A stretch of DNA of 60,787 nucleotides from Limnobacter sp. MED105 (GTDB taxonomy: Bacteria > Pseudomonadota > Gammaproteobacteria > Burkholderiales > Burkholderiaceae_B). A model generated the notes under the pieces. That model was given only the letters and a program-made list of their open reading frames with translations. It was not told the DNA's origin and did no database searches. The stretch covers positions 1-60,787 of the forward strand of contig NZ_ABCT01000016.1 of the NCBI RefSeq assembly GCF_000170915.1, read 5' to 3'. Position 1 is the stretch's first letter. Every line of letters begins with the position of its first letter. Below are positions 1-60,787 of the stretch, piece after piece. The position numbers and the translations under genes were made by a program.

Positions 1-849
1 CAATCAATTTCTGTACAACAGCCGCGCACCGTGGAACACATTGTGGTGGGGCAAGCCACCAGCGATGGCGCAGGTGTAAAGCTAACCCGCGTAATTACGC
101 AAAACCTGCAGCGCAGGCTAGACCCATTTCTAATGCTGGACAACTTCGGCAGCGACAACCCCAACGATTACATTGCGGGCTTTCCGAACCACCCGCACCG
201 TGGGTTTGAAACCATCACGTACATGATTGCGGGGCGCATGTTGCACGAGGACAGCAAGGGCAACAAAGGCTTGCTGGAAAACGGCGGTGTGCAGTGGATG
301 ACAGCTGGGCGTGGTGTGTTTCACAGTGAAATTCCCCAGCAGGAAGAAGGCGTGATGGAAGGCTTTCAGCTGTGGTTGAACCTGCCTGCGAAAGACAAAA
401 TGTGCACACCTTGGTATCGTGATTTCAAGAACAACGACCTGCCCCAATTTAAAACTGCTGAAGGTGTTGCGGTTACCGTGATTGCAGGCCACAGCCACGG
501 CGTAGAAGGCGCGGTGAGCCGCGAGGGTACCCAACCCTTGTACCTGGATTTGCATTTGCCTGCGGGCTCACGTTTTGTGCAGGAACTGCCCGCGCAACAC
601 AATGCGGTGGTGTTTGTTTACCGTGGCGAGGTAAAGGTAGGCGGCCAGGTGGTAGGCGACAAGCGCATGGCGATTTTGAAAAACGAAGGCGATGGCGTGG
701 TGATTGAAGCCAGCGCCGATGCAAAAGCATTGCTGATTGCAGGCAAACCGCTGAATGAGCCGATTGCGCAATACGGCCCGTTTGTGATGAATTCTGAGCA
801 GGAAATTCGGCAGGCCTTGCAAGATTTTCGAGAAGGCACGCTGGCGTAA
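1..849 (+). CDS. Pirin family protein (5' end outside the window)
   Basis: This is a cupin-fold pirin-like protein; family members are iron-binding and some act as quercetinases or transcriptional cofactors. The N-terminal cupin shows the pirin landmarks: PFLMLDNFG, then FPNHPHRGFETITYMI with the metal-binding His residues, then GGVQWMTAGRGVFHSE. A second cupin half follows. The frame is open to base 1, and the first in-window start is GTG at 31, which lacks a visible ribosome binding site, so the true start probably lies just upstream. The C-terminal end is complete and is followed directly by a strong terminator. The family call is secure; the substrate or partner is unknown. Confidence 0.9.
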   Translation, partial: QSISVQQPRTVEHIVVGQATSDGAGVKLTRVITQNLQRRLDPFLMLDNFGSDNPNDYIAGFPNHPHRGFETITYMIAGRMLHEDSKGNKGLLENGGVQWMTAGRGVFHSEIPQQEEGVMEGFQLWLNLPAKDKMCTPWYRDFKNNDLPQFKTAEGVAVTVIAGHSHGVEGAVSREGTQPLYLDLHLPAGSRFVQELPAQHNAVVFVYRGEVKVGGQVVGDKRMAILKNEGDGVVIEASADAKALLIAGKPLNEPIAQYGPFVMNSEQEIRQALQDFREGTLA

Positions 850-878
850 AAAAAGCCCGGAAGAATCCGGGCTTTTTT
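848..878 (+). terminator. Rho-independent terminator after pirin
   Basis: AAAAAAGCCCGG, a short AAGAAT loop and CCGGGCTTTTTT form a GC-rich stem ending in a T tract, starting at the pirin stop codon. The A and T tracts on both sides would let it work in both directions, so it may also end the lipoprotein gene arriving from the right. Confidence 0.9.
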
Positions 879-920
879 GTTATCCAATGTCAACCTAAAT
901 TCTACGGCTGACACTTTTGC

Positions 921-2414
921 TTAAGGTGCGGGTGCCGCTTGTTCAAAATCACCCACGCGTTCGCTCAAGGAAAGAATGCGGTAGATGGTAAAGATGTCTT
1001 GTTCAATGTCGCTTGAATCGATCAACTCACGGTTGGTGTCGTTCAGCGTGGCTGCTCCAACTGCAACAGTCAAACCCTCTTCCAAAGCGGGGTTGTTTAC
1101 TGGGTCAACGCTAACTGTATCCAGCAAGATGTCGTCGAATGTGAGTGAAGTACCGGCACTGTTCAAAGAATAATTTGCCAGCACCACACCGTTTCTTTCA
1201 TCTGAGGCCTGCTCGGAATCAAGATCTGTGAACACCAGCATTACTCGCGAATTGGACAGGAAGTAATAGAACACGGCCGCAACATCTGAACCGAAAGTCA
1301 CGCGACCATTGTCAGGAGCCGCAGCGGGGGTTACCCCGGAATCGCCCTCGGCAAACACCTCGTACCAGGTACCAACCAACGAGTTTTTCACGTTGTTGAA
1401 ACGCTCAAAGGTGGCCACGATTGTGATGTTGTCTTCAATCAGGGTCAGCTCTAGCTGATTGCCATCCAAAACAATTTTTGAGGTGAAAAAGGCAGGATCG
1501 TTTTCAGTGGAAGAATTGCTGAAACCAGAGACCAGCCTGCGCATGGGCAAAGAGGTGAACTGGAACTCGCCCGATTCCATGTTGTAGTTGGTCGTTCCTA
1601 CACCCACGAATGAAAACAAATCCATCGGGTCAGAAATGTCGTACTCGGAGAATACAAAAGAATTTACAACGCCGTCTTGCGCAGAATTTGCATTGCCCAC
1701 GTCGAAGCTCAGCAACACCTGGTAGTTCGCATTGGTGGTGGTGGTTACACCCTCTTCAATCGAACTGACCAAACGCCAGTTGCCTTGCAATTCGTTTCTG
1801 TAAAAGCGTAACAATGCCTCTACATCAGTGACCACCGTTGGAGCTGGCTCACCCTCATCGCGCAGCTCTTCGCCCATCGTAATGGCAGTGCTCAACTCAC
1901 CTTGAAATGTTGCGGGTGCATCATCCAGATTGGCCAGCAACGCTTCGGTGTTTCCCAGCGTGGCGCCTTGGCGAATTTCAATTGCTCCGTTCTCGGGATC
2001 GCCATCGTTGTCCAGCGTTTGGAACAATGTGGTTAGGTTTGCCAGAATATTGGCCTGGGCTGCAGCGGGATCCATTGCACCTTCTGCCAATTCCTCGGCC
2101 AGGGTTTGGGGGGTAATGCGTGTGCCACCGGGCACTGCGATTTCGAGACCAGCAATATTGAAGGTTACTGTATCGCCTGCCTGGAAATCGAACATGCCAC
2201 CATTCATGGTGGTGCCAGTCAAGCCGCTGGGTGCTGCGCTGTAGCTAACACCATCAACAGGGGAATTGGTAAGCTGGCCAGAAGTGGTAGTACCGCCACC
2301 GCCGCCTGCACCACCGCCACCAGCTGCTGGCGCAGTGCCATCACCGCCGCCACCGCAGCCAGCCAAAATAGCCAGGCTCAAAACACTGGCACCGAAAATA
2401 CGATTCAAACCCAT
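921..2414 (-). CDS. Secreted lipoprotein of unknown function
   Basis: The 497-aa product has a classical lipoprotein signal: a hydrophobic stretch ending in the lipobox LAGC with the lipidated Cys at residue 20. A Gly-rich linker (about 21-45) follows. Residues 53-95 (DGVSYSA..SGLTGTT..G.FDFQAGDTVTF) match a short beta module that recurs at the start of many proteobacterial secreted lipoproteins. The rest is acidic and beta-rich, with no catalytic motif I recognise. AAAAAGGGG lies just upstream of the ATG. It is monocistronic, convergent with pirin. It is probably an outer-membrane-anchored surface protein; function unknown. Confidence 0.7.
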   Translation of the reverse strand: MGLNRIFGASVLSLAILAGCGGGGDGTAPAAGGGGAGGGGGTTTSGQLTNSPVDGVSYSAAPSGLTGTTMNGGMFDFQAGDTVTFNIAGLEIAVPGGTRITPQTLAEELAEGAMDPAAAQANILANLTTLFQTLDNDGDPENGAIEIRQGATLGNTEALLANLDDAPATFQGELSTAITMGEELRDEGEPAPTVVTDVEALLRFYRNELQGNWRLVSSIEEGVTTTTNANYQVLLSFDVGNANSAQDGVVNSFVFSEYDISDPMDLFSFVGVGTTNYNMESGEFQFTSLPMRRLVSGFSNSSTENDPAFFTSKIVLDGNQLELTLIEDNITIVATFERFNNVKNSLVGTWYEVFAEGDSGVTPAAAPDNGRVTFGSDVAAVFYYFLSNSRVMLVFTDLDSEQASDERNGVVLANYSLNSAGTSLTFDDILLDTVSVDPVNNPALEEGLTVAVGAATLNDTNRELIDSSDIEQDIFTIYRILSLSERVGDFEQAAPAP

Positions 2415-2579
2415 AAAACACCCCTTTTTGAGTAGGCTAATTGTTTCACCCTATTAATCAAACAGTTAACACACCATTAATTATGCAAATAAGTGTTAAC
2501 TAATTAAGGATATAGAATGAATATGCCAGCAACCACCCACTCAAATTGGGGCCTGTAAAAATACCGACTAACTGCTTGT

Positions 2580-4271
2580 TTACTGCTCAATCACCACTGG
2601 CTTTTTAAGTGCAACCCAGCCTTCGGCCTTGGGCAAGTAGTGTTGTTCAATCACGTTGCGCTTGATTTTCATGGTGGGGGTCAAGAAGCCGTTTTCCATG
2701 GTCCACAGTTCTTTCACCACCACAATGCAGCTCAACTTTTCATGAGCCTCGAGCCGATCGTTTACTTTATGAAGCAATTCTGTCATTTCGCTTTCAACCC
2801 GTGCCGCTTCATTGGGGTTTTGCTCCACTTGTTTGTGTTCTTCAAGGGGCAACATAACCAATGCAAAAGGTTGTGAAAACGAGGGGCCTGTAACACACAC
2901 AGCCTCGATCAATTCATGGCCATTCAAGCGGTTTTCAATAGGCACAGGCGCAATGTATTTGCCCTTGCTGGTTTTGAACAATTCTTTCACGCGGCCCGTA
3001 ATTTTCAAGCGGCCTTGCTCGTCGATCACGCCCATGTCGCCGGTTTTCAGAAAACCGTCAGCGGTGTAAGACTCTGCGGTGAGCTCGGGGTTTTTGTAAT
3101 AGCCCATCATGTTGCAGGGGCTTTTAACCAGAACCTCGCCCACTTCGGAAATTTTGCATTCCACGCCGGGGTAGGTGTTGCCCACATAGCCCACGCGCAC
3201 TTTGCCGGGCAGGCTGCAATGGGAGTAAGCGAAGTTCTCGCTCATGGCGTAGCCTTCGAGCAAATCAAGCCCCAGGTTGCGGTACCAAGACATCAGGGCC
3301 GGGGCCAAGGGTGCAGAACCGCTCAGCGCCATGCGCACTTCTGACAGGCCCAGTTTTTTCAGCAAAAACTTTTTGAACAAACCGGAAAGAATGGGAATGC
3401 GGAAAATAATATGCTGCACACCCAGCGGAATTTTTCCGCAAATGCCGTTGTAAAACTTGGTCCACAAACGGGGTACCGAGAAAAACAGGGTTGGCCGTGC
3501 GCGTTGCAAGTCTTGAATAAAACTGTCGAGCCCGAACGAGAAGTACACATGAAAGCCATAGAACAGCGAGCCGGTTTCGAGAATGGCGCGTTCTGCGGCG
3601 TGGGCCAGCGGCAGGTAGGAAATCATGCGGTCGGTGTTGCTGAAGCTCATCACCTTGGAGGTACCGCGCAGTGCGCTGATCATGGCGTTGAACGAGATCA
3701 TCACGCCCTTGGGCTTGCCGGTACTGCCCGAGGTGTACAGCATGGTGGCCATTTCATCTTTGCTGCGCTTGACCGGCTTCTGCGTGGGCGCAGTGGCGGC
3801 CACAATGTCGTCCCATTTTTTGGCGTGTTTTAATTCAGGTGCCAAGGGCAAAGTGATGGTGGGCATGCTGGTGGGAATGCCCTTCTCAACCACGCGCCAC
3901 AGCTCATCCATCTTGCCGATGAAAATCATTTTTGAGTCGCTGTTGTCGAGCACGTATTCAGCAGTTTCAGCGTTCAGTGTGGGGTACAAGGGAATGGACA
4001 CATGCCCTGCCCGCCAAATGGCCAGGTCGGCCATGATCCAGTGTGCGCTGTTCTTGCCCAAAATACCGATGTGGGTTTTTTCGGGCAGGTTGAGCGACTG
4101 CAAATAAGCCGCCATGCGGTTCACTTGGTCGGCCACCTGGGCCCAGGTGTAATCCACTGTTTTCTCGGCCGAAAAAGGCTGTGTGAAGTAAACCTTGTTG
4201 GGTTGTGTGGCTGCCCAATGGTCCAGGCAATCCAGCAGGGTTTCGAATTTTTCGTACTGCGCTGCGCTCAT
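2580..4271 (-). CDS. Long-chain acyl-CoA ligase (AMP-forming)
   Basis: This enzyme activates fatty acids to acyl-CoA through an acyl-adenylate. Of its 563 aa, the ANL signature is clear: the P-loop YTSGSTGKPKG near residue 178, the motif EGYAMSEN, the hinge region TGDMG..D..GRLKITGRVKELFKTSKGKYI, and a C-terminal domain with the expected lysine region (TPTMKIKR). Length and the KELFKTSKGKYIAP motif fit the long-chain (FadD15/FACL) branch. GGGAG stands 8 nt before the ATG. It lies beside the beta-oxidation and alkane genes, where it would activate fatty acids made from alkanes or lipids. The chain length preferred is inferred. Confidence 0.9.
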   Translation of the reverse strand: MSAAQYEKFETLLDCLDHWAATQPNKVYFTQPFSAEKTVDYTWAQVADQVNRMAAYLQSLNLPEKTHIGILGKNSAHWIMADLAIWRAGHVSIPLYPTLNAETAEYVLDNSDSKMIFIGKMDELWRVVEKGIPTSMPTITLPLAPELKHAKKWDDIVAATAPTQKPVKRSKDEMATMLYTSGSTGKPKGVMISFNAMISALRGTSKVMSFSNTDRMISYLPLAHAAERAILETGSLFYGFHVYFSFGLDSFIQDLQRARPTLFFSVPRLWTKFYNGICGKIPLGVQHIIFRIPILSGLFKKFLLKKLGLSEVRMALSGSAPLAPALMSWYRNLGLDLLEGYAMSENFAYSHCSLPGKVRVGYVGNTYPGVECKISEVGEVLVKSPCNMMGYYKNPELTAESYTADGFLKTGDMGVIDEQGRLKITGRVKELFKTSKGKYIAPVPIENRLNGHELIEAVCVTGPSFSQPFALVMLPLEEHKQVEQNPNEAARVESEMTELLHKVNDRLEAHEKLSCIVVVKELWTMENGFLTPTMKIKRNVIEQHYLPKAEGWVALKKPVVIEQ

Positions 4272-4444
4272 TTGTTTGTCTCCCGAGTTTTTTCTGTTCT
4301 TTTAAGTTGATACAAGAATATCAGCACGCTGGCTGCTTCATTGAAATTTCACATTCATTTTGTCAACCTGCCAAGGTCACCAAGAGTTAAACGATGACAT
4401 TGCTTTAAAAAAGTCCTACAGCCTATTTTCATCAGGAGTACTCA

Positions 4445-4705
4445 ATGAAAACGCTTATTTCCATCATCGCTTTGGGCACCACGCTTGCCTTTTCTCAATT
4501 GGCCCAGGCTGGCGATGATTACCGCCGCGGTCATGGCCCCACCATCGACATCAACATCCTGATTCCGTCAGCCTATGCCGCCCTTGGTTTCGACGGTTAC
4601 GACGATCGCCGGGTTTGGGACGACGACGATTGGGACGACCGCGATGATGACGATGACGACGACGATTGGGATGACCGCGACGATGACGACGATGACGATG
4701 ATTGA
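4445..4705 (+). CDS. Small secreted Asp-rich protein
   Basis: The 86-aa product has a Sec signal peptide with probable cleavage after AQA (residue 22). The mature part is only 64 residues. Its tail (58-86) is almost pure acid, with two copies of the unit DDWDDRDDDDDDDD and a few Trp and Arg residues. AGGAG stands ahead of the ATG, so translation is credible. No domain is recognised. An acidic tail like this could bind calcium or other divalent cations in the periplasm or outside the cell; that is inference. It is transcribed away from the acyl-CoA ligase and converges on the thiolase gene. Confidence 0.7.
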   Translation: MKTLISIIALGTTLAFSQLAQAGDDYRRGHGPTIDINILIPSAYAALGFDGYDDRRVWDDDDWDDRDDDDDDDDWDDRDDDDDDDD

Positions 4706-4725
4706 TTTACTTCATCATTAAGACG

Positions 4726-6021
4726 CTAGTTCAAAGCCCCCTTGTTTTCCAGCAGTATGGCGGCGCCCAAGCCGCCCCCTGCACAGCTGGACACCACGGC
4801 GTAACGCTTGTTCTCCACCTGCAACCTGCGGGCTGCCGTGGTGAGTAAGCGAATGCCTGTGGCCGCAAACGGATTGCCCAGGGAAAGCGAACCACCCCAA
4901 GTGTTCAGTTTGTTCATGGGCAATTCGCCGGGAACCGCACCGCCATAGTACTCACCCGCAAATTCGCTACGCTGCATGCAAGCGATGTTCACCAACACTT
5001 GGGCTGCAAAAGCCTCGTGTAGTTCCCACACATCGATGTCGGCCATGCTCAACTTGTTTCTAGCCAACAATGCTGGAATGGACACGGCTGGCCCCAACAA
5101 CATTTCTTCTTCCAGGTTTTTCACAGCGGCCAGTTGATAATCCACCACCTCGGCCAGGGGCTGTAAACCCATGTCGTTTGCGGCTTCCAGGCTGGTGACC
5201 AGCAAGGCGGCTGAACCATCGGTAAAACGCGATGAACCCGCGGCGGTGATGACACCTTCTTTTCGGAAAATAGTGCGCATGGTCGACAGCTTCTGGATAT
5301 TACTGTCCTTGCGGGGTGTGTTATCCAATGTAATGGGGTGTTTGAAACCGGGCACCTGAACCGGAATGATGGTGCCCTCCAAGTAGCCTTTGTTCAGTGC
5401 CTCAATGGCCAGCTGGTGGCTGCGCACGGTGAAGGCGTCGCAGTCTTCACGACTTACCTTGAACTTTTGCACCATTTGTTCGGCGCACACGCCCATGGTT
5501 TTGCGGGTGGTGAAGTCGGTGCCGGTGGGCATCTCGGGTTTCAAGTCGGCCGGGCGCAAGCTGGCCAGGTTTTTCAGTATGTTTTTCGCGGAAGAATCTT
5601 GCCGCACTTTCATGGCGGCACGGCGAATTTTTTGCGAGTAGCGAATGGGAATGTCGGAAAAGCTTTCCACACCCGCTGCAATGCCCACATCGATTCGGCC
5701 CAAGGCGATCATGTCGCACAAATTGGCAAAGCCCACGCTGGCCGACAAACCGGCCATGGAGGTGGTGTAGGCGGGAATGGTGGCGGGCAAGCCAGCACTC
5801 AACATGCTTTCACGCGCCACGTTCGAGGTTTCAATTTCATGCAGCACGGTACCCATGGTCACCATGTTCACGCGGTTTGCATCAACACCAGTCTTGTTGA
5901 CCAAACCGGCAATGGCTTTGCCACCCAATTCATAGGTCATAAGCTGCGAATATGCACCACCTGAATCCAGAAAAGGTGTGCGCACGCCATCGACAATTAC
6001 GGCTTTTCGAATCGACTTCAT
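4726..6021 (-). CDS. FadI-type thiolase homologue lacking the active-site Cys
   Basis: This 431-aa protein has thiolase architecture close to the beta subunit of trifunctional protein (FadI/HADHB type): VDGVRTPF at the start, GVESFSDIPIRYSQK, WELHEAFAAQ (His335) and SSCAGGGLG (Cys413). The nucleophile loop reads AYTTSMAGLSAS, with Gly91 where HADHB has the Cys of HTVTMACISAN. The second catalytic motif reads LGNPFAATG, with Asn383 replacing the His of GHPFGATG. Ordinary thiolysis is therefore doubtful. Its ATG overlaps the stop of the upstream maoC-like gene by 4 nt, so the two are probably made together. It may be a repurposed or non-catalytic thiolase; an aldolase-like role is speculative. 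Confidence 0.85.
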   Translation of the reverse strand: MKSIRKAVIVDGVRTPFLDSGGAYSQLMTYELGGKAIAGLVNKTGVDANRVNMVTMGTVLHEIETSNVARESMLSAGLPATIPAYTTSMAGLSASVGFANLCDMIALGRIDVGIAAGVESFSDIPIRYSQKIRRAAMKVRQDSSAKNILKNLASLRPADLKPEMPTGTDFTTRKTMGVCAEQMVQKFKVSREDCDAFTVRSHQLAIEALNKGYLEGTIIPVQVPGFKHPITLDNTPRKDSNIQKLSTMRTIFRKEGVITAAGSSRFTDGSAALLVTSLEAANDMGLQPLAEVVDYQLAAVKNLEEEMLLGPAVSIPALLARNKLSMADIDVWELHEAFAAQVLVNIACMQRSEFAGEYYGGAVPGELPMNKLNTWGGSLSLGNPFAATGIRLLTTAARRLQVENKRYAVVSSCAGGGLGAAILLENKGALN

Positions 6022-6899
6022 TTGAAGCGCCCCACCATGTGCAAGATGCCATCAGCGGAGGCCAAACGCAGCTGTGTGTAACCTTCAGAATCGGGCGTGG
6101 TGCTGGTTTGTACCTGCATGCCGGCATGGGGCAAAGGCAGTGGTTTGATCCAGCGCACATCAAGATCGGCCACCGTGTGGCCTGCGTTGTGCAGCACTTC
6201 CCAGGTGCGGGCCAATTGCCCGAAGCCATGCAAAATACAGCTTTTAAAACGCGTGCGTTTGCCCAGAGCCTTAATGGTGTGAATGGGATTGAAGTCGCCC
6301 GTCAGCATGGCAAACGCCAGGCCATCTTCTTCCTCGGCATTCCAGTGCCCTGCGGTGGTGAATTCAAATTCATCGCGCTTGGCGGGTTTGCTTTTGCCTG
6401 CTGGTTTACCACGGGGTACGGTGGAGTAACTGTCGATGACCACCGCCAATTCACCCTTGGGGTTGCTGGCCTGCACGCGGGTGTGAATGCGCACTTTGTC
6501 GCCATCATCAGTCACGTCCATCAAACTGCCGCGCAGGGCGATTGACTCGCCACGATTCAGTGGCGTGTGAATTTGCATGCGCAAACCCTGATTCAACAGC
6601 GACAACAAATTGTAAGGCGCAAGGCTGCCCAACTTGGCCAGCATGGGCATGGCCCAGTGGCTGCAAAAATGTGCAGGCATTTCTGTGCGGTAGCGATTAG
6701 CGGGTGCACCGGTCCAGGCCACGTATTGGTCCAGCAATTCATCGTTCAGCGCGGGCACATGCATGCTGTGGTGCACAGGCAGTTGCGGCAAGGTACCGGG
6801 CCGGGTCATGGGCGTTGCATTGCGAATGGCCGCCCAACCCATGGATCGAATGTTGGGCCAGTGCAAGGCCAGGTATTTCAATGGATAGTCTGCCAACAT
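6018..6899 (-). CDS. MaoC-like enoyl-CoA hydratase (double hotdog)
   Basis: The 293-aa product fits a double-hotdog hydratase. The C-terminal hotdog carries a canonical hydratase-2 motif, AFAMLTGDFNPIHT, with catalytic Asp202 and His207. The N-terminal half (about 40-160) is the degenerate, substrate-accommodating hotdog. Such enzymes add water to trans-2-enoyl-CoA to give (R)-3-hydroxyacyl-CoA, or the reverse. It follows the acyl-CoA dehydrogenase by 22 nt and overlaps the thiolase-like gene by 4 nt. The alternative start codons are weaker than this ATG, which has AGGAA upstream. The family is firm; substrate unknown. Confidence 0.85.
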   Translation of the reverse strand: MLADYPLKYLALHWPNIRSMGWAAIRNATPMTRPGTLPQLPVHHSMHVPALNDELLDQYVAWTGAPANRYRTEMPAHFCSHWAMPMLAKLGSLAPYNLLSLLNQGLRMQIHTPLNRGESIALRGSLMDVTDDGDKVRIHTRVQASNPKGELAVVIDSYSTVPRGKPAGKSKPAKRDEFEFTTAGHWNAEEEDGLAFAMLTGDFNPIHTIKALGKRTRFKSCILHGFGQLARTWEVLHNAGHTVADLDVRWIKPLPLPHAGMQVQTSTTPDSEGYTQLRLASADGILHMVGRFK

Positions 6900-6921
6900 G
6901 GTGTGTGTGTTCCTTTAACTT

Positions 6922-8064
6922 TTACAAGCCCAACTGCTTGCCGATAATTTCATTCATGATTTCGTAGGTGCCACCGCCGATCGATGCAATTCGATTGTCG
7001 CGGTACAAACGCTCCACCAAACTTTCTCGCATGAAGCCCATGCCCCCAAAAATTTGCACGGCTTCATAGGTGATGAAATCGGATGTTTTGGTGGCGAAGT
7101 TTTTGGCCATCGACACTTCTTTCAGCGCAGGTTTACCCGCTTGCATGCGGGCTGCAACCCGGTAAGTGAATTCCCGACTGGCTTCCAGCTGTGTGGCCAT
7201 GTCGGCCAGTTTGTGGCGAATCACCTGGTGCTTGCTCAGGGGTTTTCCAAAAGTGCTGCGGTTCTTGGCGTAATTCAAGGCCTCGTTGAATGCCAATTCA
7301 GACAGCGTGTTGGCGTAGCAAGCCAGGCCCAAACGCTCGGCCTCGAAGTTGGTCATGATCATCATGAAGCCGCCGTTTTCAATGCCAATCAAATTCGATT
7401 TTGGCACCACCACGTTGTCGAAGAAAAGTTCGGCGGTGTCGCTGCACCACCAACCCATTTTTTTCAAAGGCTGGCCTGTGGTAAAGCCGGGCATGCCCTT
7501 TTCCATCAGCAACATGCTGATGCCGCCATAGCCATCGCCACCAGTGCGCACGGCCACGGTGTAGTAGTCGGCACGAATGCCTGAGGTAATGTAGGTTTTG
7601 GAACCTGACACTTTGTAGTGGTCGCCACAATCAACAGCGCGGGTTTTCAGGTTGGCGACATCGGACCCACCACCGGGCTCGGTCACTGCCAGCGCAATGA
7701 TTTTTTCACCACGCAGCACGGGCGGCACAATGCGTTCTTTCATCTCGGGGCTGGCCCACTTTGCAATGGGTGGCAGTGCAATGCCATGCGACATCAGGCT
7801 GGAGAAAAAACCACCGGAACCCGCACGCAACAATTCTTCCGTGGCCACCAGGCTCATGAAGTAGTCGCCTTCGGAATTGCCACCAAATTCCTCCGGGTAG
7901 CCAATACCCAGAATGCCGGCATCGCCAGCCAGATTAAATATTTCCCGGGGGAAAGTGCTCGCCTCTTCCCATTCATTGATGTTGGGTTGAATGTGTCGCT
8001 CGACGAAGCGGCGAATGTTGCGGCGTGCTTCGTCGTGGGTTTCATTGAAGTAAGAAGTGAACAT
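6922..8064 (-). CDS. Acyl-CoA dehydrogenase
   Basis: This FAD flavoenzyme would oxidise acyl-CoA to trans-2-enoyl-CoA. The 380-aa sequence has the signatures ALAVTEPGGGSD (126-135) and QIFGGMGFM..YRDNRI near the C-terminus. The usual MCAD Glu position reads IGGGT (362-366). A Glu in ANFEAERLGLA (Glu243) matches the alternative catalytic base of isovaleryl- and long-chain acyl-CoA dehydrogenases, so the enzyme should be active. It lies 10 nt after the esterase gene and before maoC, on one minus-strand run. The electron acceptor would be ETF, not encoded here. Length is normal. Confidence 0.93.
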   Translation of the reverse strand: MFTSYFNETHDEARRNIRRFVERHIQPNINEWEEASTFPREIFNLAGDAGILGIGYPEEFGGNSEGDYFMSLVATEELLRAGSGGFFSSLMSHGIALPPIAKWASPEMKERIVPPVLRGEKIIALAVTEPGGGSDVANLKTRAVDCGDHYKVSGSKTYITSGIRADYYTVAVRTGGDGYGGISMLLMEKGMPGFTTGQPLKKMGWWCSDTAELFFDNVVVPKSNLIGIENGGFMMIMTNFEAERLGLACYANTLSELAFNEALNYAKNRSTFGKPLSKHQVIRHKLADMATQLEASREFTYRVAARMQAGKPALKEVSMAKNFATKTSDFITYEAVQIFGGMGFMRESLVERLYRDNRIASIGGGTYEIMNEIIGKQLGL

Positions 8065-8073
8065 GCGAAGACC

Positions 8074-9054
8074 TTACAGTGGTGACGACAGTTGTCGAAT
8101 TCGATTCTGGAAACAAGGGGGGCGGCGAACCTCGCCATGGCCAAGCCACGCGGAGGCGGCTGCGAAAGCGGCACGACCTTCGGGCATGGTGGGAGAAAAC
8201 AAAATGAAATCGTGAAACACGCCCGACCACACATCCACATAGCACTCGGTGCCCAGCGCCTGGGCCTGTTTCATCAAGCGCAGGCTGTCGACCATGAACA
8301 CCTCATTGGCCGAGCACTGCACATACACCGGCGGCAAACGGGACAAATCGCCCAACAGCGGCGAGATCAAGGGGTTTTCCGGATCATGCACGCTGGCATA
8401 GGGCGTGGCAAACATGCGTTTGAGCCAATCACGGGCTTTGGCTTCGTTGTGGCCCAGGAAGGCATCTACCACTTCGGGGCGCAAATCGCTTTCGCCCAAG
8501 GAAGGATCAAGCCAGGGCGAGCTGAGGTAAACACGGGAAGGCAAGCGAAGTTCACTGGCATTCATGGCGTGGCATAGCGCAAGGCTTAAATTGCCGCCTG
8601 CGGAATCGCCTGCCAGCAGCAATTCATTCTGGCCGTGTTCCTGCAGCAGGGCTTTCCACACCTCAACAACATCGTTCAAACCCGCCGGGAAAGGGGCTTT
8701 GCCCATGAGGGTGTAATCGGGTACCCAGGCGCGGGCAATGCCCGATTTTTTGCAAAGGCGTGCAACAAAGGCCCGGTAATTGGCAGCGCTGCCAAACGCA
8801 AAACCACCGCCATGCAAAAACAGCAGGGTTTGACTGGTGTTGGCGTGTGCGCTGTGGTTCTCGATAATTTCCACCGGTACGCCATTGACTGTGCGGTGCT
8901 GCACGGTGCAACCCGCTGGCATTCGGGACAGTTTTTGCAACAGGTTGGTAACGCGCTCGCCAACCCGCCACACCTTTTCAGGATTGCGGGCTGCCAGCAA
9001 ACGCCCTTGGCACAGGCGCAGGAACAGGGTGACGGATTTGGACATGGAGCTCAT
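8074..9054 (-). CDS. Alpha/beta hydrolase, hormone-sensitive-lipase family
   Basis: The product has the HSL/GDXG esterase hallmarks: HGGGFAFGS (oxyanion hole), GDSAGGN (nucleophile Ser), and a late VFHDF with the catalytic His. These enzymes cleave carboxyl esters of short to medium acyl chains. The frame extends upstream to a GTG at 9105, but the ATG at 9054 (or at 9045) gives a more usual N-terminus; the start is uncertain. The final ~20 residues are basic and unusual. It sits between an AraC regulator and the acyl-CoA dehydrogenase, so it may release acids or alcohols from esters for the pathway. Confidence 0.85.
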   Translation of the reverse strand: MSSMSKSVTLFLRLCQGRLLAARNPEKVWRVGERVTNLLQKLSRMPAGCTVQHRTVNGVPVEIIENHSAHANTSQTLLFLHGGGFAFGSAANYRAFVARLCKKSGIARAWVPDYTLMGKAPFPAGLNDVVEVWKALLQEHGQNELLLAGDSAGGNLSLALCHAMNASELRLPSRVYLSSPWLDPSLGESDLRPEVVDAFLGHNEAKARDWLKRMFATPYASVHDPENPLISPLLGDLSRLPPVYVQCSANEVFMVDSLRLMKQAQALGTECYVDVWSGVFHDFILFSPTMPEGRAAFAAASAWLGHGEVRRPPCFQNRIRQLSSPL

Positions 9055-9132
9055 GCAAACATCTTGTTGCATGCATGCTGTTTGGCCTAGGGCAAAGCCG
9101 GACACAATGGGGGTAAATAGCGACAGGCTGTC

Positions 9133-12206
<3,074 letters not shown>

Positions 12207-12289
12207 TCAGTGATTGACTCAATAAAACATTACAAAATTATCTGAATACTACTTTAATCTGAAACTATTTCCAGTACAAAAGTACGCAT

Positions 12290-13324
12290 TTACGATGCAT
12301 GTTGGTGACGATAATCCTTCGGGGTTTGGCCACACCAGCGTTTGAATGTTCGGCTGAAATTCGATGCATCTTCGTAACCCAGCGCATAAGCAATGGCTTC
12401 AACGGTGGAATCGGTGTGGGCCAGCATCCAGCAGGCGCGTTCTTGCCGCACTTCATCCAGCAATTGTTGAAAACTGGTGCCCTCGGCCTGCAGGTGGCGC
12501 ATGAAAGTGCGTTCAGTGAGGTTTTCCTTGGCGGCCATGGCTTGCAAGGTGGGCATGTGGCCTTCGCTTTGCTGCAACTGCATGCGCACGCGCTGGGCCA
12601 GTGTGCCGCCCGCTTGCAGGCGTTGCAGCTGCAAATCACAATCGCGAAGCAAACGTTGCAAGGCTTCATCATCAGCCGCCAGGCTGGGGCTGTTCACCAA
12701 GGTGCTACCCAACACCACACGCAACTGCGAAAAACCAAAGCTGTTGTGTTGCGCAATGCGCTGATATTCATGCGCCCATGCCGGTGCGTCGAAAGGCCAT
12801 TCAATTTTCAGCTGTTGCGGCAGTTCTTGCCCGGTCATCGCGGTGAGCAATTGCACCAAGCCACCCAACAATTGGCAGTGGAGGTATTCACGCACAGGGC
12901 CCAAATCGACCCATTCCTCCAGCACAGCGGCAAACTCGGGTTCATGCTCAAACTTCAGATTGGCCAGGTTTTGGCGCAAGCCGGCGTAGCGTTGCAACAG
13001 CAACATGGCACTGGGCAAATTTTTGCTGGCGATCATGGCGGCGCCCAAGGTACCGTGGGCCGAGGCAGGCGTGCGCAAGCCCACTTCCAGCCCCAACCAG
13101 GGGCAGTCGCTGAGTTGTACGCCACGCTCAATCAACTGGCGCATTTGATCGAAACTCAGGAACTGGTTGCTTTCATGAAGTTGCTGCCAGCTCAGTGGCA
13201 AGCCTTCCAGAATTTCGCCCGGCGCAAATCCACGGCGCTGCAATTCGGCACACAGCAAACGTGCGTACACCGGGTGCAAAGCAGGCTTCAAGGCCGCGAC
13301 TGAATCGTGCAAGTGTTGGGGCAA
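12290..13324 (-). CDS. AraC-family regulator divergent from alkB (AlkR-like)
   Basis: The 344-aa product has an N-terminal ligand-sensing domain (about 15-215) and a C-terminal AraC HTH domain (ALGYEDASNFSRTFKRWCGQTPKDYR). The start is TTG, with GAGACA a few nt upstream; no ATG lies nearby. It is transcribed away from alkB across a 133-nt gap. AraC/XylS-type activators such as AlkR control alkane monooxygenase genes in other bacteria, so an alkane-responsive activator of alkB is a reasonable inference. It is not strongly similar to the other AraC protein here outside the DNA-binding domain. Confidence 0.87.
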   Translation of the reverse strand: MPQHLHDSVAALKPALHPVYARLLCAELQRRGFAPGEILEGLPLSWQQLHESNQFLSFDQMRQLIERGVQLSDCPWLGLEVGLRTPASAHGTLGAAMIASKNLPSAMLLLQRYAGLRQNLANLKFEHEPEFAAVLEEWVDLGPVREYLHCQLLGGLVQLLTAMTGQELPQQLKIEWPFDAPAWAHEYQRIAQHNSFGFSQLRVVLGSTLVNSPSLAADDEALQRLLRDCDLQLQRLQAGGTLAQRVRMQLQQSEGHMPTLQAMAAKENLTERTFMRHLQAEGTSFQQLLDEVRQERACWMLAHTDSTVEAIAYALGYEDASNFSRTFKRWCGQTPKDYRHQHAS

Positions 13325-13457
13325 GTGGTTTGTCTCTGAGTGTTTGTTGTTGTTTTGTGTTTGTCACTTTATGACGATCTTATGCCACCCTGTGCGGTGT
13401 TGTCCATCGCCTTGCACGCCTAAGATGAAATCATCCTGAACAACCCGGTGCACAACA

Positions 13458-14618
13458 ATGACTTCCAATACCCTGCCCGCTACACAATACAAAGACCCAA
13501 AAAAATACATGTGGCTGTTGTCGGTGATCGCGCCTTTTGCTGCGCCACTTGGCCCGATCATGTATTTGTACACTGGCCACACCCAATGGCTGTGGATCTT
13601 TCTGGCCTTCTTCTACATCGGCCTGCCCGTGCTTGATTTCGTGTTTGGCGAAGACAAGCAAAACCCGCCCGAGCAAGCGGTGCCCCAACTGGAAAACACC
13701 GCCTACTACCGTGTGATTACCTACCTGTTGGTGCCGATTATCACGTTCGGATTTTTGTTCAACGTTATCTTCCTGGCCACGCACGACTTGCATTGGCTGC
13801 ACTGGCTGGCTGTGGCCATTACCACCGGCTCACTGCTGGGTTTTGGTTTGAACCTGGGCCATGAAATGGGCCACAAAAAACGCAAGCTCGACAAGGCATT
13901 GGCGCTGTTTACCCTCTCGCTGGGTGGTTATGGTCACTTCTCGATTGAACACAACCGCGGCCACCATCGCGATGTGGCCACACCCGAAGATCCGGCCACT
14001 TCACGTATGGGTGAACACATTTATGAATTCATGCTGCGTGAAATTCCGGGTGCTTTCAAACGTGCCTGGAGGCTCGAAAGTGAACGCCTGGAACGCGCAG
14101 GAAAAAGCCGCTGGAGTGTGGGCAATGAAATGTTACAAGCCGGTGCAATGACCCTGGTGCTGTACTCGGCGCTGCTTGCCCTGTTTGGCTGGCCCATGGT
14201 GCCCGTGTTGGCTGTAGTGGCCTTCTGGGGTGCATTTCAGCTAACCAGTGCCAACTACATTGAGCACTACGGTTTGATGCGCCAGAAGTTGCCCAATGGC
14301 GAATACGAGCGTTGTGCCCCACACCATTCCTGGAACAGCAACCATTTGGTGTCCAACCTGGTGGTGTTTCAGTTGCAGCGCCATTCAGACCACCACGCAA
14401 ACCCGGCACGCAGCTACCAGTCGCTTCGTGATTTTCCGGAACTGCCAAGCTTGCCATCGGGCTATTTCGGCATGTTCTTGATCGCGTATGTGCCACCGCT
14501 GTGGTTTGCAATCATGAATCCACGGTTGCTGGACGTGGCGGGCAAGAATGCGCAGAAAATCAACATTCACCCACGCAAACGCGCACGTGTGATTCAGCGT
14601 TATTCGCTGGCCGCGTGA
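13458..14618 (+). CDS. alkB: Alkane 1-monooxygenase
   Basis: This integral-membrane di-iron enzyme hydroxylates n-alkanes at the terminal carbon, using electrons from rubredoxin. All His boxes are present in 386 aa: HEMGH (135-139), EHNRGHH (164-170), the NYIEHYG motif (266-272) and LQRHSDHH (306-313). About six hydrophobic segments lie in the first 260 residues. There is no rubredoxin fusion at the C-terminus, and no rubredoxin gene in the window, so the electron chain is encoded elsewhere. It is divergent from an AraC gene and convergent with a thioesterase; the adjacent GMC oxidoreductase would be the next pathway step. Confidence 0.95.
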   Translation: MTSNTLPATQYKDPKKYMWLLSVIAPFAAPLGPIMYLYTGHTQWLWIFLAFFYIGLPVLDFVFGEDKQNPPEQAVPQLENTAYYRVITYLLVPIITFGFLFNVIFLATHDLHWLHWLAVAITTGSLLGFGLNLGHEMGHKKRKLDKALALFTLSLGGYGHFSIEHNRGHHRDVATPEDPATSRMGEHIYEFMLREIPGAFKRAWRLESERLERAGKSRWSVGNEMLQAGAMTLVLYSALLALFGWPMVPVLAVVAFWGAFQLTSANYIEHYGLMRQKLPNGEYERCAPHHSWNSNHLVSNLVVFQLQRHSDHHANPARSYQSLRDFPELPSLPSGYFGMFLIAYVPPLWFAIMNPRLLDVAGKNAQKINIHPRKRARVIQRYSLAA

Positions 14619-14628
14619 GAGTTTTTCT

Positions 14629-14646
14629 TCTGCGGGAATACGCAGA
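14629..14646. terminator. Hairpin between convergent alkB and thioesterase genes
   Basis: TCTGCG, a 6-nt loop and CGCAGA form a perfect 6-bp stem in the 34-nt gap between two convergent stop codons. A T-rich tract lies on one side (GTTTTTC), so it may stop the leftward transcript better than the rightward one. It is a weak but well-placed candidate. Confidence 0.45.
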
Positions 14647-14652
14647 TCAAAT

Positions 14653-15090
14653 TTAGCCAGCCTGATTGATCTGCTTGCCCACAGCGCCCTCTTGCAGGGC
14701 GCTTTTTAATTCTGCTGGAATACTTTGCTTGGTGAATTCTTTGGCACACACCAACACGTAAGTGGCCTGTGATGTGGCCACCAAGGTGTTGGTGTCGGCA
14801 TTTACAAATTCAAAATTCAAAGTGAAACTGGTGTTGCCGAAGTGGCTCGGGTAGACACTGGTTTTCAAGACATCATCAAACCGCGCCGGGTTTTTCCATT
14901 CGGTCAGCAGGCGCACCACCTGGGTTTCATAGCCCATATCCACCAGTGCGTTGTAACCGCCCATGGCGGCGCGCATGAATTCCGTGAGCGCCAAATCGAC
15001 GTAATCGCCATAGCGGGCGTTGAACACGACACCTTGCGGGTCGCATTCGCCGTACCGCACCCGAAACAAAAACTCAAAGGGTTGTGCCAT
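14653..15090 (-). CDS. Acyl-CoA thioesterase, 4HBT/YbgC family
   Basis: This single-hotdog thioesterase of 145 aa hydrolyses acyl-CoA. It carries the 4HBT signature RVRYGECDPQGVVFNARYGDYVDLA, with the catalytic Asp in ECDPQG. The ATG at 15090 sits 3 nt after the stop of the GMC gene, which indicates co-transcription. A fatty-acid thioesterase fits the alkane pathway by relieving CoA limitation or releasing free acids. The substrate is not predictable. Confidence 0.88.
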   Translation of the reverse strand: MAQPFEFLFRVRYGECDPQGVVFNARYGDYVDLALTEFMRAAMGGYNALVDMGYETQVVRLLTEWKNPARFDDVLKTSVYPSHFGNTSFTLNFEFVNADTNTLVATSQATYVLVCAKEFTKQSIPAELKSALQEGAVGKQINQAG

Positions 15091-15093
15091 CAA

Positions 15094-16772
15094 TTACACC
15101 GGTTGTGGAACGAGGGCTTGGGTCAGGTGTTCCTGACGGGCCCGTGCGTTGTGTTCGGCCTGTTCAAGTGCAGGCACGCGCGACACGCCACGAATCAAAT
15201 CTACCGCTTTTTCAGCCATCATCATGACCGGGCCGTTGGTGTTGCCGCCAATCAGGCTGGGCATTGCAGACGCGTCCACAATACGCAGGCCTTCCAGCCC
15301 GTGCACACGCAGTTGCGGATCGACCACAGCCATGGAATCGGTGCCCATTTTGCACGTGCCGGTGGGGTGATAAACCGTGTCAACCCTGTTGCGCAACACT
15401 TCACGAATTTCGTCATCGGTGCGCACATGCTCGGTGAATTTGTCTTTCAAAATCCACTTGGCCAAGGCAGGCGCATGCATAATCTTTCGGGTCAATTTGA
15501 AGCCCTCCACCAGCTCATCCAGATCACGAGGATCTTTCAAAAACCAATGTCAATCAAGGGTGGCGTGTCCATGGTGTTGCCTTGCAGGGTAAGGCTTCCG
15601 CGGCTGCGCGGGCGCAACAAACACACGTGGCAGGAAAAACCGTGGCCCATGTGCATTTTGCGGGCGTGGTCATCCACCATCGCCACCACGAAGTGCAATT
15701 GAACGTTGGGGTCTTTCAACTCGGGGCTGGTTTTTAGAAACGCACCACCTTCAGCGAAGTTGCTGGTGAGCGCACCACGGCGATGCTTGCGGTAGCGGAA
15801 AATTTCACGCAGCAAACGAATACCACCGCGAATGGACAAACCCAGTGTGTCCAGGCTTTTGGTGGAATAACCAAAAATAAAGTCGGGGTGATCCTGCAGG
15901 TTTTTACCCACGCCGGGTAAGTGATGAACCACATCGATATCATGACGTGCCAACTCTGAAGAGTCGCCCACACCGGAAACCATCAACAATTGCGGCGTTT
16001 GAATGGCACCCGCAGTCAATATGATTTCTTTGCGCGCCTTCAACACAGTGACCTGGCCGTTGATGGACACCTCCACACCCACCGCACGCTTGCCTTCAAA
16101 CAGCACGCGTTGAACCATCGCCTTGGTGTGAACCGTGAGGTTTTTTCGGTGCATGTGCGGAAACAGGTAGGCGCGCGCAGCACTGAAGCGTTCACCATTT
16201 TTTTGGGTCACCTGGTAAATGCCAACGCCTTCCTGATCGGCACCGTTGAAATCATCAGTGATCTTGAAACCAGCTTGCTTGCCAGCCTCCAGATAAATTT
16301 GCTGAAAGGGATTGTCGGAACGCAAATCGGCCACATTCAACGGGCCGCTGTTGCCGTGGTAGGCGTCGCGAATTCGCTCGTTGCATTCACTGAGTTTGAA
16401 ATAAGGCAGCACGTCTTTGTAAGACCAGCCGCTGCACCCCTCTTCATTGGCCCAACGGTCGTAGTCCGATGCCGTGCCACGAATGTAAACCATGGCATTG
16501 ATGGCCGAGGAACCACCCAAGGCCTTGCCACGCGGCTGGTAACCCTTGCGACCGTTCAAGCCGGGTTGCGGTGTAGTTTCGAATGCCCAGTTGTTGATTT
16601 TGGTGGGCAACATGGCCACCGCACCGCTGGGAATATTGATCAGATTACCGGTGCCATCGCCCCCGGCTTCGAGAAGGCATACATCGAGTGCTGAGTCTTC
16701 ACTGAGGCGGCCTGCCATGGCACAACCGCCGGAACCACCACCCACCACAATGTAGTCGTGCTCTGTCTTCAT
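15094..16772 (-). pseudogene. GMC-family alcohol dehydrogenase (AlkJ-like), split by a 1-nt frameshift
   Basis: Two reading frames make one GMC flavoenzyme of about 559 aa. The N-terminal part (15537-16772, 411 aa) has the FAD motif VVGGGSGG and GMC signature RGKALGGSSAINAMVYIRG. It stops at ..PPLIDIGF. The C-terminal part (15094-15540, 148 aa) begins [16 protein letters not shown] and has [10 protein letters not shown] with the catalytic His plus the closing [17 protein letters not shown] motif. Adding one base to the A5 run at 15539-15543 (T5 on the coding strand) joins them exactly. AGGAGGAGC precedes the ATG. Related enzymes oxidise alkanols to aldehydes, as AlkJ does. It may be a true mutation, a sequencing error, or two coupled pieces (TTGA overlap). 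Confidence 0.88.
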
Positions 16773-16890
16773 CTGCTCCTCCTGATTTTCAAACCCGCTT
16801 GGATCGGATTTTGTGATTTTCTCACTTGATCATAGAGGAAGCCGGGCAAAAAGAAACACCCCAAAGCGCACAAAAAATTGATAATTCCGG

Positions 16891-17979
16891 TCAAGCGATG
16901 CGGGTGATCTTCTCGGGTGCAGCGGGCGCACTGCTCTGTGCATTTCCAACCAACTGATTCACTTGCCCCAAAGCTTCCTGTACTTCTCGCATTACACGTT
17001 GGGTCAGTTCTTCCACGGTGGGTACGTCTTGCACCAGGCCTTGAACCTGACCAATCAGCTGAACACCTTGTGTGTGGTTGCCCTCAATGGTGGCTTTTTT
17101 GATTTGAAGCACTGCGGCTCCGTAAAAAGTGACTGTGAGCGTTTGCTCCAGACCCATTTTGAATACGTCTTTGATGATTCCCGAAAGGGGCTTGTTCATT
17201 TCACGCGCAGCCAGGTAGGCGCGCCACATGGCACGAACCGGATTGAATGGCTTCGACATGATTTTTTTGGAGTTGGGTGTGGTCATGACACGGCAAGGAA
17301 TGCTGTCGAAATTCTTGCTGTAAATGGTGTCTTCCACTTCTTTTTTTACAATCAATTCTTTGGTGTTGGCATGCACCGGGCTTTCTTTCGATGCGGCCCA
17401 GCGTGTGCCCATGGCCACGCCGTCTGCGCCCAAAGCCAAGGCCGCGACCACACCGCCGCCTGTGCCAAAACCACCGGCTGCAATAATTGGAAGCTTGGTT
17501 ACCTGCCGGATTGCAGGCACCAGCACCAGTGATGTAACTGCGCCGCCGTGCGCTGCGGCCTCATGGCCTGTGACCAACAAGGCATCCGCGCCCGACTGCT
17601 CGGCCTTCAAGGCATGCTTGGCATTCACCACAGTCACAATGACTTTGCCGCCATAGTCGTGCACACGCTTGCAAACATCTGCGGGGCTACCGAGGCTGAA
17701 GTTGATCACGGGTACTTTTTCATTCAGGGCCACTTCAAGATTTTCACGGGCACCCGGCATGATCAATGCGCAACCAATGCCGAAAGGCTTGCTGGTCAGG
17801 CTTCGAACCTTGCGAATTTCAGAGAGGGTTTGTTCAGGCGTCAAATGCCCAATGGCCAGAATGCCCAGACCACCTGCGTTGGCTGTGGCAGCCACCAGAT
17901 CGGCATTGGCCACGTAGGTCATGCCGGGGCATACCAGCGGGTATTGAATGTTGAACATCTCGGTGATGCGGGTTTTCAT
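16891..17979 (-). CDS. NAD(P)H-dependent flavin oxidoreductase / nitronate monooxygenase family
   Basis: The 362-aa TIM-barrel FMN enzyme begins MKTRITEMFNIQYPLVCPGM and shows the family features AGGLGILA, DALLVTGHEAAAHGG and PIIAAGGFGTGGGVVAALALGADGVAMGTRW. The frame extends to a TTG at 18015, but the ATG at 17979 gives the standard family N-terminus. Many such proteins are annotated as nitronate monooxygenase, though this clade (motif TGHEAAAHGG) includes NADH:quinone and enoyl-type reductases. It stands alone after the GMC gene. The true substrate is unknown. Confidence 0.85.
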   Translation of the reverse strand: MKTRITEMFNIQYPLVCPGMTYVANADLVAATANAGGLGILAIGHLTPEQTLSEIRKVRSLTSKPFGIGCALIMPGARENLEVALNEKVPVINFSLGSPADVCKRVHDYGGKVIVTVVNAKHALKAEQSGADALLVTGHEAAAHGGAVTSLVLVPAIRQVTKLPIIAAGGFGTGGGVVAALALGADGVAMGTRWAASKESPVHANTKELIVKKEVEDTIYSKNFDSIPCRVMTTPNSKKIMSKPFNPVRAMWRAYLAAREMNKPLSGIIKDVFKMGLEQTLTVTFYGAAVLQIKKATIEGNHTQGVQLIGQVQGLVQDVPTVEELTQRVMREVQEALGQVNQLVGNAQSSAPAAPEKITRIA

Positions 17980-18079
17980 GGGCTGTCCGTAGATCGAGTG
18001 GGCCGGATCGGGCAATCCAATGAATATTACATCAACCGAGATATTCTGATAAGCACTGTAAGTATGCGCTGAGTTGCTT

Positions 18080-19567
18080 TTATCCCAGTGTCTTGGTCAG
18101 GTCACCCAACAATGGCAAGCCTCCGAGCAAGCCACCCTCGGCACCGCTGGTCGAACTGATGGAGGAAGTCAAACCACCCAACACGTCGCCAAGCACTGGA
18201 ATACCCGCCAAGGCATCACCACCGGAAAGCAAACCGCCGCCGCCTAGCCCACCGGTCAAGCTGTCCAGCGCACCGCCGAGGAATGGAATGTTGCCTAATG
18301 CAGAACTGACATCGCCACCCAAAGAACCGGCAAGATCGCCAATCAAGTCGGTGACTGGCGCTGCGGGTGTGCTTGCGCCCACCGACGATATTGCGTCGCC
18401 CACCCCGCCCAACAAACCGCCAACGGTGTTCAGCAAAGTGTTGCCGCCCTCGCCAATCAAAGCCAAAGGCGTGTCAGCAAGACCGCTTTCCAGCCCGCCA
18501 CCCAAACCGCTCAGAATTCCACCCAAGCCACCGTCGTTGTTACCCGTGGCCACTGAATCCACAACGCCACCCAAGGTACCGGCAATGTCGCCCAGCACGG
18601 GCACCGGTGCCAGCAATTGCCCCACGCTGTCGGTGACATTCACCACGGTGCCTACCACGCCACCCACACCACCATCGGTGTTCGGGCCTGTGGTTCCCAA
18701 CAGGCTCGCCACCAAATCCGACACGGGTGCCAGCGGTGTACCTTCACCAAATCCACTCACTTGGTTTGCTGCCACACCGAGCAGGTCAGTCAATGTACCC
18801 AGCCCCATGTCCAACACATTGGCCACAGGTGCCAAAGGGGTACCCTCCAGTCCGCTGGTCAGGCCATCGGTCAAGCCCGTCAAAATGCCATTCAAGCCAC
18901 CGTTGTTGTCGCCCACCAATGTGGATTCGATCACGTTGCCCACGGCGTCGACCACATCGCCCACCACGGGCACGGGCTCGGTCAATTCGCCAAGGTTGTT
19001 GGTAAGGTCACTGACTGTTTCAGCCAGGCCGCCCGCATTTTCTGCAGGCAATGCGCCGGGATTTCCACCACCGCTGCTACCGCCGCCATTGTTGTCGTCT
19101 GAACCTGCGAACACCGCCGCTGCGCCCACGGCGCCTGCCAATGGCAAAGCTCCCAAGCCCGCACCGGCGCCCAGCAAGCCTGCACCAAACAGGCCACTCA
19201 TTTCCCCCGTGGCTTCCTGACCATCCAGTACGGCTGCCTGGTTTTCTCCGTCAAATTCAGACACCAGCGTGACATTGCCCAAGCCATCACCCGCGTTGGA
19301 GGTAATGACCACCTGACCGTTGGGGCCAGCATCTGGATCGAAACCCAGCGTGGCCACACCACCATTTGAAATTTCAAGGAAAGCGGGGATTTGTTGCTGT
19401 GTACCCGGAATACTAAGCACTGCAATTGAGTTGCTGGTGGAGCGCAACACATCACCTGCCTGCAACACCATGTCTTCGCGTAGCGGAGTTTCAATGCCGT
19501 TTCGCTTCACAAACACATCGCCATCAATATTGGTCACAGAGGCTACTACTGGGCTGTCAAAGTTCAT
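18080..19567 (-). CDS. Gly/Leu-rich repeat protein with retention-module-like N-terminus
   Basis: No family is recognised for the whole 495-aa protein. Residues 8-75 (SVTNIDGDVFVKRNG..TPLREDMVLQAGDVL) resemble the FecR-like beta module at the N-terminus of LapA-type surface adhesins. A Gly/Ala-rich hydrophobic segment (125-154) and an Asp-Asn-Gly linker follow. Residues 195-430 hold two copies of a ~110-residue repeat, each starting (E/A)PVPV(V/L)GD and containing NN(G/D)GGL.GIL.GL and a TP.AP element; partial units run to the end. There is no signal peptide and no RTX nonapeptide. AAGGAA precedes the ATG. It follows its partner gene by 15 nt, so the two form an operon. It may be surface-exposed; function unknown. 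Confidence 0.75.
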   Translation of the reverse strand: MNFDSPVVASVTNIDGDVFVKRNGIETPLREDMVLQAGDVLRSTSNSIAVLSIPGTQQQIPAFLEISNGGVATLGFDPDAGPNGQVVITSNAGDGLGNVTLVSEFDGENQAAVLDGQEATGEMSGLFGAGLLGAGAGLGALPLAGAVGAAAVFAGSDDNNGGGSSGGGNPGALPAENAGGLAETVSDLTNNLGELTEPVPVVGDVVDAVGNVIESTLVGDNNGGLNGILTGLTDGLTSGLEGTPLAPVANVLDMGLGTLTDLLGVAANQVSGFGEGTPLAPVSDLVASLLGTTGPNTDGGVGGVVGTVVNVTDSVGQLLAPVPVLGDIAGTLGGVVDSVATGNNDGGLGGILSGLGGGLESGLADTPLALIGEGGNTLLNTVGGLLGGVGDAISSVGASTPAAPVTDLIGDLAGSLGGDVSSALGNIPFLGGALDSLTGGLGGGGLLSGGDALAGIPVLGDVLGGLTSSISSTSGAEGGLLGGLPLLGDLTKTLG

Positions 19568-19582
19568 GATGTTTTCCTTGAA

Positions 19583-20800
19583 TCAAGCAAAGTCAGCGTT
19601 TTGAACCACGATGGATTCAGCAAATGCTGCGGAGGAGTTAATGGGAGAGGAGGACTGAGAGAAATCGGTGAAGTCTGTCGGGGAAATTGCGGCTGTGGCA
19701 GCATCAAACTGACTGTTCATGCCGAATAACGAAAGATCAATTTGCGTGATTTGCGACACAATGCTGTTGAACAAATCGGCGGGAATGACCGTGGAGGCCA
19801 GTGACAGATCCGTGCTGTTCATACCAGGCAAAGTGTCCATGCTTTCCAGCGAACCGGAAAACTGTTCCAGGCCGGGAAATGCATCCGCCGCCTCGCCCAA
19901 ACTTGCGGTGAGATCGTTCAACAAGCCTGACACCGGGTCGGTACCAGCATCACCGGCCAACAAGGTGGTGGTGGTTCCACCCACCACGCCGCCCAACAAA
20001 TCGCCTAGGCCGCCGAGTACGGGTATATCGGCCAAACCATCTTTGATTGCATCGCCGAGAAAGGCCAAACCATCGGCCAGCCCACCGGGCAAGGGGATCA
20101 AATCGCCCTGACCGCTGCCGAGCAGATCAGTCAAACCATCAATCAAAATTCCCAAACCGGGAATGTCGCCCAAACTGCTGTCCAGGGTGTCCGCAACATC
20201 GGCAAGCAAGCCGGCAAGCCCGGTCAGCTCGGTGGTACTCACTGGCGGATCAACCGGGTCAGTAGGATCGGTGGGATCGGTGGGATCGGTAGGGTCGGTC
20301 GGCATTGCCGGGCTGCCAGTATCCACAACTTCATCGTCGTCGCCGTCCAGCACAGCAGCACCCAGCACACCGGCACCAATAACGCCCGCTGCTGTACTGG
20401 CTGATGCACCGCCAGCCAACAAGCCAGCACCGACAAGGCCAGAGAATTCTCCGTCCTGCGAAGCCAGAACAGCGGTATTGACCGCGTCACTCACTTCGTA
20501 AAGTTCCACGCCTTCGCTCAGCGCCGTGACTTCAGTACGGGCGGGCGCATCAGGCACATCGGCCTCAAGCATATCCAGCCTGGCCGATGCATTCGGCGCC
20601 AGTTCAAGCAAGGCATCACCGTGGCTTGCGTGCAATGCAGGCATTTCTACCTGCACGACCTGACGGCTATTGTTCACAATCGTGTCGTCCCAAAACACGG
20701 GGTCGCCGGGCTCCAGTGTCAAGGTTTGACCCATCCGCTGCACGGTTACACCGACAGCCTGCGTTTTCAAAATGCCCACCGAGGCCATTTCGTTCGACAT
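19583..20800 (-). CDS. Partner of the Gly/Leu-rich protein, with TAAG motif and Thr-Asp-Pro repeats
   Basis: The 405-aa protein is a diverged relative of the next gene. Its N-terminal beta module (6-75) contains VGVTVQRMGQTLTLEPGDPVFWDDTI. A hydrophobic Gly/Ala segment (120-151) is of the same kind as in the neighbour, here containing STAAGVIGAG with TAAG at 136-139; TAAG is the site cleaved by LapG in LapA-type adhesins. A TDP repeat linker (168-182) and a Gly/Leu-rich body (190-310) follow, and the last 90 residues are Ser/Asp-rich. No signal peptide or RTX repeats are seen. It has AAGGAA before the ATG and is first in a two-gene operon. The function is unknown; a cell-surface role is inferred. 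Confidence 0.75.
   Translation of the reverse strand: MSNEMASVGILKTQAVGVTVQRMGQTLTLEPGDPVFWDDTIVNNSRQVVQVEMPALHASHGDALLELAPNASARLDMLEADVPDAPARTEVTALSEGVELYEVSDAVNTAVLASQDGEFSGLVGAGLLAGGASASTAAGVIGAGVLGAAVLDGDDDEVVDTGSPAMPTDPTDPTDPTDPTDPVDPPVSTTELTGLAGLLADVADTLDSSLGDIPGLGILIDGLTDLLGSGQGDLIPLPGGLADGLAFLGDAIKDGLADIPVLGGLGDLLGGVVGGTTTTLLAGDAGTDPVSGLLNDLTASLGEAADAFPGLEQFSGSLESMDTLPGMNSTDLSLASTVIPADLFNSIVSQITQIDLSLFGMNSQFDAATAAISPTDFTDFSQSSSPINSSAAFAESIVVQNADFA
20256..20300 (-). repeat. Nine-base repeats encoding Thr-Asp-Pro
   Basis: Five tandem 9-nt units (GGATCGGTG-like on the plus strand) encode consecutive TDP tripeptides. Units are nearly identical, so copy number could vary by slippage and change linker length in steps of three residues. 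Confidence 0.8.
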
Positions 20801-20833
20801 GTGAATTCCTTGCTGATTGTTCGGATTGATGTG

Positions 20834-20855
20834 GGTTAACTATTTTTGGTTAACC
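20834..20855. promoter_or_regulatory. Inverted repeat upstream of the Gly/Leu-rich operon
   Basis: GGTTAAC, an 8-nt T-rich spacer and GTTAACC form a perfect inverted repeat 34-55 nt before the ATG at 20800. It fits a repressor or activator operator, or a leader hairpin. No regulator gene lies next to it. The surrounding 271-nt gap is A/T-rich and otherwise featureless to me. Confidence 0.5.
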
Positions 20856-21071
20856 ATTTCTAGGTAGCAAATATACCCAATATGTAAGGTTTTTACTGAC
20901 AAGATGTAGGGGTTTTTTGTAAAAATTGTACGAAAGCAACAAAAAAACCAATTTAGGGGGCTCAAAATTGGGGGGAGTCAAGACCGAAAAACCGGGACGA
21001 CCAATGCCGCAATACCTGCAAATTAAGGCATCATTCAGCATCCAAATTTTTTGCAATCAAAGGGAAATCAA

Positions 21072-21383
21072 ATGGCTCAATTCGAGAACGTGACCGTGGT
21101 GAAAGCCGCGAATATTTACTTCGACGGCAAGGTCACAAGCCGCACGGTGTTGTTTGCCGATGGCACCAAAAAAACCCTGGGCGTGATGTTGCCCGGCGAT
21201 TATGAATTCGGTACCGCAGAAAAAGAAATCATGGAAATTCTGGCGGGTGATATGGACGTGTGCTTGCCTGGCGAGAGCTGGAAGACGATCACCGGTGGCC
21301 AGTCTTTTGAAGTACCGGCCAACGCAAAATTTCAGTTGAAGGTGAAAACACCTGTGGATTACTGCTGCAGCTACATCAAGTAA
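21072..21383 (+). CDS. ppnP: Pyrimidine/purine nucleoside phosphorylase
   Basis: The 103-aa cupin-fold protein matches the YaiE/PpnP family (formerly DUF1255), which phosphorolyses several nucleosides to base and ribose-1-phosphate. Diagnostic stretches are [22 protein letters not shown](D)YEF, the catalytic-region [10 protein letters not shown], and [14 protein letters not shown] near the end. AAAGGGA precedes the ATG at 21072; a longer TTG-started frame from 21051 is less likely. Its stop codon abuts the stop of the opposite-strand gene with no spacer. It would act in nucleoside salvage. Confidence 0.93.
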
Positions 21384-22439
21384 TTACGCGGGCACTACAA
21401 ACCGTCCAAACTCAAGATTGCCCGATCGCATGGTTGGGGCGGTACCGGGAAACAGCCAGTAAGGCTGCGCCTCGGAGGACGGCACCACATTGGGAAAACG
21501 TTCATCGGCCGGGTTTGGCCCGGCCATGCTTTTTTCCTGCACCATGGAAATGTATTGGTCCACCACATATTCCTGCGTGTTGCCATTGATGATCACCTCG
21601 GCCCCGGTCCTTTTGGCGAAGTCTGCAAGCCCGCTGATCTTCGAATGCCTGGGTTCATAAGCATCCAGGCTAACCCCGTTTTCGCTGGTGACCAACAAAC
21701 CCTGTTCGGTGTGCGCCACAATGGAATGATTGCCCTCGGTGTGCCCTTTGGTGCGCACCAGTGCAACGGCACCGTCACCCAGCCAAACGCTGTCATCGAG
21801 CAACTCAATTCGTTCGGGCGCAATACCCTGTGTACCTTGCGGGCAATACCACTGGTTTTGCCAAGGGATCAACGCCTGTGCGCTCTCCCATTCTTCACGC
21901 ATCACCAGCAACTTTGCATTCGGAAACAGCGGCGCTTGGCCGTTGCCACCAAGCCAGCGGCTTACATTTTGCGTATGCAGGTGATCGTAGGTGATGTAGT
22001 CCACATCCTCTGGCCGTAAACCGATGCTGGACAGGCACTGCAACACGGTGGATGTTTTCTTCAACACCAGTGCTTCCATTACGCCTGCCAAAGGGCCAGC
22101 CTTGGCATCCAGATGCGCAAAAAATGGTGTGGCGCGCTGATTCTCCCAATCAGAGGGACTAACCAGCAAAGTTTTGACACCTTCGCTGCTGGAAAACTGA
22201 ATGACAAACAAACGGTTGCACAAATGCACAAAGGGTGTGGGCAATCCAAATGCATTGAGATAGGCAAACTTGCTGGGGTATGGCACACGCACCAACTCGA
22301 AAGTTTTGTAGAAAAGCACCTGCGGTTTGGCCAACATATCGCGCCGAAAGTCTTTGGCAGCCTCGCGCGCGTTGTCCACGCGCTGCATGGGACGCAGTGC
22401 ATCGCGAGTGCCGTCAAAATGACTGATGCGTGTGAACAT
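21384..22439 (-). CDS. Metallo-beta-lactamase-fold protein with altered metal site
   Basis: The 351-aa protein has the MBL topology. VDYITYDHLHTQN takes the place of the usual HxHxDH motif, followed by KGHTEGNHSIVAH for the third motif and LLVTSENG where a bridging Asp is usual. So two His of the first motif and the GH are kept, but the Asp-His pair and the bridging Asp are changed. It may bind a single metal, or none. The ATG at 22439 is preferred over a TTG at 22454. It is divergent from a TetR gene, which probably regulates it. Function unknown. Confidence 0.7.
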   Translation of the reverse strand: MFTRISHFDGTRDALRPMQRVDNAREAAKDFRRDMLAKPQVLFYKTFELVRVPYPSKFAYLNAFGLPTPFVHLCNRLFVIQFSSSEGVKTLLVSPSDWENQRATPFFAHLDAKAGPLAGVMEALVLKKTSTVLQCLSSIGLRPEDVDYITYDHLHTQNVSRWLGGNGQAPLFPNAKLLVMREEWESAQALIPWQNQWYCPQGTQGIAPERIELLDDSVWLGDGAVALVRTKGHTEGNHSIVAHTEQGLLVTSENGVSLDAYEPRHSKISGLADFAKRTGAEVIINGNTQEYVVDQYISMVQEKSMAGPNPADERFPNVVPSSEAQPYWLFPGTAPTMRSGNLEFGRFVVPA

Positions 22440-22461
22440 GGTGTAAGCCCTCAAACTGTGG

Positions 22462-22491
22462 TTGCGCTTTGTGAAACAAGCTCACTATAAT
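22462..22491 (+). promoter_or_regulatory. Sigma-70 promoter for the TetR gene at 22526
   Basis: TTGCGC and a perfect TATAAT are separated by 18 nt, followed directly by a 16-bp palindrome that would cover the transcription start. The ATG of the regulator is 35 nt past the -10 element. Confidence 0.6.
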
Positions 22492-22494
22492 TTG

Positions 22495-22510
22495 GACAAG
22501 AAATCTTGTC
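22495..22510. promoter_or_regulatory. Palindromic operator candidate for the TetR regulator
   Basis: GACAAGA-AA-TCTTGTC is a perfect inverted repeat with 7-bp arms. It lies between a -10 element and the ATG of the TetR gene, and within the divergent promoter region of the MBL-fold gene. This is typical of an autoregulatory TetR operator that could also govern the MBL-fold gene. Confidence 0.65.
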
Positions 22511-22525
22511 AAAAGTGAAACCTGA

Positions 22526-23158
22526 ATGACCAAAACACCCACAAGGGCCTACGGGGGCGTTGCCGCAGAGCAACGTGCAGAAGAACGAAAAGCGCGGCTA
22601 CTGGCTGCTGCACTGGAATTGTTTGCGCGACAAGGTTACGCGCGAACCACCATTGAGGCCTTGTGTTCTGAGGCCAAGGTAACGGCACGCCACTTTTATC
22701 AACTGTTCGACAGTCGGGAAGCAATTTTGCGCGCGCTGTACGACAACATCATCGCAGATCTTCGCGCGGGTGTGTTGAAAGCGATGTCTGCACCCAACCT
22801 CAGTTTGTCTGAGCAAATTCCGCTGGCGGTAAGTGCCATGGTGCACCATTACCTGGAAGACACACGCCATGCACGGGTGGGCGTTCTGGAGGTGGTCGGT
22901 GTAAGCCCGCAAATGGAGGCCCGCAGGCGCGAGGCCATCCATGACATGGCGGGTTTGATCGAGGCCTACCTGGGCAGCCTGGTGGAACGCGGCGACTTGC
23001 CCAAACGCAACTACCACTTGGTGAGTGTGGCTTTGGTGGGCGGCATTAATGAATTGCTGGCGGAGTGGCTGACGCTGGAAAACCCGCCAGACATTCCCGA
23101 ACTCAGCGAAGAAATCATCAACATTTTGAACGCCCTGATTCGAGGAGCCGCCCGATGA
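22526..23158 (+). CDS. TetR/AcrR-family transcriptional regulator
   Basis: The 210-aa regulator has a TetR HTH at about 20-65 (ELFARQGYARTTIEALCSEAKVTARHFYQLFDSREAIL) and a variable ligand-binding half. It begins an apparent operon with a membrane protein, which it overlaps by 4 nt (ATGA), and an Old Yellow Enzyme homologue. A palindrome lies just upstream. The ligand is unknown. Confidence 0.9.
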   Translation: MTKTPTRAYGGVAAEQRAEERKARLLAAALELFARQGYARTTIEALCSEAKVTARHFYQLFDSREAILRALYDNIIADLRAGVLKAMSAPNLSLSEQIPLAVSAMVHHYLEDTRHARVGVLEVVGVSPQMEARRREAIHDMAGLIEAYLGSLVERGDLPKRNYHLVSVALVGGINELLAEWLTLENPPDIPELSEEIINILNALIRGAAR

Positions 23159-23811
23159 ACAGAGTGGATTCAAAAGGCGTGCGCGATGCCTTGGTGTTTC
23201 ATGCTGCATTTTTTGCCATCGCCATTCCGGTTGCATTGAATACGCAAGGCAATGCCCTGGGGCTTGCGCTGGTGGTTTTTGCGCTGGCTTACAACATTGC
23301 GCTACCGGTGGTTGGGGCCTTACGGGGCCATGGCGAATGGGTGCGTTTGTGGAAATTTTTATTGCCGCTTTCAATTGCCCTGCCCTGCGCGGACTGGATG
23401 CTGGTTGAGCTCCTGGGCACACTCACCTTCCCAGACCACGGTATTGTGCGGTTGGGGGGTGCAGTGCCGGTGTACTTTATGGGCTTGTGGATCATGTTGC
23501 TGTGGCAGGTGTGCTGGCTTGCACTGGCCACAAAAAAGCCATACCCGGTGGTTGCTGCATTGTCGCTGGGTGGGTTTTTAGTTTGGGAATGGGCAGCACG
23601 CCCAATGAACCTGTGGCATGCGCAAGACGTTTTACAAATACAAGGCTTTGCCATTTACCCCTTGATTCCGGAAATGCTGCTGGCAATTGGTGCGCTGTGG
23701 CTGTGGAACGTACTGGGTAACAAATCTACTTTTCAACAAATCACTGGTGCACTGGCCCTGGCTGTTTTTTACGCAGGTGCGCTGTCACTTTCACTGCTAT
23801 GGATTGGCTGA
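23155..23811 (+). CDS. Multi-pass membrane protein of unknown function
   Basis: The 218-aa product is very hydrophobic, with about six predicted transmembrane segments (roughly 14-33, 35-55, 66-85, 100-125, 130-150 and 170-215). No motif is recognised. I chose the ATG at 23155, which overlaps the TGA of the TetR gene; a longer in-frame extension to 23065 would lie inside tetR. It is followed 3 nt later by the flavoenzyme gene, so the three genes are co-expressed. Confidence 0.75.
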   Translation: MNRVDSKGVRDALVFHAAFFAIAIPVALNTQGNALGLALVVFALAYNIALPVVGALRGHGEWVRLWKFLLPLSIALPCADWMLVELLGTLTFPDHGIVRLGGAVPVYFMGLWIMLLWQVCWLALATKKPYPVVAALSLGGFLVWEWAARPMNLWHAQDVLQIQGFAIYPLIPEMLLAIGALWLWNVLGNKSTFQQITGALALAVFYAGALSLSLLWIG

Positions 23812-23814
23812 CAC

Positions 23815-25137
23815 ATGACTACAATTGAATTAAAGCAACCCTTCACCCTGCCCTGCGGCGTGGTGGTTCCCAACCGGCTTTGCAAAGCAGCCATGACCGA
23901 AGGTGTGGCCAACGCAAGGCTTCAAGCCACTGAACGCCATGCCACACTGTACAAGCGTTGGGCCGAGGGCGGTGCGGGCATTTTGATCACCGGCAATGTG
24001 TTGATCGACCGGAATATTCTGGAAAGACCCGGCAATGTATCCATAGACCCAGCACCCGAGCATGGCGAGCCCGAAGGCATGGAGGCCCTGCGTGCATGGG
24101 CCAAAGCAGGCACCAGCAACGGCAACCACCTGTGGATGCAAATTTCACATGCAGGCCGACAGTCGCCCCGCTATGTCACCACCAAACCAGTGGGACCTTC
24201 TGCAGTTCAACTGGAATTGCTGGGCAACTACGCCCCACCCCGCGCCCTGCGCGAGGATGAAATTCTGGACCTGATTCAGCGCTTTGCGCGTGTGGCCCGA
24301 ATTGCAAAAGAAGCCGGTTTTACGGGCGTGCAGGTGCATGGAGCACATGGTTATCTGCTGTCGTCTTTCCTGTCGCCAGTGACCAATCAGCGCACGGACC
24401 AATGGGGCGGCAGCCTGGAAAACCGCGCCCGCTTTTTGCTGGAGGCCGTGCGTGCCGTGCGCAAGGCCGTTGGCCCTGCTTTCCCGGTTGCAGTGAAACT
24501 GAATTCAGATGATTTCCGCAAAGGCGGGTTTTCCAATGAAGAATGTCTGCAAGTGGTGAAGTGGTTGAATGACGAAAAAATCGACCTGCTGGAAATTTCG
24601 GGCGGCACCTATGAGCAGCCCCGTTTGCTGGGCCACACGGGTGCAGCAGACTCGGTGAAAGACGATCAACCCGATGTACGTGAAAGCACGAAGAAACGCG
24701 AAGCGTATTTTTTGAATTATGCCAAAGCAATTCGCGAAGTGGCCACCATGCCACTGATGGTGACAGGTGGTTTTCGCAGCCGTGAAGCGATGGAAGAAGC
24801 GATGAACGAAGGCGTGTGCGATGTGATTGGCCTGGGTCGCCCTTTGTGCACCCACCCTGACACACCGAAGCAATTAATGAACGGAAAAATTGACCGTGCA
24901 GCCAGCTTTGAGAATATGTTGAAGTTGGCAGACAAGGGAATTTTTTCACCGGTCAGCCCAGTGCTGCCACTGAAATTAATCAACGTGCTGGGTGCACAAG
25001 CCTGGTATTACCAACAAATTTTCCGTTTGGCAGATGGGTTGGAAGCCAAACCTTCCATGAGCTTGATCGGCGCCTTCTTCAAATATTTGTTCAATGAATG
25101 GACAACGGCATTTCGGGTAAAACGCGCCACACGCTAG
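23815..25137 (+). CDS. NADH:flavin oxidoreductase, Old Yellow Enzyme family
   Basis: The 440-aa FMN-dependent TIM-barrel protein carries OYE motifs: NRLCKAAMTEG near the start, MQISHAGRQS, VQVHGAHGYLLSSFLSP.TNQRTDQWGGSLENRARFLLE, and GFRSREAMEEAMNEGVCDVIGLGRPL. Family members reduce activated alkenes, or act in dienoyl-CoA or terpenoid metabolism. The C-terminal extension (about 380-440) is longer than in YqjM-type enzymes and may hold membrane-contact helices. It follows the TetR and membrane-protein genes. Its stop overlaps the stop of the opposite gene in a shared CTAG. Confidence 0.9.
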   Translation: MTTIELKQPFTLPCGVVVPNRLCKAAMTEGVANARLQATERHATLYKRWAEGGAGILITGNVLIDRNILERPGNVSIDPAPEHGEPEGMEALRAWAKAGTSNGNHLWMQISHAGRQSPRYVTTKPVGPSAVQLELLGNYAPPRALREDEILDLIQRFARVARIAKEAGFTGVQVHGAHGYLLSSFLSPVTNQRTDQWGGSLENRARFLLEAVRAVRKAVGPAFPVAVKLNSDDFRKGGFSNEECLQVVKWLNDEKIDLLEISGGTYEQPRLLGHTGAADSVKDDQPDVRESTKKREAYFLNYAKAIREVATMPLMVTGGFRSREAMEEAMNEGVCDVIGLGRPLCTHPDTPKQLMNGKIDRAASFENMLKLADKGIFSPVSPVLPLKLINVLGAQAWYYQQIFRLADGLEAKPSMSLIGAFFKYLFNEWTTAFRVKRATR

Positions 25138-26432
25138 GGTTTGGCCTTGCCCACCCAGTCACTCAACGGCGTAGCAGCCGCCCACAAGGCATGGCCTGCG
25201 TCGTTGGAGTGAATGAAATCGCCACTGTTGTACTGGGGCAAAAATGTGAGGCCACCCGGTGCTTCCACTTCACCGTTGTAATCTGCCACACCATCACACT
25301 CACCGCTGTTTAAAATCCAATCGTTCAGCTTGGCGCGTTCACCATTCAAATTGGCCTGCAAGGATTGTGCTCCGGGAATCCAGGTGGGGCAATACACATT
25401 AATACCTCTCGCATGGGCTTGGGCAATCACTTCCTGATAATTGACGATGATTTCATCGGCACTTCGGCTGGACAAGTCATTGGTTACCCACACCACCACC
25501 GAGCTGACGCCGACCGTATCAAATACATCCCGTTCAAGCCTGCTTGCACTGGCGTTTTGCAAGGTGTCGCCGCCGATACCACGGTTCACAATCGTATTGC
25601 GCTGGCCCTGCGGAATTTCATTCAACATGCGAACTGACAACAAATCGCTAATGCGCTTGAAACCATTCTGGCTGGTATTAAATCCATGAAAACTGGAACT
25701 ACCTAAAAACACCATGGCTCCCTTTGCATCCGTGGTCAGTACTTCAATATCCCGAAGTGCGTACACCGTGCAACCATTGCACATAATCGGTAAACCTGGC
25801 GGAGTTGAAAAACGACTTTCATCAATCAATCCATAACCCGCGCCAGAGTCCTCGAGTGTTTGATTGCCAGAGCCATTGGGCAGTTTGTAAGATTCAATCC
25901 AGGTGGCACCGAACTCACCAGGATTGTCCGCACCTTTCACATACAAACTTACTGCCAGATCGTCTTGATTGTTCACCTTGAACTGAATGGGATCGCTGTA
26001 GAACGATTCGGTTTGGGGAGGAATGGTGGCGCTGCTTTGACCGCAATTGAAGGTCACTGCCTTGCTGGTATTCAACTTCAGATTTGCGCCCGTTGCCCCT
26101 TCGCGCACACCAACGGCTGCGGCACCAATTTGCATAGGCTGGTCGCTTAGGTTGATAAAACGAACACGCACCGCGTTGCCACTCGCTGTCACCCGGGCGA
26201 TGTTTCGAACCGTTGTTTCCACGGGTGCAGTACCTGTAACGTGGGTTACACCCCAGGCTGACATCCACCGCGCACCATTTGCCGCATTTGAATTGCTATT
26301 ACAAGACAAGCCAGAGGACTGCGTGTTGGTACCCGAAGTACCCGCAGAGACACCACTGGATTCCGAGGAACAGGCGGCCACTAGAAGCATTGCAAGCGGC
26401 CAAAAAAGTTGTTGTAGTTTGCGGTAATTCAA
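25134..26432 (-). CDS. SGNH/GDSL-type hydrolase lipoprotein
   Basis: The 432-aa lipoprotein has a signal ending in the lipobox LVAAC (Cys about 21) and a Ser-rich linker. The C-terminal half is an SGNH hydrolase: MVFLGSSSFHGFN (nucleophile-Ser block), NRGIGGDTLQN (Gly block), VWVTNDLSS (Asn block) and IHSNDAGH (Asp-His block). The N-terminal half (about 50-230) resembles the beta-sandwich found in GDSL-like secreted esterases. The start is TTG, backed by AGGGGA about 9 nt upstream; no good ATG exists. It is probably an outer-membrane esterase. Substrate unknown. Confidence 0.8.
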   Translation of the reverse strand: MNYRKLQQLFWPLAMLLVAACSSESSGVSAGTSGTNTQSSGLSCNSNSNAANGARWMSAWGVTHVTGTAPVETTVRNIARVTASGNAVRVRFINLSDQPMQIGAAAVGVREGATGANLKLNTSKAVTFNCGQSSATIPPQTESFYSDPIQFKVNNQDDLAVSLYVKGADNPGEFGATWIESYKLPNGSGNQTLEDSGAGYGLIDESRFSTPPGLPIMCNGCTVYALRDIEVLTTDAKGAMVFLGSSSFHGFNTSQNGFKRISDLLSVRMLNEIPQGQRNTIVNRGIGGDTLQNASASRLERDVFDTVGVSSVVVWVTNDLSSRSADEIIVNYQEVIAQAHARGINVYCPTWIPGAQSLQANLNGERAKLNDWILNSGECDGVADYNGEVEAPGGLTFLPQYNSGDFIHSNDAGHALWAAATPLSDWVGKAKP

Positions 26433-26545
26433 AAATATCCCCTGAAGTGGTCGTACTGATACTTCAGAGGATGCCTTGGCGGATGTATTCCATCATTCGT
26501 GGATAGCCGCAGCAGAAATGTACCTAAGTGGTTCTGCGTGCATTG

Positions 26546-27325
26546 TTAAATTTCATGTACAAACAATTCCCGCTCAAAGCGAATTTGAGGCCAGAACACG
26601 CCATCATCGGCGCGCTCGCCAGCCCCGATCACCATGATCGGGAAAGCATCGTCGGTCAGCTTTAATAATTTACGCACACGGGCTTCGTCGTAACCCTCCA
26701 TCATGCAGGTATCGAAGCCATGCGCACGCAATGCCAGCACCAGGTTTTCGCAGGCCAATGCTGCACTTTTCGCTGCCCACAACTCCACTTCGCTCCGCGT
26801 GTAGGGGCCGCGTGGCAAGGGTGCGATCAAGCCGCCCACATTCGATGCAGCCTTCTTCACCATTGCGAAACTGTTCAATGGGCCGGGTGAATAGTTGTAA
26901 GGAATCAGTTGGTAGTAGCGACGCACCAGCGTGGGCACTTCCGGCATGGGCCAGTCTTTGATCATCTTTTTGGAGAACTCGCTGACCCGGTCCACACGCG
27001 CCACGCACACAATCAGTTCCTGTGCCGTTTTTGCAGCCAGTTGCCCCAAGCAGGCCGTGACCAATTTGGCTTTTTTGGCCGGGGTTTTCACCACATAGAA
27101 TTCCCAGGGCTGCAAACCCGACGAACAGGGTGCGAGCAAAGCCATGTCCAGGCACTCGTCCAGCACTTCTTTGGGAATGGGTTTGTCGGTGAACTTGCGC
27201 ACAGATCTTCTGCTTTCAACCACCTTCTTGAAGTTGGCTGCGCTGATGCCCTTGGGCGCTGGTTCGTAATAGCGCTGCTTGCCATCCACATCGATGGTCT
27301 TGAATTTCTTTGCTGCTGCTTTCAT
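26546..27325 (-). CDS. Nitroreductase-family protein
   Basis: The 259-aa product is a typical FMN nitroreductase: VVESRRSVRKFTDKPIP near residue 40, LAPCSSGLQPWEFYVV, and the late KSAALACENLVLALRAHGFDTCMMEGYDEARVRKLL..AFPIMVIGAGER. Such enzymes reduce nitro groups or quinones with NAD(P)H. The ATG overlaps the stop of the RND permease gene by 4 nt, so it is the last gene of the efflux operon. The protein carries an N-terminal extension of about 30 residues. Confidence 0.9.
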   Translation of the reverse strand: MKAAAKKFKTIDVDGKQRYYEPAPKGISAANFKKVVESRRSVRKFTDKPIPKEVLDECLDMALLAPCSSGLQPWEFYVVKTPAKKAKLVTACLGQLAAKTAQELIVCVARVDRVSEFSKKMIKDWPMPEVPTLVRRYYQLIPYNYSPGPLNSFAMVKKAASNVGGLIAPLPRGPYTRSEVELWAAKSAALACENLVLALRAHGFDTCMMEGYDEARVRKLLKLTDDAFPIMVIGAGERADDGVFWPQIRFERELFVHEI

Positions 27326-30300
27326 GTGTTGCGTGCTCCAGACTGCTTAAAGATTGAACCCAGTTTTTGATAAACATTTTTCATGCCGTGCTCAAAGTCA
27401 TCCATCAAGGTGTAGACCACCGGAATGACCAAGAGGCTGAGGAAAGTAGAGGTCATCAAACCACCAATCACGGCAATGGCCATGGGGCTGCGGAAACTGG
27501 TGTCTGCATCGCCTGTGCCAATTGCGATTGGCAACATGCCTGCTGCCATGGCAATGGTGGTCATGATGATGGGGCGTGCCCGTTTGTGGCAGGCATCCAC
27601 CACTGCATCCAGCCGGTTCATGCCCTTTTCGTTGCGTGCAACAATGGCGTATTCCACCAACAAAATAGAGTTCTTGGTGGCAATGCCCATCAACATGATC
27701 AAGCCGATCAGCGAGGGCATGGAAAAACTTTTCCCTGCGATCAACAGGCCCACAAACGCGCCACCCAAACTCAGTGGCAATGCAGCCAGAATTGTGACGG
27801 GTTGCAGGAAGTCTTTGAACAACAACACCAGCACCACAAAAATACACAACACACCAGTGAGCATGGCCAAACCAAAACTGGCAAACAGCTCTTCCATCAC
27901 TTCGGCATCGCCAATGTTTCGCTGCGCCACACCTGGTGGCAGGCTTTTGATGCTGGGCAATTGTTGAACAGCTGCGGCCACATCACCCAAAGGTTGCCCT
28001 TGCAATTCAATTTCAAAGTTCACATTGCGTGCACGGTCGTAGCGATCAATTACCGAAGGGCCCGCGTTGATACCCAACGTTGCCACCTGGTTCAGAGGCA
28101 CACTGGGTACCCCTGGTTTCGCTGAGGGAACTGCGAGGCGTTCAAGCACGCTGAGGTCTTTTCGGGCTTCGTCGTCGAGGCGAACCACAATCGGCACTTG
28201 CCGTTGCGACAGGTTCAGTTTGGGCAAGGCTGCATCGTAATCACCCACTGTAGCCACACGCAGGGTTTCGCCCATGGCTGCTGTGCTCACGCCCAGGTCG
28301 GCTGCTTTGGCAAAATCGGGCTTGATCCAGATTTCCGGGCGAACCAAAGCTGCACTGGAAGCAATGGAGCCCAAACCGGGAATGGTGCGCAAATCGCGCT
28401 CCACTTCACTGGCTGCTTTGGACAGGGCTTCCCCGTCTTCACCAGACAGCACCAACACATACTTTTCACCCGAAGCACCCAAGCCCACCTTATAACGCAC
28501 ACCGGGCAGGTTGCTGAGCGCTTCACGCATTTGCGTTTCTGTCACCTGCTTGCGCACGGCACGTTCGCCGCGCGGATCCAGCAACACAGTGAGCGTGGCT
28601 TTACGCACCTCAGCCTGCCCGCTCATCATGAACGGGTCGGTGCCGGCTGCACCGCCGCCAATGGTGGTATACACACTTCGTACGTACTCCACTTCACTGA
28701 TCAGTTCACGGGCTTTTTCGGCCGCCTTGCGAGTTTGCTCGTAGGTGCTGCCCGGCTGCAATTCAATGTAAACCTGCGTTTGCGACAAATCATCGGGCGG
28801 GATAAAACCGGTGGGCAACAAAGGAATCAGCAGGATGGAACCAATAAAAAAAGCACCAGCCGCGATACAGGTAATCAGCCTGTGCGCCAAAGCCCAGCGC
28901 ACCCAGTCCAGGTAATGGGCCATCATTTTGCCGGGCTCATTTTTCTCACTTTCATGGCCGGCCGATTTCAACATGTAAGCGGCCATCATGGGCGTTAACA
29001 TGCGGGCCACGACCAGTGAAGCGAACACGGCCAGCGCGGCGGTCCAGCCAAACTGCTTGAAGAATTTACCAGCAATGCCGCTCATGAAGGCCGTGGGTAA
29101 AAACACGGCAATCAGGGTGAACGTGGTTGCGATTACAGCAAGGCCAATTTCATCGGCGGCCTCGCGAGCGGCATCCAGTGGGCTTTTGCCCATGCGAAGG
29201 TGGCGCACAATGTTTTCCACTTCCACAATGGCGTCATCGACCAAAATACCCACCACCAGCGACATGGCCAGCAAGGAAACCACGTTCAAGCTGAACCCCA
29301 GGTAGTACATGCCGGCAAACGCCGGAATGACTGACAAAGGCAAGGCCACAGCCGACACAAAGGTAGCGCGCCAGTCGCGCAGAAAAAACCACACCACCAC
29401 CACGGCGAGAAATGCGCCCTCGTAGAGCATTTTCATGGAGCTGTCGAAATCATCTTCCACAGGCTCTACAAAGTTGAAAGCCTCGACAATCGTAAGGTCG
29501 GGCCGCTGCGCTTGCAGTTCAGCCAAGGCCTTGGCCACACCCTGGCCCACCTCAACTTCACTGGCACCTTTGCTGCGGGTAATTTCGAAACCCACCACAT
29601 CTTGGCCATTGAGCAAGGCAGCCGATCGCCGATCGGCGATGGTGTCTTTAATCGTCGCGATTTCTGGCAACTTCACACGGCGACCATTGCTCAGCACAAT
29701 TGAAATTTCTTTCAATTGATTGGCATTTTCTACGGTGGCAATGGTGCGCAGCGGTTGCTCACCCACACCAAGGTCGGCCCGGCCACCCGCAGTTTCCAAT
29801 TGGGTATTGCGCAGTTGACGGGATACATCGAGTGCGCTCACGCCCAGTGCCTGCATTTTTAACGGGTCAAGCTCGACAACAACTTCTCGCGTAACACCGC
29901 CCACCCTGTTTACTGCGCCCACACCTTTCACATTCAACAGTGTTTTGGTGATGGTGTCGTCCACGTACCAAGACAAACCTTCCTCATCAAACGCAGTGGA
30001 TGCAATGGTGTAAGCCAACACAGGAGCGCCACTTAACTCCAGTTTGTTGACCACCGGGTCGCGCAAATCAGTAGGCAGGTCTGCACGCACACGCGACACG
30101 GCAGACCGCACATCGTCCACGGCCTCTTGTGTGTCTTTCTCAAGATTGAACTCGACCGTGATGCTGACAATGCCGTCTTGAATCTTGGTGTAAATGTGTT
30201 TGAGTTGTTGCAGCGTGGCCAGCGAGTTCTCGATTTTGCGAGCCACATCGTTTTCAAGCTGTGAAGGCGATGCACCTGGCAGGCTCGCAGTGACCAGCAC

Positions 30301-30432
30301 CGTGGGCAGTTCAATGTCAGGGAACTGCTGAATCTTCATGCTTGAAAAGCTGTACAGACCCATCACGGTGAGCAGGAAGAACAGCATCACTGCTGGAATG
30401 GGGTTCTTGATTGACCAGGTCGAGACGTTCAC
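27322..30432 (-). CDS. RND efflux pump inner-membrane permease
   Basis: The 1036-aa proton antiporter has RND features: a first TM helix followed by PDIELPTVLV, the TM4 motif VVGILVDDAIVEVEN with paired Asp, two large periplasmic loops, and the second-half motif MGIATKNSILLVEYAIVARNEKG. It would export hydrophobic drugs or solvents together with the adaptor protein. No outer-membrane TolC-type gene is in the operon. Both ends overlap neighbours by 4 nt: the adaptor upstream and the nitroreductase downstream. Length is normal for the HAE1 group. Confidence 0.95.
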   Translation of the reverse strand: MNVSTWSIKNPIPAVMLFFLLTVMGLYSFSSMKIQQFPDIELPTVLVTASLPGASPSQLENDVARKIENSLATLQQLKHIYTKIQDGIVSITVEFNLEKDTQEAVDDVRSAVSRVRADLPTDLRDPVVNKLELSGAPVLAYTIASTAFDEEGLSWYVDDTITKTLLNVKGVGAVNRVGGVTREVVVELDPLKMQALGVSALDVSRQLRNTQLETAGGRADLGVGEQPLRTIATVENANQLKEISIVLSNGRRVKLPEIATIKDTIADRRSAALLNGQDVVGFEITRSKGASEVEVGQGVAKALAELQAQRPDLTIVEAFNFVEPVEDDFDSSMKMLYEGAFLAVVVVWFFLRDWRATFVSAVALPLSVIPAFAGMYYLGFSLNVVSLLAMSLVVGILVDDAIVEVENIVRHLRMGKSPLDAAREAADEIGLAVIATTFTLIAVFLPTAFMSGIAGKFFKQFGWTAALAVFASLVVARMLTPMMAAYMLKSAGHESEKNEPGKMMAHYLDWVRWALAHRLITCIAAGAFFIGSILLIPLLPTGFIPPDDLSQTQVYIELQPGSTYEQTRKAAEKARELISEVEYVRSVYTTIGGGAAGTDPFMMSGQAEVRKATLTVLLDPRGERAVRKQVTETQMREALSNLPGVRYKVGLGASGEKYVLVLSGEDGEALSKAASEVERDLRTIPGLGSIASSAALVRPEIWIKPDFAKAADLGVSTAAMGETLRVATVGDYDAALPKLNLSQRQVPIVVRLDDEARKDLSVLERLAVPSAKPGVPSVPLNQVATLGINAGPSVIDRYDRARNVNFEIELQGQPLGDVAAAVQQLPSIKSLPPGVAQRNIGDAEVMEELFASFGLAMLTGVLCIFVVLVLLFKDFLQPVTILAALPLSLGGAFVGLLIAGKSFSMPSLIGLIMLMGIATKNSILLVEYAIVARNEKGMNRLDAVVDACHKRARPIIMTTIAMAAGMLPIAIGTGDADTSFRSPMAIAVIGGLMTSTFLSLLVIPVVYTLMDDFEHGMKNVYQKLGSIFKQSGARNT

Positions 30433-31538
30433 TGAACCACCTTCACCAAGTCGCCGTGGGCCAGGAAGGCCACACCGCTTTTCACCACTTTGTCACCGGG
30501 GCTTAAACCCTCCAGCACCTCGATAAACTCACCCTGCGCTTTGTTAACCCGCAACTTGATGCGCTGCACCTTGCTGCTGGCTTGGTCCAGCGTAAACGCA
30601 TAGGTGAAACCATCCCGTTCAATCACTGCGGTTTGTGGAATTACAGTGGCAGTTTGCGCACCCAAATCAAATTCGCCACGCAGGTACATGCCAGGCTTCA
30701 AACCCTTGGCGTAGGCACCGGGAATATCGACATAGACCATGCCGGTTCGGGATTGCGCATTGATGACCGGGCTGAGTGTTCGAACCTTGCCGCTCAAAGC
30801 TTGATCATTGTTGAATACGTTCACCGCCATGCCCTCTGAAATTCGGGCCAGCTCAGCATCAGTGACCTCCGCCTGCCACTCCAGCCGCTGCTGACGCACC
30901 AATCGGAATAACTCTTGCCCTGGGGCGGGCACTGACCCCAAGGTGGCAGTGCGTGCGCTGATTACTCCGTCGTCCAGCGCGGTCACCGTGGTGTTGCGCA
31001 AGCGAATTTCCTGCTGGGTTTGCAAGGCCCGGGCCGACAGCAAACGGGCCTGTGCAGACTTTTCCGCGGCAATCACCTGGTTGCGTTCTTGCGCACTAAC
31101 CGCGCCCGCATCGGTGATGTTGCGAATCATGTCAGCATTCAGCTTCGCCTGCTCAAACAAAGCCTGTGCTTCGGCCACGCCCGCTTTGGCTTGTGCCAAA
31201 TCGGCGTTCACGGTTTGTTGATCAAACAGCGCAAGCGTTTGCCCTTTTTTCACAACATCACCGACCTCGGCGCGCAAAGAATCAATTCGCACACCGTTGA
31301 GTTGTGCCCCAATCACGGCCTCTTGCCAGGCAGCCACACTGCCATTCACCGACAGGGTTAGAGGAATGGTTTTTTCCTCGACTGCGGCCAGTTCAACCGA
31401 AAGGCTGGCCTTGCCGGGCGCTTGATTTTCGGTTGCCGCGTTGGGCGCTTGCTCAGCACCCGGAGAACAAGCGCTTAGCAGCAATGTTGCCGCGAACAGG
31501 GCAACTGGATACTTCGTGAACACCATTGAAATTTTCAT
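30429..31538 (-). CDS. RND periplasmic adaptor (membrane fusion) lipoprotein
   Basis: The 369-aa product has a lipobox signal (LLLSACSPG) and the adaptor order: beta-barrel and lipoyl halves around a coiled-coil hairpin (about 100-170, QAKAGVAEAQALFEQAKLN), then a membrane-proximal domain ending in VLEGLSPGDKVVKSG. The chosen ATG at 31538 overlaps the TGA of the TetR gene (ATGA). It bridges the permease to an outer-membrane channel encoded elsewhere. Confidence 0.93.
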   Translation of the reverse strand: MKISMVFTKYPVALFAATLLLSACSPGAEQAPNAATENQAPGKASLSVELAAVEEKTIPLTLSVNGSVAAWQEAVIGAQLNGVRIDSLRAEVGDVVKKGQTLALFDQQTVNADLAQAKAGVAEAQALFEQAKLNADMIRNITDAGAVSAQERNQVIAAEKSAQARLLSARALQTQQEIRLRNTTVTALDDGVISARTATLGSVPAPGQELFRLVRQQRLEWQAEVTDAELARISEGMAVNVFNNDQALSGKVRTLSPVINAQSRTGMVYVDIPGAYAKGLKPGMYLRGEFDLGAQTATVIPQTAVIERDGFTYAFTLDQASSKVQRIKLRVNKAQGEFIEVLEGLSPGDKVVKSGVAFLAHGDLVKVVQ

Positions 31539-32182
31539 TTGCTGCAATCCTGTTTGCGTCGTTTACTTTCACCGTCGAGCATGGCACGGGCATAGCCGGC
31601 CAGGCGTTCAGACAATGTATCGATGGCCTTGGCACTGCCCATTAATTTGGGGCACACCACATCCACCACGTCTTGGGCCACATAAAAGTTGACCGCCATG
31701 CCCATCATGGCGAAGGCCAGGCGCTGAATATCCAGGTCGGGTTTCGTCAAACCAAAATAAGCGGTCAACATATTCACCAAGGCCATGTGCTGCGGCTTGA
31801 TTTCCGCATCAATTTCATGCTCCCAGGCACCAGTGGGTTCAATCATTTCGCGGAAATGCAATTTCATCACGAGGCGAAAGGTTTCCCCGTGCTTCAAGGG
31901 CTCCAGAAAATCCCGAAACAATTGCTTCAACGCCTTGTCCACATCGGTGCTGTTCAAATCAGGAATGCCCTGCTCGAACGGCGTGCCACACAAAGGTTCG
32001 GTGTAAGCGGCCCGGTAAAGGCCAGCCTTGTCGCCAAAGTAATAGCGAATGGATGAAATGTTGGCACCCGCCTTGTCAGCGATTTCGCGCGTGGACGCGC
32101 CTTCATAGCCCTTTTCAGCGAAGGTAATGAGTGCAGCCTGCACCAGCTTTTGCCGTGCAGATTGCTGCTTGTCTTGAAGCAT
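31535..32182 (-). CDS. TetR-family repressor of the efflux operon (CerR-type C-terminus)
   Basis: The 215-aa regulator has HTH residues AALITFAEKGYEGASTREIADKAGANISSIRYYFGDKAGLYRAAY and a C-terminal domain of the CerR/DUF1956 kind (LKQLFRDFLEPL..., EMIEPTGAWEHEI). I chose the ATG at 32182; the frame runs open further up but that part is non-coding in character. It is the first gene of the operon and overlaps the adaptor by 4 nt. A strong palindrome lies 15-36 nt upstream of the start, which is consistent with autoregulation. Confidence 0.92.
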   Translation of the reverse strand: MLQDKQQSARQKLVQAALITFAEKGYEGASTREIADKAGANISSIRYYFGDKAGLYRAAYTEPLCGTPFEQGIPDLNSTDVDKALKQLFRDFLEPLKHGETFRLVMKLHFREMIEPTGAWEHEIDAEIKPQHMALVNMLTAYFGLTKPDLDIQRLAFAMMGMAVNFYVAQDVVDVVCPKLMGSAKAIDTLSERLAGYARAMLDGESKRRKQDCSK

Positions 32183-32196
32183 GGGAAAGTCCGAAA

Positions 32197-32237
32197 TTAA
32201 TTCAATCGATTGATTTAAAAATATATCAAACGAATGA
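32197..32237. promoter_or_regulatory. Two related palindromes upstream of the efflux operon
   Basis: Site 1 has a perfect 12-bp core, TCAATCGATTGA (32202-32213), extended outward by TTAA arms to 32197-32218. Site 2, TCAAACGAATGA (32226-32237), matches the core at 10 of 12 positions, 24 bp away. They lie just ahead of the TetR gene and are good candidates for its operators. Confidence 0.65.
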
Positions 32238-32355
32238 TTAAACAGCAATCGCGAAAGGCTCTTTTGTCCGGATTGAAACGAATCGACACCACTGAATTCC
32301 TGAAACTTGCTACTCTTTGTTGGCAAATTCAAAAAACAACAATCAGGAGACAAAC

Positions 32356-32772
32356 ATGGGTGTGGCACAAAAAGGCAGCAACGCGTTAAGAAAACTGAAA
32401 TCGGTCGCTCAAAAACGGGCATCCAGCCTTCCGGCCAGCAATTTGATCAATGCCGTGGTGGATCAAGTGAACCAGTTTGAAACCGGGATCAAGCAAACCG
32501 TGGACGGCGTTCAGGACAAAGTGAAAGGTTTGCAGGCCAACCTTTTGAAAATGTACCAGGCCAACAAGGAACTGGAACAGGAAAACCGGGAGCTCGCCAA
32601 AACCATGGTGGGCCTTGAAAAAGAAAATGCCCACCTGACCATGAAACTGGACCGCACCCAGATGGAACTCGATGTATTGAAGGCCAAGCTGGAGAACATT
32701 GGCAAACTGGTCAGCGGCTACGAAGAATCGATTGCAGCAGTAACCCGTAGCACCAAGACCAAGCGCAAATAA
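32356..32772 (+). CDS. Small coiled-coil protein, phasin-like
   Basis: The 138-aa product has a basic N-terminus, an amphipathic segment (28-60, NAVVDQVNQFETGIKQTVDG) and a strong coiled coil (about 60-118) with a leucine heptad pattern: NKELEQENRELAKTMVGLEKENAHL. The C-terminal end is Lys/Arg-rich. AGGAG stands before the ATG. It is separated by 1 nt from the HMG-CoA reductase gene, so they are one transcript. I recognise no family; the look recalls granule-associated or scaffold proteins, which is only an impression. Confidence 0.65.
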   Translation: MGVAQKGSNALRKLKSVAQKRASSLPASNLINAVVDQVNQFETGIKQTVDGVQDKVKGLQANLLKMYQANKELEQENRELAKTMVGLEKENAHLTMKLDRTQMELDVLKAKLENIGKLVSGYEESIAAVTRSTKTKRK

Positions 32773-32773
32773 T

Positions 32774-33943
32774 ATGACACGCACGCCCATTCCCCGCTTC
32801 GAAGACAACTATTCCGAGGAAGCCGCCAAAGCACGTCGCGAATTTTTGACGCAGCACACCGGTGCCAGCCTTCAACACACTGGCACCTACTCCCTGCCCC
32901 CAGAAAGTTTGAAAAGCAACACCGAGAACTTCATTGGCGTGGTGCAAATGCCGGTGGGTGTGGCTGGGCCTGTGTTGATTCATGGTGAACATGCGCAGGG
33001 CTGGTTCTATGTGCCACTGGCCACCACCGAAGGCACACTGGTGGCCAGCTACAGCCGGGGCATGCGCATGGTGAGCGAATCCGGCGGTGTGAAGGTGACT
33101 GTGGCTGAAGAATTCATGCAGCGCGCCCCGCTGTTTGAATTCGAAGATGCCCGAGCCGCCAAACGGTTTTTGAACTGGTTGAATGAGAACCTTCAAACAG
33201 TGAAAGCCGAGGCTGAGAAAACCACCGGCTTTGGCAAGCTTGAGCACATTCAAACCTGGCAGGTTGCGCGCATGGTGTACACGCGCTTTAACTACACCAC
33301 GGGCGACGCGGCTGGGCAAAACATGTGTGGCAAGGCCACCCATGCCGCTTGCCAATGGGTGCTGAAAAACAGCCCTGAAGCAATTACTTACTTTGCCCTG
33401 AGCGGTGCCATTGAAACCGACAAAAAGCATTCGCACATGAACTTGCTGCACAGCCGGGGCAAGCGGGTGATTGCGGAAGCCACCATTCAGCGTGAAGTGC
33501 TGCAAAGGCTGGCACGCACCACACCTGAAACAATTTTCAAGCAGCGCCAGCGCAGTGCCATCGGCGCGCAACTGGCGGGCAGCGCCTACAGTGGGCCCCA
33601 CTCGGCCAACGGCATTGCCGCGTTGTTCATTGCCACCGGGCAAGACGAGGCCAATGTAGTTGAAAGCCACACCGGCATGGTGTTCATGGACATTACCGCC
33701 GATGGGGATTTGTATTTTTCTGTCACATTGCCTTCCGTGATTTGTGCCACCAAGGGCGGCGGAACCGGCCTGTCCACCCAAGCAGAATGCCTGAGAATGC
33801 TCGGCTGCGAAGGCAGCGGCAAGGCACGCAAACTGGCGGAGATTGTGGGTGCCACGGTGTTGGCGGGCGATTTGTCTTTGTTGTCGGCCATTCTGGCGGA
33901 TGAGTGGGTTTCTTCCCACGACGCTTACGGCAGAAACCGCTAG
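32774..33943 (+). CDS. HMG-CoA reductase, class I-like
   Basis: The 389-aa protein keeps the class I landmarks: ENFIGVVQMPVGVAGP (51-66), TTEGTLVAS with catalytic Glu86, TGDAAGQNM (177-184), ETDKKHS with Lys217, ATGQDEAN with Asp291, ATKGGGTGLSTQ (325-336), and a C-terminal SSHDAYGRNR with His382. All four catalytic residues are thus present. The family converts HMG-CoA to mevalonate with two NADPH. No mevalonate kinase or HMG-CoA synthase gene is here, and most proteobacteria use the MEP route. It follows the coiled-coil gene by 1 nt and precedes a reductase-desaturase pair. The physiological direction and substrate are open. Confidence 0.88.
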   Translation: MTRTPIPRFEDNYSEEAAKARREFLTQHTGASLQHTGTYSLPPESLKSNTENFIGVVQMPVGVAGPVLIHGEHAQGWFYVPLATTEGTLVASYSRGMRMVSESGGVKVTVAEEFMQRAPLFEFEDARAAKRFLNWLNENLQTVKAEAEKTTGFGKLEHIQTWQVARMVYTRFNYTTGDAAGQNMCGKATHAACQWVLKNSPEAITYFALSGAIETDKKHSHMNLLHSRGKRVIAEATIQREVLQRLARTTPETIFKQRQRSAIGAQLAGSAYSGPHSANGIAALFIATGQDEANVVESHTGMVFMDITADGDLYFSVTLPSVICATKGGGTGLSTQAECLRMLGCEGSGKARKLAEIVGATVLAGDLSLLSAILADEWVSSHDAYGRNR

Positions 33944-33961
33944 GTCAGTAAATCACTGACC
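33943..33961 (+). promoter_or_regulatory. Inverted repeat after the HMG-CoA reductase gene
   Basis: GGTCAGT, a 5-nt AAATC loop and ACTGACC form a perfect 7-bp inverted repeat that begins at the reductase stop codon. There is no T tract, so a terminator is uncertain; it may instead be an operator for the downstream reductase-desaturase genes. Confidence 0.4.
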
Positions 33962-34036
33962 GCTGGTGCAGTGCGGAATGACTTGTAATGTGTTTCAGTG
34001 CACACTCGTTTTACAATACAAAAACGAGGAGACACA

Positions 34037-35182
34037 ATGCAGTCTGAGGCAGGATCCACGCAGTTCAACAACTCATTGTTTAAACGTGCAGCTGGCCTCG
34101 TGACGAAAGTCTCCGACGCCTTTGCATTTCCACTTCGAACTTCCCACTACATTGAACTGGTCAACCCACTGTGGAGTACCCACGCCCTGCAGGCGCGGGT
34201 TGAAGCCGTGTGGGACGAAACCTCCGATTCACGCACCATTACATTGCGGCCCGGGCTGAACTGGCGAAGCCACCGCCCAGGTCAACATTTGCGCATTGGT
34301 GTGCCCATTGGCGGGCAACATTTCACACGCACCTATTCCATCAGTTCTGCCCCGGAGCGAAGCGACGGTTGCTTCACCATCACCGTGAAAGCAATCGACA
34401 ATGGCCGCATGTCGCACCACCTGGTTCGCAAGTTGAAAGTGGGCGACTACGTACCGATTGGTGTGCCCCAAGGCGACTTTTACCTGCCCGATGCACAGCC
34501 AGTACTGCCACTGTTTATTACTGCGGGTAGTGGCATTACGCCGATCATGAGCATGTTGCGCAGCCTGGTGCTTCAAGAACGCATGCCCAACACCGTGCAC
34601 ATTCACTACGCACCACACACTTACGACGTCATTTTTGGGCGTGAACTGAAAGAAATTTCAGACCAACAAAAGCTGTACACACTGAACCTGGTGCACACCC
34701 GTGAGCCAGGCCAGAAGCCGGAAGAAATCACCGGCAAACGCCCCCACTTTTCCAAAGAGCAACTGGAGCAACTATGCCCCGACTGGCGCAAACGCGATGT
34801 GTACGCCTGTGGTCCGCAGGCCATGCTGGATTCCATCGAGAAGCTTTACGAAGCCGAAGGACTTAGTCGCCAGGTACACACCGAGCGATTCCGTGCACAA
34901 CTGGCGGGGGTACCCACCGAAGTTAAAACCGGCGTGGTGAAATTTTTGAACAGCAATGTGAGTGCCAATTCTGACGGTGAAACGAATTTGCTTCGCCTTG
35001 CCGAAGATTCTGGCTTGAACCCGGAACACGGTTGCCGGATGGGTATTTGCCATGGTTGCGATGTGAAACTGGCCAGCGGCTGTGTGCGCGATTTGCGCAC
35101 GAATGCGCTGATCAATGAAACAGGACAAGTGATTCAGATTTGCGTGTGCGCAGCAGTGGGCGACGCAGAAATCGAAGTGTAA
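34037..35182 (+). CDS. Flavodoxin/ferredoxin reductase with 2Fe-2S domain
   Basis: The 381-aa protein is an electron-transfer enzyme in three parts: an FAD domain (GQHFTRTYSISSAPE), an NAD(P) domain (PLFITAGSGITPIMSMLRSL; VYACGPQAML) and a C-terminal plant-type 2Fe-2S domain with CRMGICHGC and a later Cys (QICVCAAV). The ATG at 34037 has GAGGAG upstream. It precedes the desaturase gene by 25 nt and is its probable electron donor. This pairing of reductase and desaturase is well known in proteobacteria. Confidence 0.92.
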   Translation: MQSEAGSTQFNNSLFKRAAGLVTKVSDAFAFPLRTSHYIELVNPLWSTHALQARVEAVWDETSDSRTITLRPGLNWRSHRPGQHLRIGVPIGGQHFTRTYSISSAPERSDGCFTITVKAIDNGRMSHHLVRKLKVGDYVPIGVPQGDFYLPDAQPVLPLFITAGSGITPIMSMLRSLVLQERMPNTVHIHYAPHTYDVIFGRELKEISDQQKLYTLNLVHTREPGQKPEEITGKRPHFSKEQLEQLCPDWRKRDVYACGPQAMLDSIEKLYEAEGLSRQVHTERFRAQLAGVPTEVKTGVVKFLNSNVSANSDGETNLLRLAEDSGLNPEHGCRMGICHGCDVKLASGCVRDLRTNALINETGQVIQICVCAAVGDAEIEV

Positions 35183-35207
35183 GCAACACAGGAAGCAGGA
35201 GACAAAC

Positions 35208-36362
35208 ATGGGCATGCCAAAACATTTGAGCGCCAGCGACATCGAGGAATTCGGTCGCGAAATGGACGCCATACGCAATGAAATTGCAGACTCGCTGGGC
35301 AGCAAAGACCGCGCCTACATTCTCTCGGTCATCAAATGGCAGCGAAGCCTGATGCTGGCCGGGCGTATTGTGGTGTTTCTCAGCTTTTTCCTGTTGCCAA
35401 TGAGCGACTGGACCTTCACTGGCTGGCCGCAATTCTGGGCGGTGCTGTTGCTGGGTGCGATCATGCTGGGTGTATCGAAGAGCATTGAGAACATGGAGTT
35501 GGGCCACAACATCATGCATGCGCAGTTCGACTGGATGCGCGACCCCAATATTCAATCCAACACCTGGGAATGGGACAACGTTTGCCCTTCCGACCAGTGG
35601 AAACACAGCCACAACGTGGTGCACCACACCTGGACCAATGTGCATGGCAAAGACCCAGACATTGGTTATGGTGTGCTGCGCGTCACCGACGACCAGCGCT
35701 GGCATGCCAAGTACCTGTTCAACCCGGTGATCAACTTTGTGCTGATGATGATGTTTCAGTGGGGTGTGGCCCTGCACGATCTGGAAGCTGACAAATTGCT
35801 GGCTGGCAAGAAAAGCTTTAAAGAAATCATTCCCATGCTGAAACGGATTGGCTGGAAGGTACGCCACCAGCTGTTGAAAGACTATGTGTGTTGGCCTGTA
35901 TTGGGCGCAGCAGTCACAGTGCCAGTCACTGTGTTTTTCGGATTTGATGTGGTGAATATTGCGTTGGCTGGTTTCGGCTTCACGATTGTGGCCAACCTGA
36001 TCGCCAACGGCATTCGCAACATTTGGTCGAATGTGATCATTTTCTGCGGCCACTTCCCGGCCGGTGTCCACCACTTCACCAAAGAAGAAGTGGAAGGCGA
36101 AACCCGCGCAGCCTGGTATGTGCGCCAACTGCTGGGCAGCTGCAATATTACCGGTGGCAAGTTGTTCCATATTTTGTCGGGCAACCTGAGCCACCAGATT
36201 GAGCACCACCTGTTTCCGGACATTCCTGCCAACCGCTATGCAGAAATGTCACCCCGGGTACAGGCTTTGGCTGCGCGCTATGGCCTGCCCTACAATAAGG
36301 GCAGCTTCACGCGCCAGTTTGGCACCACCACCTGGAATATCTGGCGTTTGTCTTTACCCTGA
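35208..36362 (+). CDS. Membrane fatty-acid desaturase
   Basis: The 384-aa integral-membrane di-iron protein has three His boxes: GHNIMH (99-104), WKHSHNVVHH (131-140) and HQIEHH (near 329-334). About four transmembrane segments surround them. The third box with Gln (HQxEHH) suggests a front-end/omega-like acyl desaturase. It follows the reductase by 25 nt and has an AGGAG site. It may act on acyl-CoA or on membrane lipids; regiochemistry cannot be read from sequence. Confidence 0.92.
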   Translation: MGMPKHLSASDIEEFGREMDAIRNEIADSLGSKDRAYILSVIKWQRSLMLAGRIVVFLSFFLLPMSDWTFTGWPQFWAVLLLGAIMLGVSKSIENMELGHNIMHAQFDWMRDPNIQSNTWEWDNVCPSDQWKHSHNVVHHTWTNVHGKDPDIGYGVLRVTDDQRWHAKYLFNPVINFVLMMMFQWGVALHDLEADKLLAGKKSFKEIIPMLKRIGWKVRHQLLKDYVCWPVLGAAVTVPVTVFFGFDVVNIALAGFGFTIVANLIANGIRNIWSNVIIFCGHFPAGVHHFTKEEVEGETRAAWYVRQLLGSCNITGGKLFHILSGNLSHQIEHHLFPDIPANRYAEMSPRVQALAARYGLPYNKGSFTRQFGTTTWNIWRLSLP

Positions 36363-36364
36363 AA

Positions 36365-36967
36365 CTAAACCGCCTGAACGGTGCTGTATGCGAAAAACAG
36401 CACCAGACTGGCGGCCATGGTTCCATTGAACCACTTCAAGCGCAGCGGGCTGTTAATCAAGGCCCGCAAGCGTGCACCCAACACAAGCCACAATCCCACG
36501 CACAACAAACCCACACTGGCCATGATCACGGCCACCATCAATACATCCAGTACAGGCGTATTCGAGCTGGACGGGAAAAGCGCGACAGCCGCTGTGGCCA
36601 TGAACCACGCTTTGGGATTCACCCACTGAAACAACACCGCATTGAAAAAGCTCAGTGGTTTGGCACCAGGTTTAAGCGCATCAGCAGACGGTGAAAAGCT
36701 GGCAATTCGCCAGGCCAAATACACCATCATCAACAGGCTGAACACCAACAGGGCCGTGTGAAACCAAGGCAGGCTTTCAAACACCGCATTCAAACCCAGA
36801 CCCATGGCCAGCAGCATTAATGGAAAGCCCACAATAATGCCAAAGAAGTGTGGCAGGCTTTTTCGCACGCCAAAATTCATGCTGCTGGTCATGATCATCA
36901 GGTTATTGGGCCCGGGCGTAATAATGCTTAAAAATGCGAACAGAGCAATGGCTTGAAAGTGCTGCAT
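36365..36967 (-). CDS. LysE-family exporter
   Basis: The 200-aa protein has the LysE/RhtB pattern: ITPGPNNLMIMTSSMNFGVRKSLPHFFGI in the first third, then five further hydrophobic segments with NPKAWFMA. Such proteins export amino acids or small metabolites across the inner membrane. It is divergent from the MFS-MocR pair and shares a control region containing three similar boxes, so MocR control is likely. The stop is 2 nt from the desaturase stop. Confidence 0.9.
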   Translation of the reverse strand: MQHFQAIALFAFLSIITPGPNNLMIMTSSMNFGVRKSLPHFFGIIVGFPLMLLAMGLGLNAVFESLPWFHTALLVFSLLMMVYLAWRIASFSPSADALKPGAKPLSFFNAVLFQWVNPKAWFMATAAVALFPSSSNTPVLDVLMVAVIMASVGLLCVGLWLVLGARLRALINSPLRLKWFNGTMAASLVLFFAYSTVQAV

Positions 36968-37025
36968 GGCGAACTCCTTTTGTGGAGTAACAATGGAACA
37001 CTCACTGTAAGAACTTTTGCAATTT

Positions 37026-37089
37026 CAGTACAGATTCAGGATAATGAAATAATGTGCAGTACAGATAAATCTTACGAAAATCTGTACTG
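37026..37089. promoter_or_regulatory. Three CAGTACAGAT boxes in the LysE-MFS control region
   Basis: CAGTACAGAT occurs as direct copies at 37026-37035 and 37057-37066 (31 bp apart, three helical turns) and in reverse (ATCTGTACTG) at 37080-37089. The cluster lies in the 154-nt gap between the divergent LysE and MFS genes. MocR/GntR regulators typically bind such direct plus inverted repeats, and the mocR gene is in the downstream operon. Confidence 0.7.
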
Positions 37090-37121
37090 CTTTTGAAATT
37101 CGACTTCTGTGCGGGTACCCC

Positions 37122-38279
37122 ATGAAACTGGAACGTTGGCAAGTCATTGCAGCTGGCATTTGTTCGCTGATCCTGACCGTGGGTTTGGCCCGATTTTCTT
37201 ACACTCCCCTGCTGCCCATCATGCGCGACCAGGCTGGCTTAAGCGCCTTTGATGGTGGCTGGCTGGCCACCGTCAATTACATTGGCTACATCAGCGGCGC
37301 CTTGTTGGCCTCGACACTCAGCAACCTGGATTACAAATACCTGCTTTACCGTTTCGGCCTGATTGTGGCCGTAATCAGCACCATTGGCATGGGCCTGACC
37401 ACCGATGTCAACCTGTGGGTATTTCTGCGCTTTATTTCGGGTGTGTCCAGTACCGCAGGCATGTTGATCGCATCGGGCCTGATCATGAACTGGCTGGCCC
37501 GCCAAAACCTGAAAACCGAACTGGGTCTGCACTTTGCCGGGGCGGGCATGGGTTTGGTGTTGTCTGGCCTTGCGGTTATGGCCATGGTTGACCATTTGGC
37601 CTGGGACCAGCAATGGTGGGTGCTGGGTGTGGTGGGCATTCTTTTCTTCGTGCCCGCCTGGATATGGATGCCCAAACCTGCCAAGGCAGGCAGCGCAGAA
37701 GCACAGGTGGCCGATGTGGCACCACCCAGCGCAAAATGGATGCGCTTGATGCTTGGCGCTTACTTCTGTGCCGGCTTTGGCTACGTGATCAGCGCCACCT
37801 TCATTGTGGCCATTGCTGAAACCCTGCCTGAACTTCAAGGCAAGGGCCCTTGGGTGTGGGTGGTGGTCGGGCTGGCGGCGATGCCCTCCACTTTCATTTG
37901 GGATCGCGTGGCCCGAATTACCGGTGTATTCGAGGCACTGGTGCTGGCCTATGTTCTGCAAATCATCTCCATTCTGATGGCTGGTTTCATCGATGGCTAT
38001 TGGGCCAACATGGTTAGCGCGGTGCTGTTTGGCGGCACGTTTGCAGGCATTGTGAACCTGACACTGAGCATTGCAGGCCGCCAGTTTCCCGCCAACCCCA
38101 GCAAGGCAATGGCCCGCATGACACTCAGCTACGGCGTATCGCAAATTGCAGCACCCGCCCTGGCCGGTGTGATTGCAGAACGCACGGGCACCTACCGTGG
38201 CTCGCTGTACCTGGCTGCGGCATTGATGGTGGCGGGTGTGTTCATGGTGTGGCAACTGAAAAAGCAAACCGAGGTTTAA
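37122..38279 (+). CDS. MFS transporter, YbfB/YjiJ family
   Basis: The 385-aa protein has about 12 transmembrane helices and opens with the family pattern ICSLILTVGLARFSYTPLLPIM. It is followed 3 nt later by a MocR regulator gene, so the transporter is probably controlled by it. The substrate is unknown; in similar pairs, amino-acid-like or vitamin B6-related compounds have been suggested, which I treat as inference. Confidence 0.87.
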   Translation: MKLERWQVIAAGICSLILTVGLARFSYTPLLPIMRDQAGLSAFDGGWLATVNYIGYISGALLASTLSNLDYKYLLYRFGLIVAVISTIGMGLTTDVNLWVFLRFISGVSSTAGMLIASGLIMNWLARQNLKTELGLHFAGAGMGLVLSGLAVMAMVDHLAWDQQWWVLGVVGILFFVPAWIWMPKPAKAGSAEAQVADVAPPSAKWMRLMLGAYFCAGFGYVISATFIVAIAETLPELQGKGPWVWVVVGLAAMPSTFIWDRVARITGVFEALVLAYVLQIISILMAGFIDGYWANMVSAVLFGGTFAGIVNLTLSIAGRQFPANPSKAMARMTLSYGVSQIAAPALAGVIAERTGTYRGSLYLAAALMVAGVFMVWQLKKQTEV

Positions 38280-38282
38280 GCG

Positions 38283-39725
38283 GTGGACACGACCTCTTGC
38301 AAATACGAAACACTGGCTTTAAACCTGCAGGCCTTGATTGAAAACAATCATTTTGCAGCGGGGTACAAACTGCCCTCGATTCGAAAGCTCTCGGAACAAT
38401 GGCACTACTCCATCGACACGGTACAAAAAGCACTGAACCTGCTTGAAGACCGGGGCTACGTACAACCTGTTGCGAAATCCGGCTACTACGTGCAAGCCCG
38501 CAATGTGCCCGTTGGGGCCGTGTGCACGCAGGCCCCCGATTCCATAGTGCTGGAACCGCCGGTTAACCTGGAGGTAGCGGACCAAATTGCCATGCTGCTT
38601 CGAAGTTCGACCCGCGAGGGTGTGGCACCACTGGGTGTTGCTTTTCCAGCCAATGAATTGTTGCCGATCGCCACCCTGCGCCGAAGCTATGCCACTGTGA
38701 ACCGTACCCGCCCTGACCTGCTCACCCTGGGCAGCCACGTAGAACCCAACCAGCCGGAATTGGTGCAACAACTGCAACAACGGTTTGAGTTGATGGGCAT
38801 GAAATTGAAACGCGATGAACTGGTGATTACCGATGGCTGCACTGAGGCCCTTAGCCTGGCCCTGCAAAGCGTGGCCAAGCACAACGACATTGTGGCGGTA
38901 GAGTCGCCCGGGTATTACCTGCTGTTGCAAATGATCGAATCGCTGGGCCTGCGCGCCCTTGAAATTCCAAGCAGCCCCGAGCATGGCATGTCGCTGGAAG
39001 CGCTTGAAATTGCCGTGAAGCAAACCCGAATCGCGGCTTGTATTGTGTGCCCCACCGCCAGCAACCCCATGGGTTCTGTGATGCCCGACATCAACCGAAA
39101 AAAGTTGCTGGAGCTGGCCGAGAAATACGACTTTCCAATTGTGGAAGACAATGTGTACGCCGACCTGTACTTCGAACGGTTCCGACCGCGGCCACTGAAG
39201 GCCGGCAAGCAAAGCGACCGGGTACTGATGTGTGGCTCGTTTTCGAAATCACTGAGCCCATCGCTTCGAATTGGCTATGTGGCAGGCGGCAAGTACGCCG
39301 CACAGGTATTGTCCAAGAAGCGGATTCTCAGCGGTTCAACCAACCCGATTACCCAGGTGGCTGTGGCGCACTATCTTGAAAAAGGATCGTTCGAGCGGCA
39401 CTTGCGCACCTTGCGCCAGCAGTTTGAAACACAGGTGCGTGCCATGGGCAATTTGGTGCTGAAACATTTCCCGCAGGGCACCCGGATTTCTGAACCCAAA
39501 GGTGGATTTGTGCTGTGGGTTGAACTGCCGGGCGACATCGATACTGCCGCCCTGTTCAACAAGGCCATTGCCCGCAAAGTCGCCTACATGCCGGGCAGCG
39601 TATTCTCTGCCAGCGGCCTGTACAAAAACTGCATCCGCCTGAATTGTGGCCACCCGGTGACAGACGACACCGCAGTGGCCATTGCAAAGTTGGGTGCCTT
39701 GTTTGAAGGCTCACTCGTCGCCTAG
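38283..39725 (+). CDS. MocR-type regulator (GntR HTH fused to aminotransferase domain)
   Basis: The 480-aa protein joins a GntR winged helix (about 20-70: FAAGYKLPSIRKLSEQWHYSIDTVQKALNLLEDRGYV) to a fold-I aminotransferase domain (about 110-480). The PLP site is visible: SNPMGSV, VEDNVYADLYF and GSFSKSLSPSLRIGY with the Schiff-base Lys. The start is GTG, 3 nt after the MFS stop. It likely senses an amine or amino acid through PLP. Three repeated boxes upstream of the transporter are probable binding sites. The 3' end overlaps the opposite hydrolase gene by 15 nt. Confidence 0.93.
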   Translation: MDTTSCKYETLALNLQALIENNHFAAGYKLPSIRKLSEQWHYSIDTVQKALNLLEDRGYVQPVAKSGYYVQARNVPVGAVCTQAPDSIVLEPPVNLEVADQIAMLLRSSTREGVAPLGVAFPANELLPIATLRRSYATVNRTRPDLLTLGSHVEPNQPELVQQLQQRFELMGMKLKRDELVITDGCTEALSLALQSVAKHNDIVAVESPGYYLLLQMIESLGLRALEIPSSPEHGMSLEALEIAVKQTRIAACIVCPTASNPMGSVMPDINRKKLLELAEKYDFPIVEDNVYADLYFERFRPRPLKAGKQSDRVLMCGSFSKSLSPSLRIGYVAGGKYAAQVLSKKRILSGSTNPITQVAVAHYLEKGSFERHLRTLRQQFETQVRAMGNLVLKHFPQGTRISEPKGGFVLWVELPGDIDTAALFNKAIARKVAYMPGSVFSASGLYKNCIRLNCGHPVTDDTAVAIAKLGALFEGSLVA

Positions 39726-41270
39726 CCACACCACCTTGTACAAGTCGCGGCGGCGATCGAGGTAATTCCGAACAGAGCCCTCATTCTTCAAAATTTGAAG
39801 CTTGTCCAGGTCCACATCCACAATCAGCGTCATCTCGGTGTTGGGCGTGGTTTCCGCCATGATTGCATCGTGCGGAAATGCGAAATCAGACGGTGAAAAC
39901 ACGGCGGTTTGCCCGTACTGAATGTCGACATTGTCCACCTTGGGCAAATTACCAAAACTGCCTGAAATGGCCACATAGCACTCATTTTCAATGGCGCGGG
40001 CCTGCGCACAACGGCGCACACGCAGATAACCGTTCTTGGTGTCGGTCCAGAAAGGTACCAACAATATTTGCATGTCCTTGTCGGCCAGCACCCGCGACAG
40101 CTCTGGAAACTCGGAGTCGTAACAAATCAGGATGCCGATTTTTCCGAAGTCGGTGTCAAACACACTCAACTTGCTGCCCCCCTCCATCATCCATTCACGC
40201 TTTTCATGGGGGGTGGGGTGAATTTTGTACTGCGCTTCAACCGTGCCATCGCGGCGGCACAAATAGGCCACGTTGTACAAGGCGCCGTCTTCCATCACCG
40301 GCATGGAGCCCGCCACCACATTGATGTTGTAGCTAACAGCCATGCGACTCATTTCGTCGCGAATTTGATCGGTGTAAGTGGCCAGGTGGCGAATCGCCTC
40401 CAAGGAATTGCCGTTGCCCGCCAGGCCCATCAAAGGCGCGTTGAAAAATTCGGGAAACAAGGCCACATCACAGCGGTAATCTGAAAGCGCATTGATGAAG
40501 TACTCGGCCTGTTTTACCACGTCTTCCACGCTGTGGAATTCACGCATTTGCCACTGCACGCAACCCAGGCGTGCGGTGGTTTTGGGCGCGCCAAACAGCA
40601 TGGGTTTTTCAGGTTCGTAGTAAATATTGAACCACTCCAGCAAGGTGGCATAGCCTTGCGACTCTTTGTCCTCTGGCAGGTAGCCCTTCAGCACCTGCTT
40701 CACCTCAAAGTCGTTGCTCAACTGAAAAGTCAGAATCGGGTCGTAAATGTCTTTGCGTTTCACTGCCGCAATGTACTGCTGCGGCGACATGTCTTTCATG
40801 TGCTCTTTGTAACCGGGAATTCGGCCGCCCGCCATAATCGCGCGCAGGTTCAAGTTTTGGCATAGTTCTTTGCGGGCTTCATACAAACGGCGACCCAAAC
40901 GCATATTGCGGTATTCGGGGTCGGCAAACACATCAATGCCGTACAACACGTCGCCCTTGGGGTCGTGTGTGGTGGCGTAAATGTTGCCGGTAATTTCCAT
41001 GTAGGTGTGCTTGTCACCAAACTTGTCATAGTCCACCACCACTGCGAAGGCTGCAGCGATCACCTTGCCATCGTCTTCGATGCAAATCTGGCCTTCGGGG
41101 AATGTTTTAAGGATTGAACGAAATTTGGCCTCGGGCAACGCACCGCCCGCGCTGTGGTAAACCACTTCCATAATGCGCTTGATATCAGGGTAATCAGACA
41201 CCTGCAAATTGCGCAGCGTTAGCTTGTGTTCGGTGTGTTCATATTCGGTGTTTTCGATTTCTGTCGACAT
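39711..41270 (-). CDS. GNAT acetyltransferase-nitrilase fusion
   Basis: The 519-aa protein has a GNAT-like N-terminal domain (about 18-200, with VFADPEYRNMRLGRRLYEAR as the acetyl-CoA loop) and a C-terminal carbon-nitrogen hydrolase (about 232-510). The hydrolase triad is Glu274 (LFPEFF), Lys349 (QYKIHPTPHEK) and Cys383 (ILICYDSEFPE). Both active sites look intact. Fusions of this type are known in bacteria, but the substrate is uncertain; an amidase acting after, or before, an N-acyl transfer is plausible. It is monocistronic and its stop overlaps the mocR stop region. Confidence 0.92.
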   Translation of the reverse strand: MSTEIENTEYEHTEHKLTLRNLQVSDYPDIKRIMEVVYHSAGGALPEAKFRSILKTFPEGQICIEDDGKVIAAAFAVVVDYDKFGDKHTYMEITGNIYATTHDPKGDVLYGIDVFADPEYRNMRLGRRLYEARKELCQNLNLRAIMAGGRIPGYKEHMKDMSPQQYIAAVKRKDIYDPILTFQLSNDFEVKQVLKGYLPEDKESQGYATLLEWFNIYYEPEKPMLFGAPKTTARLGCVQWQMREFHSVEDVVKQAEYFINALSDYRCDVALFPEFFNAPLMGLAGNGNSLEAIRHLATYTDQIRDEMSRMAVSYNINVVAGSMPVMEDGALYNVAYLCRRDGTVEAQYKIHPTPHEKREWMMEGGSKLSVFDTDFGKIGILICYDSEFPELSRVLADKDMQILLVPFWTDTKNGYLRVRRCAQARAIENECYVAISGSFGNLPKVDNVDIQYGQTAVFSPSDFAFPHDAIMAETTPNTEMTLIVDVDLDKLQILKNEGSVRNYLDRRRDLYKVVWLGDE

Positions 41271-41366
41271 GTTTTCAACTCCATTTGTTTACTCTATGAA
41301 CCCTTCTATTAGAACACATTCGTTAATTTGATGAATTTTTGGTCAATAAGCCAAGGGCTTCTTGGT

Positions 41367-41396
41367 TTGACAATTCTAGAGTGCTGCGGTTATCCT
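41367..41396 (+). promoter_or_regulatory. Promoter for the SulP permease gene
   Basis: A perfect TTGACA and a TATCCT box are separated by 18 nt. The ATG of the SulP gene is about 170 nt downstream, giving a long leader. A hairpin (41471-41491: CTGAAACC, CAGC loop, GGTTTTCAG with one bulge) lies in the leader and could affect expression. Confidence 0.5.
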
Positions 41397-41564
41397 TCGC
41401 GCCTGATTTGTAGAACCAACACGTCCCTACCCTTGTAACAGTTCAGCTTTCATCTCTGCTTTTTCCTTGTCTGAAACCCAGCGGTTTTCAGGCTTCCCCG
41501 CTATTTATTGCGTCGTTCAAAGCCTGCAAGCGCTTCGAATGGCAATTGCTTTGCTCTAAACAAT

Positions 41565-43043
41565 ATGATTAAAAATTTCCGCGCGGACTGGTTATCCAAC
41601 GTCCGACACGACCTTCTTGCCGGCCTGGTTGTTGCGCTGGCGCTAATTCCCGAGGCGATCGCCTTCTCCATCATTGCTGGTGTCGATCCGAAGGTGGGTC
41701 TGTACGCCTCGTTCTGTATTGCAACCGTGATTGCGTTCACTGGCGGGCGGCCAGGCATGATTTCCGCTGCCACCGGGGCCATGGCTTTGGTCATGGTCAC
41801 CTTGGTGAAAGACTACGGCCTTCAATACCTGCTGGTGGCTACGCTATTAACCGGAGCGCTTCAAATTTTGGCCGGGGTGTTGCAACTGGGCAAGTTGATG
41901 CGCTTTGTATCCCGATCGGTCATCACAGGTTTCGTGAATGCGCTGGCCATTCTCATTTTCATGGCGCAACTGCCTGAACTGATCAACGTGACATGGCATG
42001 TGTACGCCATGGTGGCGGCGGGCCTGGGCATTATTTACCTGCTGCCCTACCTGACCAAAGCAGTACCATCCCCGTTGGTGGCTATTGTGGTGCTGACCGC
42101 GTTCAGCATCGCGGTGGGGCTTGATATTCGCACGGTGGGCGACATGGGCGAATTACCAGACTCCTTGCCAGTGTTCCTGCTGCCCGATGTACCCTGGACG
42201 CTTGAAACCTTAAAAATCGTATTTCCGTTTTCACTGACCCTGGCCGTGGTGGGCTTGCTGGAATCGATGATGACCGCGCAAATTGTAGATGACTTGACTG
42301 ACACACCCAGCGATAAAAACCGCGAGTGTGTCGGCCAAGGTGTATCGAATATTGCAGCGGGTTTTCTGGGTGGCATGGCCGGTTGCGCCATGATCGGGCA
42401 GTCTGTGATCAATGTGAAATCAGGTGGCCGTGGGCGCTTGTCCACTTTGTGTGCCGGCGTTTTCCTGTTGATCATGGTGGTATTCATAGGCGACTACGTG
42501 GCGCTGATACCGATGGCTGCTTTGGTGGCCGTCATGATTATGGTGTCAATCGGTACATTCAACTGGGCATCCATTCGCAACCTGCGAGAGCACCCAAAAA
42601 GCTCCAGCATCGTGATGCTAGCCACAGTAGCCGTTACCGTGGGTACGCATGATTTGGCTCAGGGCGTGTTGGTGGGTGTGCTGTTGTCTGGTTTCTTTTT
42701 TGCCAACAAGGTGGGGCGAATTCTGCACGTGCAATCGAGCAAGCCAGATGAAGGACGCAATCGCACTTACGTCATTTCCGGCCAGGTGTTTTTTGCCTCA
42801 GCTGAAACATTCGTCAACTCATTCGATTTCAAGGAAGAGATTGACGAAGTCACCATCGACATCAGCCACGCTCATTTTTGGGACATTACGGCTGTAGGCG
42901 CTTTGGACAAAGTGATTCTCAAGTTCAAACGCAATCAGACCAAGGTCAATTTGTTGGGCATGAACGAAGCGACAAAAACCATGGTGGATAAATTTGGACT
43001 GCATGACAAGATGGGCCCGGGTTCGGAGCTTCCTGCCCATTAA
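41565..43043 (+). CDS. SulP-family anion permease with STAS domain
   Basis: The 492-aa protein has 10-12 membrane helices, beginning at [34 protein letters not shown], which is the SulP signature, and a cytoplasmic C-terminal STAS domain (about 400-480). The family carries sulfate, bicarbonate or other anions; this type, with the long N-terminal consensus and short STAS, is common in marine and freshwater proteobacteria. The ATG at 41565 was chosen over a TTG at 41508, though it lacks a good binding site. The substrate is not predictable. Confidence 0.88.
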
Positions 43044-43105
43044 GGTCCATAAATAGCAGGTACATCTCTTGCATTCCTCATGGCAAACCCACACCGGAAT
43101 TTGCC

Positions 43106-43552
43106 ATGAACGAACTGGATGCCGCCCTGCTCAGCTTGCTGATTAAAGATTCACGCTTGTCTTTCGCTGACATTGCCCGCCAGCTTGGGTGTTCGCGTGC
43201 CCATGCACGCGCACGTGTGCAAGCCTTGCTGGTAGAAGGTACGGTTGAGCAATTTACCGCCGTGGTGAACCCGGAAAAGCTGGGCAAAGTCACCAGCACC
43301 TTTGTTGACCTGAAGGTTAAAAGCCACGTGATTGAAGCGGTTGCAACCGAATTGGCCGCACAACCCGAGGTGGCCAGCCTGTACATCATGTCTGATCTAC
43401 AAAGCCTGCACATTCACACCCTGACCGACACGCAAGAGAGTTTTTTGGCCTTCGCACAGAAATACCTGTTTGGTCAGCCCGACATTATTTCAGTGGAATG
43501 CAAGAACCTGTTGAAGCGTGTAAAACACCGCCGAGGTGGCGCGCGTTTGTAA
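43106..43552 (+). CDS. Lrp/AsnC-family transcriptional regulator
   Basis: The 148-aa protein has an N-terminal HTH (LLSLLIKDSRLSFADIARQLGCSRAHARARVQALLVEGTVE) and a C-terminal RAM (ACT-like) domain. Lrp-type proteins respond to amino acids and control transport or catabolism. It is 62 nt after the SulP gene and 365 nt before the TRAP operon; the latter has direct-repeat operator candidates, so it could regulate that operon. This link is only positional. Confidence 0.88.
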   Translation: MNELDAALLSLLIKDSRLSFADIARQLGCSRAHARARVQALLVEGTVEQFTAVVNPEKLGKVTSTFVDLKVKSHVIEAVATELAAQPEVASLYIMSDLQSLHIHTLTDTQESFLAFAQKYLFGQPDIISVECKNLLKRVKHRRGGARL

Positions 43553-43917
43553 AATCAAAGGCTCCCTGTTGTGGTGCAGTGCCACATTTTGGGTGCATGA
43601 ATACATTCGACACCAAACTGCCTTATTTCAAATCCATCTGGTTCCGATTGATTTTTTCAATGTATCAATCGCATACGATTTGGTAACAAAAGTAAACAAA
43701 AGGTATACAAATGGCAGGCTGGTGCAATCATCCAATGCCTCATTCTGGTGTTTAAGCAATCATCCAAGGGTAAACCCTTGATCAATAAATACCTTTATAT
43801 TTCAATCACTTAAAATATTTCCGAGCTGGCACACCTTTCGCTAAAGAAGGGTTATGACCGGTCGCCATTTGTGCGGTCGGCGAACCCTTTGTTTTCCAAG
43901 CAGCAGGAGTGTGTTCC
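43553..43917. other. Structured 365-nt leader of the TRAP operon
   Basis: No gene fits here. Contents: three ~10-bp quasi-repeats in tandem (43682-43711: GGTAACAAA, AGTAAACAAAA, GGTATACAAA, the last holding the palindrome GTATAC); a 12-bp direct repeat GCAATCATCCAA at 43724-43735 and 43756-43767 (32 bp apart); a 6-bp tetraloop hairpin CAAGGG-TAAA-CCCTTG at 43765-43780; and a two-part hairpin at 43847-43889 just before the ribosome binding site. A precise promoter is not clear. Confidence 0.6.
43847..43889 (+). promoter_or_regulatory. Two-stem hairpin just before the TRAP binding-protein gene
   Basis: An outer stem AAGGGTT/AACCCTT encloses an inner stem GACCG/CGGTC with a 13-nt loop. It ends 14 nt before the CAGGAG site of the downstream gene, so it may act as a leader structure controlling translation or mRNA stability. 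It matches no riboswitch family that I recognise. Confidence 0.5.
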
Positions 43918-45009
43918 ATGACCTCAATTGATCGTCGCAAGTTTATTTCAGGTGCTGCCACCGCAGCCGCAGGTGGTGCAGCCTTGGCTGTACCTGGTAT
44001 TGCAAATGCACAAAATGGCAAGGTCACCATGAAAATGACCAACGCCTACCCACCTGGCTCGCCTTTTTATGTGGCAGGCCCTGGCAGCCCCACCGACTTC
44101 TGCAAGAAAGTGGAAACCATGTCGAGTGGACGCCTGAAAATTCAACACTTTGCAGCCGGCGAACTGATCCCCGCGCTGGAAGGTTTCGACGCAGTGTCTG
44201 CCGGCACCGTTGAAATGAACGCTGCGAATGCCTACTTCTGGTCAGGCAAAGCACCTGCTGCACAATATTTCACCACCGTGCCTTTCGGCATGAACACACA
44301 GGGCATGATGGCCTGGCTGTACCACGGCGACGGCATGAAGTTGTGGCAAGAGGTGTATGCGCCTTTCGGCCTGACCGCCATGCCCATGGGCAACACCGGT
44401 GTGCAAATGACAGGCTGGTTTCGCAAACCCGTTGAAACAGTGGCCGACCTGAATGGCTTGAAAATGCGTATTCCTGGCCTGGCCGGCAAGGTGTACAGCC
44501 AACTGGGTGTGAATGTGCGCTTGTTGCCCGGTGGCGAAATTTTCCCGGCACTGGAACGTGGCGTCATTGATGCCGCCGAATTCGTGGGCCCTTTCCAGGA
44601 TCGCCGCTTGGGCCTGCACAAGGCAGCCAAGTACTACTACACCACCGGCTGGCACGAACCCACCAACGTGACTGAATTGCTGATCAACAGAAAAGCTTGG
44701 GACAAGTTGCCCAAAGATTTGCAAATGATGGTGCAAATGGCGGCGCAAGCCAGCGTGATGGAAAGCCTGGCCTGGTCAGAATCGGTGAATGCCGAGGCGC
44801 TGGAAGACCTGGTGAAAAACCAGGGCGTGAAAGCACAAGCACTGCCCAAACCAATTGTGGACAAGCTGAAGGAAGCCACCATGGATACGCTGGAAAGCGT
44901 GGCCGCCTCCGACCCCTTGGCCAAGAAAGTGCACACCTCATTCATGGCATTCAAGAAGAAGCATGAATCCTGGGCAGCACTGAGCGAGAAAACCTTCCTT
45001 AACCTTTGA
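43918..45009 (+). CDS. TRAP transporter substrate-binding protein (DctP type)
   Basis: The 363-aa periplasmic protein has a Tat-type signal (DRRKFISGAATAAAGGAALAV, cleavage near NAQ) and the DctP fold. RIPGLAGKVYSQLGVNVRLLPGGEIFPALERGVIDAAEFVGP is the characteristic ligand-site stretch with the conserved Arg. CAGGAG precedes the ATG. The sequence is closest by pattern to the TakP/2-oxoacid branch (YFWSGKAPA..; EFVGPFQDRRLGL), so a mono- or keto-acid is plausible. It is first in the TRAP operon, preceded by a structured leader. Confidence 0.92.
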   Translation: MTSIDRRKFISGAATAAAGGAALAVPGIANAQNGKVTMKMTNAYPPGSPFYVAGPGSPTDFCKKVETMSSGRLKIQHFAAGELIPALEGFDAVSAGTVEMNAANAYFWSGKAPAAQYFTTVPFGMNTQGMMAWLYHGDGMKLWQEVYAPFGLTAMPMGNTGVQMTGWFRKPVETVADLNGLKMRIPGLAGKVYSQLGVNVRLLPGGEIFPALERGVIDAAEFVGPFQDRRLGLHKAAKYYYTTGWHEPTNVTELLINRKAWDKLPKDLQMMVQMAAQASVMESLAWSESVNAEALEDLVKNQGVKAQALPKPIVDKLKEATMDTLESVAASDPLAKKVHTSFMAFKKKHESWAALSEKTFLNL

Positions 45010-45024
45010 TAAGCGGTTGTTGTC

Positions 45025-45528
45025 ATGAAGCAAGCCATCCCCAAACTCGAGGCGTTTGTCGAGTTCACTGGGGGGCTTGCACGCTTTTGCGTGCTTGCCC
45101 TCGTCGTTTTGGTGGCCACCAACGTCATTCTTCGCTACCTGTTTTCAATTGGCCCTGTGTCGATGCAAGAACTGGAGTGGCATTTAATTTCCCCCATTGC
45201 ACTGTTCGGTTTGGCCTACGCCATGAAACACAAGGCCGATGTGCGGGTTGATTTTGTGTATGAACGCTTTGGTCCACTTGGCAAAGGCTGGATTGATTTG
45301 TTCAGCGCAGTGCTTACCTTTTTGGTGGCACTGGTGATCGTGTATTTGTCGGTGCCCTATGTCATGCAATCTTTCGACATGATGGAAGGTTCGCCCGATC
45401 CCGGTGGCCTGCCCTATCGATACCTGCTGAAAATCTTTCTGCCATTGGGCTTTGGCCTTTTGATGATTCAAGGCATCGCCAACCTGTTGCATGCTGCTGT
45501 GCAAATTAAAGAAGCGAAGGTGGCCTGA
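45025..45528 (+). CDS. TRAP transporter small permease (DctQ)
   Basis: The 167-aa protein has four transmembrane helices and the DctQ motif LFSIGPVSMQELEWHLISPIALFGLAYAMKHKADVRVDFVYE. It pairs with the large permease, whose ATG overlaps this stop by 1 nt. It is 15 nt after the binding protein. Confidence 0.92.
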   Translation: MKQAIPKLEAFVEFTGGLARFCVLALVVLVATNVILRYLFSIGPVSMQELEWHLISPIALFGLAYAMKHKADVRVDFVYERFGPLGKGWIDLFSAVLTFLVALVIVYLSVPYVMQSFDMMEGSPDPGGLPYRYLLKIFLPLGFGLLMIQGIANLLHAAVQIKEAKVA

Positions 45529-46850
45529 TGGACAATGAATGGATTGTTCTGGGCATGATTGCAGGCTTTTTGGGCCTGATGATCATTGGTATTCCAGTGG
45601 CCATTGCCCTGGCGGTTTCCGGCTTTGTGGCCGGCTACATCGGCTTTGGCCCCATGCTATTTAACCTGATGCCCGCGCGCTTGTATGGTGTGGTCAGCAA
45701 TTACACCCTGTTGGCCATTCCACTGTTTGTGTTCATGGGCGTGATGCTGGAGAAAAGCCGCGTGGCTGAAGACATGCTCGACACCATCGGCACTGCAATG
45801 GGCGGGCTGAAAGGCGGCATGGGCTTGGCCATTGTGCTGGTGGGCGTGTTGATGGGTGCTTCCACAGGCATTGTGGGCGCAACCGTGGTTACTGTGGGAT
45901 TGCTAACCCTACCCACCTTGATGCGCCGTGGTTATGCACCCAGTGTGGCCTGCGGCACCATTTGTGCATCGGGCACCCTGGGGCAAATTATCCCACCCAG
46001 CCTGGTGCTCATTTTGCTTTCCGACATCATGGGTGAATCGGTGGGCACCTTGTTTGCCGCTGCGCTCATTCCCGGTTTGGTGCTGGCTGGCATTTACTGC
46101 GCCTACCTTATTTTGCTGGGCATGTTTATGCCGAAGCTTGTGCCCGCAGTCCCGCTGGAAGAACGCCAGAAAATCAACAAAGCGGAATTGCGCAAAAAGC
46201 TGATTCGCGATGTGTTGCCGCCAGTGTTGTTGGTGTTTGCCGTGCTGGGGTCTATCGTGGGTGGTGTTGCTGCGCCAACAGAAGCTGCATCCATGGGTGC
46301 TTTGGGTGCCCTTTTAATTGCAGTGGGCTTTGGCCGCATGAACATGCAATTGCTGAAAGACACCATGCACGGCACCTTGACCATTTCTGCGATGGTGTAC
46401 TTCATTTTGCTGTGCGCGCAGCCCTTTGCACTGGCCTTTCGCGGCTTGGGTGGAGAAGACATGGTGCACGGATTGTTCGACATGATTCCCGGCGGTGAAG
46501 TGGGCGCTTTGCTGTTCCTGATGGCCCTGCTCTTTGTTCTCGGATTCTTCCTGGAATGGATTGAAATTTCCTACATTGCTTTGCCCATGTTTTTGCCGGT
46601 GTTCATTGGTTACGGCACCGACATGGTTTGGCTGGCCATCCTGATTGCGATGAACCTGCAAATGTCTTTCCTGACACCACCTTTTGGTTGGGCATTGTTC
46701 TTCCTGAAAGGAGTAACGCCACCGGGCATTACCACACGCGATATTTATGTGGGTGTGCTGCCGTTTGTGTTACTCCAAGCATTGGCCGTGGCAGTCATTT
46801 TCGTATTCCCATCTGTCGCAACCTGGCTTCCCAAAGCCATTGGTTGGTAA
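45528..46850 (+). CDS. TRAP transporter large permease (DctM)
   Basis: The 440-aa protein has about 12 hydrophobic segments and the DctM signatures: VFMGVMLEKSRVAEDML, GVLMGASTGIVGATVVTVGLLTLP, CGTICASGTLGQIIPPSLVLILLSDI, and TPPFGWALFFLKGVTPPGIT near the end. It carries out sodium-coupled uptake with DctP and DctQ. The start overlaps the dctQ stop by 1 nt. Length is typical. Confidence 0.94.
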   Translation: MDNEWIVLGMIAGFLGLMIIGIPVAIALAVSGFVAGYIGFGPMLFNLMPARLYGVVSNYTLLAIPLFVFMGVMLEKSRVAEDMLDTIGTAMGGLKGGMGLAIVLVGVLMGASTGIVGATVVTVGLLTLPTLMRRGYAPSVACGTICASGTLGQIIPPSLVLILLSDIMGESVGTLFAAALIPGLVLAGIYCAYLILLGMFMPKLVPAVPLEERQKINKAELRKKLIRDVLPPVLLVFAVLGSIVGGVAAPTEAASMGALGALLIAVGFGRMNMQLLKDTMHGTLTISAMVYFILLCAQPFALAFRGLGGEDMVHGLFDMIPGGEVGALLFLMALLFVLGFFLEWIEISYIALPMFLPVFIGYGTDMVWLAILIAMNLQMSFLTPPFGWALFFLKGVTPPGITTRDIYVGVLPFVLLQALAVAVIFVFPSVATWLPKAIGW

Positions 46851-46868
46851 ACAAGGCAAGGAGCTTTC

Positions 46869-47705
46869 ATGGAATTATTGAGTGGATACTCCCTGCCGTG
46901 GCTGGCAGGGCTGGTGGTGGCGCTCGCCATCACAGGGACCATCGCAGGCCTGTTGGCTGGCTTGCTGGGTGTGGGTGGCGGCATTGTAATTGTGCCGGTG
47001 TTGTACCACCTGTTCACCCTGCTTGGCGTGGATGAAAGTGTGAAGATGCATGTGGCTGTGGGTACCTCACTGGCCACCATCATTCCCACTTCATTCATCT
47101 CGGCGAAAAGCCACAAGGCCAAGGGCAATCTGGATGAACCGCTGTTCAAAAGCCTGGTGTTGCCTTTGTTCATTGGCGTGGTCATTGGCAGTTTTGCAAG
47201 TGGCTATGTGTCGGGCGATGTGTTGTCGATTGTGTTTGCCAGCATCGCTTTGCTGGTGGCCGCCAATATGGCATTTCGAAGCAAAGCAAAACCGGTGGCA
47301 GAAAGTTTGCCGCGCAGTCCTTTCAAACAAATCATGGGCACATTCATTGGCGGGTTTTCAACGCTGATGGGCATTGGTGGTGGCACCTTGAGCGTACCGA
47401 TTCTGAATGCCTTCAATGTGCCCATGCACAGGGCGGTTGGCACTGCGGCGGCCATTGGTATGGTCATTAGCATTCCCGGCGCAATCGGGTTTTTACTCAA
47501 TGGCTGGAACGTTGAAAATACGCCACCATTGACCATTGGTTACATCAACTTGATTGGCTTTGCACTGATTGTGCCCATGACCATGTGGATGGCCCCTGTG
47601 GGCGCACGCATGGCCAGCGCCACAACCGCAGCGCGCTTAAAGCTGGCGTTTGCATTTTTCCTGTTCATTACTGCCGTACGCATGTTTTACGGCGTGTTGG
47701 GCTAA
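46869..47705 (+). CDS. TSUP (TauE/SafE) family permease
   Basis: The 278-aa protein has about eight transmembrane helices and the two family repeats: AGLLAGLLGVGGGIVIVPVLYHLF and IGGFSTLMGIGGGTLSVPILNAF. Family members move sulfite, sulfonates, thiosulfate or other organo-anions, often as exporters. It follows dctM by 18 nt and precedes the gamma-glutamyltransferase by 25 nt, so the five genes read as one operon. A sulfur-linked role is inferred from the family and the neighbour. Confidence 0.87.
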   Translation: MELLSGYSLPWLAGLVVALAITGTIAGLLAGLLGVGGGIVIVPVLYHLFTLLGVDESVKMHVAVGTSLATIIPTSFISAKSHKAKGNLDEPLFKSLVLPLFIGVVIGSFASGYVSGDVLSIVFASIALLVAANMAFRSKAKPVAESLPRSPFKQIMGTFIGGFSTLMGIGGGTLSVPILNAFNVPMHRAVGTAAAIGMVISIPGAIGFLLNGWNVENTPPLTIGYINLIGFALIVPMTMWMAPVGARMASATTAARLKLAFAFFLFITAVRMFYGVLG

Positions 47706-47730
47706 GCAATAAAAGGGAGTTAAAAGAACA

Positions 47731-49323
47731 ATGATTCACACCAAACGCGCACTGGGCGGCGTATTTGTAGCGCCCCACCATTTGGCTGCACAGGCCGGCC
47801 GTGATGTATTGAAAGAAGGTGGCAATGCCGCGGAAGCCATGATCGCCGCTGCCGCTACCATCGCAGTGGTGTACCCGCACATGAACTCGATTGGTGGCGA
47901 CGGTTTCTGGCTGCTCAGCGAACCCGGCAAAGCGCCAGTGGGTATTGATGCCTGCGGAAAAGCTGCCGCAAAAGCCACGCGTGCTTTTTACACCGAGCAA
48001 GGGTTCGATGCCATTCCCAACCGCGGACCCTTGGCTGCACTCACCGCAGCAGGCACCGTGGGTGGCTGGATCAAGGCCCATGAAGTAGCCACGCAATGGG
48101 GTGGCAAGTTGCCATTGAACCGCTTGCTGAGCGATGCGGTGGTGCATGCACGCAATGGTGTGGCCGTTAGCAGCAGCCAGGAACGATTAACCCGCGTGAA
48201 GTTCGATGAGCTGTCAACTGCTCCCGGTTTTGCAGAGCATTTGCTGATGGATGGCCAAGTGCCTGTTGAAGGCAGTGTGTTGAAGCAAGGCGCTTTGGGC
48301 GACACCCTGGCGCGCATGGGCCAGGTAGGCTTGGACGATTTTTACCGCGGCGAACTGGCACAAGCCATGGCAGACGATTTGGCCCGCGTGGGCAGCCCAA
48401 TCAGCCTGGCTGATTTGAACAATCACCATGCGCAGTTTGTTACCCCCCTGCAAACCGAGCTGAACAACAGCACGATCTACAACATGACACCGCCCACGCA
48501 GGGCATGGCCTCGCTGATGATTCTGGGCATGTTCGACACACTGGGCGTGCAAGAAGCCGATGGATTTGATTACCTGCACGGCATGGTGGAAAGCACCAAG
48601 CAAGCCTTTCTGGTGCGCGACCGGTATTGCACAGACCCTGCTTACATGGCGGTGAACCCCAGCGATTTTCTGACCCGGGAAGCGCTGGCCGAACGTGCGA
48701 AAAAAATTGACATGAAACAGGCGCTCGCCTGGCCACAAGACCCCTGGCAAGGCGACACCATCTGGATGGGTTGCATTGACAGCGAAGGCCGCACAGCCAG
48801 CTTTATTCAAAGCGTGTTCTGGGAATTTGGATCAGGCGTGGTGTGCCCTTCAACCGGGGTGATGTGGCAAAACCGCGGCATCAGTTTTTCACTGAAAGAG
48901 GACGGGCTGCACCGGCTTGAGCCGGGCCGCAAACCCTTCCACACCCTGAACCCGGCCATGGCGCGGTTTAAAGACGGGCGCAGCATGGTGTACGGCACCA
49001 TGGGTGGTGAAGGTCAGCCGCAAACACAAGCTGCAGTGTTCAGCCGCTATGCACTATTCAATCAGCCATTGCAAACAGCGGTGACTGCACCGCGCTGGCT
49101 GCTGGGCCGCACCTGGGGTGAGCAAAGCACCACCTTGAAACTGGAAAGCCGATTTGATGAACAACTGGTTGCCCAACTGCGCGATGCAGGCCATGTACTG
49201 GAGGTGTTGCCAGAGGCCTTCAGCGACACCATGGGACATGCAGGTGCGGTGGTGCGCCACCCCAACGGCATGATGGAAGGGGCGGCCGACCCACGTTCGG
49301 ATGGATCAGTGGCGTGTGTTTGA
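47731..49323 (+). CDS. Gamma-glutamyltransferase-family Ntn hydrolase
   Basis: The 530-aa protein has the GGT pattern: GVFVAPHHLAAQAGRDVLKEGGNAAEAMIAAAATIAVVYPHMNSIGGDGF, then the maturation site GDTIWMGCIDSEG with the catalytic Thr, then MGGEGQPQTQAAVFSRY and GHAGAVVRHPNG. It would self-cleave at the Thr into large and small subunits. There is no signal peptide, so it should be cytoplasmic, unlike the periplasmic E. coli enzyme. The relatives that lack a signal include amidases acting on non-glutathione substrates. It is the last gene of the TRAP-TSUP operon, so it may act on the imported compound. Confidence 0.88.
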   Translation: MIHTKRALGGVFVAPHHLAAQAGRDVLKEGGNAAEAMIAAAATIAVVYPHMNSIGGDGFWLLSEPGKAPVGIDACGKAAAKATRAFYTEQGFDAIPNRGPLAALTAAGTVGGWIKAHEVATQWGGKLPLNRLLSDAVVHARNGVAVSSSQERLTRVKFDELSTAPGFAEHLLMDGQVPVEGSVLKQGALGDTLARMGQVGLDDFYRGELAQAMADDLARVGSPISLADLNNHHAQFVTPLQTELNNSTIYNMTPPTQGMASLMILGMFDTLGVQEADGFDYLHGMVESTKQAFLVRDRYCTDPAYMAVNPSDFLTREALAERAKKIDMKQALAWPQDPWQGDTIWMGCIDSEGRTASFIQSVFWEFGSGVVCPSTGVMWQNRGISFSLKEDGLHRLEPGRKPFHTLNPAMARFKDGRSMVYGTMGGEGQPQTQAAVFSRYALFNQPLQTAVTAPRWLLGRTWGEQSTTLKLESRFDEQLVAQLRDAGHVLEVLPEAFSDTMGHAGAVVRHPNGMMEGAADPRSDGSVACV

Positions 49324-49330
49324 TCTAGTT

Positions 49331-50248
49331 TTAAACGCCTTCGCTGATGCGTTTAAAATACGAGGTGTGCGCAGCAGTGCCTTCTGGCCATTGGCTTAGG
49401 AAGTGCTGCTGCCATGCAGCCTGGTCGAATTGAACGCGGACCTGTTCAACCCACACAGCATTCAGTTGTGTAGATTGAAAAACCAAAGCGCTGTCGTTCA
49501 GGCGGGTTGCTGAAATTCGAGTGAACAAACCGTTCAGGCTTCCGGGTTCACTGGCCATGCCTGCCGCACCATTGTTGCTGATCAAACCTGTTTGTCCGTT
49601 CGGCAGTGGCTCATGGTGAAACGCCGCACTGCACGTGTGGCTGCTGGCAAAAACATTCACTTGTGCTTTTTCAAACAGCGCTGCACGCCAGGGGGCTTCG
49701 TCAGCCCGATGCAAATGAGCAGGGTCGAAACGCCAGCCTGCCAATGAATCGCCATCGCCATGCACCACAGCCACCTTCAACGCGCCCACGCTGTAACGCG
49801 CAAAGAAAGGTTTCTGCAACAAGGCGCCCAGTAACTCAGGCTGTTGTTGCGCGCACCGCTTCAATTCGGTGTGAATGAAGTTAGATCGATCCACCACACC
49901 CTGGTCTACATTTTCGGGATATGCACAACCGCAATCGGCCACATCCAAAGGCTCGCCCAACTCGGCTTCCACATTGCCCAAAATACAATCGTGGTTCAAT
50001 ACACGCTGGTTGATGTGCTCAAAATCTTCAGGCGATTTATTGAACCAGTTGAAGTCGCCATTGAAACAAATACGAACTTTACCCGGCTCACGTGCAGCGA
50101 GATTCTCGATGGCTTCCAACGCAAAAACGTTGCCATACAAACCGCCCACCACGTACAACACATCGCAAGGTGTTGCGGGCACCTCAGCAATTTTGGCTGC
50201 GCCATACTGGTATCGAATGGGGCAACTGCGCCCCGCCTTTTCAGTCAT
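49331..50248 (-). CDS. Calcineurin-like phosphoesterase with altered metal motifs
   Basis: The 305-aa protein follows the metallophosphoesterase layout: YVVGGLYGNVFALEAIENL (30-50), CFNGDFNWFN (61-70), ILGNVEAEL (89-97), AVVHGDGDS (160-168) and VFASSHTC (199-206). The DxH of motif 1 reads GGLYGN, GNHD reads GNVE, and the final GHTH reads SSHTC. So most of the usual metal ligands are altered, while GD, HGD and one SHT His stay. It could be a variant enzyme or non-catalytic. It follows phnC by 3 nt and ends the phosphonate importer operon. Confidence 0.7.
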   Translation of the reverse strand: MTEKAGRSCPIRYQYGAAKIAEVPATPCDVLYVVGGLYGNVFALEAIENLAAREPGKVRICFNGDFNWFNKSPEDFEHINQRVLNHDCILGNVEAELGEPLDVADCGCAYPENVDQGVVDRSNFIHTELKRCAQQQPELLGALLQKPFFARYSVGALKVAVVHGDGDSLAGWRFDPAHLHRADEAPWRAALFEKAQVNVFASSHTCSAAFHHEPLPNGQTGLISNNGAAGMASEPGSLNGLFTRISATRLNDSALVFQSTQLNAVWVEQVRVQFDQAAWQQHFLSQWPEGTAAHTSYFKRISEGV

Positions 50249-50251
50249 GTT

Positions 50252-50989
50252 TCACTCGTACAAATGATCAAGTTGCGCTTGCGTCAATTCATGGCTGGCA
50301 CAATCCAGCACCACCTCGCCGGCTTTCAGGCCAATCACACGGTGGCTGAGCATGGGCACCAGGCTCACATTGTGAACCACGGTAATCAAGGTGGAGTTTT
50401 CGGTGGCTTTCACCAGCAATTCACACACCTCATCAGCAGCGGTAGGGTCGAGTGCCGCAGTGGGCTCATCGGCCAACACCAGTTCAGGTTGCTGCATCAA
50501 CATGCGGGCAATCGCCACTTTTTGACGCTCGCCACCTGAAAGTTTGTCCGCGCGTTTTTCAGACAGGTGCGCCATGCCAACGGCTTTCAATGCCGCTTGC
50601 GCGCGCTGCGTTTCCTCAGTGGTAAAAATTCTTGCCCAACTGCGCAAACGCGGCATGCGGGCCAAACCACCCACCAGTACATTTTCCATGGCGCTTAGCC
50701 GTGCAACCAAATGCAGGCCCTGCAACACCTGGCCCACTTGTGCGCGCACAGGGCGCAAATCGCGTTCGCGACGCAAAGGAAACACAGTGTGCTGGTTCAC
50801 CACAATGTGGCCGGCCGTGGGTTTTACAAACCCGTTCAAGCAACGCAACAGCGTGGACTTTCCCGCGCCGTTTCGCCCAAGAATAGCCACTTTTTCGCCG
50901 CGTGCAATTTGAAGTGATTCCACTTTCAAAATGCGTCGCCCGGCAATCACCATTTCCAGGTTTTGAATGTCGATGATGTTGCTGCTCAT
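50252..50989 (-). CDS. phnC: Phosphonate/phosphite ABC transporter ATP-binding protein
   Basis: The 245-aa ATPase shows Walker A GRNGAGKST, signature LSGGERQKVAIARML, Walker B LVLADEPTAALD and the H-loop VVHNVSL. It energises uptake with the PhnE permease, which it follows with a 4-nt overlap. The substrate class is taken from the PhnD-type binding protein of the same operon. Confidence 0.9.
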   Translation of the reverse strand: MSSNIIDIQNLEMVIAGRRILKVESLQIARGEKVAILGRNGAGKSTLLRCLNGFVKPTAGHIVVNQHTVFPLRRERDLRPVRAQVGQVLQGLHLVARLSAMENVLVGGLARMPRLRSWARIFTTEETQRAQAALKAVGMAHLSEKRADKLSGGERQKVAIARMLMQQPELVLADEPTAALDPTAADEVCELLVKATENSTLITVVHNVSLVPMLSHRVIGLKAGEVVLDCASHELTQAQLDHLYE

Positions 50990-51867
50990 AACAAAGCCGT
51001 CCGGATTCGGCGGCTAATTGCATCAAATGCAGTCACCATCAACACCACCACGATCAAGATGCTCGACAAGCGACCCCATTGAAACAGCGCCACTGCCTCT
51101 GAAATCAGCAAGCCCAAACCACCGGCGCCAATAATGCCGAGAATGGTTGAATCGCGAATATTGTATTCCCACAGGTACAAGTGGCTGCTCACCCACTGCG
51201 GCAACACATTGGGCCACACCGACCAGAAGAAGGTTTGTGAAGGGCTTGCGCCCACGCCCTTCACAGCCTCAATCGAGGCCATGTCCAGTGTTTCTATCGA
51301 TTCTGCAAACAGCTTGCCGTAAGTACCCAGACTGTGAAAAGCAATGGCCAGAATACCCGCTGTGGGGCCAAGGCCCACAATGCCGACCAACACCAGACCA
51401 AACACCAAGGTGTGAATGGATCGGGAAGTATCCAGCACCAGTCGCGAAAGCGCAGTCAGCAGGCGTGGTGCCTTGATATTTTTTGCACTGAGCACACCAA
51501 ATGGCAAAGCCAGAATGGCGCCCAGCAAAGAGCCCAAAGTGGCAATTTTGAATGTGGTCCAGGTGGCAAAACCCAGTTGCACCAACCACTGTTGTTCAAC
51601 TTCCTGCCGGTTCTCGGTGCGCAGCACTGTGCCGTCATCACTTTTGTATTCATAGGCCGGATCGCCCAGCCACACATCCAGAAAACTGGGGCGTGCAAAC
51701 TCAGTGGCTGTTTTAATGAAGTTGGCCACTGGGTTGCGGCCCATGGACAAATCGCCCGCTGTGGCCAGGCTGTACACGCAGCCAAACACAATGAGCGCAT
51801 ACAAAAAGACCAGCCCGAAAAAACCGAGCCGGCCTTTCAAGCGCAACTTGAACTGCATCCAATTCAT
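50986..51867 (-). CDS. phnE: Phosphonate/phosphite ABC transporter permease
   Basis: The 293-aa inner-membrane protein has about six helices, a periplasmic segment (about 60-95) and the permease EAA loop (ETLDMASIEAVKGVGASPSQTFFWSVWPNVLPQW). It pairs with PhnC (4-nt overlap) and lies 18 nt after phnD. The family is firm; the ligand is inferred. Confidence 0.9.
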   Translation of the reverse strand: MNWMQFKLRLKGRLGFFGLVFLYALIVFGCVYSLATAGDLSMGRNPVANFIKTATEFARPSFLDVWLGDPAYEYKSDDGTVLRTENRQEVEQQWLVQLGFATWTTFKIATLGSLLGAILALPFGVLSAKNIKAPRLLTALSRLVLDTSRSIHTLVFGLVLVGIVGLGPTAGILAIAFHSLGTYGKLFAESIETLDMASIEAVKGVGASPSQTFFWSVWPNVLPQWVSSHLYLWEYNIRDSTILGIIGAGGLGLLISEAVALFQWGRLSSILIVVVLMVTAFDAISRRIRTALL

Positions 51868-51885
51868 GGTGGTTAAGCAGCCCTC

Positions 51886-52752
51886 TTACTTGGGCTGCAA
51901 ACGGCCAGTGGCCAGGCCTGCATCACGAATTGGCTTGTAATAGCTGTTGTCTTTTTTTGCAAAACCGGTGTAACGCGGTGGCAGCAAATTGGGCTGGTTT
52001 TTCAGTTCAGCACCAATGCCAAGCAAAGCCTCTTGCAACTTCGCCACAAACGCTTTGTCTTCAAACAACTTGCTGCTGACTGCAAATGCATCGTTGGGCA
52101 GGGGGTCGGAAGTCCAGATGATTTTCGAATCTTCCGCCTTGATCAAACCATCGGCGATCATGGCATCGCGGTTGCGGTTGTAATCTGCACCTGCATCAAT
52201 TGCGCCCTGGGTGACCTGGGTTTGAATGGCTTGGTGGCTAGTGTTGATCACCTTGGAAAAATACGTGTCGGGGTTGATGCCCTGCTTCTGGAAATAGTGG
52301 AAAGGAATGAGGTAACCCGATGTTGAGCCCTTGTCGCCAAACGCAAAGGTTTTGCCTTTCAAGTCGGCCATGCTTTTGATGCCGCTTTTCGGGTTAGTCA
52401 CCATGATGCCAAAATACTCTGGCTTGCCTTCGTACTCGATGGTGGCCACTGCCTGTGCTTTGGCTTCATTGTTGGCCAACACATAGCCCCATGGACCCAT
52501 CAGCGCAATGTCGGTTTCACCATTGGCCAGCGACTTCGCCAAGCCTTCCCAGCTGCTCACGGTGCGCAGCTTCACGGGTTTGCCAAGTTTCTTTTCCAGG
52601 TATTGCGCCAAAGGTGTGTACGTGGCGTCGTTTTTGTCTTTGTCGGGCTGGTACAAGCCAACACCAAATTGAATCACCTCTTGGGCAAGCGCAGGCGTTG
52701 AAACAAGGGCAAAGCTGAAAGCGCCGATCAGGGCTTTGGTCAACAAACGCAT
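51886..52752 (-). CDS. phnD: Phosphonate/phosphite ABC transporter binding protein
   Basis: The 288-aa product has a Sec signal (cleaved near ALAQ) and PhnD landmarks: GETDIALMGPWGYVLA, FAFGDKGSTSGYLIP and the loop NTSHQAIQTQVTQGAIDAGADYN. The GDKGSTSGYL motif forms the oxyanion pocket for phosphonate or phosphite. The ATG at 52752 removes an unlikely 17-residue TTG-started extension. The operon is phnD-phnE-phnC plus a phosphoesterase; no C-P lyase or phosphonatase gene is in the window. Confidence 0.9.
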   Translation of the reverse strand: MRLLTKALIGAFSFALVSTPALAQEVIQFGVGLYQPDKDKNDATYTPLAQYLEKKLGKPVKLRTVSSWEGLAKSLANGETDIALMGPWGYVLANNEAKAQAVATIEYEGKPEYFGIMVTNPKSGIKSMADLKGKTFAFGDKGSTSGYLIPFHYFQKQGINPDTYFSKVINTSHQAIQTQVTQGAIDAGADYNRNRDAMIADGLIKAEDSKIIWTSDPLPNDAFAVSSKLFEDKAFVAKLQEALLGIGAELKNQPNLLPPRYTGFAKKDNSYYKPIRDAGLATGRLQPK

Positions 52753-52868
52753 GGTCAGGTTCCGTAATGAAATTGGATAATTGGAATAAAACGAAATTCT
52801 CAACGTTTATTACGCTAAACAAGCAACAAAGGTTACAGGAATTTGAATTGAATTCGAGGGGGATTGTT

Positions 52869-52889
52869 GCGCCAGTTGCGCACTGGCGC
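52869..52889 (-). terminator. GC-rich hairpin after the DedA-rhodanese gene
   Basis: GCGCCAGT, a 5-nt loop and ACTGGCGC form a perfect 8-bp stem that begins right after the DedA-rhodanese stop codon. There is no T tract, so it is an atypical terminator or mRNA-end stabiliser that separates this gene from phnD. Confidence 0.55.
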
Positions 52890-53792
52890 TTAATTCAGTC
52901 GCTTGCTGGCCAGCCAGGCCTCATAACCACCTTCCATGGCCTTGGCCTGCCTGTAACCCTGCTTGCGCAAAAGGCCCGCCACATGGGCTGCACTGACATC
53001 ATCGGGGCAGGCACACATGGTGACAATGACATCGGTTTTTGGCCAGGCGCGGGCTGCAGCCAGGGCACTTTCCGCATTCGCGGGCAACCAACCCGCCAAT
53101 GGCTCGGCTTCTTGCACCATGGCGGGTCGCAAATCGACCAGGCGCAGGTTGGACTGCCCTGCCTTCACCAAAGCCAGAACCTCTGCGGCCGGCATTTTGG
53201 GAAGTTTCAAACGTGCCTGAAATGCATCACGCCGTGCCAGTTTCCACATCAACCAAAAAGCACAAATGAGCGCGGCAACCACGCCGACGATAAACAAGTT
53301 GTCTTGCAGCGCTGCATAAATAGCGTTGACCTGGTCTTTGAACAACCAGCCTGCCAGCAAAGCTGCCATGGCCCATAAAAACGCGCCCAGGGCCGACGCT
53401 ATGGTGAAGCTGAGAATGGACATTTTAACGGCCCCGGCAATGGGGGGCGCCACCGTGGAAAATCCAGGAATAAACTTGGCCACCACCAGGGACCAAGGCC
53501 CCCACACGCGGAAACGCGATTCGGTTTGACTGACACATGATTCAGGATTGATGGACAACTTGCACAGCACCGACAACACCCGATAACCGTAATACCGGCC
53601 GGCGATATACCAAGCCCAATCGGCGATCAGCGACGCCGAAGTTGCAACCACAGCCAGCAAAAAAATACCCGACCACTGACCCGACAAACTGGCGGACAAA
53701 ATCATGGTGGGTACAGCAGGCACGGGGGCACCCAACTGCTGCAACAGCACGTTGAAAAAAACCAGAACTTCTGTGGTTTCAAACAAAGACAT
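52890..53792 (-). CDS. DedA-family membrane protein fused to a rhodanese domain
   Basis: The 300-aa protein is a two-domain fusion. The DedA part (about 1-190) has the features GAPVPAVPTMILSA, ADWAWYIAGRYYGYRVL, SRFRVWGPWSLVVAKFIPGFSTVAPPIAGA and several membrane helices. The cytoplasmic rhodanese part (about 205-300) has LRLVDLRPAMVQEAEPLAGWLPAN and the loop VIVTMCACPDDVSA, with a catalytic Cys. DedA proteins handle membrane lipids and proton-linked traffic; the rhodanese may transfer sulfur or bind another thiol. The ATG at 53792 is preferred over a TTG 15 nt upstream. Confidence 0.88.
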   Translation of the reverse strand: MSLFETTEVLVFFNVLLQQLGAPVPAVPTMILSASLSGQWSGIFLLAVVATSASLIADWAWYIAGRYYGYRVLSVLCKLSINPESCVSQTESRFRVWGPWSLVVAKFIPGFSTVAPPIAGAVKMSILSFTIASALGAFLWAMAALLAGWLFKDQVNAIYAALQDNLFIVGVVAALICAFWLMWKLARRDAFQARLKLPKMPAAEVLALVKAGQSNLRLVDLRPAMVQEAEPLAGWLPANAESALAAARAWPKTDVIVTMCACPDDVSAAHVAGLLRKQGYRQAKAMEGGYEAWLASKRLN

Positions 53793-53974
53793 GGTGGGTA
53801 CCGCCAAAAACTGCCCGGCAAGAATAATGCGCGAATTGCAGATAGCGACATCATAAGCATTTTCCAGCGACTGCTGCCGGGTTTAGAGGAAGCACTCGGG
53901 CAATCCGTCTACTTCAAGTCACAAAGTGTTGTTACCCTGACACTTCCGGTTTACAACATGAAGGAGTACACACC

Positions 53975-54259
53975 ATGGCAGACCTCGAACATTACAAGGC
54001 CAAACTGAACGCCCAATTGGACGAGTGGAAAGCAGACCTGGACAAACTGAAGGCCAAAGCCGACGGCAAGTCAGCAGACGCCAAAAAGGAATTGAACGAA
54101 TCCATCGACGCACTGGAGGCCAAGCTGGCTCAAGGTCGTTCGAAACTTGAAGAACTCAAGGGCGCCAGCGCTGAGGCCTTCGAGAGTTTAAAAGAAGGTG
54201 CCAACAGCGCCTGGGACAATATCAAAGAGGCCTTCGACAAGGCCAAGTCCAAGTTCTAA
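53975..54259 (+). CDS. Small amphipathic helical protein
   Basis: The 94-aa product is rich in Lys, Glu, Ala and Leu, with an apolipoprotein- or LEA-like helix throughout (LNAQLDEWKADLDKLKAKAD..., LEAKLAQGRSKLEELKGASAEAF). There is no signal peptide. AAGGAG precedes the ATG. It is monocistronic and converges on the ceramidase-like gene. A protein-stabilising or lipid-associated role is plausible but not shown. Confidence 0.7.
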   Translation: MADLEHYKAKLNAQLDEWKADLDKLKAKADGKSADAKKELNESIDALEAKLAQGRSKLEELKGASAEAFESLKEGANSAWDNIKEAFDKAKSKF

Positions 54260-54272
54260 AACACCACACGGC

Positions 54273-55868
54273 TTACTGCGCAAACAGCGGATCGTAAGCC
54301 TGCAAGTTCAGCGCTGGGGTTGTCAAAGGCCCCAGCGACACGGTTTCTTCATAAAAAGACTGGCATTCAAACAAACCATTGCCAAATTCATCTTCAGTCA
54401 AAATATAGCCCAGCGAATTGTGCGTCAGGCCCAGCAGCATCATGGGGGTTTGGCTTCGCGCACGAATAGTGTCGGCCATGCCCTTCGAACCCTCGCCCGG
54501 AATAGTCACCAATTCAAGCGCCTTGCCTTCGCCCTGCCCCAGCTGAATTCGACTGACTGGCGTTTCCGCATACAAAGCCACTTGAGGAAAGTTTTCGTAG
54601 CCAGGAATATTGGCGGCCAGTTCTTCGCCCAACGGTGTGAAGTTGTAATAGCCGTTAAAGCTGCGCAAGCCACCCGCCCCAACAAACAAAGGGTTGGTCA
54701 CTGGCAAAAAGGCATTGGCATGCGCAACCTGCAAACCGCCCTCTACCTTTTTGCGCTGACTTAAAACATTCATGGCGGCTTGAGCCACTGCCACGCCCAT
54801 GGCATTGGCTTTCTCATAGGGGTCTTCCGCGGCAGGTGCGCGTGGCGAAGAATCGGCAATTGCGCCGTTGTAAAACAGCACGGTGGAATCGAAATTTCGC
54901 TCAAGCAGACGCAGCGCCCCGCCCACCCAGTCAGTGTGCACCAAGCGGTTACTGGAACCCAGCACAGTGGGGTGTGCCGAATAGTTCAACAACGACCCCA
55001 ACACCTCTCCGCGCGCAGTCCGGGCTTGCAACAAGGTGAGTGTGGGGTCGGGCATGCGGGAGTCATCCGGGTCGCAGCGGCGAAAGTTGTTCAAGCGCGC
55101 TTCGCCTTCCAGCACTGTTTGGGCAAAATCCACATACGCCGGCTCAAGCCTGGCCACCGCTTCGGCAGCGGCTTGGGCAGCCAGTTGGTACAAACCTCCT
55201 TTCAAGGCAGGGTCACAGGCTTGCGCAGGATCCGCCTGTTCGCAATTCAACCAACTGGCAGGTACACCACCCCACAGGCCTTGCAAGTCGGCCGAAGAAT
55301 GGGAATGGGTTTGTGCAAACAGCACATTGTTGGGCGGCACATTGGCAGCTTGCGCAACTGCCGCTTTCAATTTGTTTTGAATGACATTGCCTGCACCAAT
55401 GGCATCCATGGTGACGAATACCAGGCGATTCACCGGCTCCGCCTGGCTCTCGAGTACAAACACACGCACAAAAGTGCCATCACCGATTCCGTTGGCAGGA
55501 GGACCACCAATATCAAAGTTCACCACGTCTTCAGGACCATCGAATGCGAATCCGCCGTAACCACCCAGGTTGAATTGCTGCAGCTTTCCAATGATCGGCG
55601 TGTTGCTGGTCACCACACCCTGAATTTGTGCAGGAGTGGGATCTATATTTCGCTTCGCCGACGCTGCACGAAACTGCGAAGTATCGAGCAAATTTGGATT
55701 GCCACCGCCGCCATTGCCACCACCGTTTCCGGGAGGCGGATCAACAATCACGGGCGGATCGTTTTCACTGACACCCGTGCGGGATGCAGTGACTGAATTG
55801 TTGTCAGAGTTCAAACAAGCCGACAGCAAAAGGCTGACAAACACCACATTCCATTGAAGCATTTTCAT
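54273..55868 (-). CDS. Ceramidase-like secreted lipoprotein
   Basis: The 531-aa lipoprotein has a signal ending in LSAC and a Gly/Pro linker. It resembles the N-terminal catalytic domain of neutral/alkaline ceramidase: VFVTMDAIGAGN, FAQTHSHSSADLQGLWG with the His pair, and LNYSAHPTVLGSSNRLVHTDWVGG with two more His and an Asp for Zn. Family members split sphingolipid amides to sphingosine and fatty acid. The usual immunoglobulin-like C-terminal domain is short or missing. It follows the large hydrolase-like gene by 29 nt (55869-55897). Confidence 0.78.
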   Translation of the reverse strand: MKMLQWNVVFVSLLLSACLNSDNNSVTASRTGVSENDPPVIVDPPPGNGGGNGGGGNPNLLDTSQFRAASAKRNIDPTPAQIQGVVTSNTPIIGKLQQFNLGGYGGFAFDGPEDVVNFDIGGPPANGIGDGTFVRVFVLESQAEPVNRLVFVTMDAIGAGNVIQNKLKAAVAQAANVPPNNVLFAQTHSHSSADLQGLWGGVPASWLNCEQADPAQACDPALKGGLYQLAAQAAAEAVARLEPAYVDFAQTVLEGEARLNNFRRCDPDDSRMPDPTLTLLQARTARGEVLGSLLNYSAHPTVLGSSNRLVHTDWVGGALRLLERNFDSTVLFYNGAIADSSPRAPAAEDPYEKANAMGVAVAQAAMNVLSQRKKVEGGLQVAHANAFLPVTNPLFVGAGGLRSFNGYYNFTPLGEELAANIPGYENFPQVALYAETPVSRIQLGQGEGKALELVTIPGEGSKGMADTIRARSQTPMMLLGLTHNSLGYILTEDEFGNGLFECQSFYEETVSLGPLTTPALNLQAYDPLFAQ

Positions 55869-55886
55869 CGACGTGTACTCCTCATT

Positions 55887-55942
55887 TCAATGCGGGATTA
55901 AAGCCGCGTGACGCTCAATGCGGGATTAAAGCCGCGTGACGC
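55887..55942. repeat. Exact 28-bp tandem duplication at the 3' end of a gene
   Basis: Two identical 28-bp units (55887-55914 and 55915-55942; each begins TCAATGCGGG and ends CGCGTGACGC) are adjacent. As 28 is not a multiple of three, the second copy is read in a shifted frame, which alters the C-terminus of the upstream gene. See the finding on this point. Confidence 0.97.
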
Positions 55943-58354
55943 GCAAGGCAAACCATTGCACACATCAATCAATGCACCCTGCTTTTTCAGGAAAGCAGAC
56001 TTCATGTCCATATTCTTTTCTTCGTTGCGCGGGTGGCCATGCGGGTCAGCACCATAACCGGTGGTCATGGGTCGGTTGTCCAGCGGTGGGGGCGCACTGC
56101 CATTGGGGTTGGCAGAACCATCGGCATTGGTCATGGGGCCGCTGTCCCACACGGTCAGCGCGTTGCCCGCATGCGGGTATTTCTTGATGCATGGCAAACC
56201 GAAATATGGGTGATCGTCGGGGTGCCTGCGCCCAAAAGAAACATTCGGAAACTGTTCCTGCTCGGCGCGCACTGCCGGGTGTGCCTGCTTCAGCACAGCG
56301 GCTCCGCGTTGCGCGGACGGACCACCCACCACTGCGGGGCATTGCAAGGGTGCCTCAATGGTGCGCGCCATGATTTCTGCGGTGTTCATGTACACCTGGT
56401 GATCAGCAAACGCAGGGATCAATAACACGCGCTTGTTGGGTCTTGTTCCGGGTAATTCACGCCCAGGGGCCAAGCTCCAGGCATAGCCATTGTTTTCGCC
56501 ACGGTCCCAAAGCATTTGAATTAGCGAGAGAATGAATTGTTGGTCCAGCGATGCGGGGTATGCCTCATAAAACGCAGGCGCGTAGGGTGCAAAGTCCACG
56601 GAACGTTGCAACAAAGTGGAGTACGCCATGCCGGGCACCCCCAACGTGGCAGCCTGAATATCAGGTGAAATCGCAGTAACCGGCCCACCGTTGATGCCGC
56701 CCTGCGAATTGCCGTCATAAAACAGTTCGCTGCGGTCTATCAGGCATTTGCCTTCTTTTTGAAATGCGGGGTGAGTACAAAATCCGTTCTCGGAAATCAT
56801 CGCCCGACCCAACATCGTGAAATTCAAAAAGCCTTGTTGCAAACGATCCGTCAGGCGGTTGAATCCACTGAAATCGGTCAGCATCAACACTGTGCTGGCA
56901 ATGTCTCCACCAACACCATCCCACAAGGGATCGTATTTGCGATTGTCGTTTTGATCGTCGGGCAAATTGCCTGTGGCCAAGCCTGCCCAATCCACCATGC
57001 AGAACAGAAAATTGTGACGCTCTGCCATCACGCGCACATTCAAGTCGTAGGTGTTGCCTTCATCGCGCGAACCCAACAAACCATGACCGTACAGCGAGGC
57101 ACGTGCTGGTTCGCCTGTGTCCAGGTTCTTGCGCGCTATTGAGCAAATAAAAGGAACACTTGCATTGGGTGTTAATGGGTTGCGCTGCGGCAATGCAGTG
57201 GCCGGGCTGCCGGTGGGTAGCAATGGGTAGTTGTAGGTGCCCCCCGACAAGCAATTGGGGCTGGTGAGAAAACACGGCACGTCGATGTGTCCTCGAATTC
57301 GCCGTGCCGTAATTTCACTCGCCGATCCGTTCTCGGGATTTTCGATGACCGCATCAATCGTGAAGTTCGGCGATTGTCCTGCTGTGGCTTCAATGGATTG
57401 ATCGCGCGCATGAATAAGACGCTCGGTCAGGTTGCGGCCAGACGCCACGGTGAAATCCCAGGCAAGGTACAGGCTTTCCCGTTCAACACCCGCCATACCC
57501 AATACACTGAAAATATTTTCCATCAGCGGTTTGCGCGCGTTTTGGGCAGCGTTGCCCAAAGGCAAACCATCGCGGTATGCCTTGAAAACCGGGCTTGGCT
57601 CGATGGTGTCACCTGCACTGTTTTTCAAGTTGCGCAGGGCCACAATATAACGGCGCCCCGGTTCCAGATTCTTCGCCACCCGAATAAGCAAAGCAGGTCC
57701 CGGCTCGTCGTTTGGAAGGTTCAGTTGCCCTTGAGTCAGGTTGGCGTCCAGTTCGGCCCAAATCAGTTGCCTCTTCAAAGTCAGTGTGTCGATCAACACG
57801 ATGGGTTGATCGCGCTGCAGGCTGGCTTCTATGTTGGTGATGGGTACTGCACCGGTTTTTTCCAAATCAAGCCCAGGCACACGGGTCAGAATGGGTTGAC
57901 CGGGAGAGAACCCGTCATTGCGATTCCAGTCGGTGGGATCAATCGGTTTGCCCACAATGTTTTTGGGCATGGCCAACACATTCAAATTCACCCGCATCTT
58001 GGTGTCGGTTTGGGTGTCGGCAGTGGTGAAATAATTGTTTGGAAATGGGAACAGACAATAGGCCGGGTCCAGCGGATCACAACGCTCGGCGCCTGCGGGC
58101 GCAGCGCCAGTGCCAGCGGGTTCGGTGCGAACCACAGGATCCTTGGGAAACAAGGGTGTATTTCCATCGCCACCTGCACCACCATCACCCGAATCGTCTG
58201 GATCCTCAGGGTCCACCGGCGTGTCGGGTTCCTCTTCATTGGGATTGGTGACAGTCGGGCTGTCCGCTTGCGGCGAACCTGAATCGCCCATACACCCCGC
58301 CAATAGCAAAGCCCAAGCCAATACAATGGCTCCACCCCAGTTTGTCGTCCTCAT
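55898..58354 (-). CDS. Large hydrolase-like lipoprotein
   Basis: The 818-aa lipoprotein has a signal with lipobox LLAGC, an acidic Pro/Asp/Gly linker (30-75), a beta-rich half (about 90-340) and an alpha/beta-hydrolase-like half. That has YGHGLLGSRDEGNTYD (oxyanion area), FYDGNSQGGINGGPV near residue 549 (GxSxGG nucleophile) and a late HPYF. It may be an outer-membrane lipase or esterase. The last residues (SVTRL) come from a 28-bp duplication; without it the protein would end NPALK. It is divergent from a TetR gene, which probably controls it with the downstream ceramidase-like gene. Confidence 0.75.
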   Translation of the reverse strand: MRTTNWGGAIVLAWALLLAGCMGDSGSPQADSPTVTNPNEEEPDTPVDPEDPDDSGDGGAGGDGNTPLFPKDPVVRTEPAGTGAAPAGAERCDPLDPAYCLFPFPNNYFTTADTQTDTKMRVNLNVLAMPKNIVGKPIDPTDWNRNDGFSPGQPILTRVPGLDLEKTGAVPITNIEASLQRDQPIVLIDTLTLKRQLIWAELDANLTQGQLNLPNDEPGPALLIRVAKNLEPGRRYIVALRNLKNSAGDTIEPSPVFKAYRDGLPLGNAAQNARKPLMENIFSVLGMAGVERESLYLAWDFTVASGRNLTERLIHARDQSIEATAGQSPNFTIDAVIENPENGSASEITARRIRGHIDVPCFLTSPNCLSGGTYNYPLLPTGSPATALPQRNPLTPNASVPFICSIARKNLDTGEPARASLYGHGLLGSRDEGNTYDLNVRVMAERHNFLFCMVDWAGLATGNLPDDQNDNRKYDPLWDGVGGDIASTVLMLTDFSGFNRLTDRLQQGFLNFTMLGRAMISENGFCTHPAFQKEGKCLIDRSELFYDGNSQGGINGGPVTAISPDIQAATLGVPGMAYSTLLQRSVDFAPYAPAFYEAYPASLDQQFILSLIQMLWDRGENNGYAWSLAPGRELPGTRPNKRVLLIPAFADHQVYMNTAEIMARTIEAPLQCPAVVGGPSAQRGAAVLKQAHPAVRAEQEQFPNVSFGRRHPDDHPYFGLPCIKKYPHAGNALTVWDSGPMTNADGSANPNGSAPPPLDNRPMTTGYGADPHGHPRNEEKNMDMKSAFLKKQGALIDVCNGLPCASRGFNPALSVTRL

Positions 58355-58394
58355 GTCTCTCTCTTTTTGCGTAGGGTCTTGTGTTCGACCCTTA

Positions 58395-58412
58395 AGTTAC
58401 ATTACTGTAACT
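58395..58412. promoter_or_regulatory. Palindrome between divergent hydrolase and TetR genes
   Basis: AGTTACA-TTAC-TGTAACT is a perfect inverted repeat with 7-bp arms. It lies 41-58 nt upstream of the hydrolase-like ATG and 69 nt before the TetR ATG. It is a good operator candidate for the TetR protein on both genes. Confidence 0.7.
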
Positions 58413-58480
58413 AAAGATTAATTTATGAAGTTGTAATGCGTCTAGTGTAGTTTTTCCATAGTAAATTCAATGGGTTAATA

Positions 58481-59086
58481 ATGTTAAAACCAACGCAAAC
58501 CCGCATGAAACCTGAGGATAGAGAACGTCAACTGCTGGAAGTTGCGCAGCGAATGTTTGTGGAAAGGGGTTATCAAGGCACGGCCATGGAAGATATCGCG
58601 AGGGCGGCTGGGGTAACCCGACCCGTGGTGTACAAATTGTTCGGAAACAAAGACGGTATTTACCTGGCTTGCCTGAAAAAAGCACGAGAGGTGCTGAACA
58701 GTTACATTATTGAACGCGCCCTTACAGGTGAAGGCCTTCAGGGTCGCTTGCGCGGCGGTATTGAGGGTTATTTTTCATTCGTAGAATTCGAGCGGGATGC
58801 ATTTCGATTTCTCTACGACAGCGGTGCCGCCGTGGCTGGCCCGGCTGCACAGGCCGCCAGTCAGTTGCGTTTTGACACAGTAAACCGCATCGCGCTGTTA
58901 CTGGGCGATTTAAAAAGCGTTATTACAGAGGGAGAAATTGCAGCCACCGCCCACGCCCTATCGGGCGCAGGAGAGCAGCTGGCCAAGTGGTGGTTGACCC
59001 AACCCGCTTTGCCCAAAGCCATGGTGGTAAACACCATGTTCAATTTGCTTTGGGCGGGCTTGGTTCAGCATCAAAATAATACTTAG
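58481..59086 (+). CDS. TetR-family transcriptional regulator
   Basis: The 201-aa regulator has a TetR HTH (about 18-65: VAQRMFVERGYQGTAMEDIARAAGVTRPVVYKLFGNKDGIYLACL) and a C-terminal ligand domain. It is divergent from the hydrolase-like lipoprotein gene; a perfect palindrome lies between them. The start could be ATG at 58481 or at 58505; the first is kept. Its stop overlaps the opposite lipoprotein stop in a shared CTAG. Confidence 0.9.
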   Translation: MLKPTQTRMKPEDRERQLLEVAQRMFVERGYQGTAMEDIARAAGVTRPVVYKLFGNKDGIYLACLKKAREVLNSYIIERALTGEGLQGRLRGGIEGYFSFVEFERDAFRFLYDSGAAVAGPAAQAASQLRFDTVNRIALLLGDLKSVITEGEIAATAHALSGAGEQLAKWWLTQPALPKAMVVNTMFNLLWAGLVQHQNNT

Positions 59087-60438
59087 GGTGCAGGGCTGCT
59101 GGAGAAATCAAAGTCGTTGGTGAGCACCTCGCGAGGCGAATCAACCGTACCCACAAACCCTGGATCAAAATTGGCAGAGGCTGTTTGCACCACCGGCGTA
59201 AGGTCTAAGGGTTCAGCGATCGCCATTACCGTGTATTGCCCTTCGGCTGCGGTGTCGATTGCGAAGTTGAACACCCCTGTAGCGGTGTAAGGTGCCACTT
59301 CAGGCGCATCCACGGTCAATGTGAAAGCATACCCCGCAGTGTCACCCATGCCGGCTAAATTACCACTGGTATCAAACGTTTCAAATGACAGCTGCGCAGA
59401 ATTAATCAGCACTGTTGCCCCCAAAGACAAGGTCTGGTTAATTTCTACAAAAGTCGCAGGTTTCATATCGTCAGTATTCGTGACAGTACCCACTGCGTCA
59501 CCTTCCACGGTGGCAGGTTCGAGCAGAATTTCGTTCTCATCGACAGGTGTGGTGGCATCAAAATCCAAATTCACCAACTGACCTTCAGGCACGATCACAT
59601 CTGACACCACCTTCGTTATGAAACCGGGGGCAGTGAACACCAGGTCATACGTACCCGGCGGCACTTGAGACAATATGAATTCTCCGTTGTCTGCCAAATC
59701 AGTCGATTCGACTGGTGCTGTAGCGCGCACCACTTCACCATCCTGCTGCAAGGAAATACTGACGCCCTGTGACACCAAGGCATCAGCCACACTGCCACGC
59801 ACACCGGAGGACAAACGCGGAATGGCCGTAAGCACCGGCTTCAGCAAATAATTACCAGAACCACCTGCCTCTACCACTGATTTGCACGCATCAAAATCGA
59901 TCAACAGGTCTGCAACCTGCCCTTCAGCAACGTCGATCCCGACATTGATTTTTACACCGCTTTGTTGGCCACTTGGCGTTTTCAAATCCTCAAAACCACC
60001 CGCACTGAAAACCACATGGTTGGGTGCACGCGTGGGGTCAGCATCGGGATCAAAATCAATGTTTGTCGGGTCGACGGTGGCGTTGTCCACCAACACAAAT
60101 CGGACTTGTTGTACGCGACCTACCGGCAAGGTAACCTCGCCCAGCTCTTCAATCACACCGTTCTGCAAATCAAGCAAATCAATTTGGCGCGGCTGATCCA
60201 ATACAATTTCTGACCAACCCTCACCATCGGGGCCGGCTGTGGCGCTGTTGTTGACCCGAATTCGATCAACAGTGACGAACACATTGTCATAACCGCAAGA
60301 AGGCGCATCAGTCATTGCCGTGCGCAAAGTACCCGTGGCTGCTGAGTTATCTCCGCCACCGCCGCCGCAGGCGGCGACAAACAAGGCGGCGCAAGTGACC
60401 GCCAAGGTACTTTGGATGAATGTTTTTCCCTTTCGCAT
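59083..60438 (-). CDS. DUF4382-domain lipoprotein
   Basis: The 451-aa lipoprotein has a signal with lipobox VAAC followed by GGGGG. A DUF4382 domain (about 35-190) is clear from TGTLRTAMTDAPSCGYDNVFVTVDRIRV and VTLPVGRVQQVRFVLVD. A carboxypeptidase-regulatory-like beta domain follows (about 200-290: LADNGEFILSQVPPGTYDLVFTAPGFI). The remainder is beta-rich. The function of DUF4382 is unknown; such proteins are surface-anchored. AAGGAGAAGG precedes the ATG at 60438; a longer frame to 60480 is not favoured. Confidence 0.85.
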   Translation of the reverse strand: MRKGKTFIQSTLAVTCAALFVAACGGGGGDNSAATGTLRTAMTDAPSCGYDNVFVTVDRIRVNNSATAGPDGEGWSEIVLDQPRQIDLLDLQNGVIEELGEVTLPVGRVQQVRFVLVDNATVDPTNIDFDPDADPTRAPNHVVFSAGGFEDLKTPSGQQSGVKINVGIDVAEGQVADLLIDFDACKSVVEAGGSGNYLLKPVLTAIPRLSSGVRGSVADALVSQGVSISLQQDGEVVRATAPVESTDLADNGEFILSQVPPGTYDLVFTAPGFITKVVSDVIVPEGQLVNLDFDATTPVDENEILLEPATVEGDAVGTVTNTDDMKPATFVEINQTLSLGATVLINSAQLSFETFDTSGNLAGMGDTAGYAFTLTVDAPEVAPYTATGVFNFAIDTAAEGQYTVMAIAEPLDLTPVVQTASANFDPGFVGTVDSPREVLTNDFDFSSSPAP

Positions 60439-60787
60439 TGCCTTCTCCTTGAATGCCCGTTTGAAATTAGATCTGAACAAATTTGGGCGCTCCGGATTTA
60501 ACGCGTCAAAGGAGAAGGACGTTTACGACAATCGCGAGGCACGATTTTGCGTTGCAACATAAATCTCCAGAAAATCAACAAAGCTCAAAAACCACTTTCC
60601 ATTTTTAGAGCCCTCTTTCAAAACAATTCTCAGTAACAATTCCTCCACATCTCCCTAGAACCCTTTTCCCTTATGGATTAGGGGGTTATAGGCGATTCAA
60701 GAGAGCAATCAAATCGATAGTTATTTTGAATCAACAAAAACGTTCAATTAACTTTTGCAATCGCACAATTTATTCGTTAGAATTGCG
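60439..60787. other. Non-coding right-edge region
   Basis: This 349-nt A/T-rich stretch has no gene. It holds the leader and binding site of the DUF4382 gene on the minus strand and an outward promoter at the far right. Nothing else is recognised. Confidence 0.6.
60755..60783 (+). promoter_or_regulatory. Outward promoter at the right edge
   Basis: TTGCAA and TAGAAT are separated by exactly 17 nt, matching a sigma-70 promoter at most positions. It reads out of the window toward a gene not seen here. Confidence 0.5.

Follow-up and report, generated by a model that had tools for sequence, protein, structure and literature searches.

A Cys-less HADHB-type thiolase encoded beside a MaoC-type hydratase in Limnobacter: a proposed 3-hydroxyacyl-CoA aldolase

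The window (the whole stretch of Limnobacter DNA that was analysed, 60,787 nt) encodes a thiolase of the HADHB type in which the nucleophilic Cys and the GHP His are replaced by Gly91 and Asn383. The protein is proposed to be a thiolase-fold lyase that would replace thiolysis by the retro-aldol cleavage of a 3-hydroxyacyl-CoA to acetyl-CoA and a ketone or an aldehyde. We infer this chemistry, at a probability of about one half, from the residues and the gene neighbours described below. The gene and its catalytic positions are the following (all codons verified and placed by alignment).

4726..6021 (-): Cys-less HADHB-type thiolase, 431 aa, proposed 3-hydroxyacyl-CoA aldolase (ORF, Pfam, alignment, tree)
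5749..5751 (-): codon GGT of Gly91, nucleophilic-Cys position
5017..5019 (-): codon CAC of His335, HEAF motif, retained
4873..4875 (-): codon AAT of Asn383, GHP-His position
4783..4785 (-): codon TGT of Cys413, CAGGG, retained; candidate acid for the acetyl-CoA enolate

The ORF runs from 6021 down to 4726, with an ATG start and zero internal stops. Thiolase_N (PF00108; 1.5e-58, 199 bits) and Thiolase_C (PF02803; 1.3e-31, 109 bits) cover the full length of the 431-aa protein, the latter extending to residue 425, and the protein is thereby assigned by its sequence to the thiolase-superfamily fold. Thiolase_C_1, which we take to be the model of SCP2-type thiolases, reaches just 29 bits (cut-off 28). 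The top solved relatives are human HADHB (6dv2 and 5zqz; E ~1e-96), then FadI (8bnu, 8bnr) and FadA2 (7xly). In the HMMER alignment with human HADHB (6dv2, 1.4e-96), both motifs are aligned without a gap: TMACISAN of HADHB corresponds to SMAGLSAS of the Limnobacter protein, and LGHPFGATG to LGNPFAATG. Gly91 therefore takes the place of the nucleophilic Cys and Asn383 that of the GHP His, and a misalignment of Gly91 is ruled out. An earlier reading, made from the sequence only, had placed Gly91 of AYTTSMAGLSAS and Asn383 of LGNPFAATG at these two sites, and had also stated that the HEAF His and the C-terminal Cys are retained; all four assignments hold, the last two being His335 and Cys413. The strand, which that reading left unstated, is the minus strand. 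Among the residues that define a thiolase, the nucleophilic Cys and the oxyanion-hole His of GHP are absent and the acid/base Cys of CxG is present, each in 26/26 rows of the family. The active site is read from sequence alone; AlphaFold2 gave a mean pLDDT of 33 from the single sequence and of 44 from an 11-row alignment of the Limnobacter group. The NCBIfam model TIGR01930 (acetyl-CoA C-acyltransferase) is passed with 362 bits (cut-off 240.55). The FadI equivalogs NF006516 and TIGR02446 score below their cut-offs (354.5 vs 560 and 292.6 vs 711.55).

The 26 family rows are the window gene, 11 loci of the Limnobacter group and 14 others (five families, two other orders). Residues were called in a multiple alignment because tblastn against distant paralogues slides by a few residues at the Gly91 motif. 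All 26 rows carry Gly/His/Asn/Cys. C/H/H/C is found at these positions in 19/19 HADHB/FadI/FadA2-like comparators (three solved proteins, plus 16 paralogues taken from 11 genomes that carry the family) and in 12/12 further FadI-type matches obtained from a phylum-wide sample with a laxer cut-off; the five classical thiolases of the own Limnobacter genome are all C/N/H/C. Two checks proposed by the earlier reading, an alignment with FadI/HADHB and a search for orthologues sharing Gly91 and Asn383, thus bore out the distinction: comparators have Cys and the GHP His, and the family, from the Limnobacter group and five further families, has Gly and Asn throughout. By tblastn, Gly and Asn were also found in 22/22 rows of the Limnobacter group (L001, L009-L029; several genomes are present twice). 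Left out of the 26 rows are L030 (broken gene), L001, L051, L052 and L091 (repeats of counted genes or of genome G007), L010-L016 and L019 (copies, by coordinates or identity, of genomes in L020-L029), and L009 (G007) and L017 (G009), two further genomes with a full-length gene and the same motifs.

All four Gly codons (GGT, GGC, GGG, GGA) are used in the family for Gly91 and both Asn codons (AAT, AAC) for Asn383. dN/dS is 0.039-0.145 against 11 relatives, the ratios being rough in the 7/11 pairs whose dS is >1. The Cys-less gene is under purifying selection and, as had been supposed, is not decaying. Sequencing error, frameshift and pseudogene are ruled out by the residues shared in 26/26 rows together with the low dN/dS.

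The gene was found in 12/16 Limnobacter genomes at E 1e-100, and Limnobacter loci reach up to 95% identity; two of the four genomes without it have a completeness of just 85% and 65%. In a class-wide sample of 369 genomes (E 1e-90), the matches were the own genome and two others (~50% identity, other families); in a phylum sample of 398 genomes (E 1e-130), the own genome was the sole match. In an order-level search around one of the two other class-wide matches (order of G084; E 1e-130), 13/85 genomes carry a thiolase-like gene. The in-depth searches cover Pseudomonadota; other phyla are covered by a close-relative scan and a plasmid search. The latter (1e-60) matched 31 records, all with <60% identity; among the 20 plasmid matches listed, 15 bear an annotation of FadI, acetyl-CoA C-acetyltransferase or acyltransferase, while the other 5 have no feature. 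Among the matches listed from the open-licence PMC literature, no description of a Cys-less HADHB-type family was found, and neither the terpene papers listed nor the digA paper gave anything bearing on the Cys-less gene.

The 26 family rows form a single clade (support 100/99), which survives the removal of the classical rows and L107. HADHB is the sister of the family in a first tree (98/96) and in a second one built without these rows (99/97); neither tree includes Sal, Ltp2, TLP or SCP2 sequences. The branches of HADHB and of the family are long and meet at this node, as a treekit warning indicates, and the sister position is less sure than the monophyly of the family. 'HADHB-like' is a better label than the earlier 'FadI-like'.

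The Cys-less gene lies in a cluster with the following members and neighbours, all on the same strand.

2580..4271 (-): AMP-forming acyl-CoA ligase, cluster member; also in L065-L069 (family searches)
6018..6899 (-): MaoC-type hydratase, 293 aa, GDFNPIH in the C-terminal half (Pfam, motif)
6922..8064 (-): acyl-CoA dehydrogenase, cluster member; a 53% identical one in the L067 and L068 clusters, from another order (family searches)
8074..9105 (-): hormone-sensitive-lipase-like (HSL-like) esterase, neighbour; no match in some relatives (family searches)
9133..10161 (-): AraC-type regulator, neighbour; best NCBIfam match CypR, below cut-off (NCBIfam)
10158..12197 (-): old-yellow-enzyme (OYE)/FadH-type reductase, neighbour (family searches)

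The MaoC gene lies upstream of the Cys-less gene, its stop overlapping the start of the latter by 4 bp, and the ligase gene lies downstream. The N-terminal half of the MaoC protein has no Pfam match; from the length of the protein it may contain a second, degenerate hotdog domain. The catalytic motif, GDFNPIH or GDFNPLH, was found in 20/20 loci examined. In a set of 36 relatives (MaoC at E 1e-10), the MaoC gene adjoins the thiolase-like gene in all 12 genomes that carry the latter, and the other 24 have neither. In the 85 genomes of the order of G084 (MaoC at E 1e-30), 9 have both genes, 4 the thiolase-like gene only, 0 the MaoC gene only and 72 neither (Fisher p 1.7e-9, a value that ignores shared ancestry). 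Outside Limnobacter, MaoC adjoins the thiolase-like gene, or is separated from it by one gene, in 10/14 loci. One of these, L068, has an HSL-like match between the two genes; in L067 and L068, the dehydrogenase, ligase, MaoC and thiolase-like genes are all on the same strand; the contig of L046 holds only the C-terminal part of MaoC. No MaoC was found near the gene in the other four loci (L069, L071, L072, L076), and their genomes have no MaoC of that type at 1e-30; the pairing is therefore not obligatory.

L030 occupies the same place as the cluster of G001, its ligase gene being at identical contig coordinates. The AraC, esterase and ligase genes are whole; between intact neighbours, the acyl-CoA dehydrogenase gene and the thiolase-like gene survive in pieces (L030:7815-8500), apparently after several deletions, and no MaoC match was obtained in the locus. 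Beyond the regulator, only a short stretch of the OYE gene is left as well; the loss thus extends past the proposed unit. L030 is a metagenome-assembled genome, in which an assembly fault is possible.

Other genes of the window are given here as separate observations. A second AraC regulator (12290-13324, -) adjoins a membrane protein of the Pfam family FA_desaturase (13458-14618, +), presumably AlkB-like, whose gene lies beside the cluster in 6/14 loci of the Limnobacter group (several contigs end before that point). GMC oxidoreductase and nitronate-monooxygenase genes (15537-18015, -) and a second OYE-like gene (23815-25137) occur in a stretch that looks like a catabolic island. Two adjacent proteins of low complexity, rich in Gly/Ala and one of them bearing a DPT repeat, are encoded at 18080-20800 (-) and are possibly surface or secreted proteins. 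A full-length hydroxymethylglutaryl-CoA reductase (32774-33943, +; PF00368, 408 bits), an enzyme unusual in this bacterial group, is followed by an FAD/NAD-binding oxidoreductase and a fatty acid desaturase.

No match to a short-chain dehydrogenase (SDR; one query, 1e-6) or to a FadB-type protein (query from L069, 1e-5) was found in the whole window. With two queries at 1e-5, an SDR was found within 4.5 kb in 2/26 family loci, in neither case adjoining the thiolase-like gene: that of L046 is on the opposite strand, 2.8 kb off, and that of L029 is 3.5 kb upstream. Flanks are short on one side in L046, L074 and L026. A FadB-type match was found in 1/26 family loci, L069, where a FadB-type gene (3HCDH + ECH) and a classical-type thiolase gene (L069:962-4357) lie about 4.8 and 3.6 kb, respectively, from the Cys-less gene and are encoded on the other strand. 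In the own genome, at L108:5804-9454, a Cys-type thiolase paralogue is flanked by an SDR gene and by a gene for a different MaoC; this module is the apparent ordinary counterpart of the Cys-less cluster. The contrast between it and the absence of a dehydrogenase near the Cys-less gene is suggestive only, because most loci of Cys-type paralogues also lack such matches (8/10 without SDR within 4.5 kb, 10/10 without FadB-type). A dehydrogenase may also be supplied from elsewhere in the genome.

In the proposed pathway, the ligase would form the CoA ester, the acyl-CoA dehydrogenase would convert it to the 2-enoyl-CoA and MaoC would hydrate the latter. The Cys-less thiolase would then cut the C2-C3 bond directly, and the 3-hydroxyacyl-CoA dehydrogenase step would be skipped. 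With a fully substituted C3 (beta-methyl branch, ring carbon) that step has to be left out, since the alcohol is then tertiary and gives no 3-ketone on oxidation; the substrate is thus probably a beta-branched or bulky 3-hydroxyacyl-CoA. The presumably AlkB-like neighbour would fit branched hydrocarbons.

The thiolase mechanism, as summarised in PMC3406046, proceeds through an acyl-enzyme on Cys; without this Cys no acyl-enzyme can form and the known thiolysis route is closed. The enolate-forming half-site would remain once the Cys is gone. For a retro-aldol cleavage, the site would have to provide a base acting on the 3-hydroxyl, a hole that takes up the thioester enolate and an acid that protonates C2. 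The space left by the Cys side chain could accommodate the carbinol, Asn383 and backbone amides could hold the enolate, and Cys413 could protonate C2. His335 is a candidate base for the 3-hydroxyl because HEAF is taken to stand at the motif position of the Tyr base of Sal/Ltp2 (NEAF corresponds to YSCF, with the Tyr, in TLP1). The presumed counterpart of the YDCY/YDHF motif of Sal/Ltp2, matched by motif only, is HEAF, with His335 in 26/26 rows. In CtSal (PMC12329534), a Gly occupies the position of the thiolase nucleophilic Cys and the substrate hydroxyl contacts the backbone amide of Gly89, taken here to be that same Gly; the base is Tyr302, and Cys304 serves as the acid. This Cys of Sal belongs to the YDCY motif, a different one from that of Cys413, and the catalytic Tyr of Sal and Ltp2 does not coincide with His335, so that the residue parallels are partial. 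ChsH3, CasD and CasQ, fused two-domain MaoC hydratases that have no DUF35, act on steroid side-chain substrates (PMC11321319), with which the double-length MaoC of the cluster agrees.

A broader proposal can be put forward tentatively and is doubtful as a whole: the family would be a separate invention of an acyl-CoA aldolase in the HADHB lineage, with a double-length MaoC and no DUF35. Acetyl-CoA would then be split off beta-methyl-branched (isoprenoid-like) or bulky chains with no need of a carboxylase or of HMG-CoA lyase.

Four other functions were weighed against retro-aldol cleavage. The tight linkage to MaoC would suit a non-catalytic partner or scaffold of the hydratase, the fold being kept just for CoA binding; the invariance of His335, Asn383 and Cys413 in 26/26 rows and the presence of the thiolase-like gene without that MaoC in 4/13 genomes of one order make this unlikely. 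The earlier reading had proposed either a different carbon-carbon bond reaction or a structural task; the former stands as the best reading, and the latter is the less likely for the same invariance. That the protein is a true thiolase using Cys413 or another residue as nucleophile, on a special substrate, agrees with the retention of Cys413 and with the TIGR01930 score, and is very unlikely given the replacement, in 26/26 rows, of both the Cys that is acylated and the oxyanion-hole His and given the missed cut-offs of the FadI equivalogs.

Ketosynthase domains with a replaced Cys decarboxylate, and KAS III has a His/Asn pair which that of His335 and Asn383 resembles; the protein could therefore be a decarboxylase or a condensing-type enzyme, in which this pair would hold the thioester enolate of a malonyl-CoA-like substrate. 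According to PMC12329534, the SLP of T. brucei decarboxylates malonyl-CoA slowly and CtSal yielded no acetyl-CoA from it; the acyl-CoA dehydrogenase and MaoC context indicates a beta-oxidation intermediate rather than a carboxylated one, and this function is quite improbable. Equally improbable is an aldol synthase that would join acetyl-CoA to a ketone or aldehyde, MaoC then dehydrating the product and the dehydrogenase or the OYE reducing it to a branched acid. The same residues would serve and the reaction is reversible in principle, as a matter of general chemistry; the neighbouring ligase, esterase and hydroxylase-family genes seem to serve catabolism, and the cleavage by Ltp2 is said, in PMC11321319, to overcome the unfavourable hydration equilibrium of ChsH1-ChsH2.

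If the retro-aldol function is true, the thiolase fold became an aldolase more than once, by the same Cys to Gly change in different lineages. The MaoC and thiolase-like genes would form a unit of two genes amenable to testing in E. coli. The name acetyl-CoA C-acyltransferase, which the TIGR01930 rule gives to the Cys-less protein, is probably wrong. If the branched-chain proposal is also true, a route is added for the degradation of isoprenoids or branched hydrocarbons.

Among known systems, the protein is closest to HADHB/FadI. HADHB is its best solved match (full-length, 327 bits alone, 436 bits by profile) and its sister in both trees, and the HEAF His and CxG Cys are common to both. It differs from HADHB by Gly91 and Asn383 in 26/26 family rows instead of the Cys and GHP His, and by its gene neighbours: a FadB-type (HADHA-like) gene occurs in 1/26 family loci and not in the window, and MaoC is the usual neighbour. 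It differs from FadI by missing the curated NCBIfam equivalog cut-offs. A module of the type whose genes we take to be FadA2, FabG4 and HtdX also has a thiolase beside a MaoC protein, and the own genome has one (L108); its thiolase, L099, is however C/H/H/C and accompanied by an SDR, whereas no SDR match was found in the window.

TLP1, according to PMC3406046, is like the Cys-less protein in having a Gly (Gly102) for the nucleophilic Cys, and has no thiolase activity. Unlike the latter, it has lost NEAF, GHP and CxG, has an extra C-terminal domain and shows 15% identity to the Zoogloea thiolase (same source). Membership of TLP1 is ruled out by the HEAF and CxG motifs kept in the Limnobacter protein and by a Thiolase_C match that reaches residue 425 of 431.

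Sal/Ltp2 share with the Cys-less protein the replacement of Cys by Gly (described for Sal in PMC12329534) and the association with MaoC: both act after a MaoC-family hydratase, Shy being the MaoC hydratase that acts just before Sal (PMC11321319), and the Limnobacter cluster has a MaoC partner. Sal/Ltp2 are kin of SCP2-type thiolases and bind a DUF35 domain, whereas the Limnobacter protein is of the HADHB type by Pfam and by its sister position in the trees, which were built without Sal, Ltp2 and SCP2; its candidate acid is Cys413 of CxG rather than the YDCY Cys of Sal, and His335 is taken to stand at the motif position of their Tyr base. DUF35 (PF01796) has no match at 0.001 in the own genome (96% complete); as a control, the model matches in 6/14 genomes, 5 of them above the cut-off. 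Membership of Sal/Ltp2 is rejected on the HADHB-type placement together with the lack of a DUF35 match in the own genome. Whether the protein belongs to the TLP or Ltp2 groups had been asked by the earlier reading; Pfam scores, the grouping with HADHB and the kept HEAF and CxG place it, as far as sequence allows, in neither. By these comparisons, the Cys-less HADHB-type family appears distinct from thiolases, two of whose defining residues it lacks, from Sal/Ltp2 and from TLP1, and its members most likely work like Sal while belonging to another lineage.
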